Source: Streptomyces sp. CBMA29
GTDB taxonomy: Bacteria > Actinomycetota > Actinomycetes > Streptomycetales > Streptomycetaceae
Length of the DNA: 38,197 bases
Reading direction: 5' to 3'
NCBI RefSeq assembly: GCF_014596445.1
Contig: NZ_MECL01000029.1
Location: 1 to 38,197, forward strand
Shown: one piece after another, positions 1 through 38,197 of the stretch
Layout: every line of letters starts with the position of its first letter
Position numbering within the stretch: the stretch's first letter is position 1
Position numbers and translations under genes: made by a program
The notes under the pieces: generated by a model
Seen by the model: the letters and a program-made list of their open reading frames with translations, nothing else
What the model was told of the DNA's origin: nothing
Databases searched by the model: none

Positions 1-1
1 G

Positions 2-1189
2 GCGCAGCAGGAGTCCGGCACCTTCCGCGTGCGGCTCGCCGGGCTCGGCCCCGACGAGCGGCCGGCCGAACTGCTGGGCGTGGTACGGCTCCAGGTCGCC
101 CGGGTGCTCGGTCACCCGTCGGGCGAGCACGTCGACCCGGACCGCGAACTGTCCACCCTCGGCTTCGACTCGCTGTCCGCCGTCGAACTGTCCACCACGC
201 TCAGCGCCGTCACCGGCATCGCGCTGCCCAGCACCCTGGTCTTCGACCACGCCAGCGTCGACGCGCTCGCCGCCCACCTCGACCGCGAACTCGGCGACAC
301 CGCCACGGGATCGCCCGCACCGGCGGCGCCCGCCGTGCGCTCCGCCGAGGGCCTGAGCGGCCTGTTCGAACGCGCCGTGGAACTCGGCCGGGGCGAGGAG
401 GCGCACGACCTGCTCGCCCGGTTCGCCGACTACCGCGCCCAGTTCACCACCACCGCCGAACTGACCCGCCCCCTGCGGACGGTGAAGCTCGCCGACGGCC
501 CGGACGAGCCGCTGCTGATCTGCTTCCCGACCTTCATCTGGCGGCAGAACTTCCACCAGTACGCGCGGTTCGCCGCCGGCCTCGGCGGACGGCGCGCCAC
601 CACCGTCGTGGGCCTGCCCGGCTTCGTGTCCGGCGAGGAACTGCCCTTCTGCGTCGACGCGTTGACCGAGGCGCTGGCGCAGGCGGCCCAACAGGCCGCC
701 GGGGGACGGCGGTTCGCGGTCCTCGGATACTCCGGCGGCGGCAACATCGCCGCCGTCACCGCGGCCCGGCTGGCGGCGGACGGCCACGCCCCGGCCGGAC
801 TCGTACTCATCGACACACCGACCTGGGGCGGCGGGCACGGGCTCGGCGCCGACTGGACGGACACCTTGCAGAACTCGCTGCGCGAGCGCCGGGAGGTCGT
901 GGAGACCTCCGCCGACGACGCGGGCGAGGCATGGCTGACCGCCCGCGCCCGCTACGCCGGGTTCGACTACGGCCTCGACACCCTCGCCGCGCCCACGCTG
1001 CTGGTACGGGCGAGCGAACCCATCGGCGGCCACCAGGGCGGTGCGGCCGAGGGCTGGCGGGTCGACTGGGCGCTGCCGCACGACACCGTCGACGTGCCGG
1101 GCGACCACTTCTCGATGATCGAGGCCGAGCACGCCGCCGCCACGGCGGCGGCCGTGGACGACTGGCTGTCTGCCCTCGACCCCGACTGA
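2..1189 (+). CDS. Type I polyketide synthase, C-terminal end (ACP and thioesterase), 5' truncated
   Basis: This is the 3' end of a modular polyketide synthase gene; the reading frame is open from base 2, so the rest of the protein lies outside the window. Numbering from the GTG at 29, an acyl carrier protein domain spans about residues 12-86, with the phosphopantetheine serine Ser48 in the motif LGFDSLS. After an Ala/Pro-rich linker (about 92-105) comes an alpha/beta-hydrolase thioesterase (about 155-382). It has the nucleophile elbow GYSGG with Ser235, a probable Asp262 (IDTP) and the catalytic His360 in GDHF. A terminal TE marks the last module: it releases the full-length chain by hydrolysis or macrocyclisation. 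Which of the two cannot be read from the sequence. The type II TE downstream fits the same pathway. Confidence 0.95.
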   Translation, partial: AQQESGTFRVRLAGLGPDERPAELLGVVRLQVARVLGHPSGEHVDPDRELSTLGFDSLSAVELSTTLSAVTGIALPSTLVFDHASVDALAAHLDRELGDTATGSPAPAAPAVRSAEGLSGLFERAVELGRGEEAHDLLARFADYRAQFTTTAELTRPLRTVKLADGPDEPLLICFPTFIWRQNFHQYARFAAGLGGRRATTVVGLPGFVSGEELPFCVDALTEALAQAAQQAAGGRRFAVLGYSGGGNIAAVTAARLAADGHAPAGLVLIDTPTWGGGHGLGADWTDTLQNSLRERREVVETSADDAGEAWLTARARYAGFDYGLDTLAAPTLLVRASEPIGGHQGGAAEGWRVDWALPHDTVDVPGDHFSMIEAEHAAATAAAVDDWLSALDPD

Positions 1190-1233
1190 CACGCCCGCGG
1201 CGCCGGCCGGAAAGACCTCCTGCCGACGCCGCG

Positions 1234-1281
1234 CCCGGGTCCCGATCCGGTACGCGGGGCGCCACCCGGGTCCCGATCCGG
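1234..1281. repeat. Two direct 17-bp repeats in the PKS-TEII intergenic region
   Basis: The 17-mer CCCGGGTCCCGATCCGG occurs at 1234-1250 and 1265-1281, a 31-bp period. It lies in the 208-bp gap between the PKS stop and the type II thioesterase. No convincing promoter is seen there. It may be a small duplication or part of a leader structure. Confidence 0.6.
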
Positions 1282-1397
1282 CGCGCAGGCCCCGTGCGCG
1301 CGCCACGGGAGACCTGGCCGGACCCGGCATCCGCCCCGTACGCCCACCGCTCCATCCGTCGTCGCCGAACCGGCCCGGCGGCGCTGAGGAGGAAACC

Positions 1398-2171
1398 ATG
1401 ACCGCCTGGGACCTGAACACCGGTCCGTGGATCACCCGTTACACGCCCGCGGCGCCCGGTCCCGGCGCGGTGCAGCTCGTCTGCCTGCCGCACGCCGGGG
1501 GATCGGCGACCTTCTTCAAGCCGCTGAGCGCGCACATGCCGCCGGGCGTGGAGGTGCTGGCCGCCCAGTACCCCGGGCGGCAGGAACGGCGCAACGAGCC
1601 CTGCACCGAGGACATCGGACGCCTCGCCGACGCCGTCGCCGACGCGCTCGGGCACCTCCCCGACACCGCTGAGCTGGCGCTCTTCGGGCACAGCATGGGC
1701 GCCCTGGTCGGCTGGGAAGTGGCCCGCCGCCTGGAGGCGGGCGGCAGGACCCGCCCCGTGGCGCTGATCGCCTCCGGGCGGGGAGCGCCCGCCGTGCACC
1801 GCAACGCACACCTCGGCCGCCGCAGCGACGCCGAACTCGTCGCCGACCTCACCGCGTTGAGCGGCACCGAGGGCGCACTGCTCGCGGACCCCGGGATACT
1901 CGCCATGGTGCTGCCGGTGCTGCGCGGTGACTACCGGGCGCTGGACGCCTTCGCCTACCGTCCCGGCGTACCGCTGCGCTGCCCGATCAGCGTGTTCCTC
2001 GGCGAGGACGACCCCTGGGCGCGCGGTGCGGACGCCGAGGGCTGGCGCCGGGAGACCACGGGCGGGACGTCCTTCCGGCGCTTTCCCGGCGGCCACTTCT
2101 ACCTGGCCGAGCAGTGGCCCGCCGTGGCCACGGCCGTCGCCGCCTGCCTCGGCCGGGTCCCCGCCTCATGA
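1398..2171 (+). CDS. Type II (editing) thioesterase
   Basis: A stand-alone alpha/beta-hydrolase of the TEII/GrsT family, which removes aberrant or stalled acyl groups from carrier proteins of polyketide or peptide synthases. The 257-residue length is typical. The family's N-terminal PHAGG motif is at 31-35, the nucleophile Ser99 sits in GHSMG, Asp204/205 in GEDDPW and the catalytic His233 in GGHFYL. The ATG start is preceded by a strong ribosome-binding site (GAGGAGG) a few bases upstream, which fixes the start. It lies directly downstream of the terminal PKS gene in the same direction, so it probably serves that synthase. Confidence 0.95.
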   Translation: MTAWDLNTGPWITRYTPAAPGPGAVQLVCLPHAGGSATFFKPLSAHMPPGVEVLAAQYPGRQERRNEPCTEDIGRLADAVADALGHLPDTAELALFGHSMGALVGWEVARRLEAGGRTRPVALIASGRGAPAVHRNAHLGRRSDAELVADLTALSGTEGALLADPGILAMVLPVLRGDYRALDAFAYRPGVPLRCPISVFLGEDDPWARGADAEGWRRETTGGTSFRRFPGGHFYLAEQWPAVATAVAACLGRVPAS

Positions 2172-2322
2172 GCCGGCCGCCCGGCCCGGCCGCGGACCCC
2201 GACCGCCGCCCGTACGCGCGACGACCGGCCCGGTCCGAGGCCCCGGCATGAGGCCCGGCCGAGGACCCCGCCCGGAGCCGTACCCCAGGGCATCCATCAG
2301 GAAAGGAACGTGAGAGGACACC

Positions 2323-3795
2323 ATGGTCGGAACATCCACGCGGCCCACGGGACCCAGCGGACCCACCGGACCCGTCGCCGGAGGCCGCGCCGTCGTGCTC
2401 GGCGCGGGCATGGCCGGAATGCTGGCGGCCGTCGCGCTGCTGCGCCACGTCGACACCGTCACGGTGCTGGACCGGGACCGGCTGCCCGAGGGGCCCGACC
2501 CGCGCCGTGGTGTCCCGCAGGCCAAGCACACGCACGTCCTGTGGTCCGGCGGCGCGCGGCTCATGGAATCGCTGCTGCCCGGCACCGTAGACCGGCTGCT
2601 CGCCGACGGCGCCCACCGGATTCGGCTGCCCGAGGACCTGGTCTCGCTCACCGCCTACGGCTGGCAACAGCGCATGCCCGAGACGCAGTTCATGATCGCG
2701 GCAAGCCGGCCGCTGCTCGACTGGACCGTGCGGGACCAGGCGCTGCGCGACAAGCGGATCACCGTGCTCGCCGACACCGACATCATCGGCCTGCGCGGCG
2801 ACGCCGACCGGATCACCGGCGTCACCTACAAGCCGCGTACCGGCGGCGGGATGTCGGTCGTCGAGGCGGACATCGTCGTGGACGCCACCGGCCGCGGCTC
2901 CCCGATGAAGCGCTGGCTCGGCGTGCTGGGCCTGCCGCCGGTCCAGGAGGACGTCATCGACTCCGGCATGGCCTACGCCACCCGGATCTTCGCCGCACCC
3001 GAGGGCGCCCGCGGACCTTTCCCGCTGGTCAGCGTCTACGCCGACCACCGCGCCGGGGTGCCGGGCCGCAACGGCATCCTGCTGCCGATCGAGCGGGGAC
3101 GCTGGATGGTCACCCTCTCCGGGACCCGCGGCGCCGAACCGCCCGGCAGCGAAGCGGGGTTCGGCGACTACCTGGACTCCCTGCGCCACCCGCTGATCTC
3201 CCAACTGCTGCGCCACGCGGAGCCGTTGACCCCCGTGCAGGCGTCCCGTTCGACCGCCAACCGTCGGCTCTTCTACGAACGCTTGGTGCGCTGGCCCGAC
3301 GGGCTCGCGGTCGTCGGCGACGCCGTCGCCGCGTTCAACCCGGTCTACGGACACGGCATGAGCAGCGCCGCTCTGGCCGCCGCCGCACTCGACCGGACGC
3401 TGACCGAGTGCGGCGGCCTGGTCCCCGGCGCGGCGCAGGCCGTGCAGCGCGCGGTCGGCGCGGTCGTCGACACGCCCTGGATACTCGCCACGTCGCAGGA
3501 CGTCTGCTACCCCGACGTGCAGACCAGGTCCGAGGACCCGCGGCTGACCCGTTACGCCGCCGAACGCCGCCGCCAGGCCGACACGATCGGCGAGGCGGCG
3601 CTGCTCGACCCCGTCGTCTGCTCCGCCGCGCTGCTGGTCAACACCCTGTCGGGCGAGGCCGACGCGCTCGGCGCGCCGGACGTCCAGGCCGCGCTCGCCG
3701 CCGTCGTCGGCACGGTCGCACCCGCGGAACCCACCCTGTCCGCCGCCGAGTGGCGCGCCGTGACCGCCGACGACCGTGCGGAAGCCGTATCTTGA
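2323..3795 (+). CDS. FAD-dependent monooxygenase (epoxidase/hydroxylase type)
   Basis: A 490-residue flavoprotein with an N-terminal Rossmann FAD motif (VVLGAGMAG, Gly27-Gly29-Gly32), followed by an ERDRLPxGPxPRRGVPQ-like stretch (about 52-66). The second FAD-binding GD motif is at about 327-333 (GLAVVGDA), followed by NPVYGHGM. The RRGVPQ..H.H block after the FAD fold is characteristic, as I recall it, of the MonCI/Lsd18 group of polyketide epoxidases and related geranylgeranyl-reductase-like oxidoreductases. It is probably a tailoring enzyme acting on the released or nascent polyketide; epoxidation is inference. The start is ATG 2323 with a GAGAGGA site 4 bases upstream. Its stop codon overlaps the -35 element of the next promoter. 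Confidence 0.85.
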   Translation: MVGTSTRPTGPSGPTGPVAGGRAVVLGAGMAGMLAAVALLRHVDTVTVLDRDRLPEGPDPRRGVPQAKHTHVLWSGGARLMESLLPGTVDRLLADGAHRIRLPEDLVSLTAYGWQQRMPETQFMIAASRPLLDWTVRDQALRDKRITVLADTDIIGLRGDADRITGVTYKPRTGGGMSVVEADIVVDATGRGSPMKRWLGVLGLPPVQEDVIDSGMAYATRIFAAPEGARGPFPLVSVYADHRAGVPGRNGILLPIERGRWMVTLSGTRGAEPPGSEAGFGDYLDSLRHPLISQLLRHAEPLTPVQASRSTANRRLFYERLVRWPDGLAVVGDAVAAFNPVYGHGMSSAALAAAALDRTLTECGGLVPGAAQAVQRAVGAVVDTPWILATSQDVCYPDVQTRSEDPRLTRYAAERRRQADTIGEAALLDPVVCSAALLVNTLSGEADALGAPDVQAALAAVVGTVAPAEPTLSAAEWRAVTADDRAEAVS

Positions 3796-3825
3796 CGTTA
3801 CATTGATGACTGAAACGAGTAGCGG
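3792..3825 (+). promoter_or_regulatory. Candidate promoter and operator of the MarR-exporter pair
   Basis: A TTGACG -35-like hexamer (3792-3797) overlaps the stop codon of the monooxygenase gene. No clean -10 is visible; ACGAGT (3815-3820) has the right spacing. The -35/spacer is covered by an imperfect inverted repeat, GTTACATTGATGACTGAAAC (3797-3816), with 7 of 10 half-site positions symmetric. Such a repeat just upstream of a MarR-type gene is the expected place for autorepression. Confidence 0.4.
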
Positions 3826-3854
3826 GTACAGCAACAACGAGAAGGTTCCGTACG

Positions 3855-4406
3855 ATGGCAGACATGACCGGTCCGGATCCTGACCCCACACCCCAACCCC
3901 TCGGCCAGGGCGGGGAGTCGAGGCCGGGCCCGGACGTCGAGGCGTGGATGGAACGCGTCACGTCCTGGTTCATGAGCCAGGCCGGATGGCCGCCGATCAT
4001 GGGGCGGACGGTGGCCTGGCTCATGGTCAGCGAGCCGCCGGCCCAGACCCCCGCGCAGATCGCGCAGGCGGTCCAGGCCAGCCGGGCGTCCCTGACCACC
4101 ACGCTGAAACTGCTGACCGAGGCGCGGATGGTGCAGGCCGTCACCCGGGCCGGTCAGCGCTCGACCTACTACCAGATCACCGAGGACGCCTGGTCGGGCG
4201 TGCTCAAACGACGGCTGGAGAGTCTGACGTCCTTCGTGGACATCACCGGCGAGGGGCTGGCGCTGTTCCCGGAGGACTCGGAACGGGCCGGGCGCGTGCG
4301 GGCGGCCCACCGGCTGTTCGCGTGGCTCGACTCCGAGGCCGACCCCATGTGGAAGCGCTGGGACGCGGTGAACACCGACGGCCCGGCCGATGTCCCCGAG
4401 ACCTAG
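3855..4406 (+). CDS. MarR/GbsR-like winged-helix transcriptional regulator
   Basis: A 183-residue predicted DNA-binding protein. After a Pro-rich, probably disordered N-terminus (about 1-27) comes a helical segment. A winged helix-turn-helix follows (about residues 65-110): TPAQIAQAVQASRASLTTTL is the HTH and the GQRSTYYQIT stretch the wing. A C-terminal helical dimerisation part follows. The layout matches MarR-family and GbsR-like regulators, which often repress an adjacent efflux gene until a ligand binds. An ATG start with GAGAAGG 9 bases upstream is well supported. The exporter gene begins only 10 bases after its stop, so the two are probably one operon, controlled at the inverted repeat around 3797-3816. 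The natural inducer is presumably the pathway product. Confidence 0.85.
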   Translation: MADMTGPDPDPTPQPLGQGGESRPGPDVEAWMERVTSWFMSQAGWPPIMGRTVAWLMVSEPPAQTPAQIAQAVQASRASLTTTLKLLTEARMVQAVTRAGQRSTYYQITEDAWSGVLKRRLESLTSFVDITGEGLALFPEDSERAGRVRAAHRLFAWLDSEADPMWKRWDAVNTDGPADVPET

Positions 4407-4416
4407 GAGCGGCGGA

Positions 4417-6009
4417 ATGAGCAGCACGGAGACCAGGAAATGGTGGGCACTCGGGGCGATCGGGTTAAGCCTGCTGGCCGTCGGCGTCGACTCGACCATC
4501 CTCAACGTCGCCGTCCCCACGATCAGCAGTGACCTCGGCGCCTCGACCAGCCAACTCCAGTGGATCGTCGACAGTTTCACGCTGGTCCTGGCCGCGGTCC
4601 TGCTGCCCGCGGGCCTGCTGGGTGACAAATACGGCCGCAAGAAATTCCTGCTCGCCGCGCTGATCCTGTTCGGCGTCGCCTCGCTCGCCTGCGCCTACTC
4701 CAGCACGGCGACCGAACTGATCGCCTCCCGCGCGTTGTTGGGCCTGGCGGGCGCCTTCCTCGTGCCGCTGAGCACATCGGTGCTGCTCAACATCTTCGAG
4801 AGCGAGGAGGAGCGCACCAAGGCCATCACGGTCGTGGCGATCTCCACCATGCTCGGCCTGCCGCTCGGCCCGATCGTCGGCGGCGCGCTGCTCAACCACT
4901 TCTGGTGGGGCTCGGTCTTCCTGGTCAACGTGCCGCTCGTGGCGCTCGGCAGCTTCGCGGTCGCGAAACTGGTCCCCGAGTCCCGCGGCAACGCGGGCAT
5001 CGGCATCGACTACGTGGGCGTCCTGATCTCCAGCCTCGGCCTGACGGCGATCACCTACGGCACGATCGAGGCCGGTGTACGCGGCTGGGGCGACACGGTG
5101 GTGGTGCTGGCGATCGTCGGCGGCGCCCTGGCCCTGGTGCTGTTCACCTTCTGGGAGCGCCGGGTCACCGCCGCGGGCGGCAGCCCGCTGGTGGACCTCG
5201 AACTGTTCCGCAGCCGCGGCTTCGTGTGGGGCTCGGTCCTCGCCACCGTCGTCAGCTTCGCGATGTTCGGCCTGATCTTCGCCCTCCCGCAGTACTACCA
5301 GGCGGTGCTCGGGACCGACGCGCTCGGCACCGGCCTGCGACTGCTGCCGCTGATCGGCGGCCTGCTGGTCGGCGCCAGTGTCATCAACAAGCTGCCCGCG
5401 CAGCTCGGTCCGCGCGCCGTTCCGGCGCTCGGTTTCGTGCTGATGGGCGTCGGCCTGTTCATCGGCATGGCCACCTCGACCACCTCCGGCTACGGGTTCA
5501 TCGCCATCTGGCTCACGATCATCGGCGCCGGACTCGGCATGTCCCTGACCCGGACGATGGCGGCGGCCCTCAACTCGCTGTCCAAGGAACGCAGCGGCGT
5601 CGGGTCGGCGTTCACCCAGGCGGTACGGCAGGTCGGCGGCGCGATCGGCGTGGCCGTGCTCGGCTCCGCGGCCAACACCACGTACCGCGGCCATCTGGAC
5701 CTCGGGCAGTCGCCCCAGCAGATCCAGGACGCCGCCGGTCGCAGCCCCGCGGCGGGCGTCGCCGTGGCGGCCAAGCTCAAGAGCCAGACCGTTCTCGACG
5801 CCGTCCGCGACGCGTTCGTCATCGCGATGCACACCGTGCTGCTGGCCTGCGGCGTCATCGTCGTCGTCGCGGCCGTCCTGGCCCTGGTGTTCCTGCCCAA
5901 GCGCGCCGCCCTGCCGCAGGACGGCGACGACACGGCGGCGTCCGCCGCCTCCGAGGGCGGAGACCCGGGCGGCCCGCCGCCCGGCCGCGCCTCCGGCTCC
6001 CTCGCCTGA
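4417..6009 (+). CDS. MFS drug exporter, DHA2 (EmrB/QacA) family, 14 TM
   Basis: A 530-residue proton-driven multidrug exporter of the inner membrane. From ATG 4417 the protein shows the DHA2 TM1 motif VDSTILNVAVP (Asp25), motif A GLLGDKYGRKK (about 67-77) between TM2 and TM3, and motif C LGLPLGPIVGG (about 146-156) in TM5. Fourteen hydrophobic segments follow, ending in a Pro/Gly-rich tail. An in-frame ATG at 4390 exists, but 4417 has AGGAG 7 bases upstream and does not overlap the regulator gene, so it is preferred. It is paired with the MarR-like gene and sits inside the biosynthetic region. It is therefore the likely self-resistance/export pump for the product. Confidence 0.92.
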   Translation: MSSTETRKWWALGAIGLSLLAVGVDSTILNVAVPTISSDLGASTSQLQWIVDSFTLVLAAVLLPAGLLGDKYGRKKFLLAALILFGVASLACAYSSTATELIASRALLGLAGAFLVPLSTSVLLNIFESEEERTKAITVVAISTMLGLPLGPIVGGALLNHFWWGSVFLVNVPLVALGSFAVAKLVPESRGNAGIGIDYVGVLISSLGLTAITYGTIEAGVRGWGDTVVVLAIVGGALALVLFTFWERRVTAAGGSPLVDLELFRSRGFVWGSVLATVVSFAMFGLIFALPQYYQAVLGTDALGTGLRLLPLIGGLLVGASVINKLPAQLGPRAVPALGFVLMGVGLFIGMATSTTSGYGFIAIWLTIIGAGLGMSLTRTMAAALNSLSKERSGVGSAFTQAVRQVGGAIGVAVLGSAANTTYRGHLDLGQSPQQIQDAAGRSPAAGVAVAAKLKSQTVLDAVRDAFVIAMHTVLLACGVIVVVAAVLALVFLPKRAALPQDGDDTAASAASEGGDPGGPPPGRASGSLA

Positions 6010-6036
6010 CGCCTGACGCCTGTTGTCCACCGGATT

Positions 6037-6075
6037 GGCCCGCCGCCGAGCCCTCAAGGGGCGGCGGCCGGGCCC
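6037..6075. terminator. Bidirectional hairpin terminator between convergent genes
   Basis: GGCCCGCCGCC and GGCGGC..GGGCC form a strong GC stem with a small bulge, in the 77-bp space between the convergent exporter and dipeptidase genes. There is no U-tract, as is common for Streptomyces terminators. Confidence 0.6.
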
Positions 6076-6086
6076 CGGCTCAGGGA

Positions 6087-6917
6087 TCAGCTCAGCGACG
6101 ACCACGCGATGGGGAAGTCGAAGTAGGTGTCCGGGTAGGGCTCGTTGTCGAGGGTGTAGTGCCACCACTCGACCGGCAGGTTGGTGAAACCGGCGGCTTC
6201 CATCGCGTTCTTGAGGGTCAGCCGGTTGGCCAGTTGGACGCCGGTGATCCGCGGGTCCAGGGTGTTCGCGAGGGTGTCGAAGCAGTCGAAGCCGGTCCCC
6301 ATGTCGATCGAGTTGTCGGGGAAGCGGTCGGCCCGGACGCCGTAGCACGGGGTCAGCGGCTCGCCGGGGACGTAGGCGCGGGTCTTGGCGGCCGGGAGCC
6401 TGACGATGGTGAGGTCCATCGTGCTGCCCCGGCTGTGGCCGGACTTCGCCGCGATGTAGCCGTCGGTGAACAGATCGGCCTTGTTCTCGTCCGGGTAGAA
6501 CTCACCCTTCATTTTCTGGTCCTTCAGATCCTCCGCCCAGCGCACGAAGTGGTCGACGGCGCGCTGGGGGCGGTAGCAGTCGTAGACCTTCAGCGAATAC
6601 CCGGTTTTCAGCAGTGCGCGCTGGACCTTGTGGAGTGCCAGTGCCGCCGGGCGGGTGAGAACGCACATCGGCTGGACGTAACCGTCCACCGGCGCTCCGA
6701 CGAAGTCGTGCGGGGTGGCGTAACGAATTTCCTGGATGATCGAGTGGTCGACCGAGCTGAGGGCGACGAACCCGGCCGGTGCCTTCACCTCGTCCGCGAC
6801 CGCCGCGGGGGCTGAGAGGACCAGGGTCGACGCTATGGTGACCAGCGCGAGTAAAAGCGCGCGCGGCGTCATGGATTGTGCGGTGCGTGACATGCGTGAA
6901 GGTATACCAGCCTGCAT
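6087..6917 (-). CDS. Secreted D-alanyl-D-alanine dipeptidase (VanX-like, M15D)
   Basis: A zinc peptidase predicted to hydrolyse D-Ala-D-Ala outside the cytoplasm. The N-terminus has a signal peptide (hydrophobic core about 17-38, probable AxA cleavage near residue 41). The VanX signature is complete: Arg116 in YRPQRA, zinc ligands His161 and Asp168 in SGHSRGSTMD, catalytic Glu250 and zinc ligand His253 in EWWH. These align one-to-one with VanX Arg71, His116, Asp123, Glu181 and His184, with about 24 extra residues between Asp168 and Glu250. Unlike cytoplasmic VanX of vancomycin resistance this form is exported, so peptidoglycan turnover is as likely a role. ATGs at 6893 and 6872 are possible starts; none has a clear ribosome-binding site. 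Confidence 0.88.
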   Translation of the reverse strand: MQAGIPSRMSRTAQSMTPRALLLALVTIASTLVLSAPAAVADEVKAPAGFVALSSVDHSIIQEIRYATPHDFVGAPVDGYVQPMCVLTRPAALALHKVQRALLKTGYSLKVYDCYRPQRAVDHFVRWAEDLKDQKMKGEFYPDENKADLFTDGYIAAKSGHSRGSTMDLTIVRLPAAKTRAYVPGEPLTPCYGVRADRFPDNSIDMGTGFDCFDTLANTLDPRITGVQLANRLTLKNAMEAAGFTNLPVEWWHYTLDNEPYPDTYFDFPIAWSSLS

Positions 6918-7015
6918 ACGAGCCGATCAATGATGCGAGACTCTTCGGCAATCGCGTGGGGTATGTCGAAATATCGGGTCGTGACTTTCGAATTCGTAAC
7001 GGAGGAGGACTTCTC

Positions 7016-7585
7016 ATGCGCAAGGTGACCTATTCGATGAACGTCTCACTCGACGGTTACATCGTAGGGCCGGACGGCGACTTCAACTGGACGGAGCCGG
7101 ACCCGGACGTCTTTCGCTCCTGGATCGACGAGATCCGACAACTCGACGTCTACCTGCTGGGACGGCGGCTGTACGAGACGATGCTGTACTGGGAGACCGC
7201 CGACCACGATCCGCCGCTGGACGCCGCCCAACGCGAATGGGCCGCGCTCTGGAAGCCGCTGCCCAAGGTGGTGTTCTCCACCACGCTGTCCGCGGTGGAG
7301 GGTCATGCCCGGCTGGCCTCCGGCGACCTGACGGGGGAGATCGAACGGCTGCGGGGCGAGCCGGGGGAGGGCAACATCGCGATCGGCGGCGCGACGCTCG
7401 CCGCCCAGGCCGCCGCGGCGGGCCTGATCGACGAGTACCGGGCCCGGGTCTACCCGGTACTCGTCGGCGGCGGCGTCCCGTTCTTCCCCCGGGACGAGCA
7501 CCGGGTGGACCTCGAACTCGTCGAGACCCGCGCGTTCAGCTCCAGCGTCCTCTACCAGCGCTACCGCGTGGCGCGCCGGGCGTGA
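7016..7585 (+). CDS. Dihydrofolate-reductase-fold protein (RibD C-terminal family)
   Basis: A 189-residue single-domain protein of the RibD-C/DHFR-like superfamily, typical NADPH-binding reductases of unknown substrate in actinobacteria. The N-terminal strand and MNVSLDGYI motif (about 8-16), the LLGRRLYETM motif (about 43-52) and the IAIGGATLAAQAAAAGLIDEYRARVYPVLVGGGVPFF region (about 123-159; shown in parts) are characteristic. The start is fixed by a near-perfect Shine-Dalgarno sequence, GGAGGAGG, 7 bases before ATG 7016. It stands alone between two minus-strand units. No pathway role is evident. Confidence 0.85.
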   Translation: MRKVTYSMNVSLDGYIVGPDGDFNWTEPDPDVFRSWIDEIRQLDVYLLGRRLYETMLYWETADHDPPLDAAQREWAALWKPLPKVVFSTTLSAVEGHARLASGDLTGEIERLRGEPGEGNIAIGGATLAAQAAAAGLIDEYRARVYPVLVGGGVPFFPRDEHRVDLELVETRAFSSSVLYQRYRVARRA

Positions 7586-7623
7586 GCAGGCTCCCGCGCA
7601 GGGCGTGAGCCGCGTCCCGCGCG
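7578..7623. repeat. 23-bp tandem duplication spanning a stop codon
   Basis: Two imperfect 23-bp units (7578-7600 and 7601-7623) both begin GGGCGTGAGC. The first contains the last codons and TGA of the DHFR-fold gene. The second repeats them in the short convergent gap before the ABC permease end. Confidence 0.6.
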
Positions 7624-7636
7624 GGGCGTTGTACGG

Positions 7637-8884
7637 CTACGGCGTCGACAGGGCTTCGGTGGGCGTGAGACGGGCGGCGCGGACGGAGGGGTAGACCCCC
7701 GCGAGCATGCCGATCAGGATCGCGCCGCCGAAGCCGGCGATCACCGAGCCGAGCGGCACGACCGGCTGCCAGCCCTGATGAGCGGCGTAGGCGACGGTGG
7801 CCAGGGCGCCGAGAACGGTGCCGGTCAGGCCGCCGAGCCCCGACAGGACAACGGACTCGGTGAGGAACTGGCCGCGTATCTGGCCCCGGTTGGCGCCCAG
7901 AGCGCGGCGCAGGCCGATCTCCCGGCGGCGTTCCAGGACCGAGATGACCATGGTGTTGGCCACTCCGATGCCGCCGACGAGAAGGGCGACCCCCGCGAGC
8001 CCGAGGAAGAGCGCAGAGAAGGTGCTCTCGGTGGCGCGCTTGGCGGCCAGCGCGTCCGACGGGCGGCTGACCTGGACCACGCCGGGCAGTTCGGGGTTGA
8101 CGGTCGAGGGCAGCACGTCGCGTACGGCCTCGATCTGCGACTCCTGTGCCTTGAGGAAGATCACGGTGGGGTGGCCGTCGAATTTCAGCACGCTGCGCGC
8201 GGCGTCCCAGCCGACCAGGACCGAGCGGTCGATGTCCGGCGAGAGGGGGGTCTTGTCGAGGACGCCGACCACCGTGAACCAGTGGCGGTCGATGGAGATC
8301 TGCGGGGCGGGCTGCCCCGCGGCGACCTTCGGAATGCCGAGACTGGTCGCGGCGGCCGAGCCGAGGACGGCGGTGGGGAACCTCTCGTTGTCCGCGCTGA
8401 GGAACCGGCCGGATCTCACGGTGCCGTTGACCGCCTGGAGCAGATTGTTCTTGCTGGCCAGGACGGCCATACCGGTGTAGTCGCTCGCCAGGGAACGGTC
8501 GTTGCGGTAGACCTCGGCGTGAGTGTTCGCGACCGCGCTGGCCACCGTGACCGGTCCGATCCGCGCGGCCATGTCCACCGACTCCGGCGGCAGCAGCACC
8601 GGCGGGTCCTGGCGGGCGGGCACCGCCTGAAGCATGTTGGTGCCCATCGCCGAGAGCTTGGTCATCAGGTCCTTCTGGCTGGACGCCGGTATCCCGGTGA
8701 CGACGATCAGGGTGGCGATCCCGATCGAGATGCCGAGCGCGGACAGCGCCGCCCGCATCTTCCGGGTCCTGATGCCCAGCAGCCCCAGGCTCAGGATGTC
8801 CAGCGGCGCCAGCCGTACCGGCCTGCTGTCGGCGGCCCCGTCGGCCGCGGCGGCGCCGGCCGGCCGCGTTGGTGTGAGGGTCAT
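7637..8884 (-). CDS. ABC transporter permease, MacB/FtsX type
   Basis: A 415-residue permease with the MacB topology: one N-terminal TM segment (about 40-62), a large extracytoplasmic domain (about 63-290), and three C-terminal TM segments of the FtsX domain (about 290-400). The conserved stretch VGGIGVANTM..SVLERRREIGLRRALGA lies between the first C-terminal TM and the coupling helix. It pairs with the ATPase upstream through a 4-base ATGA overlap at 8881-8884, showing translational coupling. Proteins of this type export or mechanically transduce rather than import. The adaptor and lipoprotein in the same operon support a MacAB-like tripartite assembly adapted to a Gram-positive envelope. 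Substrate unknown; the divergent two-component genes suggest envelope stress or peptide response. Confidence 0.9.
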   Translation of the reverse strand: MTLTPTRPAGAAAADGAADSRPVRLAPLDILSLGLLGIRTRKMRAALSALGISIGIATLIVVTGIPASSQKDLMTKLSAMGTNMLQAVPARQDPPVLLPPESVDMAARIGPVTVASAVANTHAEVYRNDRSLASDYTGMAVLASKNNLLQAVNGTVRSGRFLSADNERFPTAVLGSAAATSLGIPKVAAGQPAPQISIDRHWFTVVGVLDKTPLSPDIDRSVLVGWDAARSVLKFDGHPTVIFLKAQESQIEAVRDVLPSTVNPELPGVVQVSRPSDALAAKRATESTFSALFLGLAGVALLVGGIGVANTMVISVLERRREIGLRRALGANRGQIRGQFLTESVVLSGLGGLTGTVLGALATVAYAAHQGWQPVVPLGSVIAGFGGAILIGMLAGVYPSVRAARLTPTEALSTP

Positions 8885-9609
8885 GACCGGCTCTCCGTAA
8901 GGGCGTCGGGCAGTACGCCGGTGCGCACATCGGACAGGACGCGGCCGTCGCGGACCTCGACCCGGCGGGGCAGCCGGTCCGCGATGTCCCGGTCGTGGGT
9001 GATGACGGCGATGGTGGTCCCCTCGCGGTTCAGCGCGGTCAGCAACTCCAGTACGGCGATGCCGTTGGCGGTGTCCAGCGCGCCCGTGGGCTCGTCCGCG
9101 AGGACCAGGACGGGCTGGTTCACCAGGGCGCGGGCGATGGCCACCCGCTGCCGCTCGCCACCGGAGAGCTGGTGCGGCAGGTGCCGGGCGCGGCGGCCGA
9201 GACCCACCCGTTCCAGCGCCCGCAGCGCCAGCGGCCTGCGCTTGGCGCGCGGCACCCCCGCGTACAGCAGGCCGGTGGCGACGTTCTCGGCGGCGGTCAG
9301 CCCCTCGGTGAGGTGGAACTGCTGGAAGACGAAGCCGAGTTGACGGCCGCGCAGCGCCGACAGCCTGCGGTCGGAGAGTTCCGCGACGTTCTGCCCGCCG
9401 ATCTCCACCGTGCCGCTCGTCGGCCGGTCCAGCGTGCCCATGATGTTCAGCAGGGTCGACTTCCCCGAGCCGGACGGGCCGACGATGCCGAGCAGTTCGC
9501 CCCGCTCGACGGTGAGCGAGACGTCGTCGAGCGCGGTGACTCCGCCGGGGTACACCATGCTCGCGCCGCGCACCGCGAGGACGGCCCCCTGTTCCGCCCG
9601 GCCGCTCAT
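8881..9609 (-). CDS. ABC transporter ATP-binding protein, MacB/LolD type
   Basis: A 242-residue cytoplasmic ATPase that powers the FtsX-type permease. All nucleotide-binding motifs are intact: Walker A GPSGSGKS (44-51), Q-loop near Gln96-97, signature LSGGE (148-152), Walker B VLVLADEP (167-174), D-loop ALD and H-loop His205. The ATG at 9609 overlaps the stop of the adaptor gene by 4 bases (ATGA). The 3' end overlaps the permease start the same way, so the three genes are translated as a unit. The frame continues open upstream, but the motif layout and coupling identify 9609 as the start. Confidence 0.95.
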   Translation of the reverse strand: MSGRAEQGAVLAVRGASMVYPGGVTALDDVSLTVERGELLGIVGPSGSGKSTLLNIMGTLDRPTSGTVEIGGQNVAELSDRRLSALRGRQLGFVFQQFHLTEGLTAAENVATGLLYAGVPRAKRRPLALRALERVGLGRRARHLPHQLSGGERQRVAIARALVNQPVLVLADEPTGALDTANGIAVLELLTALNREGTTIAVITHDRDIADRLPRRVEVRDGRVLSDVRTGVLPDALTESRS

Positions 9610-10946
9610 GAGGTCGTCACCACCTTGGTGCCCTCGCTGATGCCGCTGCCGCTGATCTCCACCATGCCCTTGGAGAACATCCCGGTTCTGACCGGGACCA
9701 GCCGGCCGCCCGGCAGTTGGACCGCGTAGCCGCCCTCGCTGAGCGCCAGCAGCGCGCCGACAGGCACGGCCAGCACACCCTTGCGGGTCTCGGAGGTGAA
9801 CCGCACGTCCACCGGCGCGGAGTTCAACCGACGCACCGCGGCCGTGTCGCCCACCGTGATGCTCACGGTCAACTCGGTCTGACCGGGGCCGCCGACACCG
9901 CCGTCCCCGGCCCCGCCCTCGCTGAGCTGGACGCTGGTGCTGATGGAGGCGATCGTGCCCTCGGCGGTGGAACTGTCGGGGAGAGCCACCGTCACCGAGT
10001 CGCCCCGCTTCATCGAACCCGCGTCGTCCGGTGCCACCGCGACCGACACCGACTTGGCGGTCGACGTCACCGTCATCAAGGTCCCGTCGGCCGGGTCGGC
10101 GAGCTGAGCCTGCACCCCGTCCACCCGTACGGCACCGGGCAGCACCGCCAGGTCGCCGACGCCCAGCACACCGGTGGACGGCAGACCGGCCGCCGTCTGC
10201 CACCGCTTGACGGCGGCGATGAGGTCGCTGGTCAGCACCTTGTCGCCGCGCTTGACCTGGACGGCCGCCGGGGTCGTGGGCGCGCTGCCACCCGCCGAGG
10301 CGCCCGGCCGCCCGGTCGCCGTACCCGTACCGTCCGAAGCACCGCTCGAAGCGCCGCCCGCACCGCCTGCCGCACCCGCGGCGCCCGTACCGCCGTCCTG
10401 CGCGACCGCGTGCTGGGTGACCCACGTGCCGACCGAGGGCTGTGCGCCGATGTCGTAACCGAGCGCGCCGAGATTGTCGGCCACCGTCTTCACGTCCGGC
10501 CCGGTGGTGCCCCTGGCCGACAGCGTCCGGTAGAGCGGGGTACCGCCGTAGAAGACGGAGACCGGCACGTTGTCCACCCGGTACAGCGGCTCGCCGCGCC
10601 GGACCGTGACCCCGGTCGTCGGCAGCCAGGTGACCAGACCGGGCTTGCCGCCCTTCACCGCCCTCGGGCGGCCGTAGCCGAGCGTCCCCTTCAGCGTCTG
10701 GGAGTTCGACAGGTCGGTCCTGACCACGGCGGCGGTCGCGACCCGCGACCCGCTGTCCACCGGGGTGCCGGTTTTCCCGGCGCGGCCCTGCCACGCGATG
10801 GCACCCAGCGCGCCCGTCGCTACCGCTCCCAGGGCGACCGCCCTGAGGATCGTCCGCCGTCGGCTGAGCGACGGTCCGCCCCCGGCGGTGTCTCCCGCCC
10901 GCCGTCGGCGCGAGGAACGGGCGGGCCCGGTGTCGTCACTTGTCAC
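9606..10946 (-). CDS. HlyD/MacA-like membrane-fusion protein with peptidoglycan-binding domain
   Basis: A 446-residue adaptor with an Arg-rich N-terminus and a single TM/signal anchor (about 32-52). A first barrel-sandwich segment follows (about 68-125), then a peptidoglycan-binding-like helical domain that appears to be interrupted by a long Gly/Ala/Ser linker (about 170-215). The second barrel/lipoyl part (about 260-440) ends GISEGTKVVTTS. Actinobacterial HlyD-like adaptors of MacB-type transporters commonly carry such a PG-binding insert, which would anchor the complex at the wall. It overlaps the lipoprotein gene upstream by 11 bases and the ATPase gene downstream by 4 bases. Start choice is ATG 10946. 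Confidence 0.85.
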   Translation of the reverse strand: MTSDDTGPARSSRRRRAGDTAGGGPSLSRRRTILRAVALGAVATGALGAIAWQGRAGKTGTPVDSGSRVATAAVVRTDLSNSQTLKGTLGYGRPRAVKGGKPGLVTWLPTTGVTVRRGEPLYRVDNVPVSVFYGGTPLYRTLSARGTTGPDVKTVADNLGALGYDIGAQPSVGTWVTQHAVAQDGGTGAAGAAGGAGGASSGASDGTGTATGRPGASAGGSAPTTPAAVQVKRGDKVLTSDLIAAVKRWQTAAGLPSTGVLGVGDLAVLPGAVRVDGVQAQLADPADGTLMTVTSTAKSVSVAVAPDDAGSMKRGDSVTVALPDSSTAEGTIASISTSVQLSEGGAGDGGVGGPGQTELTVSITVGDTAAVRRLNSAPVDVRFTSETRKGVLAVPVGALLALSEGGYAVQLPGGRLVPVRTGMFSKGMVEISGSGISEGTKVVTTS

Positions 10947-11571
10947 CGAACGCCTCCACCTGACAGGTGTTCTGGACCTGCTCGAAGCCGGGAACGCTCA
11001 TGCTGGCTCCGTCGACCAGGCCCCAACCCTCCTGCGTGACCACGCTTTTGATGCCGTGTTTGTTCATGCATTGCACCATGGCGCGGGTGTCGTCCATGAA
11101 ATGCGGATTCTTCGCCGGGTCAAATTCCGGCGGGTCGAGCGGCTGCTTTCCCTGGCATTTCACGATCCAGGGGGAATCCGGCTTGTTCAGCGTCTTGTCT
11201 TTCGGCGCCCCGTTCTCCGTCATGCACGCGAGCCAGGCGTCGTACATGCGGTTGATCTCGTTCTGGGTGCTGTCCAGCCGGATCTGCGGGCGGCCCGCGT
11301 CGGGGTTGGCGCTCTTTCCCGCCGAGGAGCCACCGCTGCCGCCGTTCGCCGACGGGCTGCCGATCGAGGCGACATCGCTCTTGCCGCCGGTGTCACTGCC
11401 GCCGCCTCCGCCTCCGCCGCCTCCGCCCCCGCATCCGGTGAGGACGGCCAGCGAGGCCGCGCCGAGACAGGCGATGAGGGCGGCTCGGGGAGTACGGGTG
11501 TGGAACGGCCGGGAAGCGTGCGACGATCCGCGACCGGGTTCCGACCACGCCCGGCTGAAGTAGTTCGACAT
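10936..11571 (-). CDS. Secreted lipoprotein of unknown function, first gene of the ABC operon
   Basis: A predicted exported lipoprotein. From ATG 11571 the protein has a basic N-terminus, a hydrophobic stretch and the lipobox LAVLTGC, followed by an 11-glycine run and a Ser/Gly linker. The mature domain has four spaced cysteines (in LACMTE, VKCQGK, VQCMNK and TCQVEA) that could form two disulfides. The fold is not recognised; similar proteins often precede MacAB-like transporters next to two-component systems in Streptomyces. Earlier starts at 11583 and 11664 exist, but the latter overlaps the divergent regulator's start. It probably acts as a sensor-accessory or substrate-binding component of the transporter. 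Confidence 0.75.
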   Translation of the reverse strand: MSNYFSRAWSEPGRGSSHASRPFHTRTPRAALIACLGAASLAVLTGCGGGGGGGGGGGSDTGGKSDVASIGSPSANGGSGGSSAGKSANPDAGRPQIRLDSTQNEINRMYDAWLACMTENGAPKDKTLNKPDSPWIVKCQGKQPLDPPEFDPAKNPHFMDDTRAMVQCMNKHGIKSVVTQEGWGLVDGASMSVPGFEQVQNTCQVEAFGDK

Positions 11572-11605
11572 GGCGCAGACCATGGCCCGCAGATATGACG
11601 ATCCT

Positions 11606-11655
11606 GTCAGGACGCAGTCAGAAAGTCGTCTGACCTCGAATCGCCGATCTAGTGT
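11606..11655. promoter_or_regulatory. Divergent regulatory region with GTCAG repeats and a leaderless promoter
   Basis: Between the lipoprotein and response-regulator genes, GTCAG occurs at 11606 and 11617 (11-bp period). An inverted repeat GTCAGA-N6-TCTGAC spans 11617-11634. Direct repeats about one helical turn apart are typical OmpR-family sites. A TAGTGT -10-like hexamer (11650-11655) lies 7 bases before the regulator's ATG, with no Shine-Dalgarno sequence. This suggests a leaderless transcript. Confidence 0.45.
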
Positions 11656-11662
11656 CACTGTC

Positions 11663-12364
11663 ATGAAAGCCCGGATCCTCGTGGCCGAGGACGACCCAAA
11701 ACAGGCGGAGGTGATCCGCCGCTATCTGGAGCGCGAGGGCCACACCGCCCGACTCGTCCACGACGGGCGGGCCGCGCTCGACGAGGTGCGTCGTCACCCG
11801 CCCGACCTGCTGGTCCTCGACGTGATGATGCCCGTCGTCGACGGCCTCGACGTCTGTCGCATCCTGCGGCGCGAGAGCGATGTGCCGGTGCTGATGCTGA
11901 CCGCCCGCAGCACCGAGGACGACCTGCTGCTCGGCCTGGACCTCGGCGCCGACGACTACCTGACCAAGCCGTACAGCCCCCGCGAGCTGATGGCCAGGAT
12001 CAGGACGCTGCTGCGGCGGACCCGCGCGGCCACCGCGGCGGCGGAGGACCCGGTGCTGCGGATCGGCGCGCTCGCCCTCGACCCCGTCCGCCGCACGGTG
12101 GAGATCGACGGCCGACGGGTGGCCTGCACGCCGGGCGAGTTCGACGTCCTCGCCACCATGGCCGCCGAGCCGGAACGGGTCTTCACCCGGCGCCAGCTCC
12201 TGGTCAGCACACGCGGCGACAACCGCTACATCACCGAGCGCACCATCGACGTGCACGTCCTGAACCTGCGCAAGAAGATCGAGCCGGTTCCCCGCGACCC
12301 GGTCTATCTGCGGACGGTGTTCGGCGTCGGTTACTGCCTCACGGACGGCACCCGTGCGCGCTGA
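11663..12364 (+). CDS. OmpR/PhoB-family response regulator
   Basis: A 233-residue two-component regulator. The receiver domain (about 4-118) has the acidic pair Asp10-Asp11, phospho-acceptor Asp53 in VLDVMMP, Thr80 and Lys102 (LTKPY). The C-terminal winged-helix DNA-binding domain (about 132-228) has the recognition helix region near ERTIDVHVLNLRKKIE and the wing YLRTVFGVGYCL. The start is ATG 11663, because upstream ATGs lie in the divergent gene and the receiver begins immediately with KARILVAEDD. It is translationally coupled to the sensor kinase by an 11-base overlap. It probably controls the divergent lipoprotein-ABC operon through the GTCAG repeats between them; that target is inference. 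Confidence 0.95.
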   Translation: MKARILVAEDDPKQAEVIRRYLEREGHTARLVHDGRAALDEVRRHPPDLLVLDVMMPVVDGLDVCRILRRESDVPVLMLTARSTEDDLLLGLDLGADDYLTKPYSPRELMARIRTLLRRTRAATAAAEDPVLRIGALALDPVRRTVEIDGRRVACTPGEFDVLATMAAEPERVFTRRQLLVSTRGDNRYITERTIDVHVLNLRKKIEPVPRDPVYLRTVFGVGYCLTDGTRAR

Positions 12365-14144
12365 CGCCGGGGGCGGCGGCCGAGTGCCGCTGCACCGGAG
12401 CCTGCTGGTCCGGCTGCTGGCCGCGTCGATCACCATCGCGGTGTGCTCGGTCGCCGCCACCGCGTGGCTCGCCGCGCGCACCGCCACCAGCGCCATCGAA
12501 CAGGAGCAGGGACAAGTCCTCGCGGGCGACGCCCGGATCTACAACACGCTCATCGGGTACGCCGCCGCTCACACCGACTGGTCGGCGGTCCGGCCGACCC
12601 TGGACCGGCTGGCAGAGCAGGACAAGCGGCACATCACCCTGACCACCCAGGACCGTCGGCCCATCGCCGCGTCCGGGTCCGTATCGGCAGCCGTCTCCGG
12701 CGCCACGCTCCCCGCCCGTGCCTCGGCGCTGGTCGACCCGCTGCGCGCCGACCCGACGCTGGTGCCCGGCGTCACGGCGGACGGTATCGACCCGCGAGCG
12801 GTCGGCCCGTACCGGCTGCCGGAAGCCGAGCGCGCGGAACTCCTCGGCCGCGTGGCGACGCTGCAAGCGTGCCTGCGCAACATCATAGGCGCCCCGGCCC
12901 CAGTGGCCGAGACGTCGAGCGGCCGGCCCTCCCTCGTCATAGGCGGCAGCAACTCGTCCCGGGAGAAGACCGGTGCGTCGTGCGGGCTGTACGTGCTCGA
13001 CATCCCCACCCGCACCGAGAGCCGCGCGCTCGATCAGCTCAACGCCCTGGTCGGCGACTGCCTCAAGCGCCAGCACCTGGCCCCGGTGACGGTCGATCTC
13101 AGCTTCGCACCCGGCGCGAGCGGCCAGAAGGCTGTACAGCGCTGCGTCGACACCGCCCGGCGCGAGCAACTCGCCCCGCACGTCGCCGCTCCCGCGCTGC
13201 TGTTCGTCACCGCCCAGAGCGGTTCGGCCACACCCGGCTTCCGCCTCTCCCCGGCCAACACGGTCCGGGTCGCGGGCGTCGCCGCCCTCGTACTCCTGCT
13301 CACCGTGGCCGTCACCGTCACCGTCGGCACCCGGCTGGTGCGACCGCTGCGGGCGCTGACCGCCGCCGCCCGCGGCCCGGCGCAGCAGCGCTCGCGGGTA
13401 CCGGTGACCACCAACGACGAGATCGGACGTCTCGCCGCCGCGTTCAACGACCTCTCCGAACGGCGCGAACGCGTCGAGGACCAGCGCAAGGCCATGGTCA
13501 GCGACGTCGCCCACGAACTGCGCACCCCGCTCAGTACGATCCGCGGCTGGCTCGAAGCGGCGCAGGACGGACTGGCCGACTCCGACGAGGCGTTCATCGA
13601 CTCGCTGCTGGAGGAAGCCCTGCTGCTCCAGCACATCGTCGACGACCTCCAGCATCTCGCGCAGGCCGACGCGGGCCGGTTCAGACTGCACCCCGAACTC
13701 CTGCGCCCGCGTGACCTCCTCGATCAGTCGGCCGCCGCCCACCGGGGTCTCGCCGAAGCCGCCCGGGTCACCCTCACCGCCCGCACCGAAGGCGACCCCA
13801 TGCTCCGCGCCGACCCTCTGCGCCTGCGCCAGGTGATCGGCAACCTCCTGTCGAACGCCATCCGGCACACCCCTCCCGGCGGCAGCGTCACGCTGCGCTG
13901 CCGCCGCGAGGGCGACCGGGTCGTGATCGAGGTCGCCGACACCGGCACCGGTATCGACGCCGCCGACCTTCCCCACGTCTTCGACCGCTTCTGGCGCGCC
14001 GACAAGTCCCGCAGCCGCAGGACCGGCGGCAGCGGCCTGGGCCTGGCCATCGTCCGGCACCTCACCGAAGCCCACGGCGGTACGGTCTCAGCCAGCAGCG
14101 TCCCCGGCCAGGGCACGGTCTTCGCCGTGACCCTGCCCCGGTAG
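12354..14144 (+). CDS. Membrane sensor histidine kinase
   Basis: A 596-residue kinase partnering the response regulator, whose gene it overlaps by 11 bases. TM1 (about 17-41) and TM2 (about 304-327) enclose a large extracytoplasmic sensor region with four cysteines (173, 210, 236, 264). A HAMP linker follows (about 328-378). The dimerisation/H-box is SDVAHELRTPLST with phospho-accepting His387. The ATPase domain contains the N-box (NLLSNAIRHT), G1 (DTGTGI) and G2 (GSGLGL). The even number of external cysteines suggests disulfides or redox/metal sensing, as in the neighbouring lipoprotein. The first residues (RADAGGGGRVPLHRS) leave the exact start slightly uncertain. Its 3' end overlaps the convergent minus-strand gene by 57 bases. 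Confidence 0.93.
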   Translation: MRADAGGGGRVPLHRSLLVRLLAASITIAVCSVAATAWLAARTATSAIEQEQGQVLAGDARIYNTLIGYAAAHTDWSAVRPTLDRLAEQDKRHITLTTQDRRPIAASGSVSAAVSGATLPARASALVDPLRADPTLVPGVTADGIDPRAVGPYRLPEAERAELLGRVATLQACLRNIIGAPAPVAETSSGRPSLVIGGSNSSREKTGASCGLYVLDIPTRTESRALDQLNALVGDCLKRQHLAPVTVDLSFAPGASGQKAVQRCVDTARREQLAPHVAAPALLFVTAQSGSATPGFRLSPANTVRVAGVAALVLLLTVAVTVTVGTRLVRPLRALTAAARGPAQQRSRVPVTTNDEIGRLAAAFNDLSERRERVEDQRKAMVSDVAHELRTPLSTIRGWLEAAQDGLADSDEAFIDSLLEEALLLQHIVDDLQHLAQADAGRFRLHPELLRPRDLLDQSAAAHRGLAEAARVTLTARTEGDPMLRADPLRLRQVIGNLLSNAIRHTPPGGSVTLRCRREGDRVVIEVADTGTGIDAADLPHVFDRFWRADKSRSRRTGGSGLGLAIVRHLTEAHGGTVSASSVPGQGTVFAVTLPR

Positions 14145-14669
14145 CGGCACGCTCGTCTCCCGCAGTCCGTCGAGGAGTCCCGCGAGCGCGTCCAGGTCAC
14201 GGGCGACCCACGACGACACCGACATCACGGCGAGGTTGTCGACCAGCGAGGTCACCGCCACGACCGGCACACCGGCCGAGAACGCGGCCTGCATCTCCAT
14301 GGCGGTGCCCATGCTGAGCGTGCGGCCCGGCAGGAAGGCGACGCACAGGTCGCACTTCGCCGCCTCCCGGGTCATCTCGTTGAACGTGGCGCGCAGCGCG
14401 GCCAGTTCGGCGGGCAGCGACCCGAGGTCGAGCACCGGGGGAACGTCGCCGATCAGCTCGCCGATCACCGACATCGTCGTCGGGTCGGCGAGCTGACGGG
14501 TGACCCCGGCGCTCGGGTCGAAGCACTCCGCCTCGGGGAAACGCGCCCGCACCAGAACCGCGATCTGCTCGCGATAGCCCTGGTCGTCGATCCGCAGACC
14601 GGCGTTGGCCCCCTGGATCGTGCCGGCGATGAAAACGCGCCGAAGTTCCATGCGCTCCCGATTCGTCAT
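14088..14669 (-). CDS. Nucleoside 2-deoxyribosyltransferase-like protein
   Basis: A 193-residue protein with the NDT fold signature. It has an N-terminal strand VFIAGTI (substrate-binding loop), a central stretch AKCDLCVAFLP matching the family's Asp-containing strand, and the motif LSMGTAMEMQAAFSAGVPVV matching SGTAxExGxAxxxGKPV, whose Glu is the family's catalytic nucleophile. The family includes nucleoside base-exchange enzymes and the CMP N-glycosidases BlsM/MilB of nucleoside antibiotics. Its substrate here is unknown. It is the last gene of the long lipid operon, starting in a 4-base ATGA overlap with the gene before it. Its last 19 codons are antisense to the end of the sensor kinase gene, with no room for a terminator. 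Confidence 0.75.
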   Translation of the reverse strand: MTNRERMELRRVFIAGTIQGANAGLRIDDQGYREQIAVLVRARFPEAECFDPSAGVTRQLADPTTMSVIGELIGDVPPVLDLGSLPAELAALRATFNEMTREAAKCDLCVAFLPGRTLSMGTAMEMQAAFSAGVPVVAVTSLVDNLAVMSVSSWVARDLDALAGLLDGLRETSVPLPGQGHGEDRALAGDAAG

Positions 14670-15532
14670 GCGTCCTGCAAGGAGTAGCCCGGCAGGTCCG
14701 TCCGGTGATCGGCGATCTTCTGATAGACCTGCGCGGCCGACACCAGATGCTCCTCGATGTCCGCGCGCCCCAGGTCCGTACTGCGCTCCAGGTCCGCCCA
14801 GACCGCCGAGGCGGGTACGCCGTCGCCGTTGCGGCACGCCACGCCCTGGCCGGACCGCAGCCAGATGTCGGCGGCCGAGAACTCGCGGTCGGCGAAGCCC
14901 TTCAACGGGATGATCGCCTCGGCGGTCACCTCCGCCCCGGCCACCAGCGCCCGGATCGACACGCTGTTCTGCTCGGGGTGGGTGAGCAGCCCCAGCATGT
15001 CGGACGAGAAGTCGGCGTACACGAACTCGTTCTCCGAGCGCAGCGTGAAGTGCCTGCTCAGGACGTACGTGTCCTTCTCCACGCTGTACTTGGAGTAGCT
15101 CAGCCGAATCCGGTAGCCGTGGTCGGAGGACCGGTACACCGCCGCGAGCCGGCCGGGGCGCCGCCCGCCCCGGGCGTCCAGCCGGACCGGCGCGGCATCG
15201 ACCTCGACCGACGAGTGCCCGGCCGCGACCTCCTGCGCGGGGAAGCGGATCGGCGTCAGGTGCAGGAGGTACGGGTCGAGCACCACGACGTCGCCGCCGG
15301 TCTCGAAGACCGCCGCTATGTGCCGGAGATCCTGGAGGATGTTGGCCTCGGGCGCGCCGAGCGCCGTCGCGCGCTCCGCCACGTAGAGCGTCTGGTAGAT
15401 GCACGCCAGCCCGTGCCGCGGGTCGGGCGCGCTCTTGTGGTACCAGTGCAGGTATTCCGTCCCGCTGTTGTACGGGACGGTCCGCAGCACCGACTCCAGG
15501 GCGGTGCCGTACGGATCGCGCGTCGCTGTCAC
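14666..15532 (-). CDS. Unrecognised protein with a possible NAT/transglutaminase-like triad
   Basis: A 288-residue protein I do not recognise. Its N-terminal half has Cys44 in GLACIYQTLYVAERATALG, His71 in DLRHIAAVFETGGDVVVLD and Asp86. The His-to-Asp distance of 15 equals that of arylamine N-acetyltransferases (Cys69/His107/Asp122). The local pattern 'Cys..helix, His-strand-Gly-Asp-strand-Asp-Pro' also resembles that fold. The Cys-His distance is shorter (27 versus 38). The C-terminal half is rich in beta strand (RIRLSYSKYSVEKDTYVLSR). NAT relatives act as amide synthases in some polyketide pathways (RifF), so an acyl-transfer role is a hypothesis only. GTG 15532 overlaps the preceding ligase stop by 4 bases. 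Confidence 0.7.
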   Translation of the reverse strand: MTATRDPYGTALESVLRTVPYNSGTEYLHWYHKSAPDPRHGLACIYQTLYVAERATALGAPEANILQDLRHIAAVFETGGDVVVLDPYLLHLTPIRFPAQEVAAGHSSVEVDAAPVRLDARGGRRPGRLAAVYRSSDHGYRIRLSYSKYSVEKDTYVLSRHFTLRSENEFVYADFSSDMLGLLTHPEQNSVSIRALVAGAEVTAEAIIPLKGFADREFSAADIWLRSGQGVACRNGDGVPASAVWADLERSTDLGRADIEEHLVSAAQVYQKIADHRTDLPGYSLQDA

Positions 15533-17136
15533 GTGAATCGCTCCTCCAGTACGGTGTCGTCGGCGCTTTCCCCGAACACCATCGAGCGCAGTTCCTTACG
15601 GCGCACCTTCCACGTGGACGTCCGCGGAAGGCGGTCCCAGGGGATGAACACCGGATCCGCGAGCGGCGCCAGACCGCGCGTCACCTCGGCCCACTCCTCG
15701 GCGGTGAGGTCCGGTCCGTCGAGGCTGACGACGGGGACGGGACTCTGGTCGCCGCGGGTCAGGACGATCACCTCGACGGCGTTGTCGATCCGGTCCAGCA
15801 GTTCGCTCTCCAGCCCCGTGGCGCTCCCGCCCGGAATGGCGTCCACCGCGCGGTCCACGAAGTGGATCCGGCCGAGGGCGTCCCGGTGGCCGACGTCACC
15901 GGTGTTCCACCAGGAGCCCTTCCACTTCTCCGCGTAGCGGTCGGTCTCGCCGACGTAGTCGACGCAGATCGACTTGGCCTTCGCGAACAGCACGCCGACC
16001 TCGCCGCGCTTGACCGGCTCGCCGGTCTCGGGGTCCGCGGCCTTGACGCTCACCAGCCCCGGCCAGGGGTTGCCCATCATGTTCATGTTCCCCCCGGCGG
16101 CCGCACGGCGGTTGATCTGGCCGCGGGTGTAGCCGAAGCCGGCCATCGGGCCGACCTCGCTCTGGCCCCAACTGTGCCCCCACAGCACGAACCTGCGCTC
16201 GGAGGCGTTCACGAACGGCCGGGCGATGGAGGGGTGCATCAGGTCGAAGGTGTTCATGTAGTACCGGACCCGCGCGAACAGCTCCGGCCTGCGCCGTACC
16301 AGCGGCACCCAGCGCTGGAAGACGTTCGGGGTGGCCTCGATCGTCGTCGGCCGGGCCCGGTCGAGCACCCGCTCGACGTCGTCGGCCTCGTGGCTGCTGG
16401 CGATGACCAGCGCCTTCGGCGCCCACCGGAGCTGCGCCATGGCCCAGGCGTAGGCCCGCGAGTGCGCGAACGATATGGAGCTGAGCGCGATGTCCTTCTG
16501 GCCGTTGACGGCGAGCGGCATCGGCAGGAGCTCCAGCCGGGTGCCGGCCCGGCAGGAGTCTGCGGTGTGCGCGACGAGCTTCGGCGTGTTCGTGGTGCCC
16601 GAGGTGTGCGTGATCATCATCGGCTCGCTGTCGGCCCGCGGATCGAGAGCCGGGACGGCGCTGCCCCGCAGCCCGTCGATCGTGAGCAGACCGGCTCCCG
16701 CGTCGGCGCCGTCGATCAGCACGGTGGTGCCGAACGACCGCAGGTCCACCCCGGCGCGATCGGCCGCCTCCAGTACGTACGAGGCGATCACGGTGACCGA
16801 GGGGTCGAGCCGCTTGAGCATCACCGCCAGGTGCTCCGGGTAGTTGGCCCCCGAGATCGTCGCCGCGGTGGCGCCGATCCGCGCCGCGGCGGCGGCCAGC
16901 AGAATCATGTCGAAGTGATTGCGCTTGACGACCGCGATCCGGTCGCCCTTGCGCGCGCCGGCCTCGTACAGCCAGGCCGACGCCTCCCGCACCAGTTCGG
17001 CCAGCGCGGCGGCGTCGTAGTCCGCGCCGCCCTCGGGGGCGATGTCGAACGGCCGGTCCAGGATCAGCTCGGTGGTGCGTGACTGCTCGACGTGCCAGTC
17101 GAACAGCAGACCCAGGTTCTTCGGCGGCTTCTTCAC
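15529..17136 (-). CDS. AMP-forming acyl ligase (ANL superfamily)
   Basis: A 535-residue adenylating enzyme. The P-loop THTSGTTNTPK is at 176-186, the A5-like motif is HSWGQSE (321-327) instead of the usual YGxTE, NTGDVGHRD (411-419) carries the ribose-binding Asp, and the hinge is FVDRAVDAIPGG (426-437). The C-terminal TSTWKVRRKEL contains the likely catalytic lysine (Lys510 or Lys514). The acid substrate is not obvious. It is clearly different from the FAAL at the head of the operon and may activate a second acid, or transfer to CoA or the free ACP. The start is GTG 17136, because AGGAGG lies 6 bases upstream and overlaps the stop of the DoxX-like gene. An open frame further upstream has no support. 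Confidence 0.85.
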   Translation of the reverse strand: MKKPPKNLGLLFDWHVEQSRTTELILDRPFDIAPEGGADYDAAALAELVREASAWLYEAGARKGDRIAVVKRNHFDMILLAAAAARIGATAATISGANYPEHLAVMLKRLDPSVTVIASYVLEAADRAGVDLRSFGTTVLIDGADAGAGLLTIDGLRGSAVPALDPRADSEPMMITHTSGTTNTPKLVAHTADSCRAGTRLELLPMPLAVNGQKDIALSSISFAHSRAYAWAMAQLRWAPKALVIASSHEADDVERVLDRARPTTIEATPNVFQRWVPLVRRRPELFARVRYYMNTFDLMHPSIARPFVNASERRFVLWGHSWGQSEVGPMAGFGYTRGQINRRAAAGGNMNMMGNPWPGLVSVKAADPETGEPVKRGEVGVLFAKAKSICVDYVGETDRYAEKWKGSWWNTGDVGHRDALGRIHFVDRAVDAIPGGSATGLESELLDRIDNAVEVIVLTRGDQSPVPVVSLDGPDLTAEEWAEVTRGLAPLADPVFIPWDRLPRTSTWKVRRKELRSMVFGESADDTVLEERFT

Positions 17137-17147
17137 CGGACGCCTCC

Positions 17148-17507
17148 TCAGACCGCGAACGAGACGATGAAGGCGGCGACGGCGATGGCCAGGAACCCGA
17201 GGCAGTTGACCCAGAACTCCTGCTTCAGGAAACGCGCCCGGATGTGCGCGAACGACGCGCACAGGAAGTAGACGATCACGCCGACGTTCGCGGCGAAGCC
17301 GATGCCGTCGTGCTTGATGCCCACCAACAGGCCCACGATGGCGAGGGTCTTGACGACGATCAGCACCCACCACCAGTCCCGCGGCAGGTTGACGCCGTCG
17401 AGGCAGACCTGGATGAACTTCGGCGGGCGCAGGGACATCAGGACATCGGAGGCCAGCAGTACCGCGAGCACGATCTGCGGCCACGACGGGCTGGGGCTGA
17501 GGTGCAT
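17148..17507 (-). CDS. DoxX-like small membrane protein
   Basis: A 119-residue integral membrane protein with about four predicted TM helices: VLAVLLASDVLMSL, the WWWVLIVVKTLAIVGLLVGI region, ANVGVIVYFLCASF and CLGFLAIAVAAFIVSFAV. The composition and helix spacing, with the pattern KFIQ..G..RDWW after TM1 and a KxLAI..LL.G TM2, match the DoxX-like family found beside actinobacterial biosynthetic genes. Biochemical function is unknown. An AAAGGA site 8 bases upstream supports the ATG. It sits between the ACP and the AMP ligase, and its stop overlaps the ligase's ribosome-binding site. It is thus cotranscribed with the lipid genes. Confidence 0.75.
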   Translation of the reverse strand: MHLSPSPSWPQIVLAVLLASDVLMSLRPPKFIQVCLDGVNLPRDWWWVLIVVKTLAIVGLLVGIKHDGIGFAANVGVIVYFLCASFAHIRARFLKQEFWVNCLGFLAIAVAAFIVSFAV

Positions 17508-17521
17508 TCTCGTTTTCCTTT

Positions 17522-17582
17522 GGATTCGGTCGGCAACTGCTGGTGCGGGGGGCGGGGGGGCAGGCGTGGTGGATTCGGTCGG
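17522..17582. repeat. 12-bp direct repeat flanking a G-rich tract
   Basis: GGATTCGGTCGG occurs at 17522-17533 and 17571-17582. Between them is a run of six G, one C and seven G (about 17547-17560). It lies in the 125-bp gap between the ACP and DoxX-like genes; in the minus-strand mRNA the tract is C-rich. Confidence 0.5.
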
Positions 17583-17632
17583 TCGTGGCTTCGGGCGGGC
17601 GACCGCCGGGTACGCGGCGGCCGGTCTACGCG

Positions 17633-17947
17633 TCAGGCCGGTTCCGACCGCGGCCCGAGTGCGTCGAGCAGGTACGCCACGAGCGCGTCGACGGTCCTGT
17701 GGTCCCAGGCCACCGTGGGCTCGACGACCAGGTCGAACTCGTCCTCGATGTCACCGCAGAGGCTGAGCGCCGCCACGGAGTCGAGGCCGTAGTCGGTCAG
17801 CGGCGCGGTCGGATCGATCTCGTCGGCGGACAGCCGGGTGTAGGCGGCGACGTGGCCGACCAGCCACCCGGCCAGCGACTCGGCCGTGTGCGGCCGCGGT
17901 GTGCTGTCGGGGCGGGGCGCCGAACTGCCGGTAGTCGTGTCGGTCAC
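17633..17947 (-). CDS. Free-standing acyl carrier protein
   Basis: A 104-residue discrete carrier protein. After a Thr/Ser/Pro-rich tail (1-20) a four-helix ACP follows, with the phosphopantetheine site Ser57 in YGLDSVAALSL. The EDEF stretch before helix III and the acidic surface are typical. It is flanked by the two flavoprotein dehydrogenase genes upstream and the ligases on both sides. The likely job is to hold the fatty acyl chain delivered by the acyl-AMP ligase while it is desaturated. GTG 17947 has GGAGGA 4 bases upstream. Confidence 0.93.
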   Translation of the reverse strand: MTDTTTGSSAPRPDSTPRPHTAESLAGWLVGHVAAYTRLSADEIDPTAPLTDYGLDSVAALSLCGDIEDEFDLVVEPTVAWDHRTVDALVAYLLDALGPRSEPA

Positions 17948-17998
17948 GGGTTCCTCCAGATCCGAGCAGGGGTTCTTGGTACGGGGCGGCGGGCGCCG

Positions 17999-19726
17999 TC
18001 AACCGGCCAGGGCGGTGTCGTAGAGATCGAAACCGCGGCGCTCGGTGTGGCGGCGCAGCAACTCCTCCCACACCCGCCCGGCGCAGTCGGGTGGCAGCTC
18101 GGCGGGACGGCGGCCGAGTCGCCGCACGAGCCGGTCGAGGGACGGGGCGGCCCAGGCCGGGTCGGCGAGGAAGGGATCCCCGCCCCGCTCCCGCGCCCGG
18201 CGCCACACGCCGAGCACCGCGGCGCCCGCCAGCACCACCGCGTAGCGGTCCGACAGGGCGAAACTCGCGGGGGAGGCCAGCGCGGTGCGGTCCAGCGGCG
18301 CGAGCGCGAGGCTCTCCGCCTGGATCAGGCGCAGTTCGTCGGTGAGGTGCAGCGCCAGCGCGCGCACGGCCGCCTCATGCGGGGTGCCGTCCGGCGCCGT
18401 GTCCGCGGCGGCGACCAGCGACGCGCTCAGGCCGTCCCGGTCGCCGGTCAGGGCGAGCCGGTCGAACGGAATCCCCGGCAGGTCGGCGCGCGGGTCGAAC
18501 AGCGTGTCGGGGGCCGGTTCCGTCCTGAACCAGGAGCGCCGGGCCAGCCGCGGCAACTGCGGGATGATCGTCGCCTGGCACGCCGCCGCGCCCGCGTGGC
18601 CCAGGCTGAGCACCGGCAGGTCCCTCAGGTGCTTCTGGAAGACGCCGAACTCCCCGTCGCGCAGGTAGAACCGGGCGCCCAGCACGACCGAGAGATCGTG
18701 GACGGCCTCGCCCAGCAGCGTCGGCACCAGGTACTTCACCGCCGAGGCGTAGACGCTCGCCTCGTCCGGCAGCAGGTGCACGGCGCGGGTCCCGACCAGG
18801 CAGAGGCAGTCGCTGATGAGCAGATCGAGGAACGCGCCGCCGAGCGTGGCCCGCGCCTGCGGTATCCCGGCCACCGTCCCCTTGTAGAGGCGCCGTCCCC
18901 GCGTGAAGGACACCACCGTGCGCAGCGCCGTGTCCGCGGCGCCCAGCGCCATTCCCGGCAGCGCGCTGCGGGTGAGCTGGAAGGAGCGCAGGGCCACGTC
19001 GGCGCCGTGCCCCAACTGCCCGACGAGCGCGTGCTCCGGGACCGGTGCCCGGTCGAAGTCCAGGCCGGACAGCAGGCAGCCGCGTACGCCGACGGTGCCG
19101 TAGCGGGGCAGTACGGTCAGCCGCTCGCGCGCCACCTCGGCGCGCTCGACCATCAGCACCGAGTGGCTGCGCGGCCCCGGCGCAGGGTCGGTGCGGCTGA
19201 ACAGCAGCCACGCCTGGGCCCGTTCGGCGTTGTTGACGACCTGCTTGGCGCCGTGCAGCAGGAACGAGCCGTCGGGCCGCACCCGCGCCTCGAACTCGTT
19301 GCGCAGGAAGTCGTTGCCGTGCGCGAGTTCGTGGTACGCCACGGAGACCCGGCCGCCGCCCAGCAGGATCTCCGCCAGCCGGGTCCGCTGCCGTTCGTCG
19401 CCCGCGGTCCACACGTTGACCGCGGCCATGAACGACGTGACGCCGTAGCCGAGTCCGAGTGCCACGTCCCGCCGGAACACCTCGCGCAGCACCCGCGCCA
19501 GCGAGTCGATCCGCTCCAGCCGGCCGCCGAGCGCCGTGGGCACGAACTCGGCGTTGAGGCCGAACGCGTCCAGCAGCTTCTCGCCGTCCGCCGACAGTTC
19601 CCCGGCCTCGTCGGCCTCCAACAGCCGTGCGTCGCCGACCGGGTTGGCCGGGTCAGCGGGATCGCCGAAGGCGGCGCTGAGTTCGGCGACCCGGGCCGCC
19701 ACGCGCGCTTCCTGACCGTCCGTCAT
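17999..19726 (-). CDS. Acyl-CoA-dehydrogenase-like flavoprotein 2 (acyl-ACP desaturation)
   Basis: A 575-residue protein of the acyl-CoA dehydrogenase superfamily, longer than classical ACADs (about 380) because of a C-terminal extension. The N-terminal helical domain is at about 40-125, the beta-barrel FAD/substrate domain has AYHELAHGNDF (about 130-140) and GAKQVVNNAERAQAW (about 159-173), and the C-terminal helical FAD domain starts near RSFQLTRSALPGMALGAAD. By eye alignment with the neighbouring dehydrogenase, the position of the usual catalytic Glu is His377. The base may be elsewhere or activity may differ. It is predicted to introduce a double bond into an ACP-bound acyl chain. ATG 19726 overlaps the preceding gene by 4 bases. 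Confidence 0.85.
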   Translation of the reverse strand: MTDGQEARVAARVAELSAAFGDPADPANPVGDARLLEADEAGELSADGEKLLDAFGLNAEFVPTALGGRLERIDSLARVLREVFRRDVALGLGYGVTSFMAAVNVWTAGDERQRTRLAEILLGGGRVSVAYHELAHGNDFLRNEFEARVRPDGSFLLHGAKQVVNNAERAQAWLLFSRTDPAPGPRSHSVLMVERAEVARERLTVLPRYGTVGVRGCLLSGLDFDRAPVPEHALVGQLGHGADVALRSFQLTRSALPGMALGAADTALRTVVSFTRGRRLYKGTVAGIPQARATLGGAFLDLLISDCLCLVGTRAVHLLPDEASVYASAVKYLVPTLLGEAVHDLSVVLGARFYLRDGEFGVFQKHLRDLPVLSLGHAGAAACQATIIPQLPRLARRSWFRTEPAPDTLFDPRADLPGIPFDRLALTGDRDGLSASLVAAADTAPDGTPHEAAVRALALHLTDELRLIQAESLALAPLDRTALASPASFALSDRYAVVLAGAAVLGVWRRARERGGDPFLADPAWAAPSLDRLVRRLGRRPAELPPDCAGRVWEELLRRHTERRGFDLYDTALAG

Positions 19727-21591
19727 GACGCGCTCCCCACTGCCGCCGCGGAGGGGGGTGCCGGTGTCGGCGCGTGGCCGGTCGCGGCGGTCCGGCCGGC
19801 CTTCCGTACGGTGCCGTCCGGGCGCAGCGACAACGGCAGCAGCGAGATCAGCCGTCCCTCCGCGTGCAGGGCGCCCGCCGCGTCGAGCACGTCGTCCAGC
19901 GCCTCGGGGTCCGCCGCGTCGGGCACGTCCAGCGCGGTCAGCAGCCGTGCGAGGGCGGCCCGCAGCCACAGGGCGTCCCGCCACAGGTGACCCGTCGCGC
20001 CCGCCTCCGCCTCGACGTGGCTGTGCGTCCACAGGCCGACGCAGGCCGCTCCGGCGAAGCACAGCGCGAAGCGGCGGGCGGCCTCGAAGGCGGCCGGCGG
20101 CGTCGCGGCCTGCGCGTCCTGGAGCCCGGCCATCTCCGCGTGCACCTCGTCCACCACGGTCAACAGCCGCCGTGCGGCGCGCAGGGCGGGCTCGACCGCG
20201 CGATCGCGCGCGGCGAGGCCGCGCAACTCCTCGACGCAGTCGGGCAGCGCGGCCAGGACACCGCTGCCGTGGCGGGCGATCAGCGAGAGCCGGTCGACGG
20301 CGACGGCGGGCAGCGGCGCGGACAGGCGGAACGCGGTGACCGCTCCGGGCACGTCCCCGGTGCCGCGCTCGTGGGCCCGGACCAGCGAACGGAACTGGCT
20401 GATCAGCGAGTTGAGGTTGACCAGGGTGTTGCCGTCGAAGAGGCCGACGATCCGGTGGTCCCTGTCCACCTTCTGGAACCGGCCGCCCGCGTACACGTCC
20501 TTGAGGAAGGCGCGGGCGCCGAGCAGCCGGGTCAGCGCGGTGACGACCGCCTCGGTACGGGTCGGCACCAGGTACTTGGTGACCGCGGAGACGACCGAGA
20601 GCTCCGCCGGGAGGGTCTGCACCGCGCGGGCCACGACCAGCGTCAGCGCCTCGTCGGCCAGCACGTCGGCCGCGCTCTCCGCCAGGGTCCTGCGCGCCTG
20701 CGGCAGTTCGATCAACGACCGGCCGTACAGGCGGCGTTCGGCCGCGAAGTCGAGGCCGAGCGCGAGCGCGTGGTCGGCGGCGCCCAGGGAGAGCGCCGCG
20801 CACATGGTGCGCGTCAACTGAAGCGCCTTGAGCACCGTCTCCAGGCCGCCCCCCACCTCACCGACCACGGCGTCGGCGGGGACCCGGGCCCGGTCGAAGG
20901 CGATTCCGGAGATGTCCGCGCCGCGGATGCCGTGCGTACGCACCTTGTCCAGGTGGCGGTAGGCGCCGGCGGGCAAGGCGCGCTTGTCCACCAGCAGGAC
21001 GGAGTAGCCACGGGGGCCGCCCGCCGGATCGGTACGGCAGAGCACGGACAGCAGCGCGCCGCGCGTGGCGTTGTTGATCAGCCACTTCTCGCCGCTGAGC
21101 AGATAGCCGGTGGCTGGCGTCCCGGCGGATCCCGTACCGATGGCCGGTGTCCCGGCGGACGGCTCCGCGACGACCTCGCCCGCCAGCAGGTCACTGCCGT
21201 GGGCGCGCTCGGTCAGCGCGAGTGCGACCGGCAGCCGGGAGGCGATGGCCGCACCGAGCCGACGGGACTGCTCCGCCGAGCCGTTCACCCAGACGCACAC
21301 CGCGCCCAGATACGTCTTGCCGTGCGCGATGGCCACCGTCAGGTCGCGGCGCGCCACCGTGCGCATGAGCTGCACCAACTGCTCGTAGTCCGTCAGTCGG
21401 CCGCCATGGACGGCGGGGACGTAGAACTCGTGCAGGCCGAGCCCGTCCAGCAGGTCGCAGAGCGCGCCGGGGAACTCCTCGCGCTCGTCCAGTTCCAGGC
21501 TGCGGGCGTGGCTGAAGAGCGTGCCCGGCTCCGTCGGATCGCCGAGATGCCATTCCAGCCGCTCGGCGAGGCGGTGAGGTGTGTGGTCCAC
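19723..21591 (-). CDS. Acyl-CoA-dehydrogenase-like flavoprotein 1 (acyl-ACP desaturation)
   Basis: A 622-residue ACAD-superfamily flavoprotein, also with a long C-terminal extension. It shows the middle-domain motifs LALTERAHGSDL (about 124-135) and LSGEKWLINNATRGA (about 165-179), the FAD-binding RLYGRSLIELPQAR region (about 287-300), and the C-terminal GLFDGNTLVNLNSLI. In classical ACADs the corresponding position is the catalytic Glu of an EGT motif; here it is Asp386. A short repeat (SAGTPA at 145-150 and 155-160) interrupts the beta domain. Paired ACADs of this size beside a fatty acyl-AMP ligase and ACP occur in ramoplanin/enduracidin-type clusters, where they make dienoyl lipids. The GTG start follows the FAAL stop by 3 bases. 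Confidence 0.87.
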   Translation of the reverse strand: MDHTPHRLAERLEWHLGDPTEPGTLFSHARSLELDEREEFPGALCDLLDGLGLHEFYVPAVHGGRLTDYEQLVQLMRTVARRDLTVAIAHGKTYLGAVCVWVNGSAEQSRRLGAAIASRLPVALALTERAHGSDLLAGEVVAEPSAGTPAIGTGSAGTPATGYLLSGEKWLINNATRGALLSVLCRTDPAGGPRGYSVLLVDKRALPAGAYRHLDKVRTHGIRGADISGIAFDRARVPADAVVGEVGGGLETVLKALQLTRTMCAALSLGAADHALALGLDFAAERRLYGRSLIELPQARRTLAESAADVLADEALTLVVARAVQTLPAELSVVSAVTKYLVPTRTEAVVTALTRLLGARAFLKDVYAGGRFQKVDRDHRIVGLFDGNTLVNLNSLISQFRSLVRAHERGTGDVPGAVTAFRLSAPLPAVAVDRLSLIARHGSGVLAALPDCVEELRGLAARDRAVEPALRAARRLLTVVDEVHAEMAGLQDAQAATPPAAFEAARRFALCFAGAACVGLWTHSHVEAEAGATGHLWRDALWLRAALARLLTALDVPDAADPEALDDVLDAAGALHAEGRLISLLPLSLRPDGTVRKAGRTAATGHAPTPAPPSAAAVGSAS

Positions 21592-21594
21592 GGC

Positions 21595-23448
21595 TCAGCC
21601 CGCCGAAGTGACCAGCGGCCCGGCCACGAGGTTGGCCACCTGTCTGTCGAGGTCCTGGTGGACCGCGCCCAGCCGGTCCTCCAGCAGCAGCGACCGCATC
21701 AACGTGCGCTGGATCTTGCCGCTGGTGGTCTTGCGCACCGTGGCCGGGCGGACCAGCAGCACACTGCAACTGGCCTGGAATTCGCGGCGGACGCGGGCGC
21801 GCACCTCGGCGCACAGCTCCGCCGGGTCCTGCGCGGCGCCGCGGCGGAACTCCTGTACCAGCACCAGGTGTTCCTCACCGTCGTCCACCGAGAAGGCCGC
21901 TCCGGCGCCGCCGCGGAAGGCCGGGTGCAGGGACTGCACCTCGCGCTCGACGTCGTGCGGGTAGATGTTCCGCCCGTTGATCAGGATCATTTCCTTCAGG
22001 CGGCCGGTCACGTAGAGCTGGCCCGCGTCCATTACGCCCAGGTCGCCGGTACGCAGCCAGCCCGGGTCGGTGCCCGCCGCCGACACGATCGCGGCGTCGA
22101 AGATCTCGGCGTTGGTGTCGGGACGCTTCCAGTACCCCGACGAGACGCTGGCGCCCTTGACCCAGATCTCGCCGACGCCGCCTTCTGGTCGCTCGGAGCG
22201 CTCGTCCGGATCGACGATCTTCACGCTGAAGTCGGCCGGGTCGACCACGCCGCTGCCGACCAGGTCGCGGGTGCCGCCGCCTCGCGGGGCTTCGCGCAGC
22301 CGCCCCTGCTCCAGGGCCGCCGCGTCCACGGTACGGAAGACGGGGTTCTGGTCCGCCCGTACGCCGGAGATCAGCAGTGTGGTCTCGGCCATGCCGTAGC
22401 AGGGGCTGACGGACTCGGGCCGGAAGCCCGCGGGCGCGAAGCGCTCGGCGAACGCGCGCACCGTCTCCGCCCTGATCGGCTCGGCTCCGTTGGAGGCGTG
22501 CCGCCACTTGCTCAGGTCCAAGGTGGCCAACTGCTCGTCGGTGACCCGGCGCAGGCACAGGTCGTAGCCGAAGTTGGGGCTGCCGCTCACGGCGACGCCG
22601 TACTCGCTGATCATCTGCAACCAGCGCACCGGCCGCATGAGGAAGGAGACCGGGGACATCAGCGCGGTCGAGCCGCCGACGTACAGCGAGTGGAGTATGT
22701 GCCCGATCAGACCCATGTCGTGATACGCGGGCAGCCAGCACCCCATGCGGCTGTCCTGGTCGGTGCCGAGGACGTGCTGGATGGCGAGTTGATTGGCCAT
22801 CAGATTCCCGTGGGAGACCATCACGCCCTTGGGCTCGCTGGTGGAGCCGGAGGTGTACTGGAGGAACGCCAGGGAATCGGCGGTGAGTTGAGGCCGGCTC
22901 CACGCCCGCGCGTCGCCCCGGGCGGGGTCGTCACTGGCCAGGACGGCGACGCCGGTCACGCCCGACTCGCGCAGCCAGGCGCTGACTGCGGGTTCGTTGG
23001 CGGAGTCGGTGAGCACCGCGCGGACCTCGGCGTCGCGCAGAATTCCCGTGAGCCGGGTGGCCTGGTTGTTCTGGTCACCGGGCAGCGGCGCGGGGACCGC
23101 GACCGAGCCCGCGTAGAGGCAGCCGACGAAGGCCGCGACGAAGTCCAGGCCCGAGGGGTAGAGCAGGAGCACTTGTCCGGCGACGGCGCCGTGTTCCTGT
23201 AACCAGGAGGCGATCCGCTTGGCCTCGGCGTCCAGCGCCGCGTAGGTCAGCCGTTGTGCGACAGCGCCCGGCGTGCTGCCGGGCAGAAAGAAGTACGCGT
23301 CCTTGTCCGGCAGTTCAGCGGCATGACGCAGCACAAGCTCGGTGAAATGATTCGGCCTTCGCAAGATCGCCCCCGATCTCAATCTCGCCCACGGCTGAAC
23401 CTCCAGCCGGCAGCGACCAATAGACGTTGTCGCGATCGGACGGCGCAC
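21595..23448 (-). CDS. Fatty acyl-AMP ligase (FAAL)
   Basis: This enzyme activates a fatty acid as acyl-AMP and loads it on an ACP without CoA. Numbered from GTG 23448, the P-loop is LQYTSGSTSEPKG (about 196-208). Further FAAL features are SWLPAYHDMGLIGHIL-like residues (CWLPAYHDMGLIG), SPNFGYDLC, RHASNGAEPIR, YGMAETT, LRTGDLG, the GRLKEMILINGRNIYPHDVE hinge, and the C-terminal lysine in TTSGKIQR. The FAAL-typical INGRN-YP-D-E block is complete. It heads the minus-strand operon and probably feeds the free ACP. The true start is uncertain: homology should begin near RPNHFTELVLRH (about residue 31). TTG at 23364 with GGGGG upstream, TTG 23382 or GTG 23448 are all possible. Confidence 0.9.
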   Translation of the reverse strand: MRRPIATTSIGRCRLEVQPWARLRSGAILRRPNHFTELVLRHAAELPDKDAYFFLPGSTPGAVAQRLTYAALDAEAKRIASWLQEHGAVAGQVLLLYPSGLDFVAAFVGCLYAGSVAVPAPLPGDQNNQATRLTGILRDAEVRAVLTDSANEPAVSAWLRESGVTGVAVLASDDPARGDARAWSRPQLTADSLAFLQYTSGSTSEPKGVMVSHGNLMANQLAIQHVLGTDQDSRMGCWLPAYHDMGLIGHILHSLYVGGSTALMSPVSFLMRPVRWLQMISEYGVAVSGSPNFGYDLCLRRVTDEQLATLDLSKWRHASNGAEPIRAETVRAFAERFAPAGFRPESVSPCYGMAETTLLISGVRADQNPVFRTVDAAALEQGRLREAPRGGGTRDLVGSGVVDPADFSVKIVDPDERSERPEGGVGEIWVKGASVSSGYWKRPDTNAEIFDAAIVSAAGTDPGWLRTGDLGVMDAGQLYVTGRLKEMILINGRNIYPHDVEREVQSLHPAFRGGAGAAFSVDDGEEHLVLVQEFRRGAAQDPAELCAEVRARVRREFQASCSVLLVRPATVRKTTSGKIQRTLMRSLLLEDRLGAVHQDLDRQVANLVAGPLVTSAG

Positions 23449-23811
23449 CCCGGTATTCGGGCGCGGTCGATCGCCGCAACGACACTAAGAAGTTATTGCG
23501 AATTCACATCGCTCGGCCCGTGGATCCCCGGGAAGCACTGCGCCGAGCTCTGATTCCTACCCCGTGTCATCAGTCAGATCCGTCGTTGAAGACCGACCTA
23601 TGGCTGACTGGCGGTCGTGACAGTACCAGACGCCCGAGGCGCGCGCGCCCGTAACGACCAAGCTCCGAAAGGGACTTCGTCCTTAATGTGAGGTTACCTG
23701 CGGGGGAGCCGGGAGCCGGGAGCCGGGAGTCGGCGGCCGGGCGGGACATTCGAAGCCCGGCCCCCGTAAAACCGGTCGAACGCGTGGTCGGCGCGCTGTT
23801 ACGGTCTGTGG
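23449..23811. promoter_or_regulatory. Divergent intergenic region of the lipid operon and the conserved unknown gene
   Basis: This 363-bp stretch has no gene and is less GC-rich than its surroundings. A perfect 7-bp inverted repeat CAGTCAG/CTGACTG (23571-23577, 23604-23610) is a candidate operator for the minus-strand lipid operon. On the plus strand TACGGT (23800-23805) lies 6 bases before GTG 23812, with TCGAAC (23776-23781) at -35 distance. This predicts a leaderless mRNA for the downstream gene. No clear minus-strand -35/-10 pair could be chosen. Confidence 0.4.
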
Positions 23812-24546
23812 GTGGCGAAACTCAACCAGATCATCGCAGTCGAGAAGGGCGTCAAGTCCAAGGCGCAGCAGGAACTGACGGCCGCTCATCACGACGTGCA
23901 GAAGCCCTCGTTGCTTTCCGGGATCTCGCGGAGCTATCAGCCGAAGGACGAGGAGGGCGAGCAATTGCCGCCCGAGTCCACTCGGGTGCAGGTCAAGGCC
24001 GAGAATGTGCTGCGGGACACCGCCGCGGTGCTCACCCGGCTCTTCGACGTGACCGCCACCAAGGACTGGGCCAACTGCGAGGCGCGCGCCGATGTCACGG
24101 TCGACGGCCGCACCGTCGTCAGCGATGTGCCCGTGTCGTATCTGCTCTTCCTGGAGAAGCAGCTCACCGACCTCAACACCTTCGTGCGCAAGCTGCCGGT
24201 GCTGGACGCGGCCGAGGGCTGGAATCTGGACGCCTCCACGGACGCCTGGAAGACCGAGCCGGTACGGACGATCCGCACCAAGAAGGTCCCGCGCAACCAT
24301 GTGAAGGCCGAGGCCACCGAGAAGCACCCGGCCCAGGTCGAGGTGTACTACGAGGACGTGGCGGTCGGTTACTGGACCACGGTGAAGTTCTCCGGCGCGC
24401 TCCCCGCCCGCCGGGTGAACGAACTGCTGGACCGGGTCGAGAAGTTGCAGCAGGCGGTGAAGTTCGCCCGCGAGGAGGCCAACGGCACGGAGGTCACCGA
24501 CCGGCGCGTCGGCGAGGCCGTGTTCGGGTTCCTGTTCGCGCAGTGA
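23812..24546 (+). CDS. Conserved protein of unknown function (DUF7873-like)
   Basis: A 244-residue soluble protein that I place, from memory of its sequence style, with a Streptomyces-conserved domain of unknown function. It starts MAKLNQIIAVEKGVKSKAQQ and has highly charged helical segments at both ends (about 1-30 and 200-235). A central beta-rich part includes TVDGRTVVSDVPVSYLLFLE and VYYEDVAVGYWTTVKFSGAL. No catalytic motif, signal peptide or TM segment is seen. The GTG start has no Shine-Dalgarno sequence but a TANNNT hexamer 6 bases upstream, suggesting a leaderless mRNA. A hairpin follows 12 bases after the stop, and then the two permuted tRNA-like genes. Whether the protein handles those RNAs is an open hypothesis based only on adjacency. 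Confidence 0.8.
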   Translation: MAKLNQIIAVEKGVKSKAQQELTAAHHDVQKPSLLSGISRSYQPKDEEGEQLPPESTRVQVKAENVLRDTAAVLTRLFDVTATKDWANCEARADVTVDGRTVVSDVPVSYLLFLEKQLTDLNTFVRKLPVLDAAEGWNLDASTDAWKTEPVRTIRTKKVPRNHVKAEATEKHPAQVEVYYEDVAVGYWTTVKFSGALPARRVNELLDRVEKLQQAVKFAREEANGTEVTDRRVGEAVFGFLFAQ

Positions 24547-24558
24547 CCACCCTAGATC

Positions 24559-24580
24559 CCCTCCGCCGGAGCGCGGAGGG
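24559..24580 (+). terminator. Hairpin after the conserved unknown gene
   Basis: A perfect 8-bp stem CCCTCCGC/GCGGAGGG with a 6-base loop begins 12 bases past the stop codon at 24546. There is no U-tract. It could terminate transcription, or separate the mRNA from the tRNA-like RNA. Confidence 0.55.
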
Positions 24581-24622
24581 TGCGCCAGGAGCGCAAAGCT
24601 GAAGCTGAAGTTTGTCGTGAAC

Positions 24623-24706
24623 GACGCGGTTCCAGTGGGGGTTCGAGTCCCTCACCCCGCACCACCCGCGGGGGTAGCCCAAATGGCAGAGGCAGACCGC
24701 GATCAA
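24623..24706 (+). tRNA. Permuted tRNA-like gene A (3' half first); candidate anticodon CAA
   Basis: The halves are in reverse order. The 3' half (24623-24664) has a T arm with stem GGGGG/CCCTC and loop TTCGAGT (24642-24648), acceptor strand ACCCCGC (24654-24660), discriminator A and an encoded CCA (24662-24664). After the linker CCC, the 5' half (24668-24706) has acceptor strand GCGGGGG (6 of 7 pairs with the 3' strand), T8-A9, a D arm with stem GCC/GGC and GG in the loop (24685-24686). Seven consecutive pairs join 24695-24701 to 24625-24631 as the anticodon stem. Joining A24706 to G24623 would give the 7-base loop ATCAAGA, with U33 and anticodon CAA (Leu UUG). T54, T55, C56, A58, G53-C61 and the A15-U48 pair are kept. 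Outer flanks GGAGCG (24588-24593) and CGCTCC (24718-24723) are complementary. The anticodon register is less certain than the stems. Confidence 0.6.
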
Positions 24707-24758
24707 TCTCAGACTCTCGCTCCAGACTCAGCAGTCGCCGCCGATCACCGGATCGATC

Positions 24759-24864
24759 GGCCGCGGGCAAGGTCGTCAGGTGCAGGTTCAAATCCTGTCT
24801 GGTCCTCTTTCACGGGCCGGTAGTTCAACGGTAGAACGAGTCGACATCAGATTGACCCGCGGCC
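24759..24864 (+). other. Precursor helix enclosing permuted tRNA-like gene B
   Basis: GGCCGCGGG (24759-24767), just 5' of the 3' half, is the exact reverse complement of CCCGCGGCC (24856-24864), just 3' of the 5' half. CAA (24768-24770) adds three pairs with TTG (24852-24854), leaving A24855 bulged. This outer helix stacks on the anticodon stem through an asymmetric loop (G24771 against ATCAGA). It resembles the bulge-helix-bulge closing of permuted pre-tRNAs. Confidence 0.6.
24771..24851 (+). tRNA. Permuted tRNA-like gene B (3' half first); candidate anticodon CAG
   Basis: The 3' half (24771-24806) has variable loop CAGGT, T stem GCAGG/CCTGT with loop TTCAAAT (24787-24793), acceptor strand CTGGTCC (24799-24805) and T73, with no encoded CCA. 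After a 7-base linker the 5' half (24814-24851) has acceptor strand GGGCCGG, which pairs at all 7 positions (two G-U). T8-A9 follows, then a perfect D arm GTTC-AACGGTA-GAAC. The anticodon stem is CGAC (24842-24845) with GTCG (24772-24775); a fifth pair is T-T, and two extra bases follow position 26. Joining A24851 to G24771 gives loop ATCAGAG, with U33, anticodon CAG (Leu CUG) and A37. A14, A15-U48, G18, G19, A21, T54, T55, C56 and A58 are present. Bacterial tRNA-Leu normally has a long variable arm and A73, so the amino-acid identity is doubtful. Confidence 0.6.
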
Positions 24865-24902
24865 TCAAGTGCGCCGGTGTGTGCACGGGGCGGCACTTCG
24901 AG

Positions 24903-24934
24903 GGGCCCGGGGGCTGGACATGCCTCCGGGTCCC
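24903..24934 (+). terminator. Strong hairpin terminator after the tRNA-like region
   Basis: GGGCCCGGGGGC (24903-24914) pairs with GCCTCCGGGTCCC (24922-24934), giving 12 pairs with one bulged T and a 7-base loop, followed by GCTCCTTT. A weaker hairpin (CTCAAGTGC at 24864 with GCACTTCGAG at 24893) directly precedes it. The remaining bases up to 25075 show nothing further. Confidence 0.75.
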
Positions 24935-25075
24935 GCTCCTTTGTCACCGCTGACGCGGCCGGTTCGCCGCCGTCTCCACGAGCACGCCGAGGCGGGCCGC
25001 CACCGCGGGCCCGACCCCCGTCCGACGCCTGACGGCCACCGGCCGACCGCTCAGTGGTGGCGTAGCGGTTAGCCT

Positions 25076-26344
25076 GTGAGCACCATGATCCGATTCACGA
25101 CGCCCTGGGGTGACCTCGACCTCACTCGCTTCCCGCAGGACCCGCGCGACCAACTGCGGGCCTGGGACGCCGCCGACGCGTACGCGCTACGGCATCTCGC
25201 GGACACCCGAGCCGATACACGGCCCGACGCCCGAGCCGATACCCGAGCCGATACGCGACCCGACGCCCGAGCCGACACTCGGGCGGAAGGCACGGCCGAC
25301 GGGCGTACGGCCGTCAGGTCCGTGGACCTGTCCGGGACCGTCGTCGTGGTCGGTGACCGCTGGGGCGCGCTGACCACCGCCCTGGCCGCGCACCGCCCCA
25401 CCCAGATCTCGGACTCCTTCCTCGCGCAGGAGGCGACCCGCGCGAATCTGCTGCGGAACGCGCCGGAGGAGGCCGACGGCGTCCGGCTGCTGTCCACCCG
25501 CGACACCCCGCCGGACCGTATCGACGTCCTGCTGATCAGGGTCCCCAAGAGCCTCGCGCTGCTGGAGGACCAGCTCCACCGCCTCGCGCCCGCCGTGCAC
25601 GAGGGCACCGTCGTGGTCGGCACCGGCATGACCACCGAGATCCACACCTCGACGCTCAACCTCTTCGAGCGGATCCTCGGACCGACGCGTACGTCACTGG
25701 CCGAGAAGAAGGCGCGGCTCATCTTCTGCGCCCCGGCCGCGGGCCGGGCCCGTACCGCCAGCCCGTGGCCGATCGGTTACGCGCTGCCGGACGGCATCGG
25801 CGCGGTCTCCGGCCGTACGGTCACCAACCACGCGGGTATCTTCTGCGCGGAGCGGCTCGACATCGGCACCCGCTTCCTGCTCCAGCACCTCCCCGTCCGG
25901 CACGGCCCGGACCGCGTGGTCGACCTCGGCTGCGGCAACGGCGTCGTCGGTACGGCCGCCGCGCTCGCCAACCCCGAGTCCGCCGTGCTGTTCGCCGACG
26001 AGTCGCACCAGGCGGTGGCCTCAGCCGAGGCCACCTTCCGCGCCAACGCCGACCCCGCGACCAAGGCGGAGTTCCTGGTCGCCGACGGCCTGACCGGCGT
26101 CCCGGCCGAGAGCGCCGACCTCGTACTCCTCAACCCGCCCTTCCACTCCCACCAGGTCACCACCGACATCACGGCCCGCCGGATGTTCACCGCCGCCCGT
26201 ACCGTCCTGCGCCCCGGCGGCGAACTCTGGGTCATCGGCAACCGCCACCTCGGCTACCACCTCCGCCTGCGCCGCCTCTTCGGCACTTGCGACATCGTCG
26301 CCTCCGACCCCAAATTCGTGATCCTCCGCGCCGCCAAGTCCTGA
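25076..26344 (+). CDS. RNA guanine-N2 methyltransferase-like protein (RlmG/RsmC family)
   Basis: A 422-residue two-domain SAM methyltransferase. The N-terminal half (about 1-215) is a degenerate methyltransferase-like domain. The C-terminal half carries SAM-binding motif I VVDLGCGNGVVG (about 281-292) and the N-methyltransferase motif IV NPPFH (about 352-356), which in RsmC/RlmG modifies guanine N2 in ribosomal RNA. An in-frame repeat of DTRADTRPDARA (residues 43-54 and 55-66, plus a partial copy) inflates the N-terminal domain. The start may be GTG 25076 or ATG 25085; neither has a good Shine-Dalgarno sequence. It lies just downstream of the tRNA-like genes in the same direction but after a terminator. 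Confidence 0.85.
   Translation: MSTMIRFTTPWGDLDLTRFPQDPRDQLRAWDAADAYALRHLADTRADTRPDARADTRADTRPDARADTRAEGTADGRTAVRSVDLSGTVVVVGDRWGALTTALAAHRPTQISDSFLAQEATRANLLRNAPEEADGVRLLSTRDTPPDRIDVLLIRVPKSLALLEDQLHRLAPAVHEGTVVVGTGMTTEIHTSTLNLFERILGPTRTSLAEKKARLIFCAPAAGRARTASPWPIGYALPDGIGAVSGRTVTNHAGIFCAERLDIGTRFLLQHLPVRHGPDRVVDLGCGNGVVGTAAALANPESAVLFADESHQAVASAEATFRANADPATKAEFLVADGLTGVPAESADLVLLNPPFHSHQVTTDITARRMFTAARTVLRPGGELWVIGNRHLGYHLRLRRLFGTCDIVASDPKFVILRAAKS
25202..25285 (+). repeat. In-frame 36-bp tandem repeat inside the methyltransferase gene
   Basis: Two near-identical 36-bp units (25202-25237 and 25238-25273) and a 12-bp partial copy encode DTRADTRPDARA twice and then DTRA. The unit itself holds sub-repeats of CCCGAGCCGATA. 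The copy number is likely to vary between strains. Confidence 0.8.
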
Positions 26345-26355
26345 CCCCTCCGCGC

Positions 26356-26520
26356 TCAGAACGGCTCGAAGACCGCCCGTACGGGGCCGGTCTCTCCGTC
26401 GTAAGCCCAGGAGATCAGCCCGCCGGGCGCGGGGTGGAAGAGGCACGGGACGCGCTCGGCGTCGGCGTCGCTCACGGCGCTCTCCCGCCGCGCGGCGACC
26501 ATCTCGTCCGTCCTGCGCAT
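26356..26520 (-). CDS. Very small conserved-looking protein, 54 aa
   Basis: A 54-residue open frame starting MRRTDEMVAARRES and ending RAVFEPF, with almost every codon ending in G or C, which is strong evidence for coding in this genome. The middle reads PCLFHPAPGGLISWAYDGETGPV. There is no TM segment or known motif. It starts 21 bases after the stop of the next upstream minus-strand small membrane protein gene, so the two are probably cotranscribed. A GGGGCGG stretch just before the ATG may serve as ribosome-binding site. Function unknown. It ends close to the convergent methyltransferase gene. Confidence 0.55.
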   Translation of the reverse strand: MRRTDEMVAARRESAVSDADAERVPCLFHPAPGGLISWAYDGETGPVRAVFEPF

Positions 26521-26541
26521 CCGCCCCAGCGCCGACCGCTG

Positions 26542-26748
26542 TCAGTCGCTGCCGCTGTCGGACCGGTTCAGACGCCGGCGCTCCCGCTGCCGCCGGCTGC
26601 GCTCGGAGCCGCGCACCAGTTCGCCGGCGGCGAGGGTCACCGACGCCACCGCGCGAACCCAGCGGGGGCCGCCGCGACTCGCCCACACCACGCACGCGCA
26701 CCCGCCGACGACGACCACCAGCACGCCGATCAGCACCAGACCGATCAT
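26542..26748 (-). CDS. Small single-TM membrane protein, 68 aa
   Basis: A 68-residue protein with one N-terminal TM helix (about 2-24, IGLVLIGVLVVVVGGCACVV) followed by a basic, Arg-rich cytoplasmic tail (SERSRRQRERRRLNRSDSGSD). The type is common in Streptomyces genomes, with no assigned function. The start is ATG 26748, with GGGGGA or GGAG just upstream. An open frame continues further 5', but its composition there looks like a shadow of the GNAT gene region. It is followed by the 54-residue gene on the same strand. Confidence 0.6.
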   Translation of the reverse strand: MIGLVLIGVLVVVVGGCACVVWASRGGPRWVRAVASVTLAAGELVRGSERSRRQRERRRLNRSDSGSD

Positions 26749-26767
26749 GTTCCCCCATCTCCGCGTC

Positions 26768-26785
26768 GGCCGGCCGGAGCCGGCC
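26768..26785 (-). terminator. Short GC hairpin downstream of the GNAT gene
   Basis: GGCCGGC (26768-26774) and GCCGGCC (26779-26785) form a 7-bp stem with a 4-base loop, between the GNAT stop and the small membrane protein gene. There is no U-tract. The rest of the gap to 26939 shows no gene. Confidence 0.4.
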
Positions 26786-26939
26786 GGGTGACACCTCAAA
26801 GATCTCACGCCGGAGGCACTCGGGCCGACTGCTCGACGGCTCCATGGTCTGACGGCTCGATGACTCGACCCGCCCATGGCGCCCTCTGTCGTCGCCCAGG
26901 GCCGCGCCGGGACGTATGGCTCGACCAGGGGCCTCAGGC

Positions 26940-27479
26940 TTACGCGGATGCCGGTGGCGGCGGGCGCAGGCCCAGCCACTGCTCGGCGTCCCAAGCGTGG
27001 AACCGCTCCACCTCGGTGAACCCGAGCTTGCCCGCGAGGCGCATCGAGGCGACGTTGGCGCTCTGGGTGGCCAGGATCACCGGCTCGCCGGGCAGGACGG
27101 CGTCGAACCAGTCGAGCGCCGCCGCGCACGCCTCGGCGGCGTATCCGAAGCCCCACGCCCGTGGCAGGAACAGATAGCCGAGGTCGGCCTTCCCGCGGGC
27201 GGCCGGGCGGTGGGTCTCCGCCGCCCGCCTCAGCAGGAGCTGGCCGATCATCGCGCCGTCCAGTTCCACGACGAAGCTTCCCGGCCACTGCTCGGGCGCC
27301 TCGGGCAGCTCGCGCTCCAGCTCGGCACGCTGCCGGGGGCCGCCGAGGTAGGTATGCACCTCCGGCGACGCCAGCAGTTCGACGAACGCCGCCCGGTCAC
27401 GCGCCTCGGCCCCGCGCAGTACGAGCCTCGCGGTCCTGATCGGCTCGGGCGGCCAGACGACGGGCCCCAGGTTCGACAT
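26940..27479 (-). CDS. GNAT-family N-acetyltransferase (RimJ/RimL type)
   Basis: A 179-residue acetyl-CoA-dependent N-acetyltransferase. The N-terminal IRTARLVLRGAEARD is the typical RimJ-type first strand (about 14-28). The central GQLLLRR and ADLGYLFLPRAWGFGYAAEAC region (about 78-118) includes the acetyl-CoA pyrophosphate-binding R-x-x-G-x-G/A-like loop. The C-terminal QSANVASMRLAGKLGFTEVERF (about 138-159) is the conserved N-x-x-S-x-x-x-x-x-K-x-G-F motif. The substrate could be a ribosomal protein N-terminus or a small molecule. It is divergent from argC; the start is at 27479. Confidence 0.9.
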   Translation of the reverse strand: MSNLGPVVWPPEPIRTARLVLRGAEARDRAAFVELLASPEVHTYLGGPRQRAELERELPEAPEQWPGSFVVELDGAMIGQLLLRRAAETHRPAARGKADLGYLFLPRAWGFGYAAEACAAALDWFDAVLPGEPVILATQSANVASMRLAGKLGFTEVERFHAWDAEQWLGLRPPPPASA

Positions 27480-27530
27480 GCGCGCAGCTTAACAACGGGG
27501 GAAGTGCCGAGCGGCGGGGTGACGGCACCT

Positions 27531-28697
<1,167 letters not shown>

Positions 28698-28701
<4 letters not shown>

Positions 28702-28793
28702 CCGACGCACGCGAGGCCGCCGGGCGGCAGGCAACGACGATCGGCGCGGGTTTGTGCCGAGCGGGCGGAGAAGGGAACGAGGAGGAGCAGTGA
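28698..28793 (+). CDS. Micro-ORF 2 between argC and argJ, 31 aa
   Basis: GTG 28698 (GAGGAG 6 bases upstream) opens a 31-residue frame beginning TDAREAAGRQATTIGAGLCR and ending [10 protein letters not shown]. Its TGA overlaps the argJ GTG start by 4 bases (GTGA at 28790-28793). The C-terminal part is encoded by the second copy of a 51-bp repeat, which also contains the argJ ribosome-binding site. It continues the unbroken chain of overlaps argC / micro-ORF 1 / micro-ORF 2 / argJ. Expression is unproven. Confidence 0.45.
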
Positions 28794-29950
28794 GTGTCAC
28801 GGCAGCCAAGGGATTCACGGCGGCGGGGATCGCCGCGGGGATCAAGGAGAACGGCAACCCGGACCTGGCCCTCGTGGTCAACACGGGACCGCGCCGCGCC
28901 GCCGCGGGCGTCTTCACCTCCAACCGCGTGAAGGCCGCCCCCGTGCTCTGGTCGGAGCAGGTCGTCAAGGGCGGCGCGGTCGCCGCCGTGGTCCTCAACT
29001 CCGGTGGTGCCAACGCCTGTACGGGCCCGCAGGGCTTCCAGGACACGCACGCGACCGCGGAGAAGGTCGCCGAAGTGCTCGGCGCCGACGACCACGGCGC
29101 GGGCGAGATCGCGGTCGCCTCGACCGGCCTGATCGGTCTGCCGCTCCCGATGGACAAGCTGCTGCCGGGAGTCGAGAAGGCCGCGGCCGAACTGTCCGAG
29201 TACGGCGGCGAGAAGGCCGCCATCGCCATCAAGACCACCGACACCGTGCACAAGACGGCCGTCGCGGGCGGCGCGGGCTGGACCGTCGGCGGCATGGCCA
29301 AGGGCGCGGGCATGCTCGCGCCGGGCCTGGCCACCATGCTGGTCGTCCTCACCACGGACGCCGACGTGGAAGCCCCCGCCCTGGACACGGCGCTGCGCGC
29401 CGCCACCCGGCTGACCTTCGACCGGATCGACTCCGACGGCTGCATGTCGACCAACGACACCGTGCTGCTGCTGGCCTCGGGGGCGTCCGGAATCGCCCCG
29501 GAGCAGGAGGAGTTCGCGGAGGCCGTCCGCGCGGTCTGCGGCGACCTCGCCCGCCAGCTCATCGGCGACGCCGAGGGCGCCTCGAAGGACATCAGGATCG
29601 AGGTCGTCAACGCGGCCTCCGAGGACGACGCCGTCGAGGTGGGCCGCTCCATCGCCCGTAACAACCTCCTCAAGTGCGCGATCCACGGCGAGGACCCCAA
29701 CTGGGGCCGTGTGCTGTCCGCGATCGGCACGACCTCGGCCGCCTTCGAGCCCGACCGGCTCAACGTCGCCATCAACGGCGTGTGGGTGTGCAGGAACGGC
29801 TCGGTCGGCGAGGACCGTGACCTGGTCGACATGCGGTTCCGCGAGGTGGCCATCACGGCGGACCTGGCGGCCGGTACGGAGTCCGCGGTGATCTGGGCGA
29901 ACGACCTCACCGCCGACTACGTCCACGAGAACAGCGCGTACAGCTCATGA
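28790..29950 (+). CDS. argJ: Bifunctional glutamate/ornithine N-acetyltransferase
   Basis: Transfers acetyl from N-acetylornithine to glutamate, and in bifunctional forms uses acetyl-CoA, closing the cyclic arginine pathway. The 386-residue precursor self-cleaves before a Thr. The motif [14 protein letters not shown] contains that site, between Ala181 and Thr182, yielding alpha and beta chains. Other family features are STGLIG (111-116) and the C-terminal EDPNWGR. The start is GTG 28790, with GGAGGAG just upstream and a GTGA overlap with the preceding micro-ORF. It is coupled to argB by a 4-base ATGA overlap. Confidence 0.97.
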
Positions 29951-30941
29951 CGGACCGTCAGGAATCCGGCGGCGGGGAGCCGGAGGGCCAGCCCACCGCG
30001 CGCAGGCACACGGCGCTGCCCAAGGCCCAGATCCTTATCGAGGCGCTGCCCTGGCTGACCCGGCACAATGGCAAGGTCGTCGTCGTCAAATTCGGCGGAA
30101 ACGCCATGGTGGACGAGGAGTTGAAGGCCGCCTTCGCGCAGGACGTGGTCTTTCTGCGGCAGGCGGGCCTCAAGCCGGTCGTCGTGCACGGCGGCGGCCC
30201 GCAGATCAACGCGCAGCTCGACCGGCACGGCCTGGTCAGCGAGTTCAAGGCCGGGCTGCGGGTGACCACGCCCGAGGCGATGGACGTGGTCCGGATGGTG
30301 CTGGCGGGCCAGGTCCAGCGCGAGCTGGTCGGACTGCTCAATCAGCACGGCCCGTTGGCCGTCGGCATGACCGGCGAGGACGCTCACACGATCACCGCCA
30401 CCCGCCACCGCCCGCGTATCGACGGCGAGTTGGTCGACATCGGCCGGGTCGGCGAGATCACCGCCATCGACACCGGCGCGATCGAGGCGCTGCTGGCCGA
30501 CGGCCGTATCCCGGTCGTCTCCTCCATCGCGCGCTCCGCCGACGACCACCACGTCTACAACGTCAACGCCGACACGGCCGCCGCCGCCCTGGCCGCCGCG
30601 CTGGGCGCCGAGACGCTGATGGTCCTCACCGACGTCGAGGGCCTGTACGAGGACTGGCCGAACAGCGACGACGTCATCAGCCGCCTGACCGCGACGGAGC
30701 TGGAGAAACTGCTGCCCGACCTGTCCAGCGGCATGGTCCCCAAGATGCGGGGCTGCCTGTTCGCCGTGCGCAACGGCGTGAACACCGCGCGCGTCATCGA
30801 CGGCCGGGTCCAGCACTCGATCCTGCTGGAGATCTTCACCGACGAGGGCATCGGCACGATGGTCGTGCCGGACGACGTCACCGACGCGGCCGGAGCGCCG
30901 GCCGCGGGCACCGTATCCGACCAGGCAGAAGGAGAAGCGCG

Positions 30942-30945
<4 letters not shown>
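29947..30945 (+). CDS. argB: Acetylglutamate kinase
   Basis: Phosphorylates N-acetylglutamate, usually the arginine-feedback-controlled step. It has 332 residues, about 30 longer than many homologues, owing to a charged N-terminal extension (1-23) followed by [20 protein letters not shown]. The amino-acid-kinase motifs are clear: VVKFGGNAM (47-54, Lys48), [10 protein letters not shown] (about 79-88) and the C-terminal [14 protein letters not shown]. The N-terminal helix before the kinase fold is the type found in arginine-inhibited hexameric enzymes. ATG 29947 overlaps the argJ stop. Confidence 0.97.
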
Positions 30946-32147
<1,202 letters not shown>

Positions 32148-32163
32148 CGGAGTTGACACGACG

Positions 32164-32697
32164 ATGACCGAGGCGCAGCAGCACAACGGCAGCCAGGCCG
32201 TACCGCAGACCCGTACCGCGCGGCACCGCAGGATCGTGGACATCCTCGGCCGCCAGCCGGTCAGGTCGCAGAGCCAGCTCGCCAAGCTGCTCGCCGACGA
32301 CGGGCTGAGCGTCACCCAGGCGACGCTCAGCCGCGACCTCGACGAACTCGGCGCGGTCAAGATCCGCACGAACGACGGCGAACTCATCTACGCCGTCCCC
32401 TCCGAGGGCGGGTTCCGCACCCCGCAGGCCCCGCTCGGCGAGTCGGTCAAGGAAGAGCGCATGCGGCGCCTGGCCGCCGAACTCCTCATCTCCGCCGAGG
32501 CGTCCGCCAACCTCGTCGTCGTCCGCACTCCGCCCGGCGCCGCCCAGTTCCTCGCCTCCGCCATGGACCAGGCCGAGGTCTACGACATCCTCGGCACCAT
32601 CGCGGGCGACGACACCGTCGTCCTGATCAGCCGCGACCCGGCCGGCGGCCAGAAACTCGCCGACCACCTGCTCCGTCTCGCCCAGGGCGAGGCGTAG
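32164..32697 (+). CDS. argR: Arginine repressor
   Basis: Hexameric arginine-dependent repressor (and activator) of the arginine genes. The N-terminal winged helix (about 18-78) contains [28 protein letters not shown], the ArgR HTH (quoted here in overlapping parts: SQSQLAKLL and [11 protein letters not shown]). The C-terminal oligomerisation and arginine-binding domain (about 100-172) has [13 protein letters not shown] and GTIAGDDT with the ligand-binding acidic pair. It has 177 residues, slightly long at the N-terminus. It sits between the biosynthetic genes it presumably controls, with operator candidates before argC and argG. Confidence 0.97.
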
Positions 32698-32726
32698 CCC
32701 CGGTTTGGCCAGGGCGTAGCCCCGGT
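32691..32726 (+). repeat. 14-bp direct repeat spanning the argR stop codon
   Basis: GGCGTAGCCCCGGT occurs at 32691-32704 (including the TAG stop of argR) and again at 32713-32726, a 22-bp period. It is a short duplication at a gene end, like those at 7578 and 28642. Confidence 0.7.
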
Positions 32727-32768
32727 CCGACCAGTTATACCCCTTCACACCCCGTCTGACCTGCCGCG

Positions 32769-32817
32769 TTGACGAAGCATACGGTCGAGTGCATACTTAT
32801 ACCAGTCAGCGTATGCA
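32769..32817 (+). promoter_or_regulatory. argG promoter overlapped by candidate ArgR operators
   Basis: TTGACG (32769-32774), a 17-base spacer and CATACT (32792-32797) form a promoter. GCATAC occurs at 32777 and 32791. TGCATAC (32790-32796) and GTATGCA (32811-32817) are a perfect 7-bp inverted pair. Binding at these boxes would block both promoter elements. Confidence 0.7.
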
Positions 32818-32833
32818 TCGTAAGGAGAGCCCC

Positions 32834-35711
<2,878 letters not shown>

Positions 35712-35744
35712 GGCCGACGGCCGCCGGGCGCAACCGCCGCCGTC

Positions 35745-36413
35745 TCAGGCGGCCTTGGCCTTCGTCGCGTAGATGTCCACGTACTCCTGGCCGCCCAGCC
35801 GCATGACCTCGCTCATGACCTCGTCGGTCAGGGCGCGCAGCACATAGCGGTCCCGGTCCATGCCCTCGTAGCGGGAGAAGGTCAGCGGGGAGCCGAAGCG
35901 GATGGTGACCGGGGCGATCCGGGGCATCCCCTTGCCGCCGGGCTGCACCTTGTCGGTGCCGACCATCGCGAAGGGCACCACCGGGGCGCCGGTCATCAGG
36001 GCCAACCGGGCGATTCCGGTCCGGCCGCGGTACAGACGGCCATCGGGGGAACGGGTGCCCTCGGGGTAGATGCCGAAGATCCTGCCCTCGTCCAGCACAC
36101 GGCGGCCGGTCATCAGCGCCGCGACACCGCCGTGGCCGCCGTCCCGGTCCACCGGGATCATGCCGCAGGTGGTGAAGAACCAGGCCATCAGCCGACCCTT
36201 GACGCCTTTGCCCGTCACGTACTCGTCCTTGCCGATGAAGTACACCTGCCGGTCCACCACCAGCGACAGGAACATCGAGTCGACGAAGGTGACGTGATTT
36301 CCGGCCAGGATCACCGGACCGTCACCGGGGATGCCGTCCACGCCCTCGACCACGGGGCGGTACAGGACGCGCATGAGCACTCCGAGAATCGCCTTCAGCA
36401 AGCTGCGGGACAT
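35745..36413 (-). CDS. 1-acyl-sn-glycerol-3-phosphate acyltransferase (PlsC family)
   Basis: A membrane-associated acyltransferase that makes phosphatidic acid from lysophosphatidic acid, or a related lipid acylation. From ATG 36413 it has 222 residues. The catalytic H-x4-D box is NHVTFVDS (His40, Asp45). The acyl-acceptor phosphate-binding motif is YPEGTRSPDG (116-125), and the VPFAMVGTDK block follows. GTG 36443 (adding SEPEDPLSR) and an upstream ATG at 36620 are also in frame. The latter would add a Pro-rich segment and run into the divergent promoter, so it is unlikely. It is divergent from the phosphodiesterase gene. Confidence 0.9.
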   Translation of the reverse strand: MSRSLLKAILGVLMRVLYRPVVEGVDGIPGDGPVILAGNHVTFVDSMFLSLVVDRQVYFIGKDEYVTGKGVKGRLMAWFFTTCGMIPVDRDGGHGGVAALMTGRRVLDEGRIFGIYPEGTRSPDGRLYRGRTGIARLALMTGAPVVPFAMVGTDKVQPGGKGMPRIAPVTIRFGSPLTFSRYEGMDRDRYVLRALTDEVMSEVMRLGGQEYVDIYATKAKAA

Positions 36414-36613
36414 GCGGGACAACGGATCCTCCGGTTCGGACACGCCTGGCGGGACGGACGGCGGGACGGACTGCGGCGGTGCTGCGATGTCGCGGTACGA
36501 CCGTAGCCCGACCGCGGGACTGGCGGGACCGCGGGACGCCGCACCGTACACAAGGACGATACTTCCGCGCGGGGCCCCGCCGCACGCCGGGTTCACACGT
36601 CCGCTACGCAGTG

Positions 36614-36641
36614 TTGACACGCGTTAGGTGCGTGTTACGGC
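36614..36641 (+). promoter_or_regulatory. Promoter of the phosphodiesterase gene with inverted repeat
   Basis: A consensus TTGACA (36614-36619) is followed after 16 bases by TACGGC (36636-36641). Between them a perfect 6-bp inverted repeat ACACGC-N7-GCGTGT (36617-36635) could bind a regulator. The transcript would have a leader of about 35 bases. Confidence 0.55.
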
Positions 36642-36683
36642 TGATGTCGACGGGGCGACAGATATTCACGGCACGATGCGCGC

Positions 36684-37880
36684 ATGACGGATGACCAGCA
36701 CAAGACCGGCCTCGGCAGGCGCGCTGTCCTGTCCGCGGCGGCACTCGGCGCGGGCGGCGCGGTACTCGGCACGGCCGGTACGGCGCAGGCCCGGGAACAG
36801 TCCGCCGCTCGGCCCCAGCACGGCGCCCCCGGCCACGGCGCCCCCGGCCACGGCGGCGCGCCCAAGCTGCCGGTCCCGACCATCGTCGGGCACCGCGGCA
36901 CCGCCGGATACCGGCCCGAGCACACCTTCGGCTCCTATGAGTACGCGCTGGAGATCGGCGCGGACGTCGTCGAGCAGGATGTCGTACCCACCAGGGACGG
37001 CCACCTGGTCTGCCGCCACGAGCCGGAGATCGGCGGCACCACCGACGTCGCCGACCACCCGGAGTTCGCCGGCCGCAAGACCACCAAGACCATCGACGGC
37101 ACCCCCACCACCGGCTGGTTCACCGAGGACTTCACCCTCGCCGAACTCAAGCGGCTGCGCGCCGTCGAACGGCTGCCCGCCGTCCGCCAGCGCAACACCA
37201 TCTACAACGGCCGCTGGGCGATCCCCACCTTCGAGGAGGTGCTGGCCTGGGCCGACCGCGAGGGCCGCGAGCGCGGCAAGGCGGTCTGGCTGCACACCGA
37301 GACCAAGCACCCCACGTACTTCCGCGGCATCGGCCTGCCGCTGGAGGAGCGGCTGATCAAGCTGCTCAAGCAGTACGGCAGGCACCGCGCCGACGCCCCG
37401 CAGTTCCTCCAGTCCTTCGAGGCGCAGAGCCTCCAGCGGCTCGGCGCGCTCGGCGGCGCCGCGCCCAAGATCTTCCTGCTCAACGGCCTCACCTCGCGGC
37501 CCTGGGACTTCGTCGTCTCCGGCGACCAGCGGACCGTGGCCGACCTGGTCACCCCGGCCGGCCTGCGCTGGATCGCCGGATTCGCGCAGGGCATCGGCCC
37601 GACCACCGACGTGATCATCCCGCGCGACGCCTCGGGCAGGCTGCTCCGGCCCACCGCCGTGGTCAAGGACGCGCACAAGGCCGGTCTGGTGCTGCACCCC
37701 TTCACCGCGCGCAACGAGAACCAGTTCCTGCCCGCCGACTTCCAGGTCGGCACGGACCCCAACGCGTACGGCGACCCGCTGGCCGCCTTCAGGACGTGGT
37801 TCGCGACCGGCATCGACGGCCTGTTCACCGACAACGCCGACACCGCCGTACTGGCCCGCGAGGACTTCTGGAAGTCCTGA
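36684..37880 (+). CDS. Exported glycerophosphodiester phosphodiesterase
   Basis: Hydrolyses deacylated phospholipid or teichoic-acid glycerophosphodiesters to glycerol-3-phosphate. It has 398 residues with a Tat-type signal peptide (Arg12-Arg13 before AVLSAAALGAGGAVLG, cleavage near AQA36). A His/Gly/Pro linker with an HGAPG repeat (46-58) follows. The GDPD TIM barrel starts at VGHRGTAGYRPEHT (68-81; His70, Arg71, Glu79), with the metal ligands VEQDV (Glu97, Asp99) and HEPE (His112). The C-terminal GIDGLFTDNADTA is the family's end motif. It is followed by a strong terminator. Confidence 0.94.
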   Translation: MTDDQHKTGLGRRAVLSAAALGAGGAVLGTAGTAQAREQSAARPQHGAPGHGAPGHGGAPKLPVPTIVGHRGTAGYRPEHTFGSYEYALEIGADVVEQDVVPTRDGHLVCRHEPEIGGTTDVADHPEFAGRKTTKTIDGTPTTGWFTEDFTLAELKRLRAVERLPAVRQRNTIYNGRWAIPTFEEVLAWADREGRERGKAVWLHTETKHPTYFRGIGLPLEERLIKLLKQYGRHRADAPQFLQSFEAQSLQRLGALGGAAPKIFLLNGLTSRPWDFVVSGDQRTVADLVTPAGLRWIAGFAQGIGPTTDVIIPRDASGRLLRPTAVVKDAHKAGLVLHPFTARNENQFLPADFQVGTDPNAYGDPLAAFRTWFATGIDGLFTDNADTAVLAREDFWKS

Positions 37881-37908
37881 ACCGCCACCGCCACTCCATG
37901 TGGTGAAA

Positions 37909-37942
37909 ACGGCCGCGCCGGGCAACCGTCCGGCGCGGCCGT
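37909..37942 (+). terminator. Terminator after the phosphodiesterase gene
   Basis: A perfect 13-bp stem ACGGCCGCGCCGG (37909-37921) / CCGGCGCGGCCGT (37930-37942) with an 8-base loop lies 28 bases after the stop. There is no U-tract on the 3' side and an AAAA run on the 5' side. Confidence 0.85.
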
Positions 37943-37957
37943 CTCGTGCCAGCGGAT

Positions 37958-38197
37958 ATGCAGATCCCCATGGACCACCCCGATCTGTCCGCGGCCCCGC
38001 ACGCCGACGACCACGCTCGCCCTGACGCGGACGCTCGCCGTCACGCGGACGCCCCCGCGGACCCCTACGCGCTGCTCAGGCCGCTGCTGGCCGCCGAGGC
38101 CGCGGCCGAGGCGCTGCCCGGCGGCGGTGTCGAGGCCGCCGACCTCGAACAGGCCGTCTGGCTGCGGCTGCTGGAGCTGGGCGGCCCGCCGCCCGAG
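37958..38197 (+). CDS. Start of a probable RNA polymerase sigma factor (truncated)
   Basis: The open frame runs from ATG 37958 (or ATG 37970) to the window edge, 80 codons. The first 45 residues are low-complexity and rich in His/Ala/Asp (DDHARPDADARRHADAPAD), then YALLRPLLAAEAAAEALPG and DLEQAVWLRLLELGGPPPE. The D-L-E-Q-x-V-W-L-R-L-L-E pattern is what I recall for the region-2 start of a Streptomyces sigma-70-family protein found near this locus. Only the N-terminus is visible, so the call is tentative. The codons have strong G/C third positions. No clear ribosome-binding site is seen. Confidence 0.55.
   Translation, partial: MQIPMDHPDLSAAPHADDHARPDADARRHADAPADPYALLRPLLAAEAAAEALPGGGVEAADLEQAVWLRLLELGGPPPE

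What the first reader, a model, noticed from the sequence alone, without database searches (positions are those of the whole stretch)
24771..24864. Circularly permuted tRNA-like gene in a bacterium (unit B)
The T arm plus 3' acceptor strand precede the 5' acceptor strand plus D arm by only 7 bases. In this order all 7 acceptor pairs form (24799-24805 with 24814-24820). Almost every invariant tRNA base is kept, including the A15-U48 tertiary pair and the D-loop GG. The flanks (24759-24767 and 24856-24864) are perfectly complementary over 9 bp. Removing that helix leaves a 7-base anticodon loop with U33, CAG and A37. Permuted tRNA genes are established for some archaea and algae, and permuted two-piece tmRNA for some bacteria. 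I know of no established bacterial permuted elongator tRNA.
Basis: partly seen in the sequence, partly recalled or inferred. Interest (0 to 1): 0.93.

Follow-up and report, generated by a model that had tools for sequence, protein, structure and literature searches.

The report
Ro-free twin tRNA-mimic RNA system
Just behind a gene for an uncharacterised protein (DUF7873), this actinobacterial genome carries two RNA genes shaped like tRNAs with their halves in swapped order; the same arrangement follows that protein's gene in many other actinobacteria and phages, and it likely makes a so far undescribed RNA-protein particle that would mimic tRNA rather than a working tRNA.

Summary
The element (unit B) and a sister unit A (24625-24701) are circularly permuted tRNA-like modules (T arm, 3' acceptor strand, short linker, 5' acceptor strand, D arm) downstream of a DUF7873 gene (23812-24546). 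At least one such unit follows DUF7873 in 80 of 80 genome loci and 73 of 80 viral loci fetched; shuffled stretches gave 5 of 1590. Among 101 genomes of the window's family, a covariance model of unit B scores 59 bits or more in exactly the 63 with a full DUF7873 match, 138-287 nt downstream. The closing stem of unit B covaries. It is not a permuted elongator tRNA: a multi-helix stem stands where the anticodon arm would be, and no join gives an anticodon shared by actinobacteria and phages. The layout is that of bacterial Y RNA (YrlA), itself a permuted tRNA mimic, but the stem differs from Ro-linked Y RNAs, and no Ro/TROVE gene was found in the own genome. Best reading: a Y RNA-like RNA pair whose predicted partner is DUF7873, a confidently modelled protein without a significant structural match. 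Expression, binding and function are untested.

The parts
23812..24546 (+). DUF7873 (PF25283) protein gene, 244 aa; predicted partner of the RNAs
   Evidence: Pfam E 1.2e-121; no NCBIfam, PHROGs or PADLOC family at E<=1e-3; at least 7312 homologues at E<=1e-3 (candidates capped); AlphaFold2 mean pLDDT 94.1, pTM 0.78
24582..24594 (+). Short GCGC hairpin before unit A; similar hairpins of other sequence stand there in several phages (seen by eye, not counted)
24625..24701 (+). Unit A: permuted tRNA-like module with proximal helix CGCGGTT 24625-24631 / GACCGCG 24695-24701; T arm 24637-24653; 3' acceptor strand 24654-24660 followed by ACCA; 5' acceptor strand 24668-24674 (6 of 7 pairs); D arm 24677-24693
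   Evidence: Rfam YrlA 19.5 bits, E 0.17; model R1 32.7 bits, core only
24746..24879 (+). Unit B outermost helix P1: 24746-24751 CACCGG with 24874-24879 CCGGTG
   Evidence: fold of this sequence; 87.1% of cells paired, 6 of 6 pairs with changes on both sides
24752..24756 (+). Conserved AUCGA on the 5' side of the internal loop between P1 and P2; the 3' side here is UCAAGUG 24865-24871 (UUAAACG or similar in relatives)
24759..24864 (+). Unit B helix P2: 24759-24767 with 24856-24864 (9 bp here)
24782..24798 (+). Unit B T arm
24799..24820 (+). Unit B acceptor stem 24799-24805 with 24814-24820, closed by linker 24806-24813
24823..24837 (+). Unit B D arm
24736..24886 (+). Whole unit B as matched end to end by covariance model R1 (121 bits)
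   Evidence: the window is one of the 44 sequences R1 was built from
24902..24934 (+). Terminator-like hairpin after unit B; a similar palindrome is in the consensus of 83 actinobacterial loci
   Evidence: 1 found, 0.9 expected from shuffles, so weak by itself; consensus

Best explanation
The element is the second of two tandem, circularly permuted tRNA-like RNA units encoded just downstream of a DUF7873 gene, and it likely acts as a Y RNA-like non-coding RNA predicted to be bound by the DUF7873 protein, not as the precursor of a translating tRNA. Shown by sequence comparison: the permuted core, the second unit, the multi-helix stem in place of the anticodon arm with compensatory changes, the tight linkage to DUF7873 in actinobacteria and phages, the different stem sequence of Ro-linked Y RNAs, and no detected Ro/TROVE gene in the own genome assembly. 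Inferred: (1) the RNAs are made from the DUF7873 transcript, since the first T arm lies a median 95 nt (loci L013-L103) or 125 nt (viral contigs) after the stop codon and a terminator-like hairpin follows unit B; (2) DUF7873 binds the P1/internal-loop/P2 stem, as Ro binds the stem of Y RNA; (3) the tRNA-like end docks onto enzymes that handle tRNA, so that the particle recruits or occupies them (RNA quality control, or a decoy against tRNA-cutting enzymes in phages, where the gene often lies among tRNA genes).
For:: at least one unit within 1200 nt downstream of DUF7873 in 80 of 80 genome loci (two in 67) and 73 of 80 viral loci (two or more in 38); shuffles 5 of 1590; 44 diverse unit B sequences, 91.8% of cells paired (58.0% shuffled; 37-44% with partners slid), 32 of 33 pairs with changes on both sides, covariation score 0.885 against 0.239 (0 of 500 shuffles as high); stem helices P1 and P2, no criterion of the detector, are 87-95.5% paired with double changes at all 14 pairs; of 39 loci neither used to build model R1 nor chosen as tRNA-array controls, 25 have an end-to-end R1 match of 55 bits or more (a few are near-duplicates of each other or of training rows); 63 of 63 genomes with a full DUF7873 match have R1 at 59 bits or more on the same strand, 138-287 nt downstream; 0 of the other 38 do. 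TROVE not found in the own genome, in 8 of 9 named records and in 43 of 50 viral contigs. Ro-linked cores match R1 only within positions 41-122 of 156, and 0 of 14 carry the stem motif found in 88 of 126 unit B copies; the YrlA model aligns end to end with unit B (29.5 bits, E 2.2e-4); confident DUF7873 model, no PDB match at E<=1e-3.
Against: No expression, binding or functional data. Linkage does not prove binding: DUF7873 could process or modify the RNAs, or be regulated by them. Three of 80 viral loci (L128, L129, L146) gave no unit by either method, though L146 holds only 124 nt downstream; the Microcoleus phage has no unit near the gene, only a 40-bit match 2 kb downstream. Unit A shares the core and a proximal helix, but RNAalifold predicts no outer stem on its alignment, so 'Y RNA-like' is firmer for B than for A. 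The tRNA-like arms were selected by my detector, the rows of A4 were hand-picked, and the P1/P2 columns were chosen on that same alignment; all three inflate the pairing counts. R1 also gives core-only matches of 47.2 and 41.0 bits to ordinary tandem tRNA genes of the own genome, above the unit on contig C2 (34.1) and unit A (32.7), so weak R1 matches prove nothing. The 59-bit line was drawn after seeing the scores, and one search scored only 29 candidates per genome. Single-sequence folding energy is not exceptional (z -1.40; z -1.78 for the whole region). Where TROVE occurs in the same viral contig it lies within 2.7-10.5 kb in 6 of 7 cases, so these RNAs might serve Ro there.
Confidence: 0.62

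Rival explanations
1. A true circularly permuted tRNA gene: the precursor is cut and circularised so that the halves are joined at an anticodon loop and the product is charged.
Against: No join gives an anticodon shared by actinobacteria and phages; 106 of 107 units give some ARAGORN call, so the call is not informative. The place of the anticodon arm is taken by a covarying stem of several helices with asymmetric internal loops. Linkers between the acceptor strands run from 4 to 68 nt in the viral loci. The bulge-helix-bulge splicing enzyme is not known from bacteria (recalled, not searched).
Confidence: 0.04
2. Two-piece tRNA-like RNAs, comparable to permuted two-piece tmRNA: tRNA-processing enzymes cut at the linker, leaving a real acceptor end on a nicked RNA.
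For: The bases after the acceptor often resemble NCCA (ACCA in 18 of 46 phage or viral unit A copies; TCCA or GCCA in 25 of 59 unit B copies); linker length is not conserved, as expected if it is removed; the acceptor stem pairs in all rows of A4, though that was a detection criterion.
Against: In actinobacterial unit B copies 55 of 67 carry GCTC or GCTT there, not CCA. No tmRNA is seen in the window. Untested biochemically.
Confidence: 0.2
3. Ordinary bacterial Y RNAs (YrlA) that simply serve a Ro protein encoded elsewhere.
For: Same module order and weak YrlA hits; in 6 of 7 TROVE-positive viral contigs TROVE lies within 10.5 kb of DUF7873, and about 5 kb away in Rhizobium phage RHph_TM21B.
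Against: No TROVE found in the own genome (93.9% complete), in 8 of 9 named records or in 43 of 50 viral contigs (fragments, so absence is weak). In the phylum sample, of 12 genomes of the own family, own included, 4 have both, 3 DUF7873 only, 3 TROVE only and 2 neither. The stem sequence differs.
Confidence: 0.1
4. Remnants of a decayed tRNA gene array, in which the 3' half of one tRNA precedes the 5' half of the next.
For: Tandem ordinary tRNA genes do give YrlA and R1 core hits in the same genome.
Against: Acceptor complementarity is kept across many different sequences; the stem covaries; the linkage to DUF7873 is near-universal in the family sample; the two control tRNA arrays gave no detector hit.
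Confidence: 0.01

Closest known systems
Bacterial Y RNA YrlA (Rfam RF02553), partner of Ro60/Rsr (TROVE, PF05731)
   Same: Circularly permuted tRNA-like module (T arm, closed acceptor, D arm) on a stem of several helices separated by internal loops; encoded next to a protein gene; in five of the TROVE loci examined two cores stand in tandem as well (L195, L196, L198, L200, L201)
   Different: Score 29.5 bits against a gathering score of 69; neighbouring gene is DUF7873, not TROVE; different conserved stem (0 of 14 Ro-linked cores carry AUCRA...UUAAAYG or its variants); R1 matches Ro-linked RNAs only in the core
Circularly permuted tRNA genes of algae and archaea
   Same: Order of the halves in the gene
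   Different: No joined anticodon arm with an anticodon shared across relatives; long covarying stem instead
Permuted two-piece tmRNA of some bacteria (recalled)
   Same: 3' acceptor part encoded before the 5' acceptor part; NCCA-like bases after the acceptor in some copies
   Different: No tmRNA found by ARAGORN or Rfam; mostly two units per locus; linked to DUF7873
rsr-yrlBA-rtcBA operon of Salmonella (PMC7790460, passages read)
   Same: A protein gene with two Y RNA genes; [quoted passage not shown]
   Different: Protein is Rsr; operon carries RNA repair genes

Membership tests
YrlA / bacterial Y RNA | tRNA-like module with permuted order (T arm - acceptor - D arm) | tested here: met
YrlA / bacterial Y RNA | Rfam RF02553 gathering score (69 bits) | tested here: not met
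   29.5 bits (unit B) and 19.5 bits (unit A); the Ro-linked loci tested also stay below it (best 56.2), so the threshold is strict
YrlA / bacterial Y RNA | Encoded near a Ro/Rsr (TROVE) gene | tested here: not met
   none found in the own genome, in 8 of 9 records and in 43 of 50 viral contigs
YrlA / bacterial Y RNA | Stem sequence of Ro-linked Y RNAs | tested here: not met
   R1 matches Ro-linked RNAs only in the core; unit B stem motif in 0 of 14 Ro-linked cores (the motif was drawn from unit B)
YrlA / bacterial Y RNA | Physical binding by Ro60/Rsr | not testable with these tools
   needs a pull-down
Circularly permuted tRNA gene | Joined halves give an anticodon arm with an anticodon conserved across relatives | tested here: not met
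   best joins give scattered anticodons; AUG in 37 of 48 called actinobacterial units at one join, in no other unit called there
Circularly permuted tRNA gene | Intermediate junction reads, aminoacylation | not testable with these tools
   no reads available
Two-piece tmRNA | tmRNA called by ARAGORN or Rfam in the window | tested here: not met
   none
DUF7873 (PF25283) | Pfam profile above cut-off over full length | tested here: met
   405.4 bits (cut-off 27), residues 1-243
Ro60/TROVE fold (for DUF7873) | Structural match to Ro60 | tested here: inconclusive
   fold searches gave no significant match to anything, which neither shows nor excludes a shared fold

The most novel reading that the evidence does not exclude
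A widespread ribonucleoprotein family in bacteria and phages: DUF7873, a protein with no recognised fold, takes the place of Ro60 and carries a pair of circularly permuted tRNA mimics; in phages it may keep host tRNA-handling or tRNA-cutting enzymes away from the phage's own tRNAs.
Probability: 0.5. Interest if true: 0.92.

Novelty: new variant of a known kind. Interest (0 to 1): 0.82.

Why it matters
As far as I recall, tRNA-mimicking Y RNAs have been tied to one protein partner, Ro60. A second, unrelated protein family with its own twin RNAs of this type, common in the window's family and found in phages of very different hosts, would show that permuted tRNA mimics are a general module and would give DUF7873, a family of unknown function, a testable role. 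It also corrects the idea of a bacterial permuted elongator tRNA at this place.

Tried and rejected
Rejected: permuted elongator tRNA; decayed tRNA array; a coding reading of the CTGAAR repeats around unit A (in-frame stop codons in relatives, seen by eye). The YrlA model alone is not specific: other hits in the own genome (contigs C259, C233) are tandem ordinary tRNA genes. ARAGORN calls a linear tRNA that uses the leader, T arm and 3' acceptor of unit A in many actinobacteria; calls overlap a unit in 32 of 80 genome and 10 of 80 viral loci. In the 36 calls compared, the linear acceptor has 7 pairs in 17, 6 in 15 and 5 in 4; the permuted one has 7 in 33 and 6 in 3. So for unit A in some genomes a linear alternative pairs almost as well. 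I reject it because the permuted form is the one shared with phages, but a switch between the two is not excluded.

A4 holds 44 of 46 hand-picked unit B sequences; L162 and L176 were left out because the selection had picked their unit A. A5 holds 38 of 41 distinct unit A references (L033, L090, L123 left out). 37 of 281 units fitted neither the A nor the B rule and are not in the A/B counts. The 14 Ro-linked cores are those of the 25 rows left after dropping duplicates of L190 in L191, short T-arm-only rows and the weakest rows; 13 lie in actinobacterial genomes, one in the Rhizobium phage. The DUF7873 row of L125 was left out because of an in-frame stop. TROVE was tested in 50 of the 80 viral contigs.

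Full report
Observation. Unit B is in the sequence as described: T arm 24782-24798, 3' acceptor strand 24799-24805, linker 24806-24813, 5' acceptor strand 24814-24820 (7 of 7 pairs, two G-U), D arm 24823-24837, and the perfect 9-bp flanking helix 24759-24767/24856-24864. ARAGORN and Rfam at gathering score report nothing in the window. With a permissive threshold the one Rfam match of note is YrlA, the bacterial Y RNA: unit B 29.5 bits, E 2.2e-4, end to end; and a second, upstream unit 24613-24718 at 19.5 bits, E 0.17. That model alone is not specific, since tandem ordinary tRNA genes in the same genome also hit it.

What it sits next to. The gene just upstream (23812-24546) is DUF7873 (PF25283, E 1.2e-121), a family of unknown function with at least 7312 homologues (capped). 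The own genome (8.48 Mb, 277 contigs, 93.9% complete) holds two DUF7873 genes, and the second one, on contig C2, also has a permuted unit downstream. Model R1 gives that unit only 34.1 bits, less than ordinary tandem tRNA genes of the same genome get (47.2 and 41.0, core only). No TROVE (Ro) gene was found in this genome. DUF7873 occurs in 73 phage records of very different hosts (Vibrio, Gordonia, Rhizobium, Klebsiella, Serratia, Arthrobacter, cyanobacteria and others). Eight of these were opened: seven have units close downstream (six with two, the Rhizobium phage with one), the Microcoleus phage only a 40-bit R1 match 2 kb further on. In none of the eight is an RNA annotated at these places; in Keelan a hypothetical protein is annotated over them.

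Conservation. A detector that asks for T arm, 3' acceptor, linker, complementary 5' acceptor and D arm found units downstream of DUF7873 in 80 of 80 genome loci (67 with two) and 73 of 80 viral loci (38 with two or more); elsewhere in the same loci, with about 4.5 times as many bases, it hit in 3 of 80 and 13 of 80 loci. Of the seven viral misses, the covariance model found four (L114 and L147 downstream; L137, where the RNA lies upstream of the gene; L154, core only), while L128, L129 and L146 stayed empty (L146 holds only 124 nt downstream). Dinucleotide shuffles of the downstream stretches gave 5 of 1590 against 152 of 159 real.

Structure. In 44 diverse unit B sequences the structure P1 - internal loop AUCGA/YUUAAACG - P2 - internal loop - P3 - T arm - acceptor - D arm is 91.8% paired (shuffled 58.0%, slid 37-44%), with changes on both sides at 32 of 33 pairs and a covariation score of 0.885 against 0.239 (0 of 500). 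Three things flatter these counts: the T, acceptor and D arms were detection criteria; the rows were hand-picked; and the P1/P2 columns were picked as best partners on the same alignment. Within that limit the stem is strong: P1 87.1%, P2 87.3-95.5%, double changes at all 14 pairs, and 25 of 39 loci outside the training set and the tRNA-array controls give an end-to-end R1 match of 55 bits or more (a few are near-duplicates). P3 is weaker (71.2%); its offset varies between copies. The fold of the window sequence alone shows the same helices (z -1.40). For unit A the core is clear and the window has a 7-bp proximal helix, but no outer stem emerged.

Linkage to DUF7873. In 101 genomes of the window's family (Streptomycetaceae, inferred from its named relatives), model R1 scores 59 bits or more in 63 genomes, exactly those with a full-length DUF7873 match, always on the same strand and 138-287 nt downstream; the other 38 genomes, including one with only a 64-residue DUF7873 fragment (G411), have no such hit, their best being 57.3 bits over the tRNA-like core alone. 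The 59-bit line was drawn after the fact, the lowest of the 63 (G475, 59.2 bits) is matched over positions 24-135 only, R1 was trained partly on this family, and the search scored 29 candidates per genome; the all-or-none pattern is nevertheless clear.

Relation to Ro and Y RNA. TROVE was not found in 8 of 9 named records (L022 was too large to search) nor in 43 of 50 viral contigs (fragments). In the 396-genome phylum sample DUF7873 is in 7 and TROVE in 10 genomes; of the 12 genomes of the own family, four have both, three DUF7873 only, three TROVE only and two neither. Ro-linked cores match R1 only within positions 41-122 of 156, and none of 14 carries the stem signature seen in 88 of 126 unit B copies (the signature was drawn from unit B itself). 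Phage-encoded Ro and Y RNAs are discussed in PMC12282133 and PMC7765460 (passages read).

Not a permuted tRNA. At another join AUG comes up in 37 of 73 calls, all 37 among the 48 called actinobacterial units and none among the rest, where a stretch of sequence is conserved. A stem that covaries over P1 and P2, with conserved internal-loop bases, replaces the anticodon arm. That bacterial Y RNA superposes on tRNA with a circular permutation is stated in PMC11472068 (passages read).

Mechanism proposed. Gene and RNAs would be transcribed together (terminator-like hairpin at 24902-24934, 1 found against 0.9 expected; no sigma-70-like promoter in 23600-25100 by a simple scan). DUF7873 would bind the conserved stem, and the tRNA-like ends would engage tRNA-handling enzymes. 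In viral loci DUF7873 often sits near ordinary tRNA genes (44 of 80 loci have at least one, 21 at least three; genome loci 1 of 80), which fits a role in tRNA biology. A comparable idea, YrlA as competitive inhibitor of an anticodon nuclease, is voiced in PMC7790460 (passages read). Transcription, binding, processing and function are inferred, not shown.

Verdict. Real, widely conserved, and not annotated as RNA in the eight phage records opened; not a permuted elongator tRNA; a Y RNA-like twin RNA tied to a different protein family.

Noticed in passing
L013:5197-6159 (own genome contig C2:60196-61158): A second, divergent DUF7873 gene (39% identical) followed by one permuted unit with a 49-nt linker; neighbouring genes not annotated.
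   Followed up: partly
L133, L152, L164, L173, L174, L177 contigs; Rhizobium phage RHph_TM21B 113363-114106: Where a TROVE (Ro) gene was found in a DUF7873-bearing virus it lies within about 10.5 kb of DUF7873 in 7 of 8 cases.
   Followed up: partly
L195, L196, L198, L200, L201: Ro-linked Y RNA cores of actinobacteria also come as two tandem copies about 200-250 nt apart, with a stem sequence of their own.
   Followed up: partly
Unit A leader, e.g. L028:3765-3851, L040:3767-3853: ARAGORN calls a linear tRNA (often Phe-GAA) from the leader, T arm and 3' acceptor of unit A in many actinobacterial loci; either a false call or a real alternative fold.
   Followed up: partly
window 24582-24594 and the same place in relatives: Short hairpin before unit A, with different paired sequences in several phages; seen by eye, not counted.
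   Followed up: no
L137:2668-2927: Units lie upstream of DUF7873 instead of downstream.
   Followed up: no
L183:3839-5256: A viral contig with five permuted-core matches (E at most 1.2e-4) in a row downstream of DUF7873.
   Followed up: no
L125:3001: DUF7873 gene with an early in-frame stop in this viral contig although both RNA units are found.
   Followed up: no
L017:4268-4513 (Gordonia phage Keelan): The record annotates a hypothetical protein over the two RNA units, probably a spurious gene.
   Followed up: no
window 25076-26344: Next gene downstream is an RlmG/RsmC-like rRNA methyltransferase (below NCBIfam cut-off) with short direct repeats near its start (seen by eye).
   Followed up: no
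window 27584-35499: Arginine biosynthesis genes (argC, argJ, argB, an aminotransferase, argG, argH by Pfam).
   Followed up: no
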